From NCBI RefSeq assembly GCF_000332075.2, contig NZ_ALVU02000001.1, positions 310,001-374,000 of the forward strand: DNA of 64,000 nt, written 5' to 3'. Source of the DNA: Synechocystis sp. PCC 7509. Its GTDB lineage: Bacteria > Cyanobacteriota > Cyanobacteriia > Cyanobacteriales > Chroococcidiopsidaceae. Below the pieces are notes generated by a model. The model did not search any database. It was given only the letters and a program-made list of their open reading frames with translations, and was not told where the DNA came from. Every line of letters starts with the position of its first letter. Position 1 is the stretch's first letter. Below are positions 1 to 64,000 of this stretch, in pieces. A program made the translations under genes and the position numbers.

Positions 1-176
1 GGGAGGTACTTTATTTTACGACTATCGGCAACATCAAGCCAACCAACGATCGCATCTTTTAAGTTAGCCATGACTTCCTCCATAGTATCCCCTTCAGTAA
101 TACAACCAACGAGTTCGGGAACTTCCGCCCAATAGCCGCCTTCTTCTGCTGAATGAACAATTGCTTTGATTTTCAT
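1..176 (-). CDS. HicB-family antitoxin (partial, 3' end off window)
   Basis: Fifty-eight codons are visible, from an ATG at 176 to the left edge, with no stop. The protein begins MKIKAIVHSAEEGGYWAEVP and continues with PELVGCITEGDTMEEV. This is the N-terminal pattern of the HicB-like antitoxin fold: a short beta strand, a G-Y-W-A-E-V-P-E-L-x-G-C core, then a helix starting TMEE. In type II toxin-antitoxin pairs HicB neutralises the RNase HicA. No HicA-like ORF lies on the upstream side, where ygfZ ends 51 bp away, so a hicA partner, if there is one, would be beyond the left edge. Solitary HicB-like proteins are also common in cyanobacteria. The family call is good; toxin-antitoxin function is inference. 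Confidence 0.75.
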   Translation of the reverse strand, partial: MKIKAIVHSAEEGGYWAEVPELVGCITEGDTMEEVMANLKDAIVGWLDVADSRKIKYL

Positions 177-227
177 AAACCTGTTGTGCTAGTCGCTTTT
201 GAATATGCTAACAACCATTTTTTACAC

Positions 228-1259
228 TTATAGCGAAACCCGGCTTAAAAACGGTACTTCCACTACTTCGCCTGTAGTTTCACCTATTTGGACTATTAAA
301 CCCGCACCACCTGCTTTGGTGCGAATGTAACCTAAGCCAAAAAAACCGCGATCGCTCTCTACAATACTTGTAAGTTTTCCAACTTTTTCCTCTCCTACCA
401 TAATTACACTGCCAACTTCAGCCACACCATTAAGTTTAATTCCCCACAAGTTTTGTTTTACACCTTTATAGGTATTCAATCGCGCGATCGTTTCTTGTCC
501 GATATAGCAGCCTTTATCAAAAGAGATTGTCTGTAATAACCCTGCTTCTAAAGGATTGTAATCATCAGTTAGTTCTTTATCTGGTACGGGACGACCTTGT
601 TTAATTCTCAACTGTTCCCAAACGCGATCGCCCATTGGTACAGCATCCGCTTCTACTATGCTTTTCCATACCTTTGCGGCATTCTCCGCCGGAACAATTA
701 AAGTATATCCAGGTGTTGCAAGTCCGCTTCCTACAGCTGTTCGTACATCGTCGATTAACAAATGATTGCCTACTGGTTGCCCAATAATTGCCTCTAAACC
801 TATTTTTGAGACTAAATCGTTACTATTTGCGCCAATTAAGCTAAATATCGCGGTTTTATCGGTAATGTCTGTTAATTCCACCTTGTCGGCAAAAAAGATA
901 TAGCGATCCAACAATTCCAGCAAATATTTATAGCGATTGGGTGACGTTATTAGTAGTACAGAATCGTCCGTAACAATCGCACTAACTAAATCAATTGTTC
1001 TAGCGGTAGAAGTTACAAAAACTGTATCGCAACCTTCTCCAGATTTTAAACGTTCAAAATTGTTGGTACTTTGATTGTGTAAAAAACGCAGGCGATCGCC
1101 TCCTGTAACTTCAATTACTCCCCAATGAGTGCGATCGCAAATTGCTACCCCACTTTGCACCGCTTCTAATGCCTCAGAATCATTCCCAAAACTTACGGGG
1201 ATATCAGAATCAAATGTTGCCCCTGCTGCTGCCTGGATGTCTTGTAACTGTTGAATCAT
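228..1259 (-). CDS. ygfZ: YgfZ/GcvT-like folate-binding protein
   Basis: This 343-residue protein is of the YgfZ type, a tetrahydrofolate-binding relative of the glycine-cleavage T protein that supports repair or synthesis of certain Fe-S clusters. The signature K-G-C-Y-x-G-Q-E is at residues 249-256 (FDKGCYIGQET), with the conserved cysteine at 251. The length fits the family, and the ATG start gives MIQQLQDIQAAAGATF, the usual beginning. It is the fourth gene of a close-packed minus-strand series (cimA, secreted protein, unknown protein, ygfZ); the gap to the upstream gene is 21 bp. A GcvT proper is excluded by the diagnostic motif and the absence of other gcv genes. Confidence 0.9.
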   Translation of the reverse strand: MIQQLQDIQAAAGATFDSDIPVSFGNDSEALEAVQSGVAICDRTHWGVIEVTGGDRLRFLHNQSTNNFERLKSGEGCDTVFVTSTARTIDLVSAIVTDDSVLLITSPNRYKYLLELLDRYIFFADKVELTDITDKTAIFSLIGANSNDLVSKIGLEAIIGQPVGNHLLIDDVRTAVGSGLATPGYTLIVPAENAAKVWKSIVEADAVPMGDRVWEQLRIKQGRPVPDKELTDDYNPLEAGLLQTISFDKGCYIGQETIARLNTYKGVKQNLWGIKLNGVAEVGSVIMVGEEKVGKLTSIVESDRGFFGLGYIRTKAGGAGLIVQIGETTGEVVEVPFLSRVSL

Positions 1260-1280
1260 AAGATTTTGCCAATTAGTTTA

Positions 1281-1787
1281 TTAAGTAGTGGGCAATTCGG
1301 CAAATACGCGATCAATTAAATGGGTAGCTTTTTCATCCAATAGTTGCCAGTCAACATCACCTGTTTCATCAATTAAGCTAGTGTCAATCGCCACGACATA
1401 ATTAGGCGACTCGGCGAGTAAAAAACTATAGCTGTCAAAACAAACTTGATAACATAGTTCCCATAAATCAATTTTGACCGTTTCTAAGCCTTCTTTGTGC
1501 AAACACAAATGGTAGCCAGGTGTAGGGGTGGGTAGCTGCATTAAAGCTTGTTCGATTTCCTCTACCTGTTCGCCTTGCGCCGACTCAAGTTGTTTGACTA
1601 AATTAGCTACTTCTGTTTTTGTTTCTTCGGTAGTTTCTGGCTGCCAAATTAGCACATTTTCGTAAGTTTCCTTCCAAGCACTGCTATCTAGTTGCTTGCG
1701 AATGCGATCGAGAATGCGAATAAAAGCAGGTTGCATAAGTAATTCTGCTTGCTGCCATGCAATATTATCAGCAAATTTCGGCGGCAT
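1281..1787 (-). CDS. Conserved cyanobacterial-type protein of unknown function
   Basis: A 168-residue soluble acidic protein that I cannot place in a named family. It has no signal peptide or membrane segment. The N-terminal half is predicted helical (AWQQAELLMQPAFIRILDRI), followed by an E/Q-rich helix and a C-terminal part of probable beta strands (YHLCLHKEGLETVKIDLWEL, then FDSYSFLLAE and VVAIDTSLIDE). It sits 7 bp after the secreted-protein gene and 21 bp before ygfZ, so co-transcription with cimA and ygfZ is likely. That position is the only functional hint. Its in-frame length and operon position make it a real gene. Confidence 0.75.
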   Translation of the reverse strand: MPPKFADNIAWQQAELLMQPAFIRILDRIRKQLDSSAWKETYENVLIWQPETTEETKTEVANLVKQLESAQGEQVEEIEQALMQLPTPTPGYHLCLHKEGLETVKIDLWELCYQVCFDSYSFLLAESPNYVVAIDTSLIDETGDVDWQLLDEKATHLIDRVFAELPTT

Positions 1788-1794
1788 GAATAGT

Positions 1795-2337
1795 TTATTT
1801 TGTGGGAGTCGTGACTACAAGGGGTTCAAGAATGGTATTGAAGAAATAAATGCGATAGCGCAAGCGCGCACGCAGGGCTTCGCAATATCTTGATTGCGTA
1901 GAACAAATGGCTTCAATTGTTATATTAGTTGCTTTACTCACATCTATTGCTACTAACTCTTTAATTCCCGGAGAGATTGTTTTAGTTTCCGTTTTGTCGC
2001 CATCCACGTAAAAATTGACAGTAACGGGGGGACTACTGGGATTATTGTCTCGCATTCCCAAGCCTAGACGTAAAGTTTGAAATAATGGGCGATCGTCATC
2101 ATTTCTAATTTTACAAGTTACCGCCGCCGACCTTGTACCCGTACCCAAATAAAACGGACTTGTATAAATAGCTTTGGCAACAGCGACATCTAAAGGAGTT
2201 TGACGAAAAGTTCCTAGTCCACTATTTACACACTTTGCCTGTACTAAAGAAACTGGAGTTTGTGCTTGTAAAGGGCTTGCACCAATAGTTACTAAGCTAA
2301 TTGACAAAATTGCTGCTTGGAGAATTGATTTTTGCAT
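1795..2337 (-). CDS. Secreted protein of unknown function
   Basis: A 180-residue protein with a clear Sec signal peptide: a Lys near the start, a hydrophobic core (ILQAAILSISLVTIGA) and a likely cleavage after SPLQA-Q near residue 26. The mature part has four cysteines (in KCVNSG, TCKIRN, ICSTQ and YCEAL), suggesting two disulfides in the periplasm or outside the cell, and looks beta-rich (PPVTVNFYVDGDKTETKTIS). I do not recognise the family. It lies 9 bp after cimA and 7 bp before the next gene, inside the same minus-strand run. Export is well supported; function is unknown. Confidence 0.72.
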   Translation of the reverse strand: MQKSILQAAILSISLVTIGASPLQAQTPVSLVQAKCVNSGLGTFRQTPLDVAVAKAIYTSPFYLGTGTRSAAVTCKIRNDDDRPLFQTLRLGLGMRDNNPSSPPVTVNFYVDGDKTETKTISPGIKELVAIDVSKATNITIEAICSTQSRYCEALRARLRYRIYFFNTILEPLVVTTPTK

Positions 2338-2346
2338 AATTATGTT

Positions 2347-3945
2347 TTAGTGAATTTCGCTTACTGCTACAGGTGGTAATAAACCGTATTCCAACCCTTC
2401 AACTACCGCTTGGTAAGAAGCATTGAGAATATTAGTTGATACACCTACCGTAGTCCAGCGTTGAAAGTCGCTACGCCATTCGACAAGTACCCGCGTATTA
2501 GCTGCTGTACCGCTATATTCGTCCAGAATACGGACTTTATAATCTGTTAGTTCAAAGTTGGCAACCTGGGGATAAAAATTGACTAAAGCTTTGCGTAATG
2601 CCGCATCTAGCGCCGCAACGGGCCCATTTCCCTCGGCGGCTTCTAAAATATCTTGACCGTTGACAGCAAGTTTTACTGTAGCCATCGCGCTGCTATTGCA
2701 ACTATCTACGTCTTGAGACAAATCGCAGTGAACTTGAAAGCCTTTAATTGTAAATAAATGCTGGCGTTTCCCTAAAGCTTCCCGCATGAGTAATTCAAAA
2801 CTTGCCTCCGCCGCTTCAAATTGATAACCTTGGCTTTCTAATTCCTTCAGGTGGCGCAATATTTGCCTAGCTGCGGGGTTATTTTTATCTAATTCAATTC
2901 CAAAAGTCCGCGCTTTTGCTAAGACGTTACTAAGTCCCGCTTGTTCGGAAATAACTATCCGGCGATTATTACCAATTTTTTCGGGTTCAATATGTTCGTA
3001 AGTTAAAGGATTTTTCTCTACCGCCGAGACGTGAATTCCGCCTTTATGAGCAAAAGCCGAACGCCCGACAAAAGCTGCGTGTTCATTGGGTGCAAGGTTG
3101 ACAACTTCGCTAATAAATCTACTTGCAGTAGTCAGTTGAGTAAGTTTATCTTCTGGGAGACAGTCGTAGCCTAACTTTAATTGCAGATTGGGAATAACTG
3201 AACAAAGGTTAGCATTGCCGCAACGTTCGCCATAGCCATTAATTGTCCCTTGTACCATTGTCGCCCCTTCAAGTACCGCCGCGATCGCATTTGCAACCGC
3301 AGTATCGGCATCATTATGAGTATGGATACCAATTTGAGTGTTGGGGGGCAAAAATTGCTTGACATCGCGGACAATCAGGCTAATCTCGTGGGGTAATGTT
3401 CCGCCATTGGTATCGCACAAAGCCACCCATTGCGCCCCCGCAGTTACCGCAGTTAGTAAGGTTTTTAGGGCATAATCTTTATTTTGTTTATAGCCATCAA
3501 ACCAGTGTTCGGCATCATATATGACTTTGCGCCCCGATAATTGGAGAAAGGCGATCGTGTCGCGGATCATCTCTAAGTTTTCTTCTAAGCTAGTCTTCAA
3601 ACCCTCTATAACGTGCAAATCCCAAGATTTACCGAAAATAGTTACCCAACGAGTTCCCGCCGCTAGAATCGCTTGCAGCATCGGATCGGTTGCTGCCGAT
3701 ATATTCGGGCGACGAGTAGAACAAAAAGCGACAATTTCGGCGTTAGTTAAAGGTTCTTTTTGAAGTTGCCAAAAAAATTGTACATCTTTAGGATTTGCCC
3801 CTGGCCATCCCCCCTCAATAAAAGGCACTCCCAAAGCGTCTAATTGTCTAGCGATGCGAAGTTTATCTTCTATAGATACTGATAAGCCTTCTCTTTGAGT
3901 TCCATCTCTTAAGGTAGTGTCATAAATCCAAAGCGGTGTTGCCAT
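2347..3945 (-). CDS. cimA: Citramalate synthase (CimA), HMGL/LeuA-type
   Basis: This 532-residue enzyme belongs to the 2-isopropylmalate/citramalate synthase family. The first catalytic motif DTTLRDGTQREG is at residues 9-20, and the metal-binding H-T-H is at 208-210, followed by NGYGERCGNANL. The C-terminal third is the LeuA-type dimerisation/regulatory domain. The N-terminal sequence (LSVSIEDKLRIARQL, GVPFIEGGWPGANPKD) is the CimA subgroup pattern rather than LeuA or homocitrate synthase. CimA condenses pyruvate and acetyl-CoA to citramalate, a threonine-independent route to 2-oxobutyrate for isoleucine. It heads a four- or five-gene minus-strand run. Family certain; citramalate rather than isopropylmalate very likely. 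Confidence 0.93.
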   Translation of the reverse strand: MATPLWIYDTTLRDGTQREGLSVSIEDKLRIARQLDALGVPFIEGGWPGANPKDVQFFWQLQKEPLTNAEIVAFCSTRRPNISAATDPMLQAILAAGTRWVTIFGKSWDLHVIEGLKTSLEENLEMIRDTIAFLQLSGRKVIYDAEHWFDGYKQNKDYALKTLLTAVTAGAQWVALCDTNGGTLPHEISLIVRDVKQFLPPNTQIGIHTHNDADTAVANAIAAVLEGATMVQGTINGYGERCGNANLCSVIPNLQLKLGYDCLPEDKLTQLTTASRFISEVVNLAPNEHAAFVGRSAFAHKGGIHVSAVEKNPLTYEHIEPEKIGNNRRIVISEQAGLSNVLAKARTFGIELDKNNPAARQILRHLKELESQGYQFEAAEASFELLMREALGKRQHLFTIKGFQVHCDLSQDVDSCNSSAMATVKLAVNGQDILEAAEGNGPVAALDAALRKALVNFYPQVANFELTDYKVRILDEYSGTAANTRVLVEWRSDFQRWTTVGVSTNILNASYQAVVEGLEYGLLPPVAVSEIH

Positions 3946-3995
3946 AAAAACTAATTAGACTAAGAGGGATATCAAAAATAGGAAAATAGAATAAT

Positions 3996-4334
3996 ATGCC
4001 CCAAGTTTTTGCCCAGGGTAAGGTAATAGTTTGCAATACTGGCGATAATCTTCGTCAGGTACTACTCAATAATGATATCAATCTCTACAATGGCAACGCT
4101 TCCATAATTAATTGTCATGGACTAGGTACTTGCGGTACTTGTGCTGTGATGGTAGAAGGAGAAGTTTCTGAAGTAACTTGGCAAGATAAAACTCGGCGCA
4201 GTCTTCCCCCTCATTCTCCCACTAAAAATCTCCGTCTTGCTTGTCAAACCAAGGTTTTAGGCGATGTAAATGTGACAAAATTTGATGGTTTTTGGGGCCA
4301 AGGTGAAAAAGTCGTTTGGACGGCAAAAGTTTAG
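3996..4334 (+). CDS. [2Fe-2S] ferredoxin with adrenodoxin-like cysteine spacing
   Basis: A 112-residue soluble [2Fe-2S] protein. The ligand cysteines are C40, C46, C49 and C83 (CHGLGTCGTC, then LACQTK), a C-x5-C-x2-C-x33-C pattern. Photosynthetic plant-type ferredoxins have C-x4-C-x2-C-x29-C; the x5 spacing recalls adrenodoxin-type ferredoxins. The first copy of the motif is preceded by a basic loop, and the C terminus is short and basic. The gene is divergent from cimA and is followed 14 bp later by a cytochrome b-like membrane protein, so the two probably form an electron-transfer pair. It is unlikely to be the major photosynthetic ferredoxin PetF. Confidence 0.88.
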   Translation: MPQVFAQGKVIVCNTGDNLRQVLLNNDINLYNGNASIINCHGLGTCGTCAVMVEGEVSEVTWQDKTRRSLPPHSPTKNLRLACQTKVLGDVNVTKFDGFWGQGEKVVWTAKV

Positions 4335-4348
4335 GTACTAGGGGAAAT

Positions 4349-5053
4349 ATGAAATTCTCTCAGCCTTATCAACCCCTACTACTCCGTATTTTGCATGGGT
4401 TAACAGGTCTATTTCTAGTTGCGGCAATTTTGACAGCTTTCTGGACTTACAACACTTTTGATGGACGCTGGGGGAAGCTTCCCCTTCCTTACTACTCTGA
4501 CATTGAAGGTTTACATGGGGCCTTTGGGCTATTTACCTTGCTCATTTTTCCTCTATTTGTTCTTTATGCCTTCCATCGGGGACAAAAAAAATTGCTGCAA
4601 CCCGATTTTTTAGTCAAGCTGAATCAAGTTAACAAACCTATTTGGTGGTATACCTTAAACCGATTTTCTAATACCCTGATAATTTTGTCCCTCACTTTCG
4701 CCGTTTTTAGTGGCAAAATGATGGACGAGAAATGGTTGCCTAATGGAGAACTAAATCGCTTTTGGTACTATGCCCACCTAGTATCATGGGTAATTATCAT
4801 AGGTTGTATTGCTCTGCATCTGCTCTTAAACGCCAAAGTGGGAGGATTACCATTACTGCTATCGATGTTAAACTGGCGATTTCGTGCCAAAGATAGCCCC
4901 GCATTGTGGTCTACTCATATTGCTAATTGGTGGTCTTGGCGACGGAGTACGCAATTAAACTTAAAATCTATTTCTCTACTTACCGTCTTAGAAATGCTGG
5001 TGTTAATAAGTATTGCGTCTGCGTGGATCATTTCGCTATTCAAAGAGTTTTAA
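4349..5053 (+). CDS. Cytochrome b561-type membrane protein
   Basis: From the ATG at 4349 (preceded by AGGGGAAAT) the protein is 234 residues. An upstream in-frame start at 4316 would overlap the ferredoxin gene and adds only a poor leader. It has four or five hydrophobic helices. Histidines at 16 (RILHGL), 56 (GLHGAFG), 143 (YYAHLVSW) and 157 (IALHLLL) fall in or at the ends of helices, as expected of a di-heme b-type cytochrome of the b561/hydrogenase-cytochrome-b superfamily. Together with the preceding ferredoxin it suggests membrane electron transfer between a soluble Fe-S carrier and the quinone pool. The substrate is not identifiable from sequence. Confidence 0.8.
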   Translation: MKFSQPYQPLLLRILHGLTGLFLVAAILTAFWTYNTFDGRWGKLPLPYYSDIEGLHGAFGLFTLLIFPLFVLYAFHRGQKKLLQPDFLVKLNQVNKPIWWYTLNRFSNTLIILSLTFAVFSGKMMDEKWLPNGELNRFWYYAHLVSWVIIIGCIALHLLLNAKVGGLPLLLSMLNWRFRAKDSPALWSTHIANWWSWRRSTQLNLKSISLLTVLEMLVLISIASAWIISLFKEF

Positions 5054-5127
5054 ATTTTTACCGATTAGCAAAAGGAACAAAGATTAATCGCTAGGCTAGA
5101 TAGGGGGAAAAAGGAGCATAGTTTGGC

Positions 5128-6180
5128 ATGACAACGGATGTATTGATTATTGGTGGTGGAGTAATTGGTTTAGCAACTGCCATTGAATTAAAATTGCGAT
5201 CGCATTGCGTAACTATAATTGTCCGCGATTTCAACTCTGGTGCAAGTCACGCCGCCGCCGGAATGTTAGCGCCCGAAGCCGAACAAATTCCCCCTGGTGC
5301 AATGTTAGACCTTTGCTTGCTGTCGCGGCAACTATACCCAGATTGGACGAGCAAAATTGAGCATCTTAGCGGTTTAAGTACAGGCTATTGGAATTGTGGC
5401 ATTTTAGCCCCAGTTTACGCAAAAACGAGCCGAAATAATGGTCACTGGTTAGATAAAAAAGCAACTTCTCAGCATCAGTCTAATTTAAGCGCCGATGTAG
5501 TTGGTAGTTGGTGGTATCCCGAAGATGGACAGGTAGACAATCGGGCTTTAACTAATGCCCTTCGCGCCAGTGCGATCGCCTTAGGTGTAATTATTCAAGA
5601 TAAAGTCACAGTCAAAAACTTTATCTATCAGCAAAATCGCGTTACAGGAGTTTGCACCACAGCTAACGATCTTATCCATGCCGAACATTATGTACTAGCA
5701 ACGGGCGCTTGGTCGCAGGAATTATTACCCATTCCCGTACATCCCAAAAAAGGACAAATGTTATCGGTGCGCGTAACTGATAAAGAATTGCCCTTAAAAC
5801 AAGTTTTATTTGGCTCAGATATATACATAGTTCCCCGCGCTGATGGGAGAATTATTATCGGTGCAACTATGGAAGATGTAGGCTTTACTCCCTACAATAC
5901 TCCCGCAGGTATGCAATTGCTTCTACAACGGGCTATCCGACTTTTTCCCCCATTGCAGCATTATCCAATTGAAGAATTTTGGTGGGGTTTTCGTCCCGCA
6001 ACGCCGGACGAGTTACCAATTTTAGGTGCTAGTCCTTACGATAATCTTACTCTTGCTACTGGTCATTATCGCAATGGCATCCTTTTAGCCCCAGTAACCG
6101 CTAATCTAGTTGCAGATGTCATAAATAACAAAAATTCTTCTTTACTAGAACATTTCCACTACTCCCGGTTTTACAGTTAA
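5128..6180 (+). CDS. thiO: Glycine oxidase ThiO (thiamine synthesis)
   Basis: A 350-residue FAD-dependent amine oxidase of the DAO family. The dinucleotide-binding motif [12 protein letters not shown] is at residues 7-18, and the C-terminal [14 protein letters not shown] is diagnostic of ThiO. ThiO oxidises glycine to the dehydroglycine used to build the thiazole of thiamine. The ATG follows GGGGGAAAAAGGAG. thiG begins 19 bp after the stop in another frame. In Nostoc and some other cyanobacteria the two are one fused protein; here they are separate genes. No TPP riboswitch signature is evident in the 74 bp upstream. Confidence 0.92.
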
Positions 6181-6199
6181 ATATATTTCCTTTTTCAAA

Positions 6200-7027
6200 A
6201 TGCAGACACTCAACCACTCTCAAGACAAATTTTTAGATCGCCCCCTAACTATTGCGGGTAAAACCTTTCAATCGCGCTTGATGACGGGTACGGGAAAATA
6301 CCGCAGCATTGAAGAAATGCAACAAAGTATTATTCAAAGCGGCTGTCAAATTGTCACCGTTGCCGTGCGGAGAGTGCAAAATAACGCCCCAGGACACGAA
6401 GGATTGGCAGAGGCTCTAGATTGGACAAAAATTTGGATGTTGCCCAATACCGCAGGCTGTCAGACGGCGGAAGAAGCGATCCGCGTAGCAAGACTAGGGC
6501 GAGAAATGGCGAAGTTATTAGGACAAGAAGACAATAACTTTGTCAAATTAGAAGTAATCCCCGATCCTAAATACTTATTACCCGATCCAATTGGAACTTT
6601 AGAAGCTGCCGAAAAGCTGGTTAGAGAAGGCTTTGCCGTCTTACCTTATATTAATGCCGATCCAATGCTGGCTAAACGTTTAGAAAATATTGGTTGCGCT
6701 ACGGTTATGCCTCTAGCTTCCCCCATTGGTTCGGGTCAAGGGATGAAAAATGCGGCAAATATTGCCATAATTATTGAAAACTCTGGCATCCCTGTAGTTG
6801 TGGATGCGGGGATTGGTACGCCTAGCGAGGCGGCGCAAGCAATGGAAATGGGCGCAGATGCGTTACTTATTAATAGCGCGATCGCCCTAGCCCAAAATGC
6901 CCCAATTATGGCACGGGCAATGAATCTAGCCGCCCAAGCTGGACGCATGGCGCACCTAGCCGGACGTATCCCAATTAAAGACTATGCGATCGCAAGTTCC
7001 CCCCTAAGTGGCACTATTACCACCTAA
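6200..7027 (+). CDS. thiG: Thiazole synthase ThiG
   Basis: A 275-residue (beta/alpha)8 enzyme that forms the thiazole phosphate of thiamine from deoxyxylulose phosphate, dehydroglycine and the ThiS thiocarboxylate. The Schiff-base lysine is K116 in [10 protein letters not shown], with E118 next to it. The phosphate-binding loops ASPIGSGQG and [20 protein letters not shown] are intact. It starts at an ATG just after thiO. The N-terminal segment before the ThiG core is only about 12 residues ([12 protein letters not shown]), so this is a complete stand-alone ThiG, not a broken fusion. ThiS is not in the window. Confidence 0.95.
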
Positions 7028-7036
7028 CAATTAAAT

Positions 7037-7060
7037 CTCCAGTCTTTTCTAAGGCTGGAG
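7037..7060 (+). terminator. Hairpin downstream of thiG
   Basis: CTCCAGTCTT and AAGGCTGGAG form a 10-bp stem (one G-T pair) with a TTCT loop, 10 bp after the thiG stop. The following bases are AT-rich but not a clean T tract, so it may be a weak terminator or an RNA-stabilising hairpin. Confidence 0.5.
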
Positions 7061-7151
7061 GTTATATAAAGATTTATTTCTAAGATTTGTGAGTTTATTT
7101 ACAACCTTATGTTACGATTAGTGAAATTTAAGTAACACAAAGGTAAAAAAT

Positions 7152-7331
7152 ATGCCATACACAACAGAAGAAGGCGGTCGCCTAAACAATTTTGCCAAAG
7201 AGCCAACAGTTTACCAAGCAGAAGATCCTACAGGTACAGAAAAGCGTAATTATGTCTTTTTGGGAATAGTTGCGGCAGCTTTAGTTGGTGGTTTAGTATT
7301 TGTAGCTTATTCCGTTTCTTCCGTAAGTTAA
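7152..7331 (+). CDS. psb34: Photosystem II assembly protein Psb34
   Basis: A 59-residue protein, MPYTTEEGGRLNNFAKEPTV with one C-terminal transmembrane helix (VFLGIVAAALVGGLVFVAYS). The N-terminal EEGGRLNNFAKEP segment is the recognisable feature of Psb34 (the Synechocystis Ssl1498 family), a single-helix protein that binds CP47-containing photosystem II assembly intermediates and whose N terminus resembles that of high-light-inducible proteins. The start is set by AAAGGTAAAAAAT before the ATG. Its stop TAA (7329-7331) interlocks with the stop of the convergent dehydrogenase gene. An AT-rich promoter region precedes it after the thiG hairpin. Confidence 0.9.
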   Translation: MPYTTEEGGRLNNFAKEPTVYQAEDPTGTEKRNYVFLGIVAAALVGGLVFVAYSVSSVS

Positions 7332-8194
7332 GAATCATCTCCTTGGATTGCACTAAATAGTGATGAGTAGTCAGCATCTGCAAACCCGCTAGTTATCGCT
7401 ATTTCCAAGATTTTTTTTACCCCCTCAATACTACTAATATTCATCTCTTCCCCTTGGGCTTCATTGATAAATAACTCCGTATCTTTCAATAAGTGCTTAG
7501 TAGGAAAATTGGGATGATCGTAATTGCGATCGCGCATTCGCTGCAATTTTTTGTCAAAAGTGGGCGCATACAAAGCACTTTGACGGAGAATTTGCATAAA
7601 AATGTCAACACTTGCACCTTGACGCTCGACAAAACCTAAACTTAAAGCAAAAGCTGTACTCAAAGAAGCAATTAATTGATTTAAGGCTAGTTTAATCGCT
7701 GAAGCACTGCCTACTTCCCCAATTAATAAGACTTCAGTACCAAAGTTTTGTAATAAATCTTGCCAACGTGTAAATTGCGCCTCTGTACCGCCTACCATAA
7801 CTATTAGCTTGCCAGAATTTGCTTCGGGAATGCTACCTAAAACGGGTGCTTCTAAATAATCTCCTCCAGCCGCGATAATTTCCTTGGCGATCGCTATACT
7901 TTCCTTTGGTGCGATCGTACTCATTTGAATTACAGTTTTTTCTGCTAAATGAGGCTTAACACCCTCGGATAACAACAAGCTGCGGATAGCTGAAGCATTA
8001 GTAAGCATGAGAATAATACAATCGCTATCAATAATTGCCTCTATAGGTTGTTGGGCAATCCTCACCCCTGCCTTTTGGAGGGGTTCTAGCTTTTCTGGAG
8101 TGCGGTTGTATGCTACTAAATCAATTCCAGACTCTACAAGCCTTTGAGCCATTGGTAGCCCCATTAGCCCCGTACCAATAAAACCTACTTGCAT
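7328..8194 (-). CDS. NAD(P)-dependent beta-hydroxyacid dehydrogenase family protein
   Basis: A 288-residue enzyme of the 3-hydroxyisobutyrate dehydrogenase/tartronate semialdehyde reductase family. The Rossmann motif GFIGTGLMGLPMA is at residues 4-16, and the family's catalytic lysine region SASAIKLALNQL and substrate-binding EAPVLGSIPEA are present. The family includes HibDH, GarR and succinic-semialdehyde (GHR/GLYR-type) reductases; substrate choice cannot be read from the sequence. It lies 4 bp after a hydrolase gene on the same strand, so the two are probably co-transcribed. Its 3' end overlaps psb34 by 4 bp. Confidence 0.85.
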   Translation of the reverse strand: MQVGFIGTGLMGLPMAQRLVESGIDLVAYNRTPEKLEPLQKAGVRIAQQPIEAIIDSDCIILMLTNASAIRSLLLSEGVKPHLAEKTVIQMSTIAPKESIAIAKEIIAAGGDYLEAPVLGSIPEANSGKLIVMVGGTEAQFTRWQDLLQNFGTEVLLIGEVGSASAIKLALNQLIASLSTAFALSLGFVERQGASVDIFMQILRQSALYAPTFDKKLQRMRDRNYDHPNFPTKHLLKDTELFINEAQGEEMNISSIEGVKKILEIAITSGFADADYSSLFSAIQGDDS

Positions 8195-8198
8195 AAAT

Positions 8199-9065
8199 TT
8201 AAACAGTTTCTAGAAACTCTCGCATATATCGATTAACTAGCTCTGGCTGCTCTTGCTGTACCCAATGACTGCAATTAGGGATATATTTTATTTGCAAGTT
8301 GCGGACGTATGCCTCAGTATTATTAGTTAATTCTTTACCTAGTGCTACATCGCTTTCGCCCCAAATCATCAATGTAGGTACTTCTAAAATACTCCAATCT
8401 GTATTTAGCATCCTTTGCTGGGGAATATTGCGGTAATAATTCAACATTGCCGTCAAAGCACCGCGTTTTGATACTGCATTTTTGTAAGCTTCAATATCGG
8501 CTTTAATAAAAGCATTTTTGTTAATTACTCCCGCAGTCATCATTGTTTCGATTAATTGATAATCTGACGCTTGAATTAAGGCTTCGGGAATCTCTGGTAA
8601 CTGAAACAAAAACATATACCAACTGCGAAGCAATTGCTGGGGAGTACGTAAACCTTCCGCCATTCTCGCAGGATGAGGAATATTTAAGACAATTAGCTTT
8701 TCTACCATTTGGGGACGAGAATAAGCAAAATGCCAAGCGATCGCACCTCCCCAATCATGCCCTACTAATACGCACTTGTCGTAACCTAAACCTGTAATTA
8801 CTCCTTCAATATCTTTAATAAATTCATCCATCACGTAAGCCGATTGTGCTTTTGGCTTATCGCTATCGTTGTAACCGCGTAAATCGAGCGCCACAACTTG
8901 ATAATTAGAGGCAAATTCTGGGATTTGATGCCGCCATGAGTACCAAAATTCAGGAAATCCATGCAGCATTAACATTAATGCCCCATTTCCCTGCGTTACA
9001 TAGTGTAGTTTTACGCCGTTTGTGGTGATGTATTCGTGCTGCCAAGAATCAGTAATTGCAGTCAT
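8199..9065 (-). CDS. Alpha/beta hydrolase, epoxide hydrolase-like
   Basis: A 288-residue alpha/beta-hydrolase. The oxyanion motif HGFP is at 35-38 with the epoxide-hydrolase-like context EFWYSWRHQIPEF. The nucleophile is Asp104 in VGHDWGGAIA, which excludes serine esterases and points to epoxide hydrolases or haloacid/haloalkane-type enzymes; an acidic residue in WGESDVALG and His267 complete the triad. The start ATG follows AGGAGT. It is the first gene of a two-gene unit with the dehydrogenase. Natural substrate unknown. Confidence 0.85.
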   Translation of the reverse strand: MTAITDSWQHEYITTNGVKLHYVTQGNGALMLMLHGFPEFWYSWRHQIPEFASNYQVVALDLRGYNDSDKPKAQSAYVMDEFIKDIEGVITGLGYDKCVLVGHDWGGAIAWHFAYSRPQMVEKLIVLNIPHPARMAEGLRTPQQLLRSWYMFLFQLPEIPEALIQASDYQLIETMMTAGVINKNAFIKADIEAYKNAVSKRGALTAMLNYYRNIPQQRMLNTDWSILEVPTLMIWGESDVALGKELTNNTEAYVRNLQIKYIPNCSHWVQQEQPELVNRYMREFLETV

Positions 9066-9217
9066 AATTAATACTCCTTAAAATTGGCTACTAAATTAGT
9101 ATCGCTTGGGTTTATTAAATTCAAATTAACAAGACCTGTCAAAATTTATACACTTGGATAGATGTATTAATTAATAACTTTTTGTTATGTGTCATTTGTA
9201 TAAGTATTTTTTTAATC

Positions 9218-10039
9218 ATGACACAACAATTAGTGCAGGAACGTTCTCTATGGATAGAGCGGTTAGCCCGATTTGGCTACGCAGCTAAGGGCGTTGTTTA
9301 TGGCATAGTTGGACTATTAGCCGCTCAAACCGCTTTTGGTTCTGGTGGACAAACGACAGATACTAAAGGCGCTTTAAGTGCGATTGTAACGCAACCCTTT
9401 GGAAAATTTTTACTAAGTTTAGTTGCTATCGGTTTAATAGGCTATACGCTTTGGCGTTTGATTCAAGCAATTAAAGATCCCGAACATAAAGGTACAAAAC
9501 CTAAAGGTTTAGCGCAACGGATTGGTTACGCGGCTAATGGTTTTGTTTATGGAAGTTTAGCAATAAGCGCGATTGGAATTGTTATCGGTTCGGGGAGTGG
9601 TAGTAATAGTAATTCTACTCAAGATTGGACAGGAAAGTTACTTTCTCAGCCCTTCGGACAATGGCTTGTCGGCACAATTGGCGCGGGGGTAATTGGTTTA
9701 GGTTTCTATCAGTTTTATAAAGCTTATAAAGCAAAGTTTCGTAAAGAAATGGATTTGAGTCAGGTAAGTGACGTACAACAAAATTGGATAATTGCGATCG
9801 GTCGATTTGGTTTGGCGGCGCGAGGCGTAGTATTTTGTATTATTGGGTTCTTCTTAATTCAAGCAGCGCGACAGTACGACCCTAGTGAAGTACGCGGGTT
9901 AGGTGAAGCTTTACAGGTATTACAACAACAACCTTATGGCCCTTGGCTTTTGGGTATAGTAGCTCTGGGTTTAATTGCCTATGGTATTTACATGATAATT
10001 CAGGGGCGCTATCGTCATTTGAATACAAAAGAAGTGTAG
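9218..10039 (+). CDS. DUF1206 membrane protein
   Basis: Taking the ATG at 9218 (MTQQLVQERSLWIERLARFG), the protein is 273 residues; the earlier in-frame ATG at 9182 adds an unlikely 12-residue hydrophobic leader. It contains three tandem units, each starting with a similar helix: RFGYAAKGVVYGIVGL, RIGYAANGFVYGSLAI and RFGLAARGVVFCIIGF. Each is followed by a second helix (PFGKFLLSLVAIGLIGYTLW, PFGQWLVGTIGAGVIGLGFY, PYGPWLLGIVALGLIAYGIY), giving six transmembrane helices. This is the DUF1206 architecture. No function is established for the family; it stands alone between flanking units. Confidence 0.85.
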   Translation: MTQQLVQERSLWIERLARFGYAAKGVVYGIVGLLAAQTAFGSGGQTTDTKGALSAIVTQPFGKFLLSLVAIGLIGYTLWRLIQAIKDPEHKGTKPKGLAQRIGYAANGFVYGSLAISAIGIVIGSGSGSNSNSTQDWTGKLLSQPFGQWLVGTIGAGVIGLGFYQFYKAYKAKFRKEMDLSQVSDVQQNWIIAIGRFGLAARGVVFCIIGFFLIQAARQYDPSEVRGLGEALQVLQQQPYGPWLLGIVALGLIAYGIYMIIQGRYRHLNTKEV

Positions 10040-10108
10040 GCAGTAAATAATAGTAGGTAATACCGATCTAATCGCTAGAATATTGCTGGACAAAAGAGGC
10101 TAAATTAA

Positions 10109-10975
10109 ATGTTTTTAGTTACCGGTGCAACTGGAGATATAGGTCAAAAAGTTGTACAAATACTCAGAAAAAGAGAGACTCCTGTTCGCTCTTTTGTGCG
10201 TCTAAATTCTCGCTATGGCGAACTAGAATACCAAGGTAGTGAAATATTTATCGGCGACTTGAAAGAGCAAAGAGATGTAAATAAAGCTTGTAATGGAGTG
10301 CAATATATAATCAGCGCTCACGGTAGCGGTGGAGATGCAATCGGTTTAGACTACCGCGCCAATATTGAACTAATCGATCGCGCTCTTGATGTTGGCGTGG
10401 AGCATTTTGTCTTTATTTCCGTACTGGGAGCAGATCGCGGCTATGAAGATGCGCCAGTATTTAAGGCAAAGCGGGAGGTGGAAAAATATTTACAATCTAG
10501 TGGTTTAAACTATACTATTTTGCGCCCCGCAGGTTTGGCATCAAATTTATTGCCTCTAGCGCAAAGATTCAAGCAAACAGGTATATATTTACTGATCGGC
10601 GATCGCTATAGTCGCACTTCAATTATTAGCACCGATGACCTAGCATTAATGGCGGTAGATTCAATAACTAATAGCGCCGCTCGTAACCAAATTTTTGCCG
10701 TCGGTGGCCCAGAGGCTTTGAAGCGCGAGGATATCCCCCAAATTTTTAGTCGCGTTTATCAGCGTGAAGCTACGCTACTCAATCCGCCCTTGGTTGTTGT
10801 TGATGGTTTACGCTCGGTAATTGGCTTATTTAACCAAGATGCCCAGAAAGCTTTTGGCACTTTTCGGACTTTGCTCAACAATGAATTTTTCTGCACTCCT
10901 GCCGAAATTGAACGTTTAGAATCAATATTTAATTTCAAGCTAGAAACCTTGGAGAGCTTTATCAGACGAAATTGA
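10109..10975 (+). CDS. Atypical SDR / NmrA-like NAD(P)-binding protein
   Basis: A 288-residue protein with the Rossmann signature TGATGDIGQKV at the N terminus and the NAD(P)-binding family features FVFISVLGADRG and YTILRPAGLASN. It resembles the Ycf39/NmrA group of atypical short-chain dehydrogenases, many of which bind cofactor and act as chaperones or regulators without classic YxxxK catalysis. mobA follows directly. I cannot say whether it is Ycf39 itself; the cyanobacterial Ycf39 is longer. Confidence 0.8.
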   Translation: MFLVTGATGDIGQKVVQILRKRETPVRSFVRLNSRYGELEYQGSEIFIGDLKEQRDVNKACNGVQYIISAHGSGGDAIGLDYRANIELIDRALDVGVEHFVFISVLGADRGYEDAPVFKAKREVEKYLQSSGLNYTILRPAGLASNLLPLAQRFKQTGIYLLIGDRYSRTSIISTDDLALMAVDSITNSAARNQIFAVGGPEALKREDIPQIFSRVYQREATLLNPPLVVVDGLRSVIGLFNQDAQKAFGTFRTLLNNEFFCTPAEIERLESIFNFKLETLESFIRRN

Positions 10976-10980
10976 TATTT

Positions 10981-11598
10981 ATGCCGTCAATAACTGGGAT
11001 AGTCTTAGCTGGGGGTAAAAGCTCCCGTATGGGTAGCGATAAAGCTTTGCTGCCGATTGGTGGCGTACCAATGTTACGCCTTGTATGCGATCGCGCTTTG
11101 TCGGTATGCGATCGCGTTTATGTCGTCACCCCTTGGCAAGAGCGCTATAAACACTTGCTTCCAGCAACTTGTCAATTTATCCGCGAAGTGCAACCTAGGG
11201 GCGCAGAAAATGCTCCTATACTCGGCTTTGCTCAAGGACTTGCTCAAGTTACAACCGATTGGGTACTGCTTCTTGCTTGCGATTTACCTCAGTTGCAAGT
11301 GGAAGTGTTGCAAGGGTGGGTAAAGCAACTAAATAATTGTAGAGCGATCGCGCTGTTGCCTCGCCATGCCAAAGGTTGGGAGCCATTATGCGGTTTTTAT
11401 CGCCGCGACTGTTTAACTGCGCTTACAGGCTTTATTGACACTGGCGAGCGATCGTTTCAATCATGGCTGAAGCAGCAATCCGTGCAAGTTTTGACGGTAA
11501 CGGATGCTCAAATGTTTTTTAATTGCAATACACCCGATGATGTAGCAGCGACGGAGAAGAAACTAATATCTAGGGGTGATGGTTTGGCGATACCATAG
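10981..11598 (+). CDS. mobA: Molybdenum cofactor guanylyltransferase MobA
   Basis: The 205-residue protein starts MPSITGIVLAGGKSSRMGSD, with the nucleotide-binding LAGGKSSRMGSDKALLPIGG and the catalytic-site ACDLPQL, as in MobA, which attaches GMP to molybdopterin. A TTG at 10972 would extend it by three residues and overlap the SDR gene; the ATG at 10981 gives the usual N terminus. The C-terminal FNCNTPDD is conserved in the family. The last 91 bp overlap the 3' end of the convergent GGDEF/EAL gene, with both proteins keeping their conserved ends. Nitrate reductase is the usual cyanobacterial client. Confidence 0.9.
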   Translation: MPSITGIVLAGGKSSRMGSDKALLPIGGVPMLRLVCDRALSVCDRVYVVTPWQERYKHLLPATCQFIREVQPRGAENAPILGFAQGLAQVTTDWVLLLACDLPQLQVEVLQGWVKQLNNCRAIALLPRHAKGWEPLCGFYRRDCLTALTGFIDTGERSFQSWLKQQSVQVLTVTDAQMFFNCNTPDDVAATEKKLISRGDGLAIP

Positions 11599-14500
11599 CC
11601 TTGAGCGTAATCTATCCCCAAAGTTTTAATTTTCTGAAGAATTTGCTCGTTTTCTACAAATTCCGCAATAGTTTGAATACCCATTACCGATGCAATGCGA
11701 ATAATTGCTTCTACCATTGCCGAGGCGATCGCATCTTCTTCGATATCTTTGATAAAAACACCATCAATTTTTATGTAATCTACAGGTAAGTTTTTTAAGT
11801 AGGCAAAAGAGGACATTCCGCTCCCAAAATCATCTAAAGAAAATTGACAGCCAAGGGTTTTTAATTCCTCAATTAGCTGGGCAGCTTTAGTTAAATTAGT
11901 AATGGCTACTGTTTCGGTTATTTCAAAACAAATTATTGTCGGTGGAATATTATATTTACTAAATTGCTCGTGGATAAAGCTAATAAAATTTATATCATTG
12001 ATACTAGCACCTGAAAGATTTATAGCATATAAATTAGCGTCATCTTTTAATTCAATATTTCCTCGTTCTAAATAAGCAAACAGTGTAGAAATTACCCATC
12101 TATCAATTAGGTGCATGAGGTTGTAACGTTCGGCGGCGGGAATAAATGCCATCGGTGAAATAATTTTTCCTGTGTCATCTTTCAAACGGAGCAGAATTTC
12201 CCAGTGTTGATACTTTTTGCTATTTTGAATTGGGATAATAGGTTGAGAATAAAGGCAAAAACGATCTGCTAATAATGCTTTAGGAAGTATTGATATCCAC
12301 TGCATTTCGCCGATTTGATCTGTTTCGCTCCTATTAGGTTGATAGATATATATTTGATTTCTACCTCTATTTTTTGCAGTATAACAAGCCGCATCAGCCG
12401 CCCGTAAAATATCAATTAAATTTTGATTATCATTAATAGCAACTAAGCCAATACTTACCCCGATAGCAAAAGTTTTTTCTTGCCAAACAAAGCGAAACTC
12501 CTCAAGGCACAATCGCAAAATATTGGTAATTTTTGCTGCTTCACTTACTGAGCAATTATATAGTAAAAGTCCAAACTCATCGCCGCCCAAACGTGCCAAA
12601 ACATCAGTGTTTCTTAGCTGTCTTTGAAATAAAACACTAACTTGACATAATAGTTGATCTCCAGCGAAGTGTCCGCAGGTGTCATTAATAATTTTAAATT
12701 GATCTAAATCTAAATAGCATAAAGTATGTTCTTGATAAGCAGTTTTATTGCTAACTACTGCTGCTTGTAAAAGCTGCTCAAAATGACGGCGATTTAATAA
12801 TTGCGTTAAAGGATCGTGATTAGCTTGCCAAGCTAGTTGTTGCGACAAGCGGCGAGACTGAGTTACATCGCGAAATACAAAGATATTACCTACAAAAGCG
12901 CGATCGCTATCAAAAATTGGGGCTGCACAATAATCGATTGCAAACTCTGTGCGATCGCGAGATATAAGTAAAGTATTTTCTGTGGTGTCAACAAAATGTT
13001 CTGCACAGATAGATTTATAATCAAAGTTTTCTATCGGTGTCCTTGTTGTCTCATCAATAATTGTAAATACTTCCCCTAATGGTAAGCCTTCTGCTTCTTG
13101 AAATTGCCAGTTAGTAAGTCTTTCTGCCACGGGATTTAAAGATTTTATTTTGTTATTTGCATCCGTAGTAATTACCGCATCGCCTATGGATTGTAATGTT
13201 ACTTGAGCTAACTCTTTTTCTTGAAACAATGCTTGCTCAATCCGTTTACGCTCATCAATCTCTTTTGTTAATTTTAAATTAGCGGCTTCTGTAACTTTGG
13301 TTTTAATTAGCGCCTCTTGGGCAATTTTTCTTTCTGTAATGTCGTGCTGCATTCCCCAGATTCTGACTAACTTACCATTTTCAACAATTCCTAATAAGTT
13401 AATTAAAAAATATCTTTTATTACCTTGCTTATCTAATTGATAAAATTCTCGATCAACGATTCGGTAGTTAGAATAAATAAAACTAAGTAATAATTTTCTA
13501 CTTAACGGTACGCAATTAATTAATAAATCATTGATGCTGATACCAATTAAGTCTTGAACGCTGTTGTAACCAAGCATATAAGCTAAAATATTATTGCACT
13601 CTGCCAAATAACAATATTTACAAAAATACTCAAGTTGCTCAGTTTCCGTACAATTAATTGCTAAGGGATGTTGCAACTCGCAGCGCCAAATTCCTTCAGA
13701 ACTTTGGGCGAAAAAAGCCCGGTAACGTTCTTCACTTTGTTGGAGTGTTTTATGGAATTTATACAGTTGATGCAACATCAAGTTAATGTTATTCCCTAAA
13801 TGAGATAATTCATCTTTTCCCGAAACTATTACCCGCGCTGGCAAATTACCACTATTAGCAATGCGATTAACTCCAGTAGTCAGACGAGTTAACCGTGATA
13901 GAACTAAAGTTTCTAACCAGAACAAAGTTAGTAAACCAAAAATTAATCCCACCGTACAAAGTGAAATACCGATATAGCGCGTACTAATCGTACCTTGCCT
14001 ATAAATCACTCTAGGAGTATCTACACGTAATAACAGCGTAGGTTTGCCTTCAATACCTTTTAGTAAACTGAAGCCAGCAATTGTATCTTTATTTACTATT
14101 TTTAAAATAATCGATGAATTATTGGCGATTTCTTGACTTGCTGCTTGAAAATTTAGCGGTATTTGTTTAACGTCGTATCGTTGCGTAGTCAATTTGGAAC
14201 GGGTTTGTTTTGCTAGTTGCTCAATATCTAAGTAACGTCCCATCAATAGGATGCCACGACTTGAACTTGTCCCTTGACTATTAAAAATATTTCGGGCGCT
14301 AATCATCATCGCACCCGTAGGTAGCAGCAAAATTCCCGTTTGCTGTCGATCGCTTTGCCGTAAAGTGTCAATTAGATGTTGTTGTAGCGGCGCTGCAATC
14401 GCCTGGCTTTGTGCCTGAGTGGGTTCTATAAATTTGCCAAACACTAACTGCTGCTGGTTATTTATATAGGCTATTAAATCTATGTCTCCCCTAATTAAGG

Positions 14501-14777
14501 TTGCATCGTTGAGATTTTCTTTTATGTAGTTACTATTGTAATTTTCGATAAAATTATAGGTGATATCCCACTCGGCCCAATCGCTATTTAAAAGGTTGAG
14601 TTCGCTAAGTTCGTCGGTGTAAACCTCCATAACTCGTTGGACATTTTCGCGGGCATTTTGGGCTTCAACATCCCTAAATCCTTTTAATAAAATATTTGTG
14701 GAAATAATATATAAAACTGCGATCAAACAAAAAGTAGTAACAACAACAAGTAATAAAGTTTTTTTACGTAACGTCAT
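11508..14777 (-). CDS. CHASE4-HAMP-PAS-PAS-GGDEF-EAL cyclic-di-GMP protein
   Basis: About 1089 residues from the ATG at 14777; a TTG at 14810 is an alternative start. Order: transmembrane helix near the N terminus; periplasmic CHASE4 sensor (SDWAEWDITYNFIENY); second helix; HAMP linker; two PAS regions; GGDEF and EAL. GGDEF is intact at about 731-735, and the inhibitory RxxD site (RNTD) lies five residues before it. In the EAL domain the motif reads E-I-L, keeping the metal-binding Glu; NLSG, FEITET, LDDFGSG, IKIDG and the final QGYG are present. Both synthesis and hydrolysis of c-di-GMP are therefore possible. A paralogue lies immediately upstream. Confidence 0.92.
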   Translation of the reverse strand: MTLRKKTLLLVVVTTFCLIAVLYIISTNILLKGFRDVEAQNARENVQRVMEVYTDELSELNLLNSDWAEWDITYNFIENYNSNYIKENLNDATLIRGDIDLIAYINNQQQLVFGKFIEPTQAQSQAIAAPLQQHLIDTLRQSDRQQTGILLLPTGAMMISARNIFNSQGTSSSRGILLMGRYLDIEQLAKQTRSKLTTQRYDVKQIPLNFQAASQEIANNSSIILKIVNKDTIAGFSLLKGIEGKPTLLLRVDTPRVIYRQGTISTRYIGISLCTVGLIFGLLTLFWLETLVLSRLTRLTTGVNRIANSGNLPARVIVSGKDELSHLGNNINLMLHQLYKFHKTLQQSEERYRAFFAQSSEGIWRCELQHPLAINCTETEQLEYFCKYCYLAECNNILAYMLGYNSVQDLIGISINDLLINCVPLSRKLLLSFIYSNYRIVDREFYQLDKQGNKRYFLINLLGIVENGKLVRIWGMQHDITERKIAQEALIKTKVTEAANLKLTKEIDERKRIEQALFQEKELAQVTLQSIGDAVITTDANNKIKSLNPVAERLTNWQFQEAEGLPLGEVFTIIDETTRTPIENFDYKSICAEHFVDTTENTLLISRDRTEFAIDYCAAPIFDSDRAFVGNIFVFRDVTQSRRLSQQLAWQANHDPLTQLLNRRHFEQLLQAAVVSNKTAYQEHTLCYLDLDQFKIINDTCGHFAGDQLLCQVSVLFQRQLRNTDVLARLGGDEFGLLLYNCSVSEAAKITNILRLCLEEFRFVWQEKTFAIGVSIGLVAINDNQNLIDILRAADAACYTAKNRGRNQIYIYQPNRSETDQIGEMQWISILPKALLADRFCLYSQPIIPIQNSKKYQHWEILLRLKDDTGKIISPMAFIPAAERYNLMHLIDRWVISTLFAYLERGNIELKDDANLYAINLSGASINDINFISFIHEQFSKYNIPPTIICFEITETVAITNLTKAAQLIEELKTLGCQFSLDDFGSGMSSFAYLKNLPVDYIKIDGVFIKDIEEDAIASAMVEAIIRIASVMGIQTIAEFVENEQILQKIKTLGIDYAQGYGIAKPSPLDISFFSVAATSSGVLQLKNI

Positions 14778-14990
14778 AGGTTTTACAAGCAACGTTACCA
14801 AAGTTGGCAAGTGTGTAGTTTTTTATTGTCATAATTGCCACAGTTCCTTAAGACAATTGTGCTAAGGCGCAGGTTTTACTTTTAACGGCAGTAACTACTT
14901 TGAAGTAAAACAAGCAGCCTAAACTTAGGTTTCCCCTAAAGCAAGTTATTCTACCCTTGACTACCCTTACTTCATCGAATCTTTATGGTT

Positions 14991-17708
14991 TTAGCTATAA
15001 AACCTACTTTTTTGGCTACTAATGTCTAAAAAGCAGGGTTTAGCGATCGCATAACCTTGAGCATAATCTACACCCAAAGATTGGAGTTTCTGGAATATTT
15101 CATCATTTTCTACATATTCAGCAATGGTTTGTATTCCCATTACTACTGCAATGCGTTTAATTGCCTCTACCATCTCTAACGCGATCGCATTTTGTAGAAT
15201 TTCTTGAATAAAAGTTCCATCAATTTTTACATAATCTACAGGCAAAGTTTTAAGATAAGCAAAAGATGACATTCCACTCCCAAAATCATCTAAGGCAAAG
15301 CTACAACCAAGCAGCTTTAATTTGTTAATCAGTTCCGCCGCTTTAGCTAAATTAGTAATAGCAATAGTTTCGGTAATTTCAAAACAAATAATCTCTGGGG
15401 GAATTTGCGTACTTGCAAACTGTTGTTGCACAAAGTCAAAAAATTGAGCGTCATTAATACTCGCCCCCGATAGATTGACGGCGTACAAACTTGGTAAATT
15501 TTTAATTAGACAGGATTCCCAAACTGTTTGGTATTGCTGTTTTAAATGAGCAAACAGCGTCGCAATTACCCAGCGATCGATCTGCTGCATCAAATTGTAT
15601 CTTTCGGCGGCGGGTAAAAAATCAACGGGTAATATAATATTGCCGCTTTTATCTTCTAAGCGTAAAAGAACTTCGCAGTGTTCCTGTTTAATGTCGCTAT
15701 TGTCAATTGGCACAATTTTTTGATAGCAAAGGCGGAAGTTGTTATTAGCGATTGCTTGGGGAATAATTAAACCCCACTGCATTTCGTTAGATTTGGGCGC
15801 TAATTCGCCTTGATTATTTTGATAAATATGAACTTGATTTCTACCTTTGTTTTTAGCACTATAGCAAGCGGTGTCAGCAGCATTTAAAGCTATATCCAAG
15901 CTGGGAAATTTGGCATTAATAGCAACTATACCAATACTTACACCAATAGAAAATGTGCGATCGCGCCAAGAAAAAGTAAATTGTGAAACTTGTTCCCTTA
16001 AAATATTGGCAATTTTTATCGCTCCATGGAGGGGACAGTCATACAATAAAATTCCAAATTCATCCCCTCCTAAACGAGCCAACGTATCGGTTTTACGCAA
16101 GTTATTTTGAAATAAGTTGCTAATTTGTTTTAATAATTCATCGCCAGCCAAATGTCCGCAAGTATCGTTAACAATTTTAAAGCGATCGAGATCCAAATAA
16201 CATAAAATATGTTGTTGCTGTGAGTTTTTAGTTGATAATAAAGCTGCCTCTAAACTTTGTTCAAAAGCACGTCTATTTAATAATTCTGTTAAGGGATCGT
16301 GGGTAGCTTGCCAAGACAATTGTTTTTCGCTTTCTCTCAGAGCAACTTCGGCTTGTTTGCGAGTTCTAATATCTCGCAGCACAATACATAAAGCATCTCT
16401 TTCTTCATAATCGATCGCATTTGCACTAAATTCAACATCAATGAGCAAATCGTATTTATGACAAAATTGCCATTCACCTACCAAAGGAGCATTTGTTCCG
16501 GCAATATTTGCGATCGCATCATCAACTTGCTTGCGATCGCCGATGATAATATCGTAGAGCGTCATTTTTTGTAATTCTTGCCAAGAATAACCAAGCAAAT
16601 TTAACAAGGCATTGTTTGCTTCAATAAAACTTTTATTATCTGTATCAACTAATATAATGCCTTCGGAAGCTTGAGTAACTACTGCTCGATAGCGTTGTTC
16701 TCGCTCCTGTCGTTCGTGATAAAATAACAATAAATGCTCTAACATTGGCAAGGCAATCGAGCCAAACACTAAGCCGATAACGCACAAAGATATTAACAAG
16801 TAACTTAGGCTTTTCTGACTTTGAATATTATAATTGTCTCTAGAATGATTTACCCGCAATATTGCTACAGGTCGATTGTATATATCATTTAATAAAGTAT
16901 ATCCAGCAATAGTTTCTTCAGTTAATGAGTTAATAAAAATTGGTTTGTTGGCGGATAGATTGGCGCGGGCAGTTTGTATATCTGTAGATAGAATACTATT
17001 ATTTAAAGGAGAAATTATTAAAGATAAACGAGTTGTTTTAGACAAGTTATTAATAAGTTTAGCATCTATATACCGCCCAAAAATTAACCTTCCCCGTACA
17101 GCACCGCCACCTTTGCTATTTAAAATTGGGTGAGAAGAAATTAACATCAAACCTTCTTTTGCTGCGATTATTCCCGCTAAACTATTATTGGGATTAGAAC
17201 GTTGCAATAAAATGTTGTTTGGCTGAATACTTGCGCTAATTGAGCCAGGTATGCTAGTTTTCTGTTTGCTATTTAGATCGAATCCAGTCCCGAATATAAC
17301 TTTTCCTTGGGAGTTAACATAAACTACTAGATTTACATCTAATAAAGCAATTTGTTCGTTAGTTAAGTTCGAGCTAATATATTGTTGATTGCCATCTTGA
17401 ATAAACTTATAGGTATCATCCCAAGCTGACCAATCAGCATGACTATTACTAAAATCTGCAACATTTTGGTTAAAAACTCCCGCAACCCCAGCAACTAATT
17501 GTTCAGTATCTTGTTTTCCTACTTTTGCTAGGCTACGAGATAATATAGTCGAAGATGCAGCATAAAAAACGCCAATTAAAGTTACTAAAGACACACAAAA
17601 TATGCTTCGTGTTTGGTAACGTAGCTTTTTCGACTTGGCTTTCTTGGTATTAGGCTTTAAATTAACTTCAGAGTTTGGAAGCCGCGATCGCGTTTTAGTG
17701 ATCTGCAA
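14991..17708 (-). CDS. CHASE4-PAS-GGDEF-EAL cyclic-di-GMP protein (paralogue)
   Basis: A 905-residue paralogue of the preceding gene, without its HAMP and second PAS. A basic N-terminal tail leads to a transmembrane helix, CHASE4 (HADWSAWDDTYKFIQDG), a second helix, one PAS domain (ASEGIILVDTDNKSF), GGDEF (547-551) with RxxD (RKTD) five residues before it, and EAL. The EAL motif reads E-V-L at 679-681, and DDFGSG, KIDG and QGYA are intact. The start is TTG; no ATG lies in frame nearby and an in-frame stop is eight codons upstream. The two genes are 213 bp apart on the same strand, probably a tandem duplication followed by divergence. Confidence 0.9.
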   Translation of the reverse strand: MQITKTRSRLPNSEVNLKPNTKKAKSKKLRYQTRSIFCVSLVTLIGVFYAASSTILSRSLAKVGKQDTEQLVAGVAGVFNQNVADFSNSHADWSAWDDTYKFIQDGNQQYISSNLTNEQIALLDVNLVVYVNSQGKVIFGTGFDLNSKQKTSIPGSISASIQPNNILLQRSNPNNSLAGIIAAKEGLMLISSHPILNSKGGGAVRGRLIFGRYIDAKLINNLSKTTRLSLIISPLNNSILSTDIQTARANLSANKPIFINSLTEETIAGYTLLNDIYNRPVAILRVNHSRDNYNIQSQKSLSYLLISLCVIGLVFGSIALPMLEHLLLFYHERQEREQRYRAVVTQASEGIILVDTDNKSFIEANNALLNLLGYSWQELQKMTLYDIIIGDRKQVDDAIANIAGTNAPLVGEWQFCHKYDLLIDVEFSANAIDYEERDALCIVLRDIRTRKQAEVALRESEKQLSWQATHDPLTELLNRRAFEQSLEAALLSTKNSQQQHILCYLDLDRFKIVNDTCGHLAGDELLKQISNLFQNNLRKTDTLARLGGDEFGILLYDCPLHGAIKIANILREQVSQFTFSWRDRTFSIGVSIGIVAINAKFPSLDIALNAADTACYSAKNKGRNQVHIYQNNQGELAPKSNEMQWGLIIPQAIANNNFRLCYQKIVPIDNSDIKQEHCEVLLRLEDKSGNIILPVDFLPAAERYNLMQQIDRWVIATLFAHLKQQYQTVWESCLIKNLPSLYAVNLSGASINDAQFFDFVQQQFASTQIPPEIICFEITETIAITNLAKAAELINKLKLLGCSFALDDFGSGMSSFAYLKTLPVDYVKIDGTFIQEILQNAIALEMVEAIKRIAVVMGIQTIAEYVENDEIFQKLQSLGVDYAQGYAIAKPCFLDISSQKSRFYS

Positions 17709-17945
17709 AATACTACACCAATTAAATTGTTAATAAAGTTGAATCATGGCAGAGTTGGAAAAAAAATGACAAGGGTCTAATATTGTAGCTTGTTAATAAG
17801 ATGTGTTAAAACGTCGTCAAATAAAAACACTTCAAGTATAACCTTGAAGATTATTGATAATTATGAATTATTAACTAAAATTTGTGTTGATTGGGCGATT
17901 TCTTTAAAAAGAGCGATCGCCTTTAGCCGCAGAAAAGAGGATCGA

Positions 17946-19061
17946 TTGATTGAAGAACAAGCTTTTTGGGTAGCATGGGCGCAAATTAACGGCGTGGGGT
18001 CAATTTTGACAAAACGCTTGCAACAGCAGTTTGGGACGTTAGCCACAGCTTGGTTAGCGTCTAAAGAGCAATTAATGCAAGTAGAAGGAATAGGATTGCA
18101 AACTGTGGAAGCGATCGCGCTGCAAAAGTCGCGATTAGATCCAGAAGAATTATTTTTACAACACCAAAGGCAAAATCCTAATTTTTGGACTCCCAATCAA
18201 ACGGATATTTACCCGCATTTGCTTTTAGAAACCGCTAGTCCGCCGCCAGTTTTATACTACCTAGGAAAAGTAGCCGTTGCCGAAAATCATGGTACTACCC
18301 CCTTAGTAGGAATTGTTGGTACTCGCCATGCTTCAGAATATGGCAAGCGCTGGACGCGAAAAATCAGTACAGCCTTAGCCAAAAGCGGCTTTACAGTAGT
18401 TTCAGGAATGGCGGAAGGCATTGATACTGAAGCTCATCTAGGTTGCCTAGAAGCTGGCGGGAGAACGATCGCTGTATTAGGTACTGGAGTTGATATTGTA
18501 TATCCGCCGCGCAACGCCGAACTTTATCAAAAAATTCTCTCCCAAGGGTTAGTTGTCAGCGAATACAGTGCCAAAACACCCCCGGATCGTTCCCATTTTC
18601 CCCAACGCAACCGGATTATTGCGGGTTTAAGTAGAGCGGTGATAGTTATAGAAGCGCCCACTAGATCAGGGGCTTTAATTACGGCTAGGTTTGCGAATGA
18701 TTTTTGTCGGGATGTGTATGTTTTGCCAGGAAGCTTGGATAATGAGCGATCGCACGGCTGTTTAGAACTAATTAGCAATGGCGCTACAATAATTTTGGGA
18801 GTTGAGCCTTTATTAGAGATGCTTGGTGCAATGCCTCAACTCGATGCCAATCCAGCACCCCAGCAATTGGAGCTATTACAAGTAAACTTAGCCCCAGAAC
18901 TTAAACGGGTATGGGAGGCGATCGCCTTTGCGGCGATGCCAATGGATTTGATTGTGCAGCAAACTAATATGTCTGTAGGTGAAGTTTCTGGTGCTTTATT
19001 ACAGTTAGAACTTATGGATTTAGTATCTCAGCTACCGGGAATGCGTTATCAAAGGAATTAG
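17946..19061 (+). CDS. dprA: DNA-processing protein DprA
   Basis: I start the gene at the TTG at 17946, because AAGAGG lies six bases before it and it yields the usual N terminus (IEEQAFWVAWAQINGVG) and about 371 residues, normal for DprA; the frame remains open further upstream without a credible start. Domains: helix-hairpin-helix region (INGVGSILTKRL, VEGIGLQTVEAI), the Rossmann-fold DprA core (VGIVGTRHASEYG, VVSGMAEGIDTEAH, FPQRNRIIAGLS, TRSGALITA), and a C-terminal winged-helix region. DprA loads RecA on incoming single-stranded DNA during natural transformation. No other competence genes are in the window. Confidence 0.93.
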   Translation: MIEEQAFWVAWAQINGVGSILTKRLQQQFGTLATAWLASKEQLMQVEGIGLQTVEAIALQKSRLDPEELFLQHQRQNPNFWTPNQTDIYPHLLLETASPPPVLYYLGKVAVAENHGTTPLVGIVGTRHASEYGKRWTRKISTALAKSGFTVVSGMAEGIDTEAHLGCLEAGGRTIAVLGTGVDIVYPPRNAELYQKILSQGLVVSEYSAKTPPDRSHFPQRNRIIAGLSRAVIVIEAPTRSGALITARFANDFCRDVYVLPGSLDNERSHGCLELISNGATIILGVEPLLEMLGAMPQLDANPAPQQLELLQVNLAPELKRVWEAIAFAAMPMDLIVQQTNMSVGEVSGALLQLELMDLVSQLPGMRYQRN

Positions 19062-19080
19062 CAATTAGTCATTGAAATTA

Positions 19081-20265
19081 TTACCGATTACCTTCAATCA
19101 AAATTAGATGATTTTTAGAATCAACTTTGATTTTTCCTTGTGCCTGCAACTTACCGATCAACCGAGTAATCGTCACTCTAGTCGTAGAACAAGCGTCGGC
19201 AAAATCTTGATGTGTAAAACGAATATTTAAACGAGTTCCTAACTCTACACTTTCGCCAATTTCTTGTTTTAATAACTGTAAAAGCTGATAAAAACGATCT
19301 TTGACTCGGCGTTGTCCAGAGATTGCTAAAAGAGCTTCAGTTTGCCGCAAGCGCAGGCTAACTTGAGTAATAACATTTTGAGCAAGATGAGGAGAATTAG
19401 CTATTTCTGCCCAAGGAACATTTATTAACTGGACTTCTTTAGATAAAGCGGTAGCTTGATAAGTTTGTAAACAGGTCAATTCTGCGCCAAAAAGCATATT
19501 GAAGCCTACTAAACCTACTAAAATTTCTTCGCCATTTTCACAGACGGTAGAAAGCTTGACTACACCTTGACAAACTTGCCAAATAGTTTGATGTTTTATC
19601 GGAATTAGTTCACCTCTTAAGTAAGTATGTTTCTGACTATTAAAAATAGATTTTGAGTTATCTTGTGCAGGTATTGATTTTTCTAGCTGTGCTTTTAATT
19701 TAGCTTCAGTATCACTCACACATATCCGTAAACCGATTAAATTACCTTCCCAATCGCTAATTTTAGACACTAACAATTCGGCTTTAAAGGGCTGAAGATT
19801 GCGCGGCAAAAGACATAAGTTCCATTTATCAGTATTTTTACCTTGTTGCAATTGAGTCAACTGGACGTGAAATAATTGTCTATTTTCTTCGGCAATAAAT
19901 ACAATTAATGGCTTGCCAATTAAAAAGCGCTGCTGAACGTTAAATAGATTAGCTGCTACACAGTTTACTTCTTGAATTATGCCTTGCTCGTCAGTTACTA
20001 AATAGGCATTTGGAGCAAATTCAAAAAGTTCTTGATATCGTTGTTTTTGAACTTCTAAAGCTATTTGTGCTAAACGCAGTTCTTCGTTTTGCTGCTGCAA
20101 TTCTTCTAAAGATACTTGCAATTCTTCGGAAATTACTCCAAGCTCTTTAAAAGCTGTAGGCATAATTTCTAAGGGAATTTCTAAATTTGTTTTTACTCCT
20201 TCGTACAAATCTTCTAAACGAATATTTATACTTTCTACTTGTTTTGTAAAATTATCTAAGTTCAA
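19081..20265 (-). CDS. PAS-Crp/Fnr hybrid transcription regulator
   Basis: The 394-residue protein starts at a TTG with GAGGTG a few bases before it. An N-terminal helical/coiled-coil part (ISEELQVSLEELQQQNEEL, about 40-75) precedes a PAS domain (77-185: FEFAPNAYLVTDEQGIIQEV). A Crp-like effector region follows (about 215-300) and then a Crp-family winged helix (318-392) with recognition region FADACSTTRVTITRLIGKL. The effector region does not show the cAMP-binding consensus (R-x-S-A), so cAMP is unlikely to be the ligand; the PAS may sense instead. It is convergent with dprA. A PAS fused to a Crp-type HTH is uncommon. Confidence 0.85.
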   Translation of the reverse strand: MNLDNFTKQVESINIRLEDLYEGVKTNLEIPLEIMPTAFKELGVISEELQVSLEELQQQNEELRLAQIALEVQKQRYQELFEFAPNAYLVTDEQGIIQEVNCVAANLFNVQQRFLIGKPLIVFIAEENRQLFHVQLTQLQQGKNTDKWNLCLLPRNLQPFKAELLVSKISDWEGNLIGLRICVSDTEAKLKAQLEKSIPAQDNSKSIFNSQKHTYLRGELIPIKHQTIWQVCQGVVKLSTVCENGEEILVGLVGFNMLFGAELTCLQTYQATALSKEVQLINVPWAEIANSPHLAQNVITQVSLRLRQTEALLAISGQRRVKDRFYQLLQLLKQEIGESVELGTRLNIRFTHQDFADACSTTRVTITRLIGKLQAQGKIKVDSKNHLILIEGNR

Positions 20266-20530
20266 ATTTCACCTCTACTGTTTAAGCAAGTAAGATTATT
20301 AATAGTTGTAGTGAGAATGAAATTTTTACCAATACAATATATTGTTCTTAGGTAAGTTGTTCTCCCACGTTATTTTTACTGGATTAATACATAGGTTGGC
20401 AGAAAAACTAATAGAGATTATTTTTAAAGCTATTAATCTTTTAGTTAGAAATTTTACTTTTAATAAGTACAGTCAATTACAAGTATTAAAATTTACTTTA
20501 CTATACTTAAATAACAAACGATCGCCACGT

Positions 20531-20818
20531 TTAAATCGATCGTTTTCTCTTGGGAGTTGCGATCTTAGGTACGGAGTTTGAAGAAGCAGGAGGGAGGTAA
20601 GTTTGAGCGATTGATTGCTTGGGTGTGGTTGGGCGTTGTTGTGACAACCAACGAAAGGCGATCGCACCGCCTACAGTTACTATTCCTAAAGAAAATAAAC
20701 TTATGCTGCTGCTTAAGCCTCCAATAGCTGCATCAACTAAACCAATCGTGACTAAAAAGCTGGGGATAGGTTCTTTACGATACACTGAACTCAAAAATCT
20801 CGGATTTAGAGGGTTCAT
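20531..20818 (-). CDS. Small membrane protein of unknown function
   Basis: A 95-residue protein starting ATG at 20818. It has two close hydrophobic stretches (PSFLVTIGLVDAAIGGLSS and ISLFSLGIVTVGGAIAFRWL), probably two transmembrane helices, followed by a proline/serine-rich and then basic tail ending TPKRKRSI. I recognise no family. It lies alone between the PAS-Crp gene and the hliP gene and has no obvious Shine-Dalgarno sequence. Coding is supported mainly by the membrane-protein pattern with a basic cytoplasmic tail. Confidence 0.6.
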   Translation of the reverse strand: MNPLNPRFLSSVYRKEPIPSFLVTIGLVDAAIGGLSSSISLFSLGIVTVGGAIAFRWLSQQRPTTPKQSIAQTYLPPASSNSVPKIATPKRKRSI

Positions 20819-21014
20819 TACAACTTTGTTGATTTTTTAGGGCTATTTTCTCGGTAGGGGAAGTAAATATTTGATTTATTTACCTTGCCAACTTTTAGAA
20901 ATAAATTTGACTTATGCACTTAATTTTAGCTCGTGAAACCCAAAGCTTTGCCTTTTACTTAAAATTCAACTAACTATACTTAGTTTTAATTTTTTGATCT
21001 TATGGATACCCAGT

Positions 21015-21191
21015 TTATTTTAAGCCCAACCAAGCAAGCATACCTTGATTAGTAACGTACTCAATAATCACCATTATGCTAAAACCAATCATGGCGGCTC
21101 TCCCATTTAATCGCTCTGCATATTCGTTAAACCCAAACTTGGGTTGTTGTAACTTTGGGGTGATGGTAGGTTGTTGTGGTTGAGCGTTCAT
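21015..21191 (-). CDS. High-light-inducible protein (one-helix chlorophyll a/b-like)
   Basis: Starting at the ATG at 21191 the protein is 58 residues: MNAQPQQPTITPKLQQPKFG, then FNEYAERLNGRAAMIGFSIM, one helix. ERLNGRAAMIGF is the chlorophyll-binding E-x-x-N-x-R-x-A-M motif shared by HliP/Scp proteins and light-harvesting proteins. Hlips bind chlorophyll and carotenoid and protect newly made photosystem components under high light. A further in-frame start at 21221 would add a poor leader. Upstream at about 21294-21311 the minus strand carries a degenerate HLR1-like sequence (GTTACAGT then TTTGTATA), too weak to count. Confidence 0.93.
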   Translation of the reverse strand: MNAQPQQPTITPKLQQPKFGFNEYAERLNGRAAMIGFSIMVIIEYVTNQGMLAWLGLK

Positions 21192-21392
21192 ACTAAAACT
21201 TATTATCTGTTGAACAAACATAGACTTGCTACCAGCAAAATCTTAGGTTTACGGCGATCGCGCGTACCAAGCTTTGCGACTATAGCCATCTATACAAACT
21301 ACTGTAACATTTATTTATATTAAAATAATAGGGGCAAAACCCAGAAATTGGCAGCAAAGTTAAAAAAAGTATGTTATGGTAGGAAATGCCAC

Positions 21393-21466
21393 GGCGGGCG
21401 TAGCCAAGTGGTTAAGGCAGTGGATTGTGATTCCACCATTCGGGGGTTCAAGTCCCCTCGTTCGCC
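21393..21466 (+). tRNA. tRNA-His (GTG)
   Basis: A cloverleaf is readable. The acceptor is GCGGGCG (21394-21400) pairing CGTTCGC (21459-21465) with two G-T pairs. The D arm is GCC...GGC. The anticodon stem GTGGA/TCCAC encloses loop TTGTGAT, anticodon GTG; GGTTCAAGTCC is in the T arm. The extra G-1 typical of tRNA-His (21393) faces C73 (21466). CCA is not encoded. Confidence 0.95.
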
Positions 21467-21487
21467 CTGAAAAAACAAATAATAGCA

Positions 21488-21524
21488 AAATGCCGCTAAT
21501 TCATTGTCTGGATTGGCGGCATTT
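21488..21524 (-). terminator. Terminator downstream of the YkvA-like gene
   Basis: AAATGCCGC (21488-21496) and GCGGCATTT (21516-21524) form a perfect 9-bp stem with a 19-nt loop. Read on the minus strand it is followed by a T-rich run, including six consecutive Ts near 21475, so it probably terminates the minus-strand gene ending at 21569. It could also end tRNA-His transcription from the other side. Confidence 0.55.
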
Positions 21525-21568
21525 AGTTGAGGGAAGCGATCGCCCTACAGCAATATTTAGGTAGCTAA

Positions 21569-21862
21569 TTACTTAACTGAAACAGCATCAACATCGACTG
21601 TACCAGGATCGGTGGTGGTGGTAGTTTCTGAGTAGTTTTTGCGGGCTTTTACGCCTTCAATTACTATTTGGGAAACTTCAGAGACTAAAAGCGTTAGTAA
21701 AAAAACATCATCTAATTGTCCAACAATGGGCAAGAAGTCCGGCGCAATATCAATAGGACTAACAAAATAGAGCGCTGTGGCAATAATTACCCACCAACGG
21801 TATTTTGGATTGCGAAGCAGATCGCGATACCAAGCGTAGACTGATTGAATCGAAAAGTTCAT
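21569..21862 (-). CDS. YkvA-family (DUF1232) membrane protein
   Basis: A 97-residue protein with the DUF1232 signature ATALYFVSPIDIAPDFLPIV followed by GQLDDVFLL. It has one or two hydrophobic segments (WWVIIATALYFVSPIDIAP, VFLLTLLVSEVSQIVI) and a hydrophilic C-terminal tail with a threonine run. The ATG is preceded by GAGGTGG. The family is small membrane-associated proteins of unknown role. It lies after the HliP and tRNA-His genes, with no evident partner. Confidence 0.85.
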   Translation of the reverse strand: MNFSIQSVYAWYRDLLRNPKYRWWVIIATALYFVSPIDIAPDFLPIVGQLDDVFLLTLLVSEVSQIVIEGVKARKNYSETTTTTDPGTVDVDAVSVK

Positions 21863-22088
21863 TTATTCCACCTCAAGTTATTTATAATTGTGACAAATGT
21901 ATGGAATAAGTTGCGGTGTGAATAACCGTCCTTTTACAGTGCGGAGGTTGCCACTATTGACCGCCATAGGTTGAACACTTCCAAAAATTTTCGGCTATGA
22001 GAAGTGATAATCTCTACAATTAAAGTGCCTTAAGCAATGTTGTTGTGGTTAACTATGCTTAAATATCGGGCTGAGGAGAGTAAAACCT

Positions 22089-22997
22089 GTGGATATAGTA
22101 CAAATTTTTCGTGATGGCGGCCCCGCAATGTGGCCCTTACTAGCTTTATCAATTTTATCTTTGAGCGTAATTATTGAGAGACTGTGGTTTTGGGTGAGGA
22201 TTCTTACCCAAGAAAGTCAGATTGTCAATCGCGTTCTCAATACTGCTAGTGCCAATTGGGTATCGGCGACAGAACTTGCTAAACGCGCAGTAAATCAACC
22301 TATTGGGCGGTTTCTTTACGCGCCTTTGCGTCTTATAAGACCCGATCCAGAGCTTTTTCGATTGGCATTGGAAGCCAGCGCCGAAGATGAAATATCATCA
22401 ATGCGGCAAGGCGAAAAAGTGCTAGAAGCTGTAATTGCCCTAGCGCCACTATTGGGTTTACTAGGTACAGTATTAGGGTTGATTCAGTCGTTGGGTAATA
22501 TTCGCCTGGGAGACTTGGGGACGGCGGCGGCGGCGGGAGTAACAACAGGAATTGGGCAATCGTTGATTAGTACCGCCGCCGGACTAATTGTTGCTATTAG
22601 TAGTTTGGTGTTTTATCGCTTGTTTCAAGGATTTGTAGTCAATCAAGTAAAAGTGTTTCGTCGGGCAGGAAGCGATTTAGAGTTACTTTATCGGCAATAC
22701 TGGCAAAATATTCCTGGAAGTTCGCCGACGGCGCAAGAGAGCCAAAATATAGAAGTAGTAAGTTCTGGGGAAAATATACCAACCAAACAATTTACTCAGT
22801 TGCAACAACACACAGCTTTGCAGCCTAATATTAGCGAAGATGGCGATCGCATCATTATCACCGCCGAAGACTTAAACCCTTCCACCCCAAATAGTGCCGA
22901 TCCAATTCCCCCAACGGAAATAGGTCTTGATTTTGATGCTCGTGACGATGAAACACTACAAAATAAAGAAAATCGCCGGGATGGTGGAGAAGTTTAA
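22089..22997 (+). CDS. exbB: MotA/TolQ/ExbB proton-channel protein
   Basis: A 302-residue protein starting at GTG, preceded by GAGGAGAG. Three transmembrane segments: [20 protein letters not shown] near the N terminus, and a pair in the middle ([38 protein letters not shown]) with the conserved TolQ/ExbB pattern. It is followed by a hydrophilic tail from about residue 210 with no conserved fold. It pairs with an ExbD gene 23 bp downstream. ExbB-ExbD uses the proton gradient to drive TonB-dependent outer-membrane transport or other envelope processes; no TonB or receptor gene is near. Confidence 0.9.
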
Positions 22998-23020
22998 GAT
23001 ACTGCCATTAAATAAACAAG

Positions 23021-23638
23021 ATGAAAATTAACTTACATTCGCCGATTGAAGAAGTCCAAATTCAAATTATTCCGTTGATTGATGTCATTTTTTGTATTTT
23101 GACATTTTTTTTGCTAGCAGCTTTGCAGTTTACGAGACAGCAAGCAATTAATGTAGATTTGCCTAAAGCTAATACCAGCACTACACCCCAGACTCAACAA
23201 CGCCTGATTGTGACTATAGATCCGGTGGGACAAATTTATGTAGAGCAACAACCAATTAATTTAGATCAATTGCCAGGGACTTTACAAACTTATTTTCAGG
23301 CGAACCCCAATGCTTTGATGGTCTTAAACGCCTCGCGGACATCTAGTTATGACGATGTGGTGCAAGTATTGGATACTATGCGTCAAGTTGGAGGCGATCG
23401 CGTTGCTTTGGCTACTTTACCGCCAGCTTCTACTCAAACCTCCGGTACTATTGCGCCCAATTCGACTATTCCTGTAAATCCTGGTGCGCCACTACCCACT
23501 ACTAGCCCTTTACAAGGAAATGCACCTTTACCAACACCGCCCTCTGGGGCGCAATTAACTAATCCAAGTACCACTATTCCAGTTTTTCCGACCGCTCCCT
23601 CTAGCCCACAACCTAGCACCGTTTCACCCCAAAGATAA
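23021..23638 (+). CDS. exbD: Biopolymer transport protein ExbD
   Basis: A 205-residue protein: short cytoplasmic segment, one transmembrane helix (IIPLIDVIFCILTFFLLAAL, about 17-36) carrying the Asp that is essential in ExbD/TolR (PLIDVIF), and a periplasmic ExbD domain to about residue 145. The last 60 residues are low-complexity Pro/Ser/Thr/Gly, an unusually long tail for ExbD and probably disordered. It is in an operon with exbB. Function as in that entry. Confidence 0.9.
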   Translation: MKINLHSPIEEVQIQIIPLIDVIFCILTFFLLAALQFTRQQAINVDLPKANTSTTPQTQQRLIVTIDPVGQIYVEQQPINLDQLPGTLQTYFQANPNALMVLNASRTSSYDDVVQVLDTMRQVGGDRVALATLPPASTQTSGTIAPNSTIPVNPGAPLPTTSPLQGNAPLPTPPSGAQLTNPSTTIPVFPTAPSSPQPSTVSPQR

Positions 23639-23730
23639 GCTCAAGTTCTGCCAATGTATAGATGAATAATCGCTGTCTATATTAGTCTACTGGTATTAAG
23701 AATTTGCTTAGAACTAGGAGAACATAAAAT

Positions 23731-24099
23731 ATGCACTTCGATCTTGTAGGTTTATTAATTGCTTGGTTAGTTAGTGCTTCTAGCTTGCTAATTGTGACTA
23801 AATTGCCTGTAGGTGTGGAAATTGATAGCCCAGCAAAAGCTTACATCTCCGCCGCCGTTTTGGGAGTCGTGGCGGCGGTTGTCAATCCAATTTTGAGAGC
23901 ATTCTTTTTTATCCCTAATCTGTTGACTTTTGGCTTAATTTCTGGACTTGTAACGTTTATTATTACGGCGGTAGCTTTGGCAATTACCGCCGGGGCTGTA
24001 AGTGGTTTTCGCTTGCGTCAAGGTATCTGGAGCGCCTTGATTGGTGCTTTGGCGCTGTCAGTTGTTAGTAGTTTAATTTATGGTTTTGTGGCTACTTAA
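23731..24099 (+). CDS. Phage-holin-superfamily-IV-like membrane protein
   Basis: A 122-residue very hydrophobic protein with four probable transmembrane helices (LIAWLVSASSLLIVTKLPVG, ISAAVLGVVAAVVNPILRA, FGLISGLVTFIITAVALAIT, WSALIGALALSVVSSLIYGF). The central VNPILRAFFFIPNLLTFGL matches the small chromosomal membrane family called phage holin family IV (YvlD-like). Despite the name these are widespread non-phage genes of unknown function, and there are no phage genes here. A good Shine-Dalgarno (TAGGAGAA) precedes the ATG. It stands 92 bp after exbD. Confidence 0.82.
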   Translation: MHFDLVGLLIAWLVSASSLLIVTKLPVGVEIDSPAKAYISAAVLGVVAAVVNPILRAFFFIPNLLTFGLISGLVTFIITAVALAITAGAVSGFRLRQGIWSALIGALALSVVSSLIYGFVAT

Positions 24100-24109
24100 G
24101 ATAAGTCAT

Positions 24110-24132
24110 CCCCTTTCTAAGTTAGAAAGGGG
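24110..24132. terminator. Bidirectional terminator between convergent genes
   Basis: CCCCTTTCTAA and TTAGAAAGGGG form an 11-bp inverted repeat around a single central base. It sits between the convergent holin-like gene (stop 24099) and lysC (stop 24142). There is no long T run, so it may function in both directions as a simple stem. Confidence 0.6.
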
Positions 24133-24141
24133 AATTTGTAA

Positions 24142-25947
24142 CTAAGCTGGGACTAAATAGCGATCGCTACCTTCAAGCCCGAAAGCTATATGAATTGCTT
24201 TTAAGGCTTTTACGCCTTCTTCTTGGGGGACAACGCAACTAATTTTAATTTCGGAAGTTGCAATCATTTGAATATTGATTTGCTGTTGGGCGAGGGACTG
24301 AAACATTTTAGCGGCAATCCCTGGTTGTCCAAGCATTCCTGCGCCCACAATACTTACTTTGGCGATCGCGCTATCGACAACTATTTCCCCCCAACCAAAT
24401 TCTACCGCCGCAGTCTCTAGGGTTTTTTTTGCCAATTGCGCGTCTAGTTGCGCCACCGTACAAGCAATATCTCGCTTGGGTATGCCGTCAACTATGCGAC
24501 AGCGTTGAGATTGGATAATTGTATCTACACTAATATTATTTTCTGCTAGTAAACCAAACAATCGGGCGGCAGTTCCTGGGCGATCGGGTACTTGACGAAT
24601 TGCCAGCCTTGCTTGATTGAGGTCTAGAGCTACCCCCCGCACTGGCGGCAAGGCAGGATTGACAATTTTATTGCTAATATCTTGTTTTGTGACTTCAAAA
24701 GCTACACACAGGGCATTGATAGCGCGATCGCCATCAAGGGCATCAATGACGCAGCTAACTTTGACTTCCGAAGTAGAAATCATTTGAATATTAATTCCCG
24801 CCGCCGATAACGTCGCAAACATTTTCGCTGCTACCCCAGGACGACCAATCATGCCAGCGCCAGCAATACTTACTTTAGCGATTTGTTTTTGAATCATAAC
24901 TTCAGCTTCTTGAAGTGTCGCATCGTTATGAGAACGTAATACAGGCGCGATCGCATTTGCTACAGATTCCGCCCGTTTGAGCATAGGCAACGTTACGGTA
25001 AAAGCAATATCGTTGGTATTGCCTTCATGGATGGATTGAATAATTAAGTCTACATCCAAGTTTTGTTTAGCAATTTCACCAAATAGTCGTGCGGCTACTC
25101 CTGGGCGATCGGGTACGCGAAGTATGGCGACTCGTGCTTGATCGATGTCTAATTCCACTCCATCCACCGGACGAGCAATTTCTAAGCCTACAAGGCTTCT
25201 TTCCCTGGGTATAGGCGAAACTACCCGCGTACCAGGTTCGTCACTCCAGCTAGAACGAACTACAAGTTCTACCCCATAATTTCGAGCAATTTCTACAGCG
25301 CGAGGATGTAAGACTTTTGCGCCTAAACTTGCTAGTTCTAGCATTTCATCGCAGGTAATTTCTGCCATCAACTGCGCTTCGGGAACTAAACGCGGATCTG
25401 TGGTCAAAATTCCCGGTACGTCGGTATAAATTTCGCAGTAATCAGCCTTTAAAGCGGCGGCTAAGGCAACGGCGGAGGTGTCACTCCCACCGCGTCCTAA
25501 AGTTGTAATTTCTAATTCTGAAGTGTTACTAATGCCTTGAAAGCCTGCAACGACAACTACTTTACCTTCTTTGAGTTGGCGAGCAATTCGTTCCGGCTTT
25601 ATGTGTAAAATTCGAGCGCGGCTATGTTCGGCTTCCGTCATAATGCCTACTTGTGCGCCAGTTAGAGAAATTGCTGGTTGTCCTAATTCTTGTAATGCCA
25701 TTGCCAGCAGGGCAATCGTTACCTGTTCTCCGGTCGAAAGTAACATATCCATTTCTCGACGGCTGGGAGTAGTAGAAATTTCCTGAGCTAATTTTACCAA
25801 TCCATCAGTGGTTTTTCCCATTGCTGAAACTACTACAACTAGAGAGTTTCCCGCCTGGCAACAGGCGATCGCTCTTTTTGCCACTGCCATAATGCGTTCT
25901 ACTGAACCTACTGATGTCCCACCGTACTTTTGAACTACTAGCGCCAT
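24142..25947 (-). CDS. lysC: Aspartate kinase with four ACT domains
   Basis: A 601-residue aspartokinase, the first enzyme of lysine, threonine and methionine synthesis. The kinase motif KYGGTSVGS is at 7-15, with FTLGRGGSD-type [20 protein letters not shown] further on. The C-terminal half holds four ACT domains in two similar pairs: [20 protein letters not shown] and [20 protein letters not shown] each start a pair, and [20 protein letters not shown] is matched by [20 protein letters not shown]. This duplicated regulatory region is the usual cyanobacterial form, allowing concerted inhibition. Start ATG as given. No riboswitch evident upstream. Confidence 0.96.
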
Positions 25948-26384
25948 AACCTTTACTCAAACTTGCTCAATTACAACGTTAAACCAAGCAGGGATTAAGT
26001 GTTTACTTAAATACTATTTAGTTTAATTAAAAGCGATCTATTTCTCTACGGGGCGCGTATAACGATGTTTAACGCTTACAGGGAAATATTCTAAATCTCT
26101 GGTTGGTTTTAAGGTAATTTGCGGTTTTTGGTAGGTTTGGGGAACGTAGTTAGCAAATTTGCTATTGAGGCATCATAGTAACTGAGAAGTAAACTGGATA
26201 GTAACTTTAATCGCAGCAAAAATAGAAGTTTTTTGCTAATTTGAGCTTTATCAAGTTTTCAGCCACAACCTAAGCTCTTTTAACGGCTATTTACGCCGCC
26301 AAAATCTAGATATCTGTCTTTTTGGCGATTATTAATGGTATTTAGCCATGCTAATTTTGAAGAAAAGTGTGTGAGAGAAAAATT
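25948..26384. other. 437-bp intergenic region
   Basis: Between divergent lysC and a surface-protein gene. Apart from the 44-codon open segment listed separately on the minus strand I see no complete gene. The remainder is AT-rich, presumably holding promoters for lysC and for the gene starting 26385. Confidence 0.5.
26038..26172 (-). pseudogene. Possible C-terminal gene remnant (44 codons)
   Basis: Reading the minus strand from 26172 to the TAG at 26038, the frame is open for 44 codons, with the in-frame stop TGA directly before. It has no ATG, GTG or TTG. The translation includes FANYVPQTYQKPQITLKPTR, then DLEYFPVSVKHRYTRP, with a composition typical of protein rather than random sequence (balanced charged and aromatic residues). 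It could be the end of a decayed gene. I do not recognise the family; chance is a real alternative for so short an ORF. Confidence 0.3.
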
Positions 26385-27299
26385 ATGACTGCGATCGCCA
26401 AACTAAAATTAAGCTTAAATTTATTAGTAGTAGCACCTTTAGCGGCAAGCCTGGCTATGATTGGCAGCTTGTCTACAGTCCACGCTCAAACTCAAGGCGA
26501 TCGTAATCTAGAAACACGTTCCCAACTCCCAGCAGAAATAGCTCAGTTTTCTGTTAATAGCCAGCCAATTCCTGCGGAGTTTTTTTTAGAAGCTGCCCAA
26601 CATGAAGCAACTGCTCACGAATTTGCGGAGGTGAGCGCAGCAATAAATAATCCGCAATCAAGCTTGAAAACCATTGCCGCTAATCCAGAAAATTTGGATA
26701 GTACCCAATTACAACCAACAAAATCAATTAATGCGCCGTTTCCCGGTACAACCGCTACCGATGCTACGGTTTTAAGCACCCCTATTAACCAATCCCCCAT
26801 TCAACCTGATGCGGCAGAAGTAGCTCAACTCCCCCTCATTCCAGGTAGAAGCACTCGCGGTGGATCTAGTTATGTGGGAGTAGCAGGAAATATTGGTTTG
26901 AGTGGTGATACAGCCCTAGGGGATGGAAATTTTGCGATTATTAGCAAGATCGGCTTGACTCGCTCTTTAGCAGTGCGACCGGGTGTAATTTTAGGTAATG
27001 ATGCTACAATCCTCCTGCCCTTAACTTACGAGTTTTCTATCCGTCAGGCAGAAGCTTTAGAAGAAGTTTTGCCAATAGCTCCCTACATCGGTGCTGGTAT
27101 AACTATCTATACGGGTGATGACGATGATGATAGTAACGACGATGACGGAGGAGTGGGTTTATTGTTAACGGGCGGTGTCGATATTCCTTTAAGTCGTCAG
27201 TTTACAGCCAATGCTGGACTTAATGTGGGAATTGGTGACGAAACTGATATCGGACTATCGGTGGGAGTTGGTTATAACTTTAGCGGCTTGGGACTTTAA
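26385..27299 (+). CDS. Exported protein with a C-terminal barrel-like domain
   Basis: From the ATG at 26385 the protein is 304 residues; a GTG at 26367 is an alternative. A long N-terminal signal peptide (KLSLNLLVVAPLAASLAMIG, cleavage after HAQ) is followed by a disordered Ala/Pro/Thr-rich region and then a Gly-rich beta region from about residue 160 (SSYVGVAGNIGLSGDTALGD), with an acidic loop DDDDDSNDDDGG. It ends LSVGVGYNFSGLGL. This looks like a small outer-membrane barrel; the acidic loop may bind Ca2+ or be exposed. The 124-residue protein at 54826-55200 has a similar GVQVGATDNVFVGVGYN pattern. Confidence 0.72.
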   Translation: MTAIAKLKLSLNLLVVAPLAASLAMIGSLSTVHAQTQGDRNLETRSQLPAEIAQFSVNSQPIPAEFFLEAAQHEATAHEFAEVSAAINNPQSSLKTIAANPENLDSTQLQPTKSINAPFPGTTATDATVLSTPINQSPIQPDAAEVAQLPLIPGRSTRGGSSYVGVAGNIGLSGDTALGDGNFAIISKIGLTRSLAVRPGVILGNDATILLPLTYEFSIRQAEALEEVLPIAPYIGAGITIYTGDDDDDSNDDDGGVGLLLTGGVDIPLSRQFTANAGLNVGIGDETDIGLSVGVGYNFSGLGL

Positions 27300-27336
27300 A
27301 TAAAATATTAATTGCTGACTAATATTTAGAGATATC

Positions 27337-27360
27337 AGCCTGGGATTTAAACCCCAGGCT
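27337..27360. terminator. Hairpin between convergent genes
   Basis: AGCCTGGG and CCCAGGCT form an 8-bp stem with an 8-nt loop between the exported-protein gene (stop 27299) and the binding-protein gene (stop 27413). AT-rich flanks but no long T run on either strand. Confidence 0.5.
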
Positions 27361-27412
27361 AACTAAAAAGATCGTCAAGTATTTTTAGTAGCGATCGCAG
27401 CAGCTATATTAA

Positions 27413-28693
27413 TTACTGCGGGTTAACTTGACTTGTGACTTCTAACTTGCCGTCATCATTTACCGTCCAGACATCGTAAACGCCCAACACATCCCCATTT
27501 TCATCAATATCTACATTGCCACTAGCGCCTTGATAATTAATATCTTGACCGGATTTTAATAACTTTAACCCTTCACAAACATCCGATACTTCTGTCCCTG
27601 GGGCATTCGCAACTTCACGAATTTTGCTTTGCACACCCACCCCTGTATTTGCTTTTGCGGCTTCGGCAGCTAAAGTCAATAGCGCCGCAGCATCCCAAGT
27701 ATGAGGTACGTATTCCCCTGGAGGTTGATTTTTCTTAGCTTGCCAAAGGGTGGTCAGTGTTTGTAAAGCTTTGCCATCCGCACCGGGTACAGTCCCAATT
27801 GCGCCGCTAACAATAAATTTGCCATCGCTAGATTTACCAACTTTTGCTGGAAACCCTACAGACTTTACGCCGTCAGTGAGCATAACTTGGATTCCTTGGC
27901 TAACTCCTTGCTGATAAGCTGATTTAAGCAGCAAACTTCCAGTTTCTTCATACAATACTGCCACTACTGCATCAGGTTTATTGGCAAAAGCTGCCGCCGA
28001 TTCGGTATCAAAAGTAGTGGCTTTAGGATCGTAACGAGTAGGACTTGCTTCATTAACAATAGTTCCACCCAATTTTTTAAAGGCACTGACAAAGGCTCTT
28101 TCAAACCCAACGCCATAGTCATTGTTAATAACTACCGTCGAAACCCGTTTAAACCCTTTTTCCTTTGCCAATTGAGCTAAAGCTAAAGCTTGGTAGGTAT
28201 CTGGGGGTGCAGTCCGCGCCCAATATCCTTTAAATTCACCTTTTTTAGCTCGTTCGGTAAATACTGGGCTAGTGCTACCAGGAGAGACTAAGACAACTTG
28301 ATTGCGCGCTGCTACGCCAATTGCTGCGCCAGAAACACTACTAGCATAAGAACCTACGACCCCCGCCACTCGATCGACTTCTGCTAGTTTAGTCATTGCC
28401 GTAGTCCCAGCTACGGGGTCAGTTTGATCGTCTTGGGAAATTAAGGTAACATTTTGCCCGTTGACACCCCCACAAGCGTTAACTTGCTCTACCAATAAGG
28501 GAACTGCTGCCGCCATTTGCTGCCCAATAGTAGCTAAGTCACCTGTAAGGGGCAACAATGTCCCAATTTTTAACCCTTCATTATTGGCGGCGGTAGGGCT
28601 AGTATTAGTTTCTGCGTTAGGAGTAGTCGGCTGACAACCAACAGCTAATAATCCACTAGCTACAGCTAATGCGATCGCAAATTTATTATTCAT
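27413..28693 (-). CDS. ABC substrate-binding lipoprotein, branched-chain amino-acid type
   Basis: From the ATG at 28693 (GAAGG lies just before it) the protein is 426 residues; a TTG at 28705 is possible. It starts with a lipoprotein signal (lipobox LLAVGC) and a Ser/Thr/Asn linker, then the periplasmic binding fold (IGTLLPLTGDLATIGQQMAA, GVVGSYASSVSGAAIGVAAR). This is the LivJ/UrtA type; the ligand (branched-chain or other amino acids, urea or amides) is uncertain. No permease or ATPase gene is adjacent, so it depends on components elsewhere. Confidence 0.88.
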   Translation of the reverse strand: MNNKFAIALAVASGLLAVGCQPTTPNAETNTSPTAANNEGLKIGTLLPLTGDLATIGQQMAAAVPLLVEQVNACGGVNGQNVTLISQDDQTDPVAGTTAMTKLAEVDRVAGVVGSYASSVSGAAIGVAARNQVVLVSPGSTSPVFTERAKKGEFKGYWARTAPPDTYQALALAQLAKEKGFKRVSTVVINNDYGVGFERAFVSAFKKLGGTIVNEASPTRYDPKATTFDTESAAAFANKPDAVVAVLYEETGSLLLKSAYQQGVSQGIQVMLTDGVKSVGFPAKVGKSSDGKFIVSGAIGTVPGADGKALQTLTTLWQAKKNQPPGEYVPHTWDAAALLTLAAEAAKANTGVGVQSKIREVANAPGTEVSDVCEGLKLLKSGQDINYQGASGNVDIDENGDVLGVYDVWTVNDDGKLEVTSQVNPQ

Positions 28694-28792
28694 AGAAACC
28701 TTCAACTCCTCTATTGCTATAAACTCTATTCATTACACAATTTGTAAATGAACTTGATTTTAGAACAAAGCAGCCAAAAACTGTTAGAAAAA

Positions 28793-28884
28793 CGGAGAAG
28801 GAGGGATTCGAACCCTCGGTACGGAGTTACCTGCCGTACAACAGATTAGCAATCTGTCGCTTTCGACCACTCAGCCACCTCTCC
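28793..28884 (-). tRNA. tRNA-Ser (GCT)
   Basis: A class II tRNA of 92 nt read on the minus strand. Acceptor GGAGAGG pairs with CTTCTCC (one G-T). The D arm begins GGCTGAGTGGTCGAAAGC. The anticodon stem CAGAT/ATCTG encloses the anticodon GCT. The long variable arm is TACGGCAGGTAACTCCGTA and the T loop is GGTTCGAATCC. CCA is not encoded. It lies between the binding-protein gene and crtB. Confidence 0.95.
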
Positions 28885-28975
28885 ACTGATGAGGCAATAA
28901 TCAGCTTAACAGACCTAATGACAATATGCAAGCTTATTGATAAAAGTATCTAGCCTATAGGATGTTTTTATTCCT

Positions 28976-31334
<2,359 letters not shown>

Positions 31335-31353
31335 TTACTTGTAAGGATTATTA

Positions 31354-31440
31354 ATGTTTCTGGGTTTAATTATACTTTGCATTCCGTTACACTTTGCACC
31401 AGAAACAGCACTATTTAATCACAATTACTTAGCTATATGA
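31354..31440 (+). CDS. Possible small hydrophobic peptide
   Basis: A 28-codon ORF, ATG at 31354, TGA at 31438, preceded by AAGGA six bases before the start. The peptide begins MFLGLIILCIPLHFAPETAL, a short N-terminal hydrophobic helix. It lies in the 143-bp gap between divergent crtP and the convergent permease. The ribosome-binding site is good but the ORF is short, so coding is uncertain; it could also be a leader. Confidence 0.3.
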   Translation: MFLGLIILCIPLHFAPETALFNHNYLAI

Positions 31441-31468
31441 GTATTTGCGGTCAGAAAATTACTAATTT

Positions 31469-32317
31469 TTACCCTTTTACCCCGCTTCCAGCTTCTGTTG
31501 GCACAATATAACGCTGTAAAAATAAAAATAGCCCTAACACCGGAGCAATAGAAATTACCGATCCTGCGGCAATTAAGCGCCAATCTAAAGAAAATGTCCC
31601 AGCTAAATTGGCGACTCCCAAGGGCAACGTGTACAACTGCGGGCGATCTAAAACTATCAATGGCCACAAAAAATCGCTCCAAGAGCCGATAAATACAAAT
31701 ATTGCCAAGGTCATCAAGGCAGGGCGAATTGAAGGTAGCATTATATGCCACCACAACCCCAATTCTGTACAGCCATCCATTCGGGCTGCTTCTTCCATTT
31801 CTTTGGGTACAGCCGCAAAGGCTTGGCGCAGTAAAAATATACCAAAAGCTGAAGCGATCGCGGGAAAAATAATTCCTATATAAGTATTTCTAATTCCTAG
31901 CTGGACAGTCAAGATATACAAGGGAATCATCACTATTTGAAACGGGATCATAATTGTGGAAATAATCAAGCTAAAAATTACTTCTTTTCCCCGAAAATTC
32001 AACCTTGCTAAAGGGTAAGCGGCTAAAGCGCAAAATATTAAATTTAATCCTACGCTTAGTAGGGCGATCGCACTACTGTTAAATAAGTACGTCCCGAAGG
32101 GGTTTGTTTGCCACACTCGCACGTAATTATCTATTGTGGGCTGGAGTGGCAACAATTGTGGTGGAAATTGAAATATGTCTTCCGTGGGCGATTTTAATGA
32201 GGTACTTACTAGCCATAGTAACGGCAACAACATTAATAAAGCTATAACTACTAATACTCCATACCTAATAACGTTACCCCACCACTGTTGTTGATAAATT
32301 CGATTTCTTGCTGACAT
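31469..32317 (-). CDS. Sugar ABC transporter permease (MalG type)
   Basis: A 282-residue inner-membrane permease with six helices. The EAA loop, EEAARMDGCTELGLWWHIML then PSIRP, which docks on the ATPase, is well conserved. MalG-type permeases partner a MalF-type permease, an ATPase and a binding protein to import sugars, glycerol-3-phosphate or, in cyanobacteria, glucosylglycerol or trehalose. None of these partners is adjacent, so this is an orphan permease. Substrate unknown. It lies downstream of the 5-FTHF cyclo-ligase gene on the same strand, separated by a 26-bp palindrome. Confidence 0.88.
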   Translation of the reverse strand: MSARNRIYQQQWWGNVIRYGVLVVIALLMLLPLLWLVSTSLKSPTEDIFQFPPQLLPLQPTIDNYVRVWQTNPFGTYLFNSSAIALLSVGLNLIFCALAAYPLARLNFRGKEVIFSLIISTIMIPFQIVMIPLYILTVQLGIRNTYIGIIFPAIASAFGIFLLRQAFAAVPKEMEEAARMDGCTELGLWWHIMLPSIRPALMTLAIFVFIGSWSDFLWPLIVLDRPQLYTLPLGVANLAGTFSLDWRLIAAGSVISIAPVLGLFLFLQRYIVPTEAGSGVKG

Positions 32318-32502
32318 TTCTTCCCCTAGCTATTTAATTTATCTCTAATTTTTTGACAGCAAATTTGTTTATTTGCCTGCTTATTTTTGTTTAGCAAATT
32401 GTTAGTTTATTTTCTAAAAACCCCTTGACTTTTGTAGATTGAATGTCATATTATGAGATTGTATTTGTCTGACTAAATGCTTGCTAAAAGTAGGTGGTTG
32501 GA

Positions 32503-32528
32503 GCGCAAAGGAGAATTCTCCTTTGCGC
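32503..32528. repeat. Perfect 26-bp palindrome
   Basis: GCGCAAAGGAGAA is followed immediately by its reverse complement TTCTCCTTTGCGC. It lies 14 bp beyond the stop of the cyclo-ligase gene and about 185 bp before the permease start. No T tract follows on the minus strand, so it may be a terminator stem without U-run, an operator or a repeat. Confidence 0.6.
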
Positions 32529-32542
32529 GGCTGGAATTAAAG

Positions 32543-33112
32543 TTAGTCAAGCATTATTAATCCTTTTTCAGTACAAACGCCGTGGAGTTTTTGATCCCAA
32601 CAATTAATTGGTAATTGGGGCAAAAAAGCAAAATCAAAAACTATTCCTATAGTGGGTATAGCTGCCCAGAGAGGAGAACTAAGCAAGCGGTCATAATAGC
32701 CGCCTCCATAGCCTAAACGATAGCCTAGCGCGTCGCAAGCCACCGCCGGAACAAGAATTAAATCTATCTGTTCTGGGGGTAAAAGGGGCGCTGTTAAGAG
32801 CGGTTCTAAAATGCCGTAGCAGTTAGTTTGTAAAGGTTGAGAAACAGCCCAGCTATGCCAAACTAAATTGTTATCTACACAGAGAGGAAAACCCCAAGTA
32901 CACTCAGTCGTAAATAAACAACTTAAGTCTGGTTCAAAGCGAAAACTAAAATAAGCGGCAATAGTTTTAGAGTTGACAAAAAGAGGAGATGATTGCAAAA
33001 GATCGCAAATACCTTGACTTTTTTCTTGCCACTGTGACAACGATAGCGATTGACGTTGGTGCAAAAGTAATCGTCTTAATTGACTTTTGGTTGCTTGCGG
33101 ATTAAAAGTAAT
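32543..33112 (-). CDS. 5-formyltetrahydrofolate cyclo-ligase
   Basis: The catalytic glycine-rich motif LGYGGGYYDRLL and SFRFEPDLSCLF identify 5-FTHF cyclo-ligase, which turns 5-formyl-THF into 5,10-methenyl-THF using ATP. The first conventional start (TTG at 33064) begins inside the conserved N-terminal helix. Codons upstream of it read NPQATKSQLRRLLLHQRQ, and K-x-x-L-R-R is a family motif. Between it and the upstream in-frame stop (33146-33148) there is no ATG, GTG or TTG; only ATT at 33112 or 33115 could start it. I therefore place the start at ATT 33112. The minimal TTG product is 173 residues. Confidence 0.85.
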   Translation of the reverse strand: MTFNPQATKSQLRRLLLHQRQSLSLSQWQEKSQGICDLLQSSPLFVNSKTIAAYFSFRFEPDLSCLFTTECTWGFPLCVDNNLVWHSWAVSQPLQTNCYGILEPLLTAPLLPPEQIDLILVPAVACDALGYRLGYGGGYYDRLLSSPLWAAIPTIGIVFDFAFLPQLPINCWDQKLHGVCTEKGLIMLD

Positions 33113-33135
33113 AATAAATTGCCCGTAGTTTAGAG

Positions 33136-33164
33136 TAGAGACGCGCTAATAAAACGCATCTCTA
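33136..33164. repeat. Hairpin repeat of the TAGAGACG type
   Basis: TAGAGA-C-GCG and CGC-A-TCTCTA pair over nine positions (one C-A mismatch) with a nine-base loop. TAGAGACGCG inverted repeats are common intergenic elements in cyanobacterial genomes. It lies 9 bp after the fcl stop and may end fcl transcription. Confidence 0.55.
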
Positions 33165-33173
33165 TGGTAACTT

Positions 33174-34118
33174 TTAAGTAGAGTGCTGACGATACCAAGC
33201 GATCGTATTACTTAGCCCTTGTTTAAAATCTACTTGAGCCGTAAAGTCAAAAGCCTGCTTTGCGCGCTGAGTATCCAAACAACGGCGCGGTTGACCGTTA
33301 GGTTTATCTGTTTGATAGACAATTTCGCCATCAAACTCCATCAACTGGCAAATTAAACTAATCAAGTCACGGATAGAAATCTCATAACCCGTTCCCAAAT
33401 TTACTGGTTCTGCCTCGTTATAAGCCACTGTTGCCATCACAATCCCTCGCGCCGCGTCTTCCGAGTAGAGAAATTCACGCGTCGGAGTGCCATCACCCCA
33501 AACGGGAAGTTGCTTATCTCCCCGTTGCTGTGCCTCATGGACTTTACGAATTAAAGCTGGGATAACGTGAGAACTATCAGGATGAAAATTATCTTCAGGC
33601 CCGTACAAGTTTACAGGCAATAGATAGATACCGTTAAAGTTGTATTGCTGACGATAAGCTTGGAGTTGAACTAGCAAAGCTTTTTTAGCAACGCCATAGG
33701 GAGCATTAGTTTCTTCAGGGTAGCCATTCCAAAGGTCATCTTCAGAAAAAGGTACGGGGGTGAACTTTGGATAAGCGCAGATTGTACCGACACAAACAAA
33801 CTTTTCAATTCCCCCTTGATAGGCACAGTGAATTAATTGTGCGCCCATAATTAGGTTGTCATAAAATAATTCTCCAGGCTTGACTTGATTTAAACCAATT
33901 CCGCCCACATGAGCCGCTAGGTGAATTATGATGTCTTGATGTTCGACCGCCCTTTGGCAGTTTTCTAAAACGCGCAAATCGCTATTTTGGGATCTAGCTA
34001 CAGTAATTTTGTTTTTATCTGCCCCAGCAGCGCCTAGTTGAGCAATAACTTGGCGACCCAAAAATCCCGCCCCACCTGTAACAAGAATCCGTTTGTCTTT
34101 TAAATCTAAAACGGTCAT
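33174..34118 (-). CDS. fcl: GDP-L-fucose synthase
   Basis: A 314-residue extended SDR with TGGAGFLG near the N terminus, the Ser/Tyr/Lys triad region (GTICAYP and [11 protein letters not shown], YxxxK) and [23 protein letters not shown], which is characteristic of GDP-fucose synthase (WcaG). It converts GDP-4-keto-6-deoxymannose to GDP-L-fucose for polysaccharides. It lies 22 bp after gmd, forming the classic gmd-fcl pair. Start ATG as annotated. Confidence 0.93.
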
Positions 34119-34140
34119 GATTTTATTGCTTTTACCTAAG

Positions 34141-35217
34141 TTAAAATTGATTGCTAATCTGTTGGCGAATGGTCGCTAAATCTCCCAGAGCTTGAGTACC
34201 GTTACCATTAGTAGAAATATGACCTAAAGCTTGTAAATCGGCTTCTACCATAATTGCTACTAATTGCTTAAAAGTAACGGTAGGTTCCCAACCTAGTTTT
34301 TGCTTGGCTTTACTAGGATCGCCAATCAATAATTCTACTTCGGCGGGGCGCAAATAGCGCTCGTCAAATTCTACATAGTCGTGCCAATCAAGATTGACAT
34401 AACTAAAAGCTAGATCGAGAAATTCTTGGACGCTATGAGTTTCCCCAGTAGCAATTACATAGTCATCGGGCTGTTGTTGCTGTAACATTAACCACATAGC
34501 TTTAACATAATCTTTGGCGTAGCCCCAATCGCGTTTAGCATCGAGGTTGCCAAGATAAGTTTTTTTCTGTTTGCCTGTGACAATCCGAGCGATCGCTCTA
34601 GTAATTTTGCGCGTGACAAAGGTTTCGCCACGCCGGGGAGATTCATGGTTAAATAAAATGCCGTTACAAGCAAATAGATCGTAAGATTCGCGGTAATTTA
34701 TAGTTTGCCAATGAGCGTAAACTTTAGCACAGGCGTAGGGACTGCGCGGATAGAAAGGTGTGGTTTCTTTTTGCGGTACTTCCTGAACTAAACCATACAT
34801 TTCTGAAGATCCCGCTTGATAAAATCGCACTTCAATTCCCGTGCGTTGTTGATAATCTCTAATTGCTTCTAATAACCGTAGTGTCCCCATTCCCACTGTA
34901 TCAACGGTATATTCTGGCGAATCAAAGCTAACTCGGACGTGAGACTGAGCGCCTAAATTATAAATTTCTATAGGTTTAACGTCTTCTAAAATTCTTCTTA
35001 AAGTTGTACCGTCGGTTAGATCGCCGTAATGTAAAAACAACCGCGCCCCTTCTTTGTGGGGATCTTCATACATATGATCGATGCGATCAGTATTAAATGT
35101 TGAGGTGCGGCGAATAATTCCGTGAACCTCGTAACCTTTTTCTAGTAAAAGTTCCCCTAAATAAGAACCATCTTGTCCGGTAATCCCTGTAATCAGCGCT
35201 CGCTTGCTTTGGCTCAT
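34141..35217 (-). CDS. gmd: GDP-mannose 4,6-dehydratase
   Basis: A 358-residue [23 protein letters not shown], then [17 protein letters not shown], the GMD-specific RRTS(S/T)F loop binding NADP and GDP-mannose. The active-site motif is [12 protein letters not shown] (YxxxK). It makes GDP-4-keto-6-deoxy-D-mannose, the precursor for fucose. The end of the protein is longer than needed and low in conservation. First gene of the gmd-fcl pair; an AT-rich 311-bp region precedes it. Confidence 0.95.
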
Positions 35218-35528
35218 AGTAGTTATTCCTTTTGGGTAGTTACAATTAAATACTTATCTGATACAAGTTAGCAGATGAGTGAGATTTTTCCAATGATTAG
35301 TATTGAATAAGTTTAACTACCTGCTCAAATTATCTAAACCGTACTTATTATTACGCTTAACAATTTAGGCTTAATACTTTGGGCAAACAATTTTGCTAGA
35401 AATAAATAACTTAATGTTTGTAACTTATTTTTTAGGAAAAGTTACTAATATTTATTTATTTTTATTAAAAAATAAATAAGCAAAGGTTCGAGCTATCTAT
35501 TGCATCGAACCTCTGGGATAATATCGCT
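35218..35528. other. 311-bp intergenic region
   Basis: Lies between gmd and the sugar transferase gene, both on the minus strand. Very AT-rich, with a hairpin at its high-coordinate end (listed) and presumably the gmd promoter. I see no gene. Confidence 0.5.
35484..35512 (-). terminator. Terminator after the sugar-phosphate transferase
   Basis: AGGTTCGA and TCGAACCT form an 8-bp stem with a 13-nt loop, 16 bp past the stop of the minus-strand sugar transferase. On the minus strand it is followed by TTTGCTTATTTATTTTTTAA, a T-rich tail. Confidence 0.65.
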
Positions 35529-36347
35529 TTAGTAAGCACCATTATTCTTAGGGACAACCACAACTCCAATTGTTTTGATAATTATCCATATATCTAACCA
35601 AAAACTATAATTTTTGGCATAGTAAAGATCGATCTGTATCCGGCGACTATAAGGGATATCGTTGCGTCCCGATACTTGCCATAATCCGGTAAGACCGGGT
35701 TTTATAGTTAATATCTGATCGATGTAGCAACCATATTTAGGTAGTTCTTCTACTACTAATGGACGCGGGCCTACTACACTCATATCTCCTTTTAAAACAT
35801 TCCAAAATTGCGGAAATTCATCCAGGCTAGTTAGACGTAAAAACCTGCCAACTTTAGTAATGCGGGGGTCTTGTTTTAGTTTGAAATTATTTTCAAACTC
35901 TTGCCGCAATACTGGAGAATCCATTAAATCCATTAGTAATTCATCCGCATTATTTACCATAGTACGAAACTTGATACAGGTAAAAGGTTGGTAATTTTTG
36001 CCAACTCTTTTTTGCAGATAAAAAATTGGACCTTTTGAACTTATAGCAATTAACGAAATTAGCAATAAGTACAATGGAGAAAATACAATTAACACCAAAA
36101 GCGAAAATACAATATCAAATAGCCGCTTAGTAAACTCTTTGTTTAAGCGCCACGAAGGGTAAAGATTTTTAGATAATCTTCGTCCTGAAGGCAGTGATTC
36201 AGTCTTTGATTCCACCCTGCTAGGAGCAACGCGAACCATAGAATTCGCTTTCAAGTTCCACTTACTACTGTGTTGAACCCAATTGCGATCGCCTTTCACG
36301 AACGCCCTTAATCGCTTGCCAAAGAGGAGTGAATGAGCCGTCATCAT
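35529..36347 (-). CDS. Polyprenyl-phosphate sugar-1-phosphate transferase (exopolysaccharide)
   Basis: I start at the first of two adjacent ATGs (36347/36344), just after AAGGAGT; an upstream in-frame start at 36371 would make 280 residues instead of 272. A variable N-terminal part leads to one hydrophobic helix (LFDIVFSLLVLIVFSPLYLL) and the bacterial sugar transferase domain: KRVGKNYQPFTCIKFRTM, FPQFWNVLKGDMSVVGPRPL, KPGLTGLWQVSGR. This is the short monotopic type that starts repeat-unit assembly on undecaprenyl phosphate. It lacks the four-helix N-terminal region of WcaJ-type enzymes. A second such enzyme lies at 42265. Confidence 0.9.
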   Translation of the reverse strand: MMTAHSLLFGKRLRAFVKGDRNWVQHSSKWNLKANSMVRVAPSRVESKTESLPSGRRLSKNLYPSWRLNKEFTKRLFDIVFSLLVLIVFSPLYLLLISLIAISSKGPIFYLQKRVGKNYQPFTCIKFRTMVNNADELLMDLMDSPVLRQEFENNFKLKQDPRITKVGRFLRLTSLDEFPQFWNVLKGDMSVVGPRPLVVEELPKYGCYIDQILTIKPGLTGLWQVSGRNDIPYSRRIQIDLYYAKNYSFWLDIWIIIKTIGVVVVPKNNGAY

Positions 36348-36473
36348 ACTCCTTAACACAATCCACACCACACATAGTCCCGATCTTAAAGCCAGATGAC
36401 CATAAATAAAGCGAATTTGGTTTAATTCATCGCAGTTAACCTAAAAAATATATTTTGTCTGCTAAGAGCGAGC

Positions 36474-36502
36474 CACCTAGAGATTTTTTTAATCTCTAGG
36501 TG
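36474..36502. repeat. 12-bp stem with T5 loop
   Basis: CACCTAGAGATT and AATCTCTAGGTG pair perfectly with a TTTTT loop. It lies between the GT4 gene and the sugar-transferase gene, 64 bp past the GT4 stop on the minus strand. No T tract follows, so it may be a transcript-processing or attenuation hairpin. Confidence 0.55.
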
Positions 36503-36565
36503 TGTCTGCCTTTGCGGGATTAAAAGCCATAGTTATTACCTTTATTTTGCCAAAAATATCTCTAA

Positions 36566-37714
36566 TCAATCCCCAAGTCTCCCCAAACTAAATTGTTGCC
36601 AGGAATTTTCAACAAAATTCAAATAACGCTTTTGAAAGATTGTAGGCGCAAACTGTCTAGCATGGGTGTAGACGATCTCAGAATGAAAATTTTTGGCATA
36701 CCCTTCAAACTTCTCTACGGCTGCTACTAGCGCCGCCACCGTCTGCGTCTTGAAGAATAAACCCGTACCGTTTTTTGGCTGCTCACAGATATCTACAACC
36801 GTTTCTAGCGCTCCTCCAGCCCCATAGGCAATAACTGGTGTTCCGCAAGCTTGCGCCTCTACTACAGCAATACCAAAGTCCTCGTAGGCTGCGTAAATAA
36901 ATGCTTTGGCTTGAGATAAATATTTTTCTACTACTTCGTTGGATTGCGCCCCTAATATCTGAACATTAGGCGCGGCCAATTTCCGCAAAGTGTTAAGTTC
37001 TGGACCCTCGCCAATCACAATTAATGGGCGTTGTAATTGATTAAATGCCTGCACAATTAAATTTACCTGTTTGTAACTTACTAGCCGAGAAACAGTGACA
37101 TAAAAATCTTGTTTTACATCCACAAAAGGAAAACGTTCAATATTTACAGGGGGGTAAATCACTGTTGCTTTCCGGCGATAGCTACGCCAAATTCGCCGCG
37201 CCGTGTTTTGGGAGTTGGCAATAAAGTAGTCTACTCGGTTAGCTGTAAGTACATCCCACTGGCGCAATTGATGCAGCAAGTAGCGAGTAAAAATTCCCGG
37301 TACACCTCTACCCATTTGACTGCTACGCAGGTAATCAAAGGTCAATTCCCAAGCAAAACGCATGGGAGTATGACAGTAACAAACGTGCATTTGAGTCGGG
37401 CTAGTCAAAACTCCTTTGGCAACGGTATGAGAGGAGGAAAGAATAATGTCATAACTGCGTAAATCTAGCTGTTCGATGGCAAAGGGCAATAAGGGTAAGT
37501 ACTTTTGAACGCCGTTTTGACTATAGGGAAGCTGTTGAAGAAAAGTTGTCCCAATGGAACGCCCAAATAAATAACTTTGGGGGTTGGTGGATTCAAAATC
37601 AATTAAGGCATACAAGTCAACCGCTTCAAGGCTATTGATGATTGCTTGGACTACAAGTTCGGAACCACCGGTAGCTTTTGGCGTTAACCATTCATGGACG
37701 AGGGCATATTTCAC
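36566..37714 (-). CDS. Family 4 glycosyltransferase
   Basis: A 382-residue GT-B glycosyltransferase of the GT4 group. It starts MKYALVHEWLTPKATGGSEL, and the C-terminal donor-binding part has the E-x7-E region EDFGIAVVEAQACGTPVIAY then GAGGALETV. Its N-terminal acceptor domain contains VCYCHTPMRFAWELTFDYLR, as in mannosyl- or related transferases. Sugar specificity cannot be read. It belongs to the exopolysaccharide block with gmd, fcl and the sugar-phosphate transferase on the same strand. Confidence 0.9.
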   Translation of the reverse strand: MKYALVHEWLTPKATGGSELVVQAIINSLEAVDLYALIDFESTNPQSYLFGRSIGTTFLQQLPYSQNGVQKYLPLLPFAIEQLDLRSYDIILSSSHTVAKGVLTSPTQMHVCYCHTPMRFAWELTFDYLRSSQMGRGVPGIFTRYLLHQLRQWDVLTANRVDYFIANSQNTARRIWRSYRRKATVIYPPVNIERFPFVDVKQDFYVTVSRLVSYKQVNLIVQAFNQLQRPLIVIGEGPELNTLRKLAAPNVQILGAQSNEVVEKYLSQAKAFIYAAYEDFGIAVVEAQACGTPVIAYGAGGALETVVDICEQPKNGTGLFFKTQTVAALVAAVEKFEGYAKNFHSEIVYTHARQFAPTIFQKRYLNFVENSWQQFSLGRLGD

Positions 37715-37816
37715 AGAAGATTAAAACAAGTGAGGGTTAATTAAACTGATTTTAAAGATGCGATCGCCCAATTACTGATAACCTCGATCAAGGAATAGGC
37801 GAATTTTAATCTGAAC

Positions 37817-38755
37817 ATGAGAATTTTAATTATCGGTGGTACTCGGTTTATTGGCGTGTATCTTACAAAGCTATTAGCAGCTACAGGTCATGAAGTCGTT
37901 TTATTTAATCGCGGCAATCATCCCGCCCCAGTTTCAGGTATAGAACAAATTATTGGCGATCGCACAGTCGCCGACGAAATTACCCAAAAATTATCCTCAC
38001 AACATTTTGATGCCATTTTTGATAATAACGGACGCGAACTAGCCGATACTCAACCAGTAGCTGAATTATTTGCTCATAAAGTTCAGCATTTTATTTACAT
38101 GAGTTCGGCGGGGGTTTATTTACCAGCAATGGAACTTCCCCATGGGGAGGGAGACGCAGTCGATCCTAAAAGTCGCCACAAAGGCAAACATGAAACTGAG
38201 GCTTATTTAACTAAACTCGGTATTCCTTTTACTTCTATTCGCCCAACTTATATTTACGGGCCGCAAAATTATAATCAGCTTGAAAGTTGGTTTTTTGACC
38301 GCTTAATACGCGATCGCCCTATCCCTATTCCTGGTAGCGGCGTACATCTAACTCAACTAGGTCATGTAGAAGATTTGGCTGCCGCCATGGCGCAAGTATT
38401 AGGTTGCAAACGGGCGATTGGGCAAATTTATAATGTATCCGGCGATCGCTACGTTACTTTCGACAACTTAGCGCGTGCTTGCGCTGTAGCTATGGGTAAA
38501 TCGCCAGAAAATGTTAAAATTGTCCATTACGAGCCAAAAAGCTTTGATTTTGGCAAACGCAAGGCTTTTCCTTTCCGCCTTCAACATTTTTTTGCTTCTA
38601 CTGCCAAAGCTACCAGCGAACTAAACTGGCAACCTAAATACGATCTAATTTCTGGGCTAAAAGACTCTTTCCATAATGATTATTTAGCCACGGGTAAAGA
38701 TAAGTTAGACGTTGATTTTAATGTTGATGAGCAAATTATTACAGTTAGAGACTAA
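37817..38755 (+). CDS. CSP41b-like atypical SDR (NAD-dependent epimerase fold)
   Basis: A 312-residue protein with GGTRFIGVYL near the N terminus. It matches the chloroplast CSP41b family rather than a sugar epimerase: SSAGVYL, DAVDPKSRHKGKHETEAYL, RPTYIYGPQNYNQLESWFF, and FDFGKRKAFPFRLQHFFAS are all characteristic. CSP41 proteins are RNA-binding SDR relatives with endonuclease activity that stabilise or process chloroplast rRNA and mRNA; the cyanobacterial homologues probably act on RNA. The SDR catalytic YxxxK is not in its usual place. It is divergent from the GT4 gene. Confidence 0.88.
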   Translation: MRILIIGGTRFIGVYLTKLLAATGHEVVLFNRGNHPAPVSGIEQIIGDRTVADEITQKLSSQHFDAIFDNNGRELADTQPVAELFAHKVQHFIYMSSAGVYLPAMELPHGEGDAVDPKSRHKGKHETEAYLTKLGIPFTSIRPTYIYGPQNYNQLESWFFDRLIRDRPIPIPGSGVHLTQLGHVEDLAAAMAQVLGCKRAIGQIYNVSGDRYVTFDNLARACAVAMGKSPENVKIVHYEPKSFDFGKRKAFPFRLQHFFASTAKATSELNWQPKYDLISGLKDSFHNDYLATGKDKLDVDFNVDEQIITVRD

Positions 38756-38780
38756 TCAGGGCGTGCCTACGCCCTAAAAC

Positions 38781-39317
38781 TCAAGCTTCTTTTTGTTTGC
38801 CACTTTGGGGCATGACATAAATTAACCCAGAAATTAAAGTTATGGCTACAGCAATCCAAAAACTAATTTGGGCAACTGTTACGCCAATTTCTGGTAGTGG
38901 TGCAATTAAAAGTGCGATCGCGATTATTTGACTAATAGTTTTGACTTTACCCCAAATATTTGCTCCTACAACGGCGGTAGATCCAGTTAAGCCAGGGGTG
39001 ACGCGCCACCCAGCAATGCTTAATTCCCGCGCCAATATTAAAAATACCCCCCAAGCGGGAACTTGCCCTAGTTGAATTAAAGCAAGTAACGGAGTTAGCA
39101 CCAATAATTTATCTACTAACGGATCGAGAAATTTACCTAATTGCGTGACTTGGTCGAGCTTGCGTGCTAAATAACCATCTAGCCAATCTGTTGCGGCGGC
39201 AACTAAAAACACTATCGTGCTAAAAATGCGGGTTTCTACCGTCGGCGATGCCAAGCAATAAAGTAAAATTGGCAAGGCAAGCAGCCGAGATAATGTAATC
39301 CAATTGGGCAAATTCAT
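38781..39317 (-). CDS. pgsA: CDP-diacylglycerol-glycerol-3-phosphate phosphatidyltransferase
   Basis: A 178-residue membrane enzyme with the CDP-alcohol phosphotransferase motif D-x2-D-G-x2-A-R-x8-G-x3-D-x3-D clearly readable in TDWLDGYLARKLDQVTQLGK then FLDPLVDK. It makes phosphatidylglycerol phosphate, the precursor of phosphatidylglycerol, the phospholipid needed by photosystems. Four or five helices. Convergent with the CSP41b-like gene (gap 25 bp). Confidence 0.93.
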   Translation of the reverse strand: MNLPNWITLSRLLALPILLYCLASPTVETRIFSTIVFLVAAATDWLDGYLARKLDQVTQLGKFLDPLVDKLLVLTPLLALIQLGQVPAWGVFLILARELSIAGWRVTPGLTGSTAVVGANIWGKVKTISQIIAIALLIAPLPEIGVTVAQISFWIAVAITLISGLIYVMPQSGKQKEA

Positions 39318-39495
39318 AAATTTTTAGGTTCTAGTCGTAGCTACGGGCAATAGTAAACTACAACGACTAATGCAAAGAAGCAAAATTTGCGCCGCAGACT
39401 TTCTCGAAGTTGGATCTAATGTTGAGTTATGTAGATTAAATCTAAAACCGCTCTAAATATTAATTTGAGCGGAGTTATTACTTTTAAGCCTTCAC

Positions 39496-40545
39496 TTATC
39501 TACCCATGATCTCCAGTCTTACTGGGGCAACACCGCTTTGCATAACTCCCACTATTCGAGCCGCCGCCGCCGAAAGGTCTATAATTCGTCCCCGCACATG
39601 AGGACCCCGATCGGTAATTCTCACAACTACAGAGCGACCAGTGCGTACATTAGTTACTCGTACCTTTGTACCGAAAGGTAAGCTACGATGAGCGGCGGTT
39701 AAGCCATTTTGGTTATATCTTTCACCATTAGCACTGCGACGACCGTTAAACCCCGGTCCATACCAAGAAGCCATGCCATGAGAACCGACTTTAACAGCTT
39801 GGGCAATAACTTGTTTTGCCTGCTTGATAATTTGGGGTTTTGGCTGCGGTATTCCCGCAATGGTGTTTAAGGGCGGCCCATTCACCAAAAGTCGGCGCAG
39901 GCGATTAGTTACTTGTAAAGCATCTCGTGCTGGATCTTTGGTTGTATCTGGCAATAAAGTTTCGCTGTTAATCTCAACTAATTCTTCACCGTTAATTTTG
40001 ACGGCATAGCGATTTTTACTTTTCCAACTTACGCCAATTTCCTCAGTTTCCAAACTTGCTAAGTTAATTTGATTGAGCTTGGCGGCAACTCTTGTTGCCC
40101 GCCAAACTGGGCTGGGACTATCTGGCAATGATTGGGCAATATTTGCAACTTTACTTTTTTCGGTAGTTGCAACTTTAACTTCTTGAGAGCTATGAATGGA
40201 TTTGGTAGAGCTAGTAACTTGAGGCTTGGCACTCAAAAACGTCAAAATTGGAAGATTGTGGATGTAAATAGTTGCCGCTTGACGATTGGAACCAATGTCT
40301 TGATGGGATTGAATTCTGGCAATTACCGCACCATCACCACCATCTGTTTGTTTTTTAACTGGGGACTGATACTCACCTACTTTTACCACCACCTGCAAAG
40401 ATTCTTTTGCATTGGTGTTAGCACTAGACCTTATTTGGCTGTCGCTTGATTTGACCACCTTTCCTATTTCAGCGAGGCTTGCCATTGGTATTGCTAAGGT
40501 AGTTGTTAGCAGGGCGGCAGTAGTCCACAAAATTTGTTTATTCAT
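39496..40545 (-). CDS. rlpA: RlpA-like septal ring lytic transglycosylase
   Basis: A 349-residue exported protein. A signal peptide (MNKQILWTTAALLTTTLAIP, cleavage after SLA) is followed by a long low-complexity linker to about residue 250 and a C-terminal double-psi beta-barrel: HGMASWYGPGFNGRRSANGE, PFGTKVRVTNVRTGRSVVVR and ITDRGPHVRGRIIDLS, with the conserved D/R residues. RlpA cleaves denuded glycan strands. The linker also contains a beta-strand segment, GVSWKSKNRYAVKINGEELV, similar to that of other cyanobacterial RlpAs. No lipobox is seen. Confidence 0.9.
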   Translation of the reverse strand: MNKQILWTTAALLTTTLAIPMASLAEIGKVVKSSDSQIRSSANTNAKESLQVVVKVGEYQSPVKKQTDGGDGAVIARIQSHQDIGSNRQAATIYIHNLPILTFLSAKPQVTSSTKSIHSSQEVKVATTEKSKVANIAQSLPDSPSPVWRATRVAAKLNQINLASLETEEIGVSWKSKNRYAVKINGEELVEINSETLLPDTTKDPARDALQVTNRLRRLLVNGPPLNTIAGIPQPKPQIIKQAKQVIAQAVKVGSHGMASWYGPGFNGRRSANGERYNQNGLTAAHRSLPFGTKVRVTNVRTGRSVVVRITDRGPHVRGRIIDLSAAAARIVGVMQSGVAPVRLEIMGR

Positions 40546-40935
40546 GTATCCGTTGTGTTGACAATTGAAGGTTTGCAGTTAAGTCAGTATTGGAGATATT
40601 GCTTAGGAGCAATCGTCTATACTCCCCAAACTCGGACTCGTTATGTCTTTATTTTTTGATTAACAACTGCAACAGACTAACACGAAGGTTTTGCCTTGGG
40701 GATCAGTGATATAACGCAAAAGACACAAAACTAATCTATACTTTTGACAGAGGACATTAGGCTAAATGCAGTCTAGGCAAATGTTTGCTGGCTTTTATTG
40801 CCCTAACTAATCTGAAGAAAAAAGTTACAAAACTTTACAAAACTTAGAAGATTTTGAACTCGGCGAAATTAACAGCACATAGATTTGTAAAATACATCGT
40901 GGACGTGCGATCGCAATTAAGGCAGTTTCGTTTTT
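40546..40935. other. 390-bp region between divergent rlpA and purM
   Basis: No gene seen. The rlpA side holds a small stem (ATTGCT-TAGG-AGCAAT, 40598-40613) and a pair of complementary 7-mers (40623-40629 and 40696-40702) that could structure a long leader. The purM side holds an HLR1 site (listed). Promoters for both genes must lie here. Confidence 0.5.
40824..40841 (+). promoter_or_regulatory. HLR1-type RpaB binding site
   Basis: GTTACAAA-AC-TTTACAAA matches the HLR1 consensus (G/T)TTACA(T/A)(T/A)NN(G/T)TTACA(T/A)(T/A) exactly. RpaB is a response regulator controlling photosynthesis and high-light genes in cyanobacteria. It is 94 bp before the purM ATG. Binding is inference. Confidence 0.6.
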
Positions 40936-41970
40936 ATGGATTATCGAGAGGCTGGGGTAGATGTGGAAGCTGGGAGAGCATTTGTAGAAAGAATACGGAA
41001 TTTAGTTCATAGCACTCATAGACCAGAAGTAATTGGTGGACTAGGGGGATTTAGCGGTTGTTTTCAACTCCCTGGAGGTTTCAAAGAGCCAGTTTTAGTT
41101 TCTGGGACTGATGGTGTAGGCACGAAGTTAAAATTAGCTCAAGTTCTCAATTGTCACGACACTGTAGGGATAGATTTAGTGGCAATGTGTGTAAATGATG
41201 TCCTGACAACGGCAGCAGAACCAATATTTTTTTTAGATTATTTAGCCACAGGTAAATTAAACAGCGACCAATTAACCGCCGTAGTCACCGGGATAAGTAC
41301 AGGATGCAAAGTAGCTGGGTGTGCTTTGTTGGGAGGCGAAACCGCCGAAATGCCTGGGTTTTATCAGCCCGGTGAGTATGATTTAGCTGGTTTTTGTGTA
41401 GGGATTGTGGAAAAGAATCGGATGCTAGACAGATCCCAAGTCCGGGTTGGTGATGTGGCGATCGCCTTAGCCAGCGACGGCTTACACAGTAATGGTTTTA
41501 GTTTGGTACGCAAAATTGTTGACGAGAGTAAGCACAACTTGGGCGATCGCATTGAGGGTATGGGCGATCGCAGTCTAGGAGAAATATTACTAGCGCCGAC
41601 GCGCATATACGTTAAACCCGTGCTAGCGGCTTTAGCTAGGGAACTAGAAATTCATGGCATGGCTCATATTACCGGTGGCGGTTTGCCAGAAAATCTACCG
41701 CGTTGTTTAGGCGAAAATCAATCCCTACGCGTAGATTGTCATAACTGGGTAATTCCACCAATTTTTAACTGGTTAGCTGAAGTTGGCTCCGTTAGTAACT
41801 CTGCCATGTTTAATACTTTTAATATGGGTATTGGTTTTGTCTTATTAGTAGCGCCTAGCCAAGCTAGGCAAGCTGTGGAGTGGTTTAATTCCCAAGAAAT
41901 TGCCGCCTATGCGATCGGCGAAGTGATTTCTGGAACGGGTAAAGTAGAAGGTATACAAGATATTAGCTAA
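40936..41970 (+). CDS. purM: Phosphoribosylformylglycinamidine cyclo-ligase
   Basis: A 344-residue PurM. Features: [18 protein letters not shown] near the N terminus (the Y-x-x-A-G-V-D motif), [13 protein letters not shown], the metal/ATP region [26 protein letters not shown] and [13 protein letters not shown]. PurM closes the imidazole ring in purine synthesis (AIR formation). It is transcribed alone from the region with the HLR1 site, and a sugar-transferase gene follows on the same strand after 294 bp. Confidence 0.96.
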
Positions 41971-42264
41971 CTACAAAGTAGAATCAGGCTGTAAAATCCT
42001 GTCTTATAAAGTCCGCACTGCCTGTAAGTGAAAAAATTAGGCGCTGCTGACAAAAAATTTCCCTATGATTTTTGTAACCTAAACTACCTACGTATAAGTT
42101 CTGAGGAAATCTCTTTACATAAACTTTACAAAACTGAAAAATCCCAGTAATCTTAATGGAAGATTGTGCAAGGGTTAGTTAAAACCTTGTTCATCTTCCT
42201 GAGTAAGAGATTATATTCAGAGTAACCCTAAGTAATTCTACGGTTCCTTTATTGCAGGTCAGTT
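41971..42264. other. 294-bp gap before the second sugar transferase
   Basis: No gene seen. It contains TTTACATA and TTTACAAA at 42114-42132 with a spacing of 11 rather than 10, so it only resembles HLR1. The remainder is AT-rich and is probably the promoter region of the downstream gene. Confidence 0.45.
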
Positions 42265-42951
42265 ATGACGATGTATCAAGCACCGTTCCCCACCGCATTC
42301 AACGCGACATTGTCCAAATCGGCGGAACAGCAAATATCTCCACCGCACCGTTCAGCAACATCAATATTTAAACGCTTTTTGGACATTATCGGCAGTTTAG
42401 TCGGGATCTCGATCCTAGCGTTAGTATACGTGCCAGTGGCGATCTTTATCAAACTAGATAGCCCCGGCCCAGTCATGTATAGTCAAGAGCGCTACGGGCT
42501 ACAAGGACGTACCTTTCGGATTCGCAAGTTCCGCTCAATGGTTGCCAATGCTGATGCGCTAAAAGACCAGGTACAAAATGAAGCTTCTGGCTTAATATTT
42601 AAAAACAAAAAAGACCCGCGCGTTACACGAGTAGGTCGTTTCCTTCGCAGCACAAGCCTAGACGAACTTCCTCAGTTTTGGAACGTTTTAGTCGGCGAAA
42701 TGAGTTTGGTAGGAACGCGCCCGCCCACAGGCGATGAAGTCGCTCTCTACAACGATCGTCACTGGAAGCGCTTGGAAGTAAAGCCTGGTTTGACTGGCGA
42801 ATGGCAAGTGAACGGACGTTCTAGCATTAAAGACTTTGAAGAAATTGTCAACCTGGATTTGCGCTACCAAAGCCAATGGCATCCTCTGTATGATGTATTT
42901 GTGATTTTGAAGACAGTCTACGTATTGGTTGCTAGAGTAGGCGCATTCTAG
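42265..42951 (+). CDS. Polyprenyl-phosphate sugar-1-phosphate transferase (second copy)
   Basis: A 228-residue bacterial sugar transferase. A hydrophilic N terminus is followed by one hydrophobic helix (IIGSLVGISILALVYVPVAI) and the conserved catalytic part: ERYGLQGRTFRIRKFRSM, LPQFWNVLVGEMSLVGTRPP, KPGLTGEWQVNGRSSIKDFE. Like the enzyme at 35529 it is the short monotopic type, but the two differ clearly, so they may initiate different polysaccharides. Start at the first of two close ATGs (42265/42271). A Rho-independent terminator follows. Confidence 0.9.
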   Translation: MTMYQAPFPTAFNATLSKSAEQQISPPHRSATSIFKRFLDIIGSLVGISILALVYVPVAIFIKLDSPGPVMYSQERYGLQGRTFRIRKFRSMVANADALKDQVQNEASGLIFKNKKDPRVTRVGRFLRSTSLDELPQFWNVLVGEMSLVGTRPPTGDEVALYNDRHWKRLEVKPGLTGEWQVNGRSSIKDFEEIVNLDLRYQSQWHPLYDVFVILKTVYVLVARVGAF

Positions 42952-43031
42952 CCAATAATTTATGGAAACAAGTAGACCGGAAGATGAAGGTAGAAAAATT
43001 GAATTTAAGGGAAAATTGGGTGTAAAAACCT

Positions 43032-43052
43032 GCCGTCTTAGGGCGGCTTTTT
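43032..43052 (+). terminator. Rho-independent terminator
   Basis: GCCGTC and GGGCGGC form a 6-bp stem (one G-T) with a TTAG loop, followed by TTTTT. It lies 80 bp after the sugar-transferase stop on the same strand. Confidence 0.75.
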
Positions 43053-43151
43053 AGTGGGATTTTTACTATCTTATGATGATTATGCACTCGTAAGATAGTA
43101 GACAAATTCCCTATATTAGTTTTTGCACTCAAATCCTAGAGCAAAGCCAGA

Positions 43152-44153
43152 TCAGTGCGTATGCCTTTGTTGATGCCAATGCCAAGCATGAGTCAATATT
43201 TCTTTTAAGGCTGGGTACTTAGGTTCCCAGCCTAAAATATTTCTAGCTTTATCACTGCTACCAACAAGCATCGGCGGATCGCCAGGACGGCGATCGCTCA
43301 TTACTACTTTTATTTCTCGTCCAGTGACGGCTCTAGCAGTATCAATAGCCTCTTTAACTGAAAAACCTTGACCATTACCTAAATTAAATATGTTGGTATT
43401 TCCACCCTTTAACAAATATTTCAATCCCAAGATATGAGCGTCCGCTAAGTCGGTAACGTGGATATAATCGCGAATACAAGTTCCATCAGGGGTAGGGTAA
43501 TCAGAACCAAAAACAGAAACCGAATCTCGTTTACCTAAAGCCGCCATTAAGACTAAAGGTAGTAAATGGGTTTCGGGATTGTGATCTTCGCCAAGCAAGC
43601 CTGTAGGGTCGGCTCCGGCGGCGTTGAAGTAGCGAAAACAGACAGATTTTAGACCGTAAGCGATATCAAAATCTTGCAAAATTCGCTCTACCATCAATTT
43701 AGTAGCACCGTAGGGATTAATCGGATTTTGGGAGTGTTCTTCGGTAATCGGTACGGTATGAGGTACGCCGTAAGTAGCGCAAGTAGAAGAAAACACAAAC
43801 TGCTTGATTGAGGCAGCGATCATGGCTTCTAATAGAGTTATTGTCCCGATTACATTATTGCGGTAATACTTAGCGGGGTCGGTGACAGATTCTCCCACAT
43901 AAGCGTAGGCTGAAAAGTGCATTACGGCGGCAATACTGCGACTTGCAAATAATTTATCTAGTAAAGGGCGATCGCAAATATCGCCAATAATTAGCTCTAC
44001 TTTCAGTACCTTTTCTACTAAGTCTCGATGTCCGTAGACCAAATTATCCAGAACAATTACTTCATAACCAGCATTAATCAGAGCAAGCACAGCATGGGAA
44101 CCAATATATCCCGCTCCGCCAGTAACTAAAATAGTAGGTTTTACAGGTGTCAT
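43152..44153 (-). CDS. galE: UDP-glucose 4-epimerase
   Basis: A 333-residue GalE: TGGAGYIGSHAVLALINAGY at the N terminus, SSTCATYG and NPYGATKLMVERIL (catalytic Y-x-x-x-K), and the C-terminal GDPPMLVGSSDKARNILGWE. It interconverts UDP-glucose and UDP-galactose for polysaccharides and galactolipids. It lies between the ssrA terminator and a convergent sugar transferase, on its own transcript. GalE-type epimerases for other UDP-sugars share these motifs, so the exact substrate is likely but not certain. Confidence 0.93.
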   Translation of the reverse strand: MTPVKPTILVTGGAGYIGSHAVLALINAGYEVIVLDNLVYGHRDLVEKVLKVELIIGDICDRPLLDKLFASRSIAAVMHFSAYAYVGESVTDPAKYYRNNVIGTITLLEAMIAASIKQFVFSSTCATYGVPHTVPITEEHSQNPINPYGATKLMVERILQDFDIAYGLKSVCFRYFNAAGADPTGLLGEDHNPETHLLPLVLMAALGKRDSVSVFGSDYPTPDGTCIRDYIHVTDLADAHILGLKYLLKGGNTNIFNLGNGQGFSVKEAIDTARAVTGREIKVVMSDRRPGDPPMLVGSSDKARNILGWEPKYPALKEILTHAWHWHQQRHTH

Positions 44154-44207
44154 TTTTTCCTTTTTACCTCAACTTTACTTAGTTTAATCGAGGTAACTTA
44201 TTAAACA

Positions 44208-44241
44208 AAAAATCCATCAGCAAAATGCTTGATGGATTTTT
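44208..44241 (-). terminator. ssrA terminator
   Basis: AAAAATCCATCA and TGATGGATTTTT form a perfect 12-bp stem with a 10-nt loop. On the minus strand it follows the ssrA 3' end at 44249 by 7 bases and runs into TTTTTTGTTTAATA. A strong Rho-independent terminator. Confidence 0.85.
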
Positions 44242-44248
44242 AGATTGA

Positions 44249-44631
44249 TGGAGCTTACGGGAATTGAACCCGTGTCCAAATTGGGTATTGACTCCCCGTT
44301 CATTCACAGGTTTATCCTATCTAATCCTCAAGGCGGGAACCGCTCTTTATCCCGAACGGTGGGATGCACTGGTTAAGTCTTAACTAGCAAACCACCCAGA
44401 GAACATTTGCTAGAGCATCCGTTGGGGTTGGTCTATAGTCCTTAACGGAGTCAAACTATAGACGCTCACAGTTGACGAGAGTTTTTAGGCTACGGCTACT
44501 GCTTTACGAGCGAAAGGAACGATGTTGTTCGCATTTACTTTTTTTTGAGTCTTTGATTTACGAGAGGAGACTCGCTCTCGACCTGCATCACAGAGTAGCT
44601 TTCGCCAACCTGTCGAAACCTTTAAAGCCCC
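44249..44631 (-). ncRNA. ssrA: tmRNA (ssrA)
   Basis: A 383-nt tmRNA on the minus strand. The 5' GGGGCTT pairs with the 3' AAGCTCC; the 3' end has the tRNA-like T loop GGGTTCAATTCCC. The 5' segment contains GGTTTCGACAGG. The internal tag reading frame is 44532 to 44485: resume GCG, then ANNIVPFARKAVAVA and TAA, close to other cyanobacterial tags (the ANNIV start and alanine-rich end). CCA is not encoded. tmRNA rescues stalled ribosomes and tags the products for proteolysis. Promoter and terminator are listed separately. Confidence 0.97.
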
Positions 44632-44641
44632 GTACTTTATT

Positions 44642-44669
44642 ATTATAGTTCGTTATTGGAAAATTGACA
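44642..44669 (-). promoter_or_regulatory. Probable ssrA promoter
   Basis: On the minus strand TGTCAA (44664-44669), a 16-bp spacer and TATAAT (44642-44647) precede the tmRNA 5' end by about 10 bp. The -10 is a perfect sigma-70-type box; the -35 is weak. Confidence 0.6.
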
Positions 44670-44687
44670 TCTTATTACTAATAAGAT
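44669..44687. repeat. Palindrome at the ssrA -35 region
   Basis: ATCTTATTA-C-TAATAAGAT is a perfect 9-1-9 interrupted palindrome that abuts the ssrA -35 element. Its form suggests an operator, though no regulator of cyanobacterial ssrA is known to me. Confidence 0.45.
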
Positions 44688-44764
44688 AGTTTGCTTTATT
44701 AAGCCCGCAAAATAACTTGCGCTGAAGCTTACTTTAGAAAACCTGATAATTTTTTCTATAAAAA

Positions 44765-44788
44765 AAGACAGGTTGAAAAACCTGTCTT
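44765..44788 (-). terminator. petC-petA operon terminator
   Basis: AAGACAGGTT, GAAA loop, AACCTGTCTT: a 10-bp stem, 27 bp beyond the petA stop. On the minus strand it runs into TTTTTTATAG. A strong Rho-independent terminator. Confidence 0.85.
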
Positions 44789-44815
44789 CCCCAAATAATT
44801 AGCTTCAGCTAGGTG

Positions 44816-45802
44816 TTAAAAATTCATCTCCGCAGCTTGAACTTTCTCTACTTGCTTTTTCTTCAATACCAACATAACTTGAGATAGCATGATGCCAGAT
44901 ATAAATACTATCAACCATCTAACGCGCGTCGAACTTTGTAGCACTATTTCGCCGTCAGCTTGACCAAATCCACCCACATTTGGGTTATTAGTTAAAGCAT
45001 CGCCTATAGCTACAGTTTGTCCTTGAGCAACAAGTAGTTCAGGTCCCGCAGGAATGGTTTCTACAGTGTCGCCGTTATCGCTAGAAATTGTAACTTGATA
45101 GCCACCTTCTGCAACGGGGCTAATTTTGCTAATAGTTCCAGCAGCAGAAGCGTTATAAACTGTATTATTGCTTTTTTCACCGGTAGGATAAACTTGTCCG
45201 CGTCCGCGATTTGCACCTAAGTGAACGGCATATTTACCGAAGTGAACGTTTTTGTCAGTGGCTGGATTAGGAGAAAGTACAGGGAAAACAATTTCCTGAT
45301 ACTGTTCGCCCGGTAGTGGCCCAACTAAAACAACATTTTCTTGAGTTTCGCTGTAAGGCTGGAAATAAAGATCCCCGACCTTTTCCTTCATTTCCTCTGG
45401 GATTCTGTCAGCAGGAGCAATTTTGAAACCTTCCGGTAACATTAATACTGCCCCAACTTGCAATCCTCCTTTTGTGCCATCGCTGACTACCTGCTGGATG
45501 CTGGTATTGTAAGGAATTTTCACTACTGCTTCAAATACTGTATCGGGCAAAACCGATTGAGGTATTTCTACTTCCGAAGGTTTCGCCGCTAGGTGACAGT
45601 TGGCGCAAACAATGCGTCCTGTAGGTTCGCGGGGAGTTTCAGGATAAGTCTGCTGCGCCCAAAATGGATAAGCGGCGGCGGCTTGAGGTACTGCTACATC
45701 GCTAACAAAAAAGAAAGCAACCGTTACCAAGGTTAAAATCGCCGTTTTAAAGATCGCCTCTAATTTAAGAAGTGATTTTGCTGCAAATAATGCTGTTTTC
45801 AT
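44816..45802 (-). CDS. petA: Cytochrome f
   Basis: From the ATG at 45802 ([20 protein letters not shown]) the protein is 328 residues; an earlier in-frame ATG at 45871 adds 23 unlikely residues. A signal peptide leads to the mature start [20 protein letters not shown], whose Tyr is the axial heme ligand, with the heme motif C-A-N-C-H. The C-terminal helix ([20 protein letters not shown]) anchors it in the thylakoid membrane. Cytochrome f passes electrons from the Rieske protein to plastocyanin or cytochrome c6. It follows petC by 78 bp, and a strong terminator follows it. Confidence 0.97.
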
Positions 45803-45880
45803 CTGTAACAATTTCTGTGACAAGGACTCAATAAATGAAGTATGAGTTATTATTTGCAACTCATCATGCAAAACTTTTAG

Positions 45881-46420
45881 TTAAGCCCACCAAGGCTCTT
45901 CACCTGTACGGAAATCTGTCTCAGTCCACTGAGTTAAGGTGATTTTGTCGTCTTCTGCCTTGGCGTGAGCTAAAGCAAGTGACCGAGGTGCAGGCCCGCG
46001 TACTACTTTACCTGTGTTGTCGTACTGAGAACCATGACAGGGACACATAAATTTATTTTCGTTACCATTCCAAGGGACAACACAACCTAGGTGGGTGCAA
46101 ACAGCATTGATGCCGTAATCAGAGATCGCATCCTTGCTCTCTGCCACAATATAAGTTGGATCGCCTTTAAGTCCTTGGGCTAACGTGCGATCGCCTGCAC
46201 TGCGATTTTCTAAAAACTTACTAACGCTAAAATCGTTGCCTAGCGCATCTTTTGCTGTAGTTCCACCCGTTGCGCCGCCGCTAGAGGGGGGAATAAAGAA
46301 CTTGACGACGGGATACAATGCTCCGGCGGCTGTACCAGTAACTGTCCCAAAAGCCAGCAAATTCATAAATTGACGACGACCCATATTTGGGACATCCATT
46401 GATTCTGACATCTGCGCCAT
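45881..46420 (-). CDS. petC: Cytochrome b6f Rieske iron-sulfur protein
   Basis: A 179-residue Rieske protein. The N-terminal region [20 protein letters not shown] with a double Arg precedes the single helix, and the [2Fe-2S] ligands are in CTHLGC and CPCHGSQYD. Such double-Arg segments fit Tat-dependent insertion; tatC lies 530 bp upstream, convergent with the DUF3067 gene. petC is the first gene of the petC-petA operon. A divergent 203-bp region with a perfect HLR1 site separates it from the DUF3067 gene. Confidence 0.97.
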
Positions 46421-46556
46421 ACTGTTCTCTCTTAGACCAATGTTAACTTCTTTGAGCTTATTTCAAAAGTGCGATCGCGCTATAGTTTGCGTCGGACTAC
46501 CAATCAAAAATATAAAAATCCCTCTTGCTGCGAAGGTTCTCATCAATAGGAGATAT

Positions 46557-46574
46557 ATTACATTTCTTTATATT
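46557..46574 (+). promoter_or_regulatory. Degenerate HLR1-like site
   Basis: ATTACATT-TC-TTTATATT differs from the HLR1 consensus at two positions. Its core TTACATTTCTTTA is inverted at 46608-46620 within the perfect site. Possibly a second, weaker RpaB site between petC and the DUF3067 gene. Confidence 0.35.
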
Positions 46575-46603
46575 GGTATCATACTTGAGTTACCTATTTC
46601 TAA

Positions 46604-46621
46604 TTTGTAAAGAAATGTAAA
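46604..46621 (-). promoter_or_regulatory. HLR1-type RpaB binding site
   Basis: On the minus strand TTTACATT-TC-TTTACAAA fits the HLR1 consensus exactly. It lies 183 bp from the petC start and 14 bp before the DUF3067 ATG. Near an RNA start it could block transcription of the DUF3067 gene; upstream it could act on petC. Confidence 0.6.
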
Positions 46622-46635
46622 AATTGGCAAAAGTC

Positions 46636-46944
46636 ATGACAGGACAAGACTTACACCAGCTATTGCTAAATAAATGGGGACGCTCTTACGATGTGCAGTT
46701 GCGGCGCACCCAAGGGAAAGTATTTTTACAGGTAATGTGGAAATACTTAGAACAAGCTTCGTTTCCGTTGAGTAAAGCGGAGTACGAAGAACATATGGAT
46801 GCGATCGCTACTTATTTAGACGGGTTTGGCGGCACGTTACAGGTACAACGGTATATTTTAGAAACAAAAGAACGTCCTCGTTTGGGTAAGGCGGTGAGTA
46901 TTCCGCTAGATTTAGGACTTCGGGCTTCGGAGTGGATATTGTAA
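46636..46944 (+). CDS. DUF3067 family protein
   Basis: From the ATG at 46636 the protein is 102 residues (MTGQDLHQLLLNKWGRSYDV); a TTG at 46624 is a possible earlier start. It reads as a compact all-alpha/beta protein with the family pattern KVFLQVMWKYLEQASFPLSK and LGKAVSIPLDLGLRASEWIL. DUF3067 proteins occur in cyanobacteria and plastids; their role is not known to me. The gene is divergent from petC and convergent with tatC (3-bp gap), in a cluster tied to cytochrome b6f. Confidence 0.87.
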   Translation: MTGQDLHQLLLNKWGRSYDVQLRRTQGKVFLQVMWKYLEQASFPLSKAEYEEHMDAIATYLDGFGGTLQVQRYILETKERPRLGKAVSIPLDLGLRASEWIL

Positions 46945-46947
46945 TAT

Positions 46948-47724
46948 TTATTTACCTAATAATTTTACTAAACCAATTCCACCAAAATAAAGTCCTAATA
47001 CAGCACCCGCTAATAAGCTTTGAGTTAAAGGATCGGTTGAAGGGGTTAAAACTGCGCCTAAAACTACCGCAGCAACAATTACAAACCGCCAACCCTGCAA
47101 CATTTGATTTGAAGATACTATCCCTAAAAAGCCGAGTAAAACCTGAATAATCGGAATTTGAAAAGCTAACCCGGTACTAAATAACAGTAATAATACAAAC
47201 TCAAAATACTTATCAATTGACCATATTTGCTCAACGACACCTTCACCATAGTTGATAAAGAAATTGAGCGCCGCCGGAATTAAAAGAAAATAAGCAAATA
47301 CTAATCCCGCCGCAAACAGAAAAGTAGACCCGATGATGACAGGCCCAATTAAACGGCGTTCGCGGCGAGTTAAACCAGGGAGAACAAATTGAATGATTTG
47401 ATAAAGTATGACAGGACTTGCTACCACTAAGCCGCTATAACCAGCAACTTTAAAAGAGACAAAAAAGAATTCTCCCGGAGCAAGTTGCAGAAATTTTACA
47501 CCTTGAGCGGGTACTTCTAATAGTTGAACAATAGGTTTAACAGCGATGAAACAGCCAGTTATACCTACTACCACCGCAATTAACGCATAAAAAATTCGCC
47601 ATCTTAACTCTTCTAAGTGGTCGAATAGTGACATCTCCGCTTCATCAGGAAGTTCATTAAGAAATTCCTCTGGGGTGTCAAAATTTTGCTCGGCTAAGGT
47701 TTCAACTTCTGCTGGAGGTGTCAT
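46948..47724 (-). CDS. tatC: Twin-arginine translocase subunit TatC
   Basis: A 258-residue inner-membrane protein with six helices and the TatC N-terminal [20 protein letters not shown], whose LEELRxR stretch is the signal-peptide receptor region. The conserved loop between helices, [20 protein letters not shown], is present. TatC with TatA exports folded proteins; in cyanobacteria the Rieske protein is a known client type. It is near petC, which suggests functional clustering. No tatA/E lies in the window. Confidence 0.95.
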
Positions 47725-47797
47725 TATTCAAGCTATACAGGGGTTTATTGACTATTGTAGCGATCGCCTCCGCAGAAAAAAAGAGGCAATAATTTAT

Positions 47798-49936
47798 TTA
47801 TGGTAGAGATGCAGCTTTAGGATGAGTAGTGGAATAACTACTTACTAACTGAGAGATTTCTGGATTATAGAGGCGCAGATAATTCCAGTAATTACCAAAA
47901 ACTTGTCTGACATAGCCTTTGGTTTCTTCGTAAGGTATGGCTTCGACAAATTCATCAGGATCGCTAATGTCAAAACGATCGCGCCATTTGGAAACCGCAT
48001 TTGGCCCAGCATTGTAACTTGCGATCGCAAATAAGGAATTATTATTGTATTGCTCGTGGGTGTAGTTTAAAAACCAAGTACCTAACAAAATATTATCTTT
48101 GGGGATTTCGCTGTTGTATTCCTCTAACTTAATTTTTTCAGCAATCCATTCTCCCGTACCAGGCATTACTTGCATTAACCCCACTGCACCCGCTACCGAA
48201 CGAATTTTTGGTTCAAACCGCGATTCTTGGCGAATTAAAGCAGTTACAAGTAAAGGGTTGATTTGACGCTTTCCCGCCCAGTATTCTATCTCTTGAAGAA
48301 AAGGGAAAGGATAACGAGCTTGCCAATAAGTAAGTTTTTGGCTCAGTGCTTGATATTCTGCTTGTTCTGGAGGCGTTTCTCGGTCTTCTAAGGTGGCAAT
48401 TTTGTTGATTCCCAGCAGGTTGTCACCTTTAGCCAAGCTCATCACCCCGTCGGTAAATTGCTCGGCTAAAGTTGGCTGAGTTTTATTTGTAAATTCTACT
48501 TGCCAAAGTGCCAACGCATCGTTGTCTTGTCCTAACTGGTAGAGTTCTTTTAAGGTTGCAGATCCCGCAGATAAACTTACTCGCTCTGGAGGGATTACTT
48601 GAGGATTTATCTGTCTTACTGTCGTAAAATTTCCGACATTTAAACCCAAATTAACCGCCGATCGCCAAGCATAATAAGACTGGGGAAACTGGCTTAATAC
48701 ATACTCGTAAGCTGCCTTAGCTTCGGTCTTTTTTCCTAACTTCTCTGCCCATTTACCTACCCAAAAACCTGCTCTAGCCGCCAATATACTTTTAGGGTTG
48801 CGGGTGGGGATAGTTTGCGCCCATTGCCAAGCTTGCTGATAATTTTGCGCCTCGGCTTTTTCTAAAGCTATTTTCCAGCGATATTCCGCCGCCGCTTCCG
48901 AGTCACCATATTTTTTTAGCATCACGTTACGGGCTTGAGTCGCTGCGTTTTTGTTTTGCGCGTCTAAAATCTCTGCTTTAGCGGCTAAGGCTGCTCCTGC
49001 AAGCTTGGGAAACCCAGCAATCACTCGATCCAAGTAGGCGATCGCACTTTCATTTTTTGCCATTGCAGCTAGTTGAGTTAAAGCTAAACCGCTTTCTTTG
49101 GCAGTGGGAAAGAAACCAATTAATTGTTGATAAGTGGCTATAGATTCGGTTTTTTTGTCGCTTACTTGCAAACTCCGCCCTTTACGGTACAGATTTAGGG
49201 GAGTCCGAGAGGCTTTGCTATAAGCTAGGGCAGCTTTACCATAATTTTTTGTAGTCCAGTAAGCCGTAGAAATTACTTCCCAGTCGGTGGGGGTTAGTTT
49301 AGCTCCCGATGGAACTAATTTATCGGCGATCGCTATATCTGGGGGAATAGAGTTTTTAACTACCAACAGCATCAAATCGGTACGATTGGGATAATCTGTT
49401 AATAAATTACGAGCAATTTCCAAACTACGGGGATGGGTAGGATATTTGGCGATCGCACTTTCCCAATATTTTTGATCCGTTTTACCCAAAACAAACAGTG
49501 CTTCGGTGGCTACAGGGCTGCTAGAGTGGTTTTTTAGCAACTCTTGCCATTGGGTGGAATTATCAGCAGCTTGGGCGCGTTTAAGGGCGATAGGAGCAGC
49601 AAGAACCGGGTAAGATTGTTCTAAATTTTCTAAAAGTGGTAAAGCTTTCTCTCCTTGCTTTTGGGCGATTAAATCGCTGGCTAAAAGGTAACGGGCGCGA
49701 TCGCGCTCCATTGATGGCGGTAAAAGTGCGATCGCGCTTAGTTGCAAAGCTCGTTCTTTAACTGAAAGTGCTACTAAGGGCAGAACTTGCGATTTGGGAT
49801 TAGCTGGAATAGCTTGCGCTTGCTTTGGATTTTCTGGGGCTATATTGCTTTTTATCGCCAATACTGCGGCTCCGCCTATGACAACACACAGAGCGGTAAT
49901 TGTCGCTATCGAAATTAAGTTTTGCCTCTGCACCAT
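47798..49936 (-). CDS. Soluble lytic murein transglycosylase (Slt type)
   Basis: From the ATG at 49936 the protein is 712 residues (GTG at 49945 is an alternative). An N-terminal signal anchor (LISIATITALCVVIGGAAVL) is followed by an all-helical superhelix of TPR-like repeats (about 60-530) and a C-terminal SLT lysozyme-like domain: ALIRQESRFEPKIRSVAGAV with the catalytic Glu in RQES, GLMQVMPGTGEWIA, ASYNAGPNAVSKW. It cleaves peptidoglycan to 1,6-anhydro products, exported and probably membrane-anchored. Downstream of the CsoR-like gene and upstream of tatC on the same strand. Confidence 0.92.
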   Translation of the reverse strand: MVQRQNLISIATITALCVVIGGAAVLAIKSNIAPENPKQAQAIPANPKSQVLPLVALSVKERALQLSAIALLPPSMERDRARYLLASDLIAQKQGEKALPLLENLEQSYPVLAAPIALKRAQAADNSTQWQELLKNHSSSPVATEALFVLGKTDQKYWESAIAKYPTHPRSLEIARNLLTDYPNRTDLMLLVVKNSIPPDIAIADKLVPSGAKLTPTDWEVISTAYWTTKNYGKAALAYSKASRTPLNLYRKGRSLQVSDKKTESIATYQQLIGFFPTAKESGLALTQLAAMAKNESAIAYLDRVIAGFPKLAGAALAAKAEILDAQNKNAATQARNVMLKKYGDSEAAAEYRWKIALEKAEAQNYQQAWQWAQTIPTRNPKSILAARAGFWVGKWAEKLGKKTEAKAAYEYVLSQFPQSYYAWRSAVNLGLNVGNFTTVRQINPQVIPPERVSLSAGSATLKELYQLGQDNDALALWQVEFTNKTQPTLAEQFTDGVMSLAKGDNLLGINKIATLEDRETPPEQAEYQALSQKLTYWQARYPFPFLQEIEYWAGKRQINPLLVTALIRQESRFEPKIRSVAGAVGLMQVMPGTGEWIAEKIKLEEYNSEIPKDNILLGTWFLNYTHEQYNNNSLFAIASYNAGPNAVSKWRDRFDISDPDEFVEAIPYEETKGYVRQVFGNYWNYLRLYNPEISQLVSSYSTTHPKAASLP

Positions 49937-50010
49937 TGGTCGCACTTAACTAGATGAATTTCTTGCAACTCTAGCACTATTAATTTATAACTAGCTGCCA
50001 AGAGTTGGAG

Positions 50011-50382
50011 CTAGGGTAAAAACCGATCTAAAGCTGCTTTTAGCTCTTGAATTTCTACTTCAATATTCCCTGCTTGAGCCGCTCTGCCGATACATTCGGT
50101 TAAATGTTCGTCCAAAATCAACCGCGCTACTCGATCTAAAGCACCGCGCACGGCGGCAATTTGTACTAGCACGTCGGGACAAGGGCGGCTTTCCAGCACC
50201 ATTGTTTTAATGCCGCGAATATGTCCTTCTAGGCGCGACAGCCGATTGATAATGCTGCGTAACGATTCTTCACTATGAACGTGGGGGTGGGGGGCTTGTT
50301 CGTCTTCGTGGGTGTGAGTAGGGTTAGCTGGCAAGTCTTTACTAAGCAAAGAATTTTCTACTAATTCTTTAGATTTGTTCAT
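50011..50382 (-). CDS. CsoR/RcnR/InrS-family metal-sensing repressor
   Basis: A 123-residue all-helical regulator. The ligand triad is C68 (RPCPDVL), H93 and C97 (LDEHLTEC), the C-H-C pattern of the copper sensor CsoR and the nickel sensor InrS. The N terminus carries five histidines (H23, H25, H32, H34, H36), a feature of InrS, in which an N-terminal His completes the nickel site. So nickel (InrS) is the best guess and copper the alternative. The expected exporter gene is not adjacent; the neighbours are an M41-like gene (divergent) and slt. Confidence 0.85.
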   Translation of the reverse strand: MNKSKELVENSLLSKDLPANPTHTHEDEQAPHPHVHSEESLRSIINRLSRLEGHIRGIKTMVLESRPCPDVLVQIAAVRGALDRVARLILDEHLTECIGRAAQAGNIEVEIQELKAALDRFLP

Positions 50383-50463
50383 GGGTGAGGGGGAGGCTAA
50401 ACGACAAATTAGATCCTAGCTTAGAGCAGCAATTAATCATTGGTCATTGGGAATTGATTGTTT

Positions 50464-50484
50464 TTACCCATTACCCATTACCCT
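50464..50484 (+). repeat. Heptamer tandem repeat
   Basis: TTACCCA, TTACCCA, TTACCCT: three head-to-tail heptamers just upstream of the M41-like gene. Such short heptamer runs are common in cyanobacterial intergenic DNA. They may simply be slipped-strand copies. Confidence 0.6.
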
Positions 50485-50517
50485 TAATAATAAAAAATAT
50501 TGCCCGATAATTTATCT

Positions 50518-51207
50518 ATGAGCCAAACTACCCTTAATTTAGTAGCAATTTCTATTTTTCTAGTCACGTTTTCCACCTTAGCTGGGCCATTATTTAACTT
50601 ATCTCCAACTATTCCCGCGATCGCCACCTTTACACTTTTAGGACTTGCAACGGTTGATAGTTTTGGTTTACAAGGTAAAGGCGGGGCGGTAGTTAGCGAT
50701 TTATTTGCCTGGACTTCTCGCCAAAATCGCGATCGCATCCTCCATCACGAAGCAGGACACTTTTTAGTAGCTCATTTTTTAGATATTCCCGTTACAGGCT
50801 ATACTCTCAGCGCTTGGGAAGCTTTAAAACAAAAACAACCCGGACTTGGGGGCGTAACTTTTGCTGATGACGAATTAGCCTCCAATCTTCAACAAGGAAC
50901 TTTAAAAGCCCAGTTGTTAGACCGTTACTGCACGATTTGGATGGCAGGAATAACCGCCGAAAATCTGGTCTATAACGATGCCCATGGTGGAGCGGACGAT
51001 CTAAATAAGCTAAAAAAAGTCCTAACACCCATTGGTTTTTCTGCTGCCGCTCAAGCTCAAAAACAGCGCTCTAGTGCCATCAGCGCCAAAACTATCCTTA
51101 CCGAAAACTGGAAAGCTTACGAAGCTTTAGTTCAGGCAATGCAGCAGCGCGTTTCTGTAGATGAATGCAGAATAATAATTGCCAGAAATCCTCCACCGCT
51201 TAATTAG
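50518..51207 (+). CDS. FtsH-related M41 metallopeptidase-like membrane protein lacking an ATPase
   Basis: From the ATG at 50518 the protein is 229 residues. One or two N-terminal hydrophobic helices (LVAISIFLVTFSTLAGPLF, IPAIATFTLLGLATV) are followed by a domain with the zinc-binding HEAGH at 77-81 (ILHHEAGHFLVAHFLDIPVT), then GGADDLNKLKKVL, which matches the FtsH peptidase's third-ligand Asp region. No AAA+ domain is present. It resembles the peptidase half of FtsH and related stand-alone cyanobacterial and plastid proteins; whether it is an active protease, and on what, is open. Convergent with the next gene, overlapping by 8 bp. Confidence 0.8.
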   Translation: MSQTTLNLVAISIFLVTFSTLAGPLFNLSPTIPAIATFTLLGLATVDSFGLQGKGGAVVSDLFAWTSRQNRDRILHHEAGHFLVAHFLDIPVTGYTLSAWEALKQKQPGLGGVTFADDELASNLQQGTLKAQLLDRYCTIWMAGITAENLVYNDAHGGADDLNKLKKVLTPIGFSAAAQAQKQRSSAISAKTILTENWKAYEALVQAMQQRVSVDECRIIIARNPPPLN

Positions 51208-53218
51208 GTGCGGGTGGATTTAAAACCTTTTCCCAAGTAGCAATTTGATCTTGAGCGCCAGCATAAGCTTCAGTCCCTAACGGCACAAGTTTGGCGACTC
51301 CAATGCCTCCAGGAATATCGGATTGTCCGCGTTCTTGAGCAATATTTAAAATGCGGTTGCTCCATTGGGCGATCGCTAAGTTGGCATCGTAGCGTAACGG
51401 GCTGCTATTGGGAATTCGATTAGCAACGGAAATTGCTTTAACTAGCGATTCTGGGTTTCCTTGAAGGGCGATTTGTCTAGCTTCAAGCCAATTTACCCGC
51501 GCGTTAATTTGTCCTTCCCAGTCATTGATTGCCGATCGCGCTTCACGAGATAAACTTCGTCCCGATGGAATTTGCTTTGCCGTTCTAATTGCTAAGGGCA
51601 AATTCCCAATACTAGCTAGGCTGCGGGCTTCATCTAATAGGGGGCGATCTTCAATTTGCTCAATAAGCTGCTGCCAAGAACGCATTTTGCGTCGTGCTTC
51701 TGAGTACAAAGCGCGTCCCTTACTAATTTGACTTGCTTCATTAATTGCCGCTTGCAAAGAACCTACATCTTCCACGGCTGCCAATTCTTCTGCCCGGTTT
51801 AAGTAAGGGCGATCTTCAATGGTTTCTACTTTCGTGCGCCAGCGATTTACTTCGTTTTTTGCTTCAATGGCGCGGGGATTGCGTTCAGGAACAACCTCTG
51901 CTTGAGCAATAGCGGCGGTTAAGTCGCCTACCGTTCCACCTTTTGCTAGTTCTCGCGCTCGTTGCAAGTGGGCGACATCTTCAATTTCTAGCTGCCAACG
52001 GGCAATTAATTCTTGAGCTTTATTATATAAAGGGCGTTCTTGAGCAACTTTTTGGGCGATCGCGATCGCGCCTTCAAGTCCCGGAACTGTATCTAACCAA
52101 GCACTTTGCCAAGCTTCAGCAATTGTAATAAAATCTTTTGCTGCTAATTGTAGATTTGTACTTGCCGGAATTTGGTTAGCAATAGAGATTGCTTCCTCCG
52201 CATCTTGGCGATCCAGAGCTAATTGAGCAAGATCGAGCATTTGTTTTCCCAGTTTAGGAATCAACGCTTGCGCCTCTTGATAGCTGTAGCTACTTGTTTC
52301 AATTTCTTGAGCTAATTTTATTGCCGCAAGTAAGTTGTCTAAACCGCCTCTATCGCCCAATGCTACGGCTTTATCCAAACTAATCGCGTCTTCTTTTGCT
52401 GTTTCAATCAGCCGATTTAATTGTTCGTACTTAGTTGTCGCCCAATAATCATTACCAACATTTAATAAACGCACTGCTGCCATAAACGCCTCGTGCCAAT
52501 TTCTTTTTGGTAGCTGCGCCTGGGATTGGGCGTAAGTATCTTCAGCTTTTTTCCACGTAGATTGCCAACTAGCTATACGTTGTTCTACTACTTGATAAGC
52601 TGGGACATCTTGAGGGATTTTTTTAGCAATAGAAATCGCCCCTTGTAATTTACCTGCTTGAAAATCGCGATCGCCTAGGTCTAAAATATCGCTTGTCCAC
52701 TGCTGAACAGATTTATTGATTTCTGCTCTTAATGGGTGGTTTTTGGGTAAAGCCTGGACTAAAGAAATCGCTTCTAATAAGTCATTTAATGTTTGCTTAT
52801 TTGCTGCTACTTCCGCACAGTGCATTCTTACCGTAGCAGTGGCTAAGGGCCAAAATATTGCTGGACAATTGGGGGCGGCTGGTAGTTTTAATAGCATAGC
52901 GATCGCCACTATTCCTACTCCACTGCTAATAAAACCCGCTATTCCCCACCAAAAAATCCAGTTTTTTAACCACTTTGGCAGCTTTTGGGGAGGTGGCGCA
53001 ATATTTGGTGGTAGTGACGGGCGATCTTTGGTTTTGCGCTTGGGCGTTAGTGACTGTAATTTTAATGCGGGTGTTTGCGCTGACAACTCTCCCGATTCAG
53101 GGGTGTTATTAGGTAATGGAGAGCCAGCTTGAGAACTTGCCGCCTTGGCTAATCTTGAACGATCTCCCCTGGCAAACTTTCTCATCGACCACTTTTCAGG
53201 AATTCCTGGCTCTCTCAT
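51200..53218 (-). CDS. Membrane-anchored repeat protein of unknown function
   Basis: A 672-residue protein. A basic, Pro-rich cytoplasmic N terminus (1-85) is followed by one transmembrane helix (about 88-110, WIFWWGIAGFISSGVGIVAI) and about 540 residues of helical repeats on the periplasmic or luminal side. I count about 10-11 units of 40-52 residues with a shared pattern: L-x-x-A-I-x-x-A-x-x-I-P, then A-x-x-x-I-x-x-W. Examples are AIRTAKQIPSGRSLSREARS, AISVANRIPNSSPLRYDANL and AIKLAQEIETSSYSYQEAQA. They resemble TPR-like hairpins but lack the TPR consensus. No family name is known to me. Convergent with the M41-like gene. Confidence 0.82.
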   Translation of the reverse strand: MREPGIPEKWSMRKFARGDRSRLAKAASSQAGSPLPNNTPESGELSAQTPALKLQSLTPKRKTKDRPSLPPNIAPPPQKLPKWLKNWIFWWGIAGFISSGVGIVAIAMLLKLPAAPNCPAIFWPLATATVRMHCAEVAANKQTLNDLLEAISLVQALPKNHPLRAEINKSVQQWTSDILDLGDRDFQAGKLQGAISIAKKIPQDVPAYQVVEQRIASWQSTWKKAEDTYAQSQAQLPKRNWHEAFMAAVRLLNVGNDYWATTKYEQLNRLIETAKEDAISLDKAVALGDRGGLDNLLAAIKLAQEIETSSYSYQEAQALIPKLGKQMLDLAQLALDRQDAEEAISIANQIPASTNLQLAAKDFITIAEAWQSAWLDTVPGLEGAIAIAQKVAQERPLYNKAQELIARWQLEIEDVAHLQRARELAKGGTVGDLTAAIAQAEVVPERNPRAIEAKNEVNRWRTKVETIEDRPYLNRAEELAAVEDVGSLQAAINEASQISKGRALYSEARRKMRSWQQLIEQIEDRPLLDEARSLASIGNLPLAIRTAKQIPSGRSLSREARSAINDWEGQINARVNWLEARQIALQGNPESLVKAISVANRIPNSSPLRYDANLAIAQWSNRILNIAQERGQSDIPGGIGVAKLVPLGTEAYAGAQDQIATWEKVLNPPAPN

Positions 53219-53409
53219 TGTTTGTCCCCAAATTGTCTTATCGATCTAATAGCCTTTAAGGTCGCTAGAGATAACAGCTTTATAATTTAACTGCTGCTTT
53301 GGCGTGCTAGTAGCTTTGATTTTAACTGCTAATACTCGTTGTCATCGTACCCTTCCAGTTACCAAAAAGCTATATTTTCCGTCAAAACTTAGATAATTAG
53401 CGAAGGCTT

Positions 53410-54312
53410 TTACCCCGAAGACTCTGCTTGCAAGTCTAGAATTAGTTGGGCTAATTCGTCGCTGCTGGCTTGATATACTTCGCCGCAAAAATGACAAGTT
53501 GCTTCCGCACCGCGATCTTTTTCAATCATATCAAGCAACTCTGCCTCTCCCAACATTTTCAATGCGCCCAAAACGCGATCGCCAGAGCAACCGCAGTGAA
53601 AACGTACTAACTGAGTTTCTGGTAATATTTCTAATTCCATATCCCCCAGTAGTTGCTCAAAAATTTCCGGCAAACTCAAGCCTGCTTGTAATAACGGTGT
53701 AAAACCAGAAAGCGAAGCTACCCGTGATTCTAAAACTTCTACTAAAGCTTCATCTCTAGCAGCTTTGGGTAATACTTGAATTAATATCCCTCCCGAAGCC
53801 GTAACCCCATTAGCGCCCACAAATACGCCTACAACCAAAGCCGAGGGCGTTTGTTCAGAGGTGACGAGGTAATGAGCCACATCTTCGCCAATTTCCCCCG
53901 AAACCAACTCGACAGTACTAGCGTAAGGATACCCATAGCCGACATCACGGACGACATACAAATAGCCTTCTTTTCCTACCGCCCCACCAACATCTAGTTT
54001 GCCTTTACTATTTGGTGGTAGTTCTACTTCAGGATTGTCTACATAGCCGCGTACTGTGCCATCTAAACCTGCATCTACTAAAAGTCCCCCTAGTAGTCCA
54101 TTTCCTTTAACCCGGACATTCACTCGCGAACCGGAGCGCTTCATATTCGAGGCAAGCAACAGCCCCGCAGACATGGTACGACCTAAAGCCGCCGTAGCTA
54201 CATAGGAAAGCTTGTGTCGTCCTCTAGCTTCTTCGGTGAGGCGGGTTGTAATTACACCTACGGCTCGAATTCCACCATTGGCGGCGGTGGCACGAATTAA
54301 TTGATCTGCCAT
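53410..54312 (-). CDS. hslO: Redox-regulated chaperone Hsp33
   Basis: A 300-residue Hsp33. The N-terminal domain starts MADQLIRATAANGGIRAVGV, and the C-terminal redox switch has zinc cysteines C240, C242 (HCGCSGD) and C273, C276 (CHFCGE). Oxidation releases zinc and unfolds the linker, activating the holdase, so the protein protects against oxidative stress. The start codon at 54312 is preceded by a near-HLR1 sequence. Divergent from an SRPBCC-like gene. Confidence 0.95.
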   Translation of the reverse strand: MADQLIRATAANGGIRAVGVITTRLTEEARGRHKLSYVATAALGRTMSAGLLLASNMKRSGSRVNVRVKGNGLLGGLLVDAGLDGTVRGYVDNPEVELPPNSKGKLDVGGAVGKEGYLYVVRDVGYGYPYASTVELVSGEIGEDVAHYLVTSEQTPSALVVGVFVGANGVTASGGILIQVLPKAARDEALVEVLESRVASLSGFTPLLQAGLSLPEIFEQLLGDMELEILPETQLVRFHCGCSGDRVLGALKMLGEAELLDMIEKDRGAEATCHFCGEVYQASSDELAQLILDLQAESSG

Positions 54313-54319
54313 AAAAACC

Positions 54320-54337
54320 CTTACATTTCTTTACATC
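54320..54337 (+). promoter_or_regulatory. Near-HLR1 site in front of hslO
   Basis: CTTACATT-TC-TTTACATC differs from HLR1 only at its first and last positions; the core TTACATTTCTTTACA is identical to that of the petC/DUF3067 site on the minus strand. It lies 8-25 bp from the hslO ATG and 103 bp before the SRPBCC gene. Confidence 0.45.
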
Positions 54338-54439
54338 TTTATTCTAGGATGGCAACTAAGGCGGCGGTGGTGGAGCAGAAAAATTCAATTCTGCCATACT
54401 GGAAAGTACAACCTATAGACACCTCTCCAGAATCTACCT

Positions 54440-54829
54440 ATGCTGGGTACTTTTCAACAAAGCCAACTCCGAATTGAAGTTACAGCTTCCTTTGATAGCA
54501 TTCGAGATAGCTTGCTTTACCCCAAACAGTTGCAAAAATGGCTGTGGTTTGAACGCTTTAATTCAGGAATGCCAGAACAATTACACTCAGGCTTTGCTTT
54601 CACTAATTGGACTGGATTTGTCCCCATTCATCATCAAGTAGAAGTAGCTACGCCGGAGTGCTTGCGCCTCATACTTAGTCAAGGAATTGACGGCTTTCAC
54701 GAGTGGTACTGGGGAGAAGGTTGGGTACAATCTCGAATCGAAGGGATATCTTTATTGCCGCTCAACATTGGGCAAACTTTGAGCTTGTTCAACTTACGTC
54801 AGTTTTTGACTCAAAAGGTGGGTAATTAA
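54440..54829 (+). CDS. SRPBCC-like small protein
   Basis: A 129-residue protein starting MLGTFQQSQLRIEVTASFDS. It has the pattern of a polyketide-cyclase/START-like fold: a first strand, a helix (SIRDSLLYPKQLQKWLWFER), the beta sheet (GFAFTNWTGFVPIHHQVEVA) and a C-terminal helix (LNIGQTLSLFNLRQFLTQKV). SRPBCC proteins bind hydrophobic ligands; ligand unknown. It is divergent from hslO. It ends by interlocking stops with the convergent secreted-protein gene (4-bp overlap). Confidence 0.72.
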   Translation: MLGTFQQSQLRIEVTASFDSIRDSLLYPKQLQKWLWFERFNSGMPEQLHSGFAFTNWTGFVPIHHQVEVATPECLRLILSQGIDGFHEWYWGEGWVQSRIEGISLLPLNIGQTLSLFNLRQFLTQKVGN

Positions 54830-55200
54830 AACCTTACTCCTACTTGCCCGTTAATGCCCCGGACGGTGTTATAGCCAACGCCAACAAAGACATTATCGGT
54901 TGCGCCCACTTGCACGCCCCCAGACACCGCTACGCCTTTATCTGCGGAGTATAGCCCTAGCCCTACGTAGGGCGAAACTATGGGAGCGCGAATAAATTTC
55001 AGCACATCTACCCCGGTAGCTCCATCGGCTCCTGTACCTAACTCAACGCCCCAATTTATCGCCCTTGCGCCTAAAGCAAAGGTGGGATCGCTATCGTTGA
55101 CTCCTACGGATACCCAAGGTTGGGGTATCCGTTGACTATTGACCTGACTTGGAGCAAGCAACGATATTAAACTTACAGCTACACCTAAGATTTTTTGCAT
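54826..55200 (-). CDS. Small exported beta-rich protein
   Basis: A 124-residue protein with a signal peptide (MQKILGVAVSLISLLAPSQV, cleavage after NSQ) and Gly-rich beta repeats (VGLGLYSADKGVAVSGGVQV, DNVFVGVGYNTVRGINGQVG). The C-terminal Phe (GVRF) recalls outer-membrane barrel endings, though the protein is very short for one. It has a pattern similar to the larger exported protein at 26385. Function unknown. Confidence 0.72.
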   Translation of the reverse strand: MQKILGVAVSLISLLAPSQVNSQRIPQPWVSVGVNDSDPTFALGARAINWGVELGTGADGATGVDVLKFIRAPIVSPYVGLGLYSADKGVAVSGGVQVGATDNVFVGVGYNTVRGINGQVGVRF

Positions 55201-55269
55201 TGTTATTTAACTTAGCTACTTTCCAAAATATAGCGGTTGTTGATAATGCGATCGCGCTACTAAAAAATT

Positions 55270-55698
55270 TTATGCCAATGGCTTCACTACTAACACCGAA
55301 CAGTTAGCATCTTCCACTACTTGACTACTGACAGAACCTTGTAAAATTCGCTTTACACCCGTCAATCCGCGACTACCAATCGCAATTAAATCGGCATGGT
55401 AAATATTTGCTAGACGGATGATTTCTTCGGCAGGATCGCCACTGACAATTTCTAATTCGCTATCACAGGGCAAACTTGCTTGGTAAGCTTGCAATTGCTT
55501 CTCAATGTGGCGATAGGGCATTGCTTGAGCTTCGTTTTGAGGACGATCGGCGGCGGTTTCTAAGTCGGAGTCAGAGGCAGGAATCACATGAGCCAGAATA
55601 ATTTTTACTTCCGGCGACAAGGGCAGTTGTTTAATTGTCTCCAAGACGCGATCAGAAAGCTCCGAACTATCTAGAGCTACTAAAATTGTATTTAACAC
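55270..55698 (-). CDS. Universal stress protein (UspA family)
   Basis: A 142-residue single-domain USP. The N terminus NTILVALDSSELSDRVLETI holds the first nucleotide-contacting Asp, and the C-terminal IGSRGLTGVKRILQGSVSSQ carries the ATP-binding G-x2-G-x9-G(S/T) motif, followed by VSSQVVEDANCSVLVV. Such proteins bind ATP and respond to stress. It is followed on the same strand by a small exported protein and preceded by hisD. Confidence 0.9.
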   Translation of the reverse strand: MLNTILVALDSSELSDRVLETIKQLPLSPEVKIILAHVIPASDSDLETAADRPQNEAQAMPYRHIEKQLQAYQASLPCDSELEIVSGDPAEEIIRLANIYHADLIAIGSRGLTGVKRILQGSVSSQVVEDANCSVLVVKPLA

Positions 55699-55745
55699 GC
55701 TTCTTACATCGCCTCCTCAAGAGTTATTACTGAAAACTATGATGA

Positions 55746-57062
55746 TTATTTCCAGTCTTTAGGCTCATTATCTTCTACTCGCAGCTTTACTGACTGCGCG
55801 TGGGAAGGCAAACCTTCAGCTTTTGCTAGTACGTCTATCGCTCCCGCTACTTGCTGCAATGCTGCCGGAGAATATTGAATAATACTAGAATGTTTGAGGA
55901 AAGTTTCTACTCCCAAAGCTGAAGCATAACGCGCCGCTCCCGAAGTTGGTAAGGTATGGTTAGGCCCGGCTAAGTAGTCTCCCACCGCTTCGGGGGTGGA
56001 GTACCCAAGGAAAATTGCGCCAGCGTGACGAATATTTGGCAATAAGTCCCAAGGCTCTGCTACTTCAAGCTCTAAGTGTTCGGGGGCAAATTCGTTAGAT
56101 AGTTGTACTGCTACCTCTAGTGAATCGACGATCGCAATTAATCCATAATGCGCGATCGCTTTTTCTGTTAGTGTCTGGCGTGGATGGTCTAATAGCTGCC
56201 TTTCTACGGCTGCTTGCACGTTTAAAGCTACTTTACTATCAGTTGTAAGTAAGATCGCTGCCGCCATTGGATCGTGTTCTGCTTGTGCTAGCAAGTCGGC
56301 AGCGACGTGTTCGGGATTTGCTCCACTATCGGCAATAATTAACACTTCCGATGGCCCAGCTAATGAATCAATCCCTACAGTTCCATAGACTAATTTTTTT
56401 GCTAAGGTGACGTAAATATTCCCAGGACCTGTAATTACATTTACTTTGGGAATTGTCTCCGTTCCATAAGCTAAAGCCGCGATCGCTTGCGCTCCACCCA
56501 CTCGATAAATTTCTTGTACTCCCGCTTCTTGCGCTGCTACTAATACGGCGGCGTTGACAGTTTTTCCTACCCCTGGCGGCGTGACTATTATTCGCCTAGG
56601 TACACCTGCTACTTTTGCTGGGATGGCATTCATCAGTACCGTACTTGGATAGGCGGCTCTACCCCCAGGCACATATAAACCTGCTCGATCTACAGGGGTA
56701 TAACGCTTACCTAGTACCACGTCTAAGTCGCCAAATTCTACCCACGACTTGGGAACTCGCTGGCGATGGAATGCTTCTATATTTTGACAAGCTAGCCGAA
56801 TCGCGCTCAGTAACTCTTTTGATACTTGTTGGTAAGCCGCATCTAGTTCCGAGCCACTCACACGCAAGTCTTCTACTAAGAGTTCTTGATGATCAAATTC
56901 TGCTGTATAGTGCAGTACGGCTTTGTCCCCCTGGCGCTTTACTGCCTGAAGAACTTCTCGCACTGTCGCTTCTTTGTGTTGCACCTGGTCGTCCTGGGTG
57001 CGATCGCAGATCCTTTGTAGTTCTGCTTGTACCTCGGTTTGCTGAGTAATAATTCGCAGCAT
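55746..57062 (-). CDS. hisD: Histidinol dehydrogenase
   Basis: A 438-residue HisD catalysing the last two steps of histidine synthesis, histidinol to histidine with two NAD+. The family features are RYTPVDRAGLYVPGGRAAYP, ITGPGNIYVTLAKK, GPSEVLIIADSGANPEHVAA with DLLAQAEHDPMA, and NHTLPTSGAARYASALGVETF. Length is normal. It is divergent from rpsT. Confidence 0.96.
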   Translation of the reverse strand: MLRIITQQTEVQAELQRICDRTQDDQVQHKEATVREVLQAVKRQGDKAVLHYTAEFDHQELLVEDLRVSGSELDAAYQQVSKELLSAIRLACQNIEAFHRQRVPKSWVEFGDLDVVLGKRYTPVDRAGLYVPGGRAAYPSTVLMNAIPAKVAGVPRRIIVTPPGVGKTVNAAVLVAAQEAGVQEIYRVGGAQAIAALAYGTETIPKVNVITGPGNIYVTLAKKLVYGTVGIDSLAGPSEVLIIADSGANPEHVAADLLAQAEHDPMAAAILLTTDSKVALNVQAAVERQLLDHPRQTLTEKAIAHYGLIAIVDSLEVAVQLSNEFAPEHLELEVAEPWDLLPNIRHAGAIFLGYSTPEAVGDYLAGPNHTLPTSGAARYASALGVETFLKHSSIIQYSPAALQQVAGAIDVLAKAEGLPSHAQSVKLRVEDNEPKDWK

Positions 57063-57287
57063 GAAGTTCGCAATACAATCAATGTTTTGGAGTTAGAGAT
57101 AGTCGATTGCCAATACTTTTTCCTTGCCTTTATTCGCCACTAATGACGAGTCAAGTTCACAAGTATTAGCTACTTATATAGCTTAACGCGGATTTTTCTT
57201 TTCATCGATACCAATTATGGCAATATCAGTGTTATATTAGTACATCTAGTATTTTGTCTATATAACAGTAGTTTTCCTGAATTAATT

Positions 57288-57590
57288 GTGGCAAATATCA
57301 AATCTGCTATCAAGCGCATCCAAGTCGCGGAAAGAAATCGTTTGCGTAATAAAGCTTATAAGTCAGCCGTCAAAACCCTGATGAAAAAGTACCTGACCGC
57401 CGTAGACAGCTACGCGGCTAATCCTACTCCTGAAGCCAAGCAAGAAGTCGACCAGCATATGTCGGCGGCTTTTAGTAAAATCGATAAAGCCGTAAAGTGC
57501 AAGGTTCTACATAAAAACAACGGCGCTAGGAAAAAATCAATCCTCGCCAACAGTTTGAAAAGAAAAGAAGCCAGCCTCAGCGCCAAATAA
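57288..57590 (+). CDS. rpsT: 30S ribosomal protein S20
   Basis: A 100-residue basic protein ([20 protein letters not shown]) typical of S20. It starts with GTG; S20 genes often use weak starts (UUG in E. coli, tied to autoregulation). S20 binds 16S rRNA in the small-subunit body. First gene of the rpsT-tatD-rpoB-rpoC1 order that is conserved among cyanobacteria. Confidence 0.97.
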
Positions 57591-57647
57591 ACGCCCCTGT
57601 TAGCGTTAGAATGCCCAAGCAACTAAGGACTAGCAGCTTAAAAAAAC

Positions 57648-58436
57648 ATGAAGCTGATTGACTCTCACGTTCATCTGAATTTTGCTGTGTTTGAGCCAGA
57701 TTTAGACGTAGTGCGATCGCGTTGGCAAGAAAATGGTGTAGTCAAGCTCGTACACTCTTGCGTAGAGCCTAGCGAATTTACCCGCATTCAACAGATAGCT
57801 AACACCTATCCCGAAATCAACTTTGCTGTAGGTTTGCATCCCCTAGATGCAGACAAATGGACAAATCAAATGGCTGGGGAAATTATGGAGTTAGCTAGTT
57901 CTGAATCTAAAGTAGTAGCGATCGGGGAAACTGGGTTGGATTTTTACAAGGCAGATAATGAGGCACAGCAACGCCTAGTGTTTGAATCTCAGCTAGAAAT
58001 TGCCGCCAAGTTAAATCTCCCGGTAATTATCCACTGTCGCCAAGCGGCGGCACAACTAAAACAAATTTTGCACTCCTTCCAAGCCAATGGCTCTCATCAA
58101 ATTCGGGGTGTAATGCACTGTTGGGGAGGAACACCTGAAGAAACCCAATGGTTTTTAGACTTGGGATTTTATATTAGTTTTAGCGGTACAGTGACTTTTA
58201 AAAATGCCCAACAAATTCATCAAAGCGCCCAAATTGTCAGCAAAGATCGCTTATTAATTGAAACCGATTGCCCTTTTTTGGCTCCAGTTCCCAAAAGAGG
58301 GACAAAACGTAACGAACCCGCCTTTGTTTTGCACGTAGCTGAAGCTATTGCGCAATTGCGTGGCGAAACAGTAGAAGAAATTGCGCGCACAACCACGGCT
58401 AATGCTTGTAAACTTTTCAATCTTTCAATTTTTTAA
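57648..58436 (+). CDS. tatD: TatD-family metal-dependent deoxyribonuclease
   Basis: A 262-residue amidohydrolase-fold protein: [18 protein letters not shown] (metal H-x-H), [40 protein letters not shown] and [20 protein letters not shown]. TatD proteins are 3'-5' exonucleases or hydrolases involved in DNA repair or quality control. It follows rpsT by 57 bp in the conserved cyanobacterial order before rpoB. Confidence 0.94.
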
Positions 58437-58855
58437 GTTCAAAGCAACGAATAAAAGGGGAAAAAGTCATAATAATTAAAGGTTAGGCAATTAAACAAAA
58501 TTTGGCTAGGGAAATATTTAATCAAACCCTTAAAGCTCTACAAACAAGGGATGCAAGAGCAAAAAAAGTAATGGCAATAAAGCTTTCCCTCTCGTTAGAA
58601 TGTGGGACGGAAAAAATCAAGCGCGATCGCTTCTTGAATCCATGCCGCAAAAGTTAAACCATAAAATGACAATACTATGAATCATTGCCTGAGTATAGAG
58701 CGCCATAATTTACAAATTCCCCACTTCAGGGAACTAAAAAGTAAAAAAGCTGCTTGTGGGCAAAAACTGCGTACCTGTTAGAGAGCAAAGCGCAAGCAGT
58801 AGAAAAGGATTTCCATCCGTTGAATAAATACCAGCAGCAATAAGTATAAAAACGC
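58437..58855. other. 419-bp leader region of rpoB
   Basis: No convincing gene. A 28-codon ORF (58571-58657) has no ribosome-binding site and I do not call it. The gap is long for a single promoter and probably contains the rpoB-rpoC1 promoter and an untranslated leader, with AT-rich blocks and possible -10 elements (TATAGAG near 58693). Confidence 0.4.
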
Positions 58856-61800
58856 ATGACCACCGATAACTACATTGAACCTGCCTTTTTACTACCCGAC
58901 CTAATTGACATTCAGCGTTCTAGCTTCCGTTGGTTTTTAGAAGAAGGATTAATTGAAGAACTCAATAGCTTCTCGCCAATTACTGACTACACGGGTAAAT
59001 TAGAATTACACTTTTTAGGTCACAACTATAAACTCAAGCAGCCAAAGTACGACGTAGACGAAGCCAAGCGGCGCGATAGCAGCTACGCGGTGCAAATGTA
59101 CGTCCCAACCCGTTTGATTAATAAAGAAACCGGGGAAATAAAAGAGCAAGAAGTATTTATTGGCGATTTGCCGCTCATGACCGATCGCGGTACATTTATT
59201 ATTAACGGCGCAGAACGAGTAATAGTCAACCAAATCGTCCGTAGTCCCGGAGTATACTACAAATCCGAAGTAGACAAAAACGGTCGCCGCACTTATTCAG
59301 CTAGTTTAATTCCTAACCGGGGAGCATGGCTGAAGTTTGAAACCGATCGCAACGGCTTAGTTTGGGTGAGAATTGATAAAACCCGCAAGTTATCGGCGCA
59401 AGTGCTATTAAAAGCTTTGGGACTATCAGATAATGAGATTTTTGAATCTTTGCGTCACCCAGAGTATTTTCAAAAAACCATTGAAAAAGAAGGGCAATTT
59501 AGCGAAGACGATGCCCTAATGGAGTTGTACCGCAAGTTACGACCCGGCGAACCTCCCACTGTGTCCGGCGGTAATCAGTTATTAGAATCGCGCTTTTTTG
59601 ACCCCAAACGTTACGATTTAGGGCGAGTAGGACGCTACAAAATTAATAAAAAACTGCGGCTATCTATTCCTGACACTACCAGGGTACTTACACCTGTTGA
59701 CATTTTGGCTGCCGTTGACTACCTAATCAACTTAGAGTTTGACATGGGTAGCATTGACGATATCGACCACTTGGGCAATCGACGAGTAAGAAGTGTAGGG
59801 GAATTGCTACAAAACCAAGTCAGGGTCGGGTTAAATCGCCTAGAGCGGATTATTCGCGAACGCATGACCGTATCTGACCCCGACACCTTAACCCCCGCAT
59901 CCTTAGTTAACCCCAAGCCCTTAGTAGCGGCAATTAAAGAGTTTTTTGGTTCTAGCCAATTAAGTCAGTTCATGGATCAAACAAATCCTTTAGCTGAACT
60001 TACCCACAAACGCCGCTTGTCAGCCCTAGGCCCAGGGGGCTTAACCCGCGAACGCGCAGGTTTTGCGGTGCGAGATATTCATCCTTCTCACTACGGGCGA
60101 ATTTGCCCAGTAGAAACTCCCGAAGGACCAAATGCGGGGTTAATTGGCTCCTTGGCAACTCACGCTAAAGTCAATCAATACGGCTTTTTAGAAACGCCCT
60201 TTAGACCCGTAGAAAACGGCATCGTTCAGTTTGACAAACCCCCCGTATATATGACGGCGGACGAAGAAGACGACCTGCGCGTAGCCCCCGGCGACCTGCC
60301 TATTGATGAAAATGGTCAGATATTAGGAAAAAAAGTCACTGTCCGCTATCGTCAGGAATTTGCCAGTACCACCCCCGATCAAGTGGATTACGTGGCGGTA
60401 TCTCCGGTACAAATTGTCTCTGTAGCCACTAGCTTGATTCCCTTTTTGGAGCATGACGACGCTAACCGGGCGCTAATGGGATCGAATATGCAACGGCAAG
60501 CTGTACCATTGCTAAAACCAGAGCGTCCTTTAGTGGGAACAGGTTTAGAAGCCCAAGCAGCGCGAGACTCTGGCATGGTAATCGTCAGCCGGACTGACGG
60601 AGAAGTTGTATATGTAGACGCGACTAAAATTCGCGTCCGCGTAAAAAGCAAAGAAATTGCTGGAGGCGCTCAAACTACTGCCCAACCTCAAGAAATTGAG
60701 TACCCAATATCTAAGTATCAGCGCTCGAACCAAGACACTTGTTTAAATCAACGCCCTTTGGTTAGGTTTGGCGATCGCGTAGTTGCTGGACAAGTTCTAG
60801 CTGATGGTTCATCTACCGAAGGCGGAGAACTAGCGCTAGGGCAAAATATTACCGTCGCTTATATGCCTTGGGAAGGGTACAACTACGAAGATGCGATCTT
60901 AATTTGCGAAAAACTCGTCCAAGACGATGTTTACACCTCAATTCACGTCGAAAAATACGAAATTGAAGCTCGGCAAACCAAGCTAGGACCAGAGGAAATC
61001 ACTAGAGAAATCCCCAACGTCGGCGAAGATGCTCTGCGCCAACTTGATGAACAAGGAATTATCGGCATTGGTGCTTGGGTAGACTCAGGCGACATATTAG
61101 TGGGCAAAGTTACCCCCAAAGGCGAATCAGATCAACCACCTGAAGAAAAACTATTGCGGGCAATCTTTGGCGAAAAAGCGCGAGATGTCCGCGATAACTC
61201 CTTGCGTGTACCCAACGGTGAAAAAGGACGAGTTGTAGACGTGCGCGTGTTTACCCGCGAACAAGGCGACGAATTGCCACCGGGCGCTAACATGGTAGTC
61301 CGGGTCTATGTAGCCCAAAAACGCAAAATCCAAGTCGGCGACAAAATGGCAGGACGACACGGCAATAAAGGAATTATTTCGCGCATTTTGCCTGTGGAAG
61401 ATATGCCTTATTTGCCCGATGGATCGCCCGTAGACATTGTGCTTAATCCCTTGGGTGTACCCTCACGAATGAACGTCGGACAAGTATTTGAATGCTTGTT
61501 AGGCTGGGCGGGAGAAAACCTCGGACTGCGGTTTAAGATTACTCCCTTTGACGAAATGTACGGGGAAGAATCATCGCGGACAATTGTGCATGGAAAACTC
61601 ACCGAAGCCCGTGAAGAAACCGGGAAAGATTGGTTATTTGACCCCGAACAACCAGGCAAAATTCAGTTGTACGACGGTCGCACGGGAGAACCTTTCGATC
61701 GCCCGGTAACAGTGGGTATCGCTTATATGCTGAAATTGGTGCATTTAGTCGATGACAAAATCCACGCCCGTTCTACTGGCCCTTACTCCTTGGTTACGCA

Positions 61801-62188
61801 GCAGCCTTTGGGCGGTAAAGCGCAACAAGGCGGTCAGAGATTTGGAGAGATGGAAGTGTGGGCGCTGGAAGCTTTTGGAGCAGCTTACACCTTACAGGAA
61901 TTGCTGACAGTCAAGTCCGATGATATGCAGGGACGAAATGAAGCATTAAATGCGATCGTCAAAGGCAAAGCCATTCCTCGTCCCGGTACGCCCGAATCGT
62001 TTAAAGTGCTGATGCGAGAATTGCAATCTCTAGGTTTAGATATTGCCGTCCACAAAGTAGAACTTCAATCTGATGGCAGTTCTTTAGACGTGGAAATTGA
62101 TTTGATGGCAGATACCGGAGGTCGTCGGACTCCCAATCGTCCTACCTACGAATCTCTCAGCCGTGAAGCACTCGAAGAAGAAGTATAG
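58856..62188 (+). CDS. rpoB: RNA polymerase subunit beta
   Basis: The protein is 1110 residues, about the length expected of the cyanobacterial beta subunit. Key segments: [20 protein letters not shown], the rifampicin-region core [20 protein letters not shown] then [32 protein letters not shown], and [20 protein letters not shown] with [18 protein letters not shown]-like [17 protein letters not shown] near the active site. The ATG at 58856 starts [20 protein letters not shown]. Followed by rpoC1 after 92 bp. Confidence 0.98.
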
Positions 62189-62280
62189 CCAAAAAAGCTA
62201 AAAGTAAATTTTTTTACTTTTAGCTCTCCTCCCGGCTTTTAGTGCGATCTATTCCCTTTCTCCCCATCCTTATTTAACTT

Positions 62281-64000
62281 ATGAGAACGCCACAAGTTAC
62301 GCAATTTGATTACGTCAAAATTGGCATCGCCTCCCCAGAAAGAATTCGGCAGTGGGGAGAGCGAACCCTACCCAATGGTCAAGTGGTAGGAGAAGTTACT
62401 AAGCCAGAAACTATTAACTACCGTACTTTGAAGCCAGAAATGGACGGCTTGTTTTGCGAACGGATTTTTGGACCGGCTAAGGACTGGGAATGTCATTGCG
62501 GGAAGTATAAGAGAGTTAGACATCGCGGTATTGTTTGCGAACGTTGTGGTGTGGAAGTAACTGAGGCTAGAGTCCGCCGCCATCGCATGGGTTTTATCAA
62601 ACTTGCTGCTCCCGTGGCTCACGTTTGGTACTTAAAAGGAATACCTAGTTATATTGCGATTTTGCTAGATATGCCGTTGAGGGATGTGGAGCAAATTGTT
62701 TACTTCAATGCCTACGTGGTTTTAGCACCAGGTAACGCCGATACCCTCACTTACAAGCAATTACTAACTGAAGATCAGTGGTTAGAAATAGAAGACCAGC
62801 TTTATAGCGAAGAATCAGAACTTAGTGGTGTAGAAGTAGGCATTGGTGCGGAGGCATTGGCGCGGCTACTGCAAGACATTAAACTTGAAGCTGAGGCAGA
62901 AAGCTTACGCGAAGAAATCGCTGGTGCTAAAGGACAAAAACGCGCCAAATTAATTAAACGGCTGCGAGTAATTGACAACTTTGTGGCTACAGGATCGTTG
63001 CCTGAATCGATGGTAATGAAGGTAATTCCCGTGATCCCGCCAGATTTGCGCCCCATGGTGCAGTTAGACGGTGGACGGTTTGCAACGTCCGACTTGAACG
63101 ATCTTTATCGCCGCGTGATTAACCGGAATAATCGTTTGGCTAGATTGCAGGAAATCTTAGCGCCAGAAATTATTGTCCGTAACGAAAAGCGGATGTTGCA
63201 AGAAGCGGTGGATGCCTTAATTGACAACGGTAGACGCGGACGGACGGTAGTAGGCGCAAATAACCGCCCCTTGAAGTCTTTATCAGACATTATTGAAGGT
63301 AAACAAGGTCGTTTCCGGCAAAACTTACTCGGAAAACGGGTAGATTATTCTGGGCGATCGGTAATTGTCGTCGGGCCAAAGCTAAAAATTCATCAGTGCG
63401 GTTTGCCAAGAGAAATGGCAATTGAGCTATTTCAACCTTTTGTAATTCATCGGCTAATTCGCAGCAATGTAGTTAATAACATTAAAGCGGCTAAAAAGTT
63501 GATTTCTCGCGGCGATCCTAGCGTCTGGGGTGTTTTAGAAGAAGTAATTGAAGGACATCCCGTATTGCTTAACCGCGCTCCGACTTTACACCGATTGGGG
63601 ATTCAAGCTTTTGAACCAATTTTAGTAGAAGGTCGAGCAATTCAATTGCATCCCTTGGTATGTCCAGCTTTTAACGCCGACTTTGACGGCGACCAAATGG
63701 CGGTACACATTCCTTTGTCTTTAGAAAGTCAAGCGGAAGCAAGACTATTGATGTTGGCTTCTAATAATATCTTGTCTCCGGCGACCGGAAGACCGATTGT
63801 GACTCCAAGTCAAGATATGGTGTTGGGTTGCTATTACTTAACGGCGGAAAACCCCAATAGTAATGATGGAGGAACTCGCTATTTTGCTTCCTTAGACGAT
63901 GCCATCATGGCTTACGAACAAAAGCAGGTACACATCCATGCCAAAGTTTGGGTGCGTTTTGACGGCTTAGTAGATTCCGACGATGACGGCGAACAAAAGG
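62281..64000 (+). CDS. rpoC1: RNA polymerase subunit gamma (RpoC1), partial
   Basis: From the ATG at 62281 ([20 protein letters not shown]) 573 codons are open to the right edge; the complete cyanobacterial RpoC1 is about 620-630 residues, so the last 50 or so are missing. The N-terminal zinc cysteines ([19 protein letters not shown]) and the catalytic magnesium motif NADFDGDQM are present, as is [15 protein letters not shown]. RpoC1 is the N-terminal half of beta', split in cyanobacteria and plastids; rpoC2 should follow. Confidence 0.97.

Follow-up and report, generated by a model that had tools for sequence, protein, structure and literature searches.

RpaB occupies the HLR1 element under low light; over-reduction of electron carriers inactivates or releases it. 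Photosynthetic electron flow is controlled at cytochrome b6f, whose Rieske protein is exported by the Tat system (TatC). To our knowledge, light control of the Rieske gene has been little described in filamentous and in desiccation-tolerant cyanobacteria. Class II activator promoters are characterized by a regulator site centred at -41.5 and by the lack of a -35 box. The HLR1 consensus, KTTACAWWNNKTTACAWW, is composed of two KTTACAWW direct repeats with a 2-base gap (PMC13421787). The same 2026 review lists petB and petC1, the latter in Synechocystis PCC 6803, as RpaB-repressed targets, associates an HLR1 spanning -38 to +23 with repression and one at -45 to -66 with activation, and states that RpaA and RpaB have sites in common (PMC13421787).

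Here, the window (the whole 64,000-nt stretch of Synechocystis sp. PCC 7509 DNA that was analysed) was found to carry an inverted pair of HLR1-type sites between petC and a gene of the DUF3067 family. This double site is real, conserved and of the RpaB type, and it lies at the predicted petC promoter. We favour, with somewhat more confidence than doubt, the interpretation that it belongs to a promoter under RpaB control which petCA shares with the divergent DUF3067 gene.

The petC-DUF3067-tatC cluster and its HLR1-type sites

The region is bounded on one side by petC (45881..46420, minus strand; Pfam TM_PetC and Rieske), which encodes the Rieske iron-sulfur subunit and is followed by petA (44816-45871; Pfam Apocytochr_F), and on the other by a DUF3067 gene of 102 codons' worth of protein (46636..46944, plus strand; 102 aa; PF11267 at 1.1e-42 and 144.9 bits, cut-off 25). 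The latter is convergent with tatC (46948..47724, minus strand; PF00902), a conserved member of the cluster. The DUF3067 start was set at the ATG at 46636, a conserved start column from whose first residue the product matches, over its full length, the protein of PDB 2LJW, namely the Nostoc orthologue Alr2454 (E 1e-49). The initial annotation had described a 203-bp spacer; this figure holds only when counted from a TTG at 46624 and becomes 215 bp from the conserved ATG.

Site B, TTTACATTTCTTTACAAA (46604..46621, minus strand), was recovered by direct reading and by scanning with 0 mismatches to the consensus, both KTTACAWW units and the 2-base gap included. Site A, ATTACATTTCTTTATATT (46557..46574, plus strand), is a degenerate HLR1 with 2 mismatches, namely A in place of K and, in the second TTACA, T in place of C. 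Matches to TTACATTTNNTTTACA, a motif with incorrect spacing, were disregarded. The two sites share an exact 13-bp inverted repeat, TTACATTTCTTTA (46558-46570 versus 46608-46620), and 14 bp separate site B from the ATG of DUF3067. On all these points the initial annotation was accurate: the coordinates, strands and quality of the sites, their assignment to the HLR1 type, the shared repeat, and the distances of 14 bp to DUF3067 and 183 bp to petC.

Among 292 phylum-wide genomes, DUF3067 occurs in nearly all those searched from the window's class and was not found in any member listed from the other classes, which we read as non-photosynthetic lineages. The petA-petC / DUF3067 / tatC order was intact in all 16 sampled members of a family that we read as picocyanobacteria (L275-L290), where DUF3067 is only 28-47% identical and where no HLR1 site was found at petC/DUF3067 (16/16). 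Gene order ties DUF3067 to the Rieske protein more strongly than the HLR1 site does, and the connection to cytochrome b6f drawn in the initial annotation stands mainly on this ground. No paper on the DUF3067 family was found in the literature searched. With its solved structure, DUF3067 is made by this cluster a concrete candidate for a role in Rieske or b6f assembly.

Conservation of the paired sites

DUF3067 relatives were gathered from 60 near genomes, 292 phylum-wide genomes and 80 named genome records, and their spacers were read; the nearest relatives among the named records are labelled Chroococcus, Chlorogloea and Aliterella. petC is divergent from DUF3067 at 168 of the 197 loci, and alignment of the spacers revealed a conserved block spanning site A to site B. 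Across 115 distinct block-carrying petC/DUF3067 spacers, the outer half of site A (TTACATT) was intact in 114 and that of site B (AAATGTAAA) in 101, so that the conservation of HLR1 at orthologous loci, on which the initial annotation had made its proposal depend, is borne out. Spacing between the starts of A and B is nearly fixed, with 47 bp in 91 of these 101 spacers, 44 in 8 and 48 in 2. The outer half-sites are the best-conserved bases of the spacer, with means of 1.34 (A) and 1.16 (B) bits per base, compared with 0.86 (A) and 0.82 (B) bits for the inner half-sites and about 0.4-0.6 elsewhere in the spacer. A stretch of 15 nt at site A, ATAAAGAAATGTAAT, is invariant, or almost so, in 51 diverged leaders.

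When one spacer per genus or family was considered, 12 of 40 spacers contained a site with no more than one mismatch, against 0.07 expected, and nearly all of these sites point in the petC direction. In this genus, and likewise in genera of other families (f15, f35), site B matches perfectly; in Nostocaceae it has 2 mismatches. In most relatives, site A differs from the HLR1 definition at 2-3 positions. Some of the conservation may thus be the promoter's own. At one locus (L043), the decayed half of site A reads TTTACA, leaving two perfect TTACA cores in A. Among the spacers compared, many families of the order lack the conserved block, as do the sampled picocyanobacteria.

The petC core promoter and its leader

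Between sites A and B, the hexamer TATGAT (46578..46583, minus strand), kept in 104 of the 109 distinct sequences that were aligned, is best read as the petC -10 box. This would place the petC start near 46571, site A at about -3 to +15 and site B at -50 to -33. The petC start thus probably falls within site A, and the distance of 183 bp is not the one that matters for petC. On the plus strand, the same box reads TATCAT (46577-46582) and provides a possible -10 for DUF3067. TATAAA was considered as another petC -10 and is disfavoured, its second base being poorly kept and the motif being lost in L244. No mapped petC start was found in the literature searched.

With the start predicted from TATGAT, the span of site A fits the repressing range (-38 to +23), and site B straddles the repressing and activating ranges. 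In the interpretation we favour, the two sites would frame the core promoter of petC(-petA), B lying just upstream in the -35 region and A over the start. RpaB would most likely bind both, holding petCA down in low light until high light releases it, and DUF3067, which in most relatives is read in the opposite direction from this 65-bp block, would probably be switched along. As A and B would both lie inside the RNA polymerase footprint, repression of petCA is the likeliest net effect. The block would thereby offer an exact model of the petC promoter, with two sites, one -10 box and a fixed spacing.

Yet, the centre of site B falls near -41.5 if TATGAT is the -10 box, a classical activator place, so that the sign of control could be opposite. 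RpaB bound at B would then recruit RNA polymerase to petC in low light, A serving to trim or time expression. This activating role is rather unlikely in our view, even if several features are in line with it: no -35-like hexamer was matched at the predicted promoter, site B has the petC-direction orientation in nearly all relatives, and its centre would move to -52.5, inside the activating range of -45 to -66, if TATAAA were the -10. However, the second base of TATAAA is precisely the poorly kept one, 14 of the 115 loci have A without a recognisable B, genomes in which petC and DUF3067 are separated (see below) keep petC without the outer half of B, and petC1 of strain 6803 is listed as repressed (PMC13421787).

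Downstream of the predicted start, the petC 5' leader (46421..46571, minus strand) is structured in Nostocaceae-type relatives, where four helices show covariation above both shuffles and slid controls. Support for a single leader structure across the order was weak to absent, and no Rfam match was obtained for the leader. Helix 1 starts inside site A, in agreement with a petC transcript that begins no later than 46558. A conserved stretch resembling TTGTTAACAAAGATACAC lies about 30 nt upstream of petC, and hairpin leaders occur in L049, L154, L199 and others. The petC leader is possibly an undescribed leader RNA.

Assignment of the block to petC and DUF3067

Lineages in which the region has been stretched or broken indicate which gene the block follows. 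At about 20 Nostocaceae loci, 64-494 bp separate the pair from DUF3067, and the pair still lies 145-150 bp from petC; in one Nostocaceae genus (L296-L299), short repeats, GGGAACAGGGAACA and CAAAATCCAAAATC, occupy the gap between block and DUF3067. Elsewhere, a few lineages have a petC leader lengthened to 183-573 bp and an unchanged DUF3067 side. In three genomes, belonging to two genera of the family Nostocaceae, petC and DUF3067 are separated. All three retain the TATGAT core at petC and two retain site A there, the outer half of site B is lost in all three, and no such block was found upstream of the relocated DUF3067. Searches within 450 bp of DUF3067 detected no HLR1 with up to 2 mismatches at any of the 29 loci where this gene is not beside petC. 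One genus with a rearranged and quite different petC upstream region has a perfect HLR1 33 bp before petC.

The insertion and split lineages point to a block that is primarily the petC promoter, whose site B may be shared. The initial annotation, which saw the pair chiefly as a block to DUF3067 transcription with petC at a distance, had thus partly misread the target of the sites, since these lineages keep the pair or its core at petC. Ownership by DUF3067 alone is ruled out by the same lineages. Ownership by petC alone is weakened by the loss of the outer half of B in the split genomes, which argues that petC does not need it, and site B may serve both genes.

A stricter division, in which A over the petC start would control petC and B over the DUF3067 leader would control DUF3067, the latter role being the one that the initial annotation had given to B, strikes us as no more probable than the activating role of B. 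The B-DUF3067 distance is near constant in most families, including those with a petC leader lengthened to 202-573 bp, only 14 bp lie between B and the DUF3067 ATG in this genus, and its outer half disappears whenever DUF3067 is no longer a neighbour in the split genomes. Against this, the Nostocaceae loci with displaced DUF3067 hold B intact, the orientation and spacing of B match the petC core, the relocated DUF3067 genes have no HLR1 of their own in the interval searched, and the breakpoints may simply have cut B.

The shared promoter that we prefer could take a more specific form, namely a two-way redox switch with an RpaB site over each divergent start and a common near-palindromic -10, GTATCATAC, by which petC and DUF3067 would be co-switched. 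We regard this as a tentative possibility, slightly ahead of the two preceding alternatives. If true, DUF3067 would be a light-controlled factor making or inserting the Rieske protein, a role that fits its conserved place between petC and tatC.

RpaB and the specificity of the sites

RpaB is encoded in this genome, with one gene above the NF045944 cut-off (397 bits versus 330) among about twelve that match the model over nearly its whole length. These matches leave room for another OmpR-type regulator, such as RpaA or SrrA, to bind instead, the block being a core promoter joined to the beginning of a structured leader, and the HLR1 likeness of A being partly coincidental. The origin of leader helix 1 in A, the degenerate inner half of A and the sharing of sites by RpaA and RpaB (PMC13421787) are all compatible with this explanation, which we nonetheless judge improbable: site B is perfect here and in genera of other families, and the TTACATT outer halves outlast all else in the spacer.

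In 4000 dinucleotide-preserving shuffles of 46421-46635, no perfect HLR1, no opposite-strand pair of equal quality and no 13-bp inverted repeat arose, and an HLR1 with at most one mismatch appeared in 8. Genome-wide pattern searches returned 9 perfect HLR1 versus 3 for a reversed control pattern, and 29 versus 22 with at most one mismatch. Because this enrichment over the control is only mild, a lone consensus match in the genome is weak evidence, and the case for the sites rests on conservation. The notion that they are chance matches in AT-rich spacer DNA, to which the scarce excess of 1-2-mismatch matches over the reversed control lends some colour, is ruled out by the shuffles and by conservation across families, and we give it practically no weight.

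Several other HLR1 matches were observed. Perfect sites lie 40 bp before an hli gene (L002, G000:C1:1945335) and about 150 bp before the gene of the orange carotenoid protein, OCP (L063, G000:C1:1161194), the latter accompanied by another, near-perfect site at a distance of 13 bp; hli and OCP are high-light proteins. A small contig carries two perfect HLR1 in tandem, one base apart, near an HU-like gene (L004, G000:C2:30796-30832). Within the window, a second perfect HLR1, GTTACAAAACTTTACAAA (40824-40841), is located 94 bp before a purM-like gene (ATG 40936), between this gene and a divergent rare-lipoprotein-A-like gene (both named by eye). Another stretch, CTTACATTTCTTTACATC (54320-54337), combines two perfect TTACA cores with 2 mismatches to the complete consensus and lies 7 bp upstream of an hslO-like gene (53410-54312, minus strand; named by eye) for the redox chaperone Hsp33.

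Comparison with known systems

The closest described system is the HLR1/RpaB regulon of Synechocystis PCC 6803 and Synechococcus PCC 7942, which has the same 18-bp direct-repeat consensus as found here (PMC13421787). petC1 is a listed target of that regulon, and in the present genome HLR1 sites also occur near hli and OCP genes. In contrast to the regulon, the predicted sites described here form an inverted pair with a fixed 47-bp spacing that frames the -10 box of a divergent petC/DUF3067 region, an arrangement that was not found described in the literature searched. On the protein side, Alr2454 of Nostoc PCC 7120 (PF11267, PDB 2LJW) is a clear orthologue of the DUF3067 product and its gene occupies the same divergent place beside petC in Nostoc relatives, with the difference that its structure is already solved. 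With regard to promoter architecture, site B would be positioned as in class II activator promoters if TATGAT is the -10 box; unlike in those promoters, a second site here would lie over the start.
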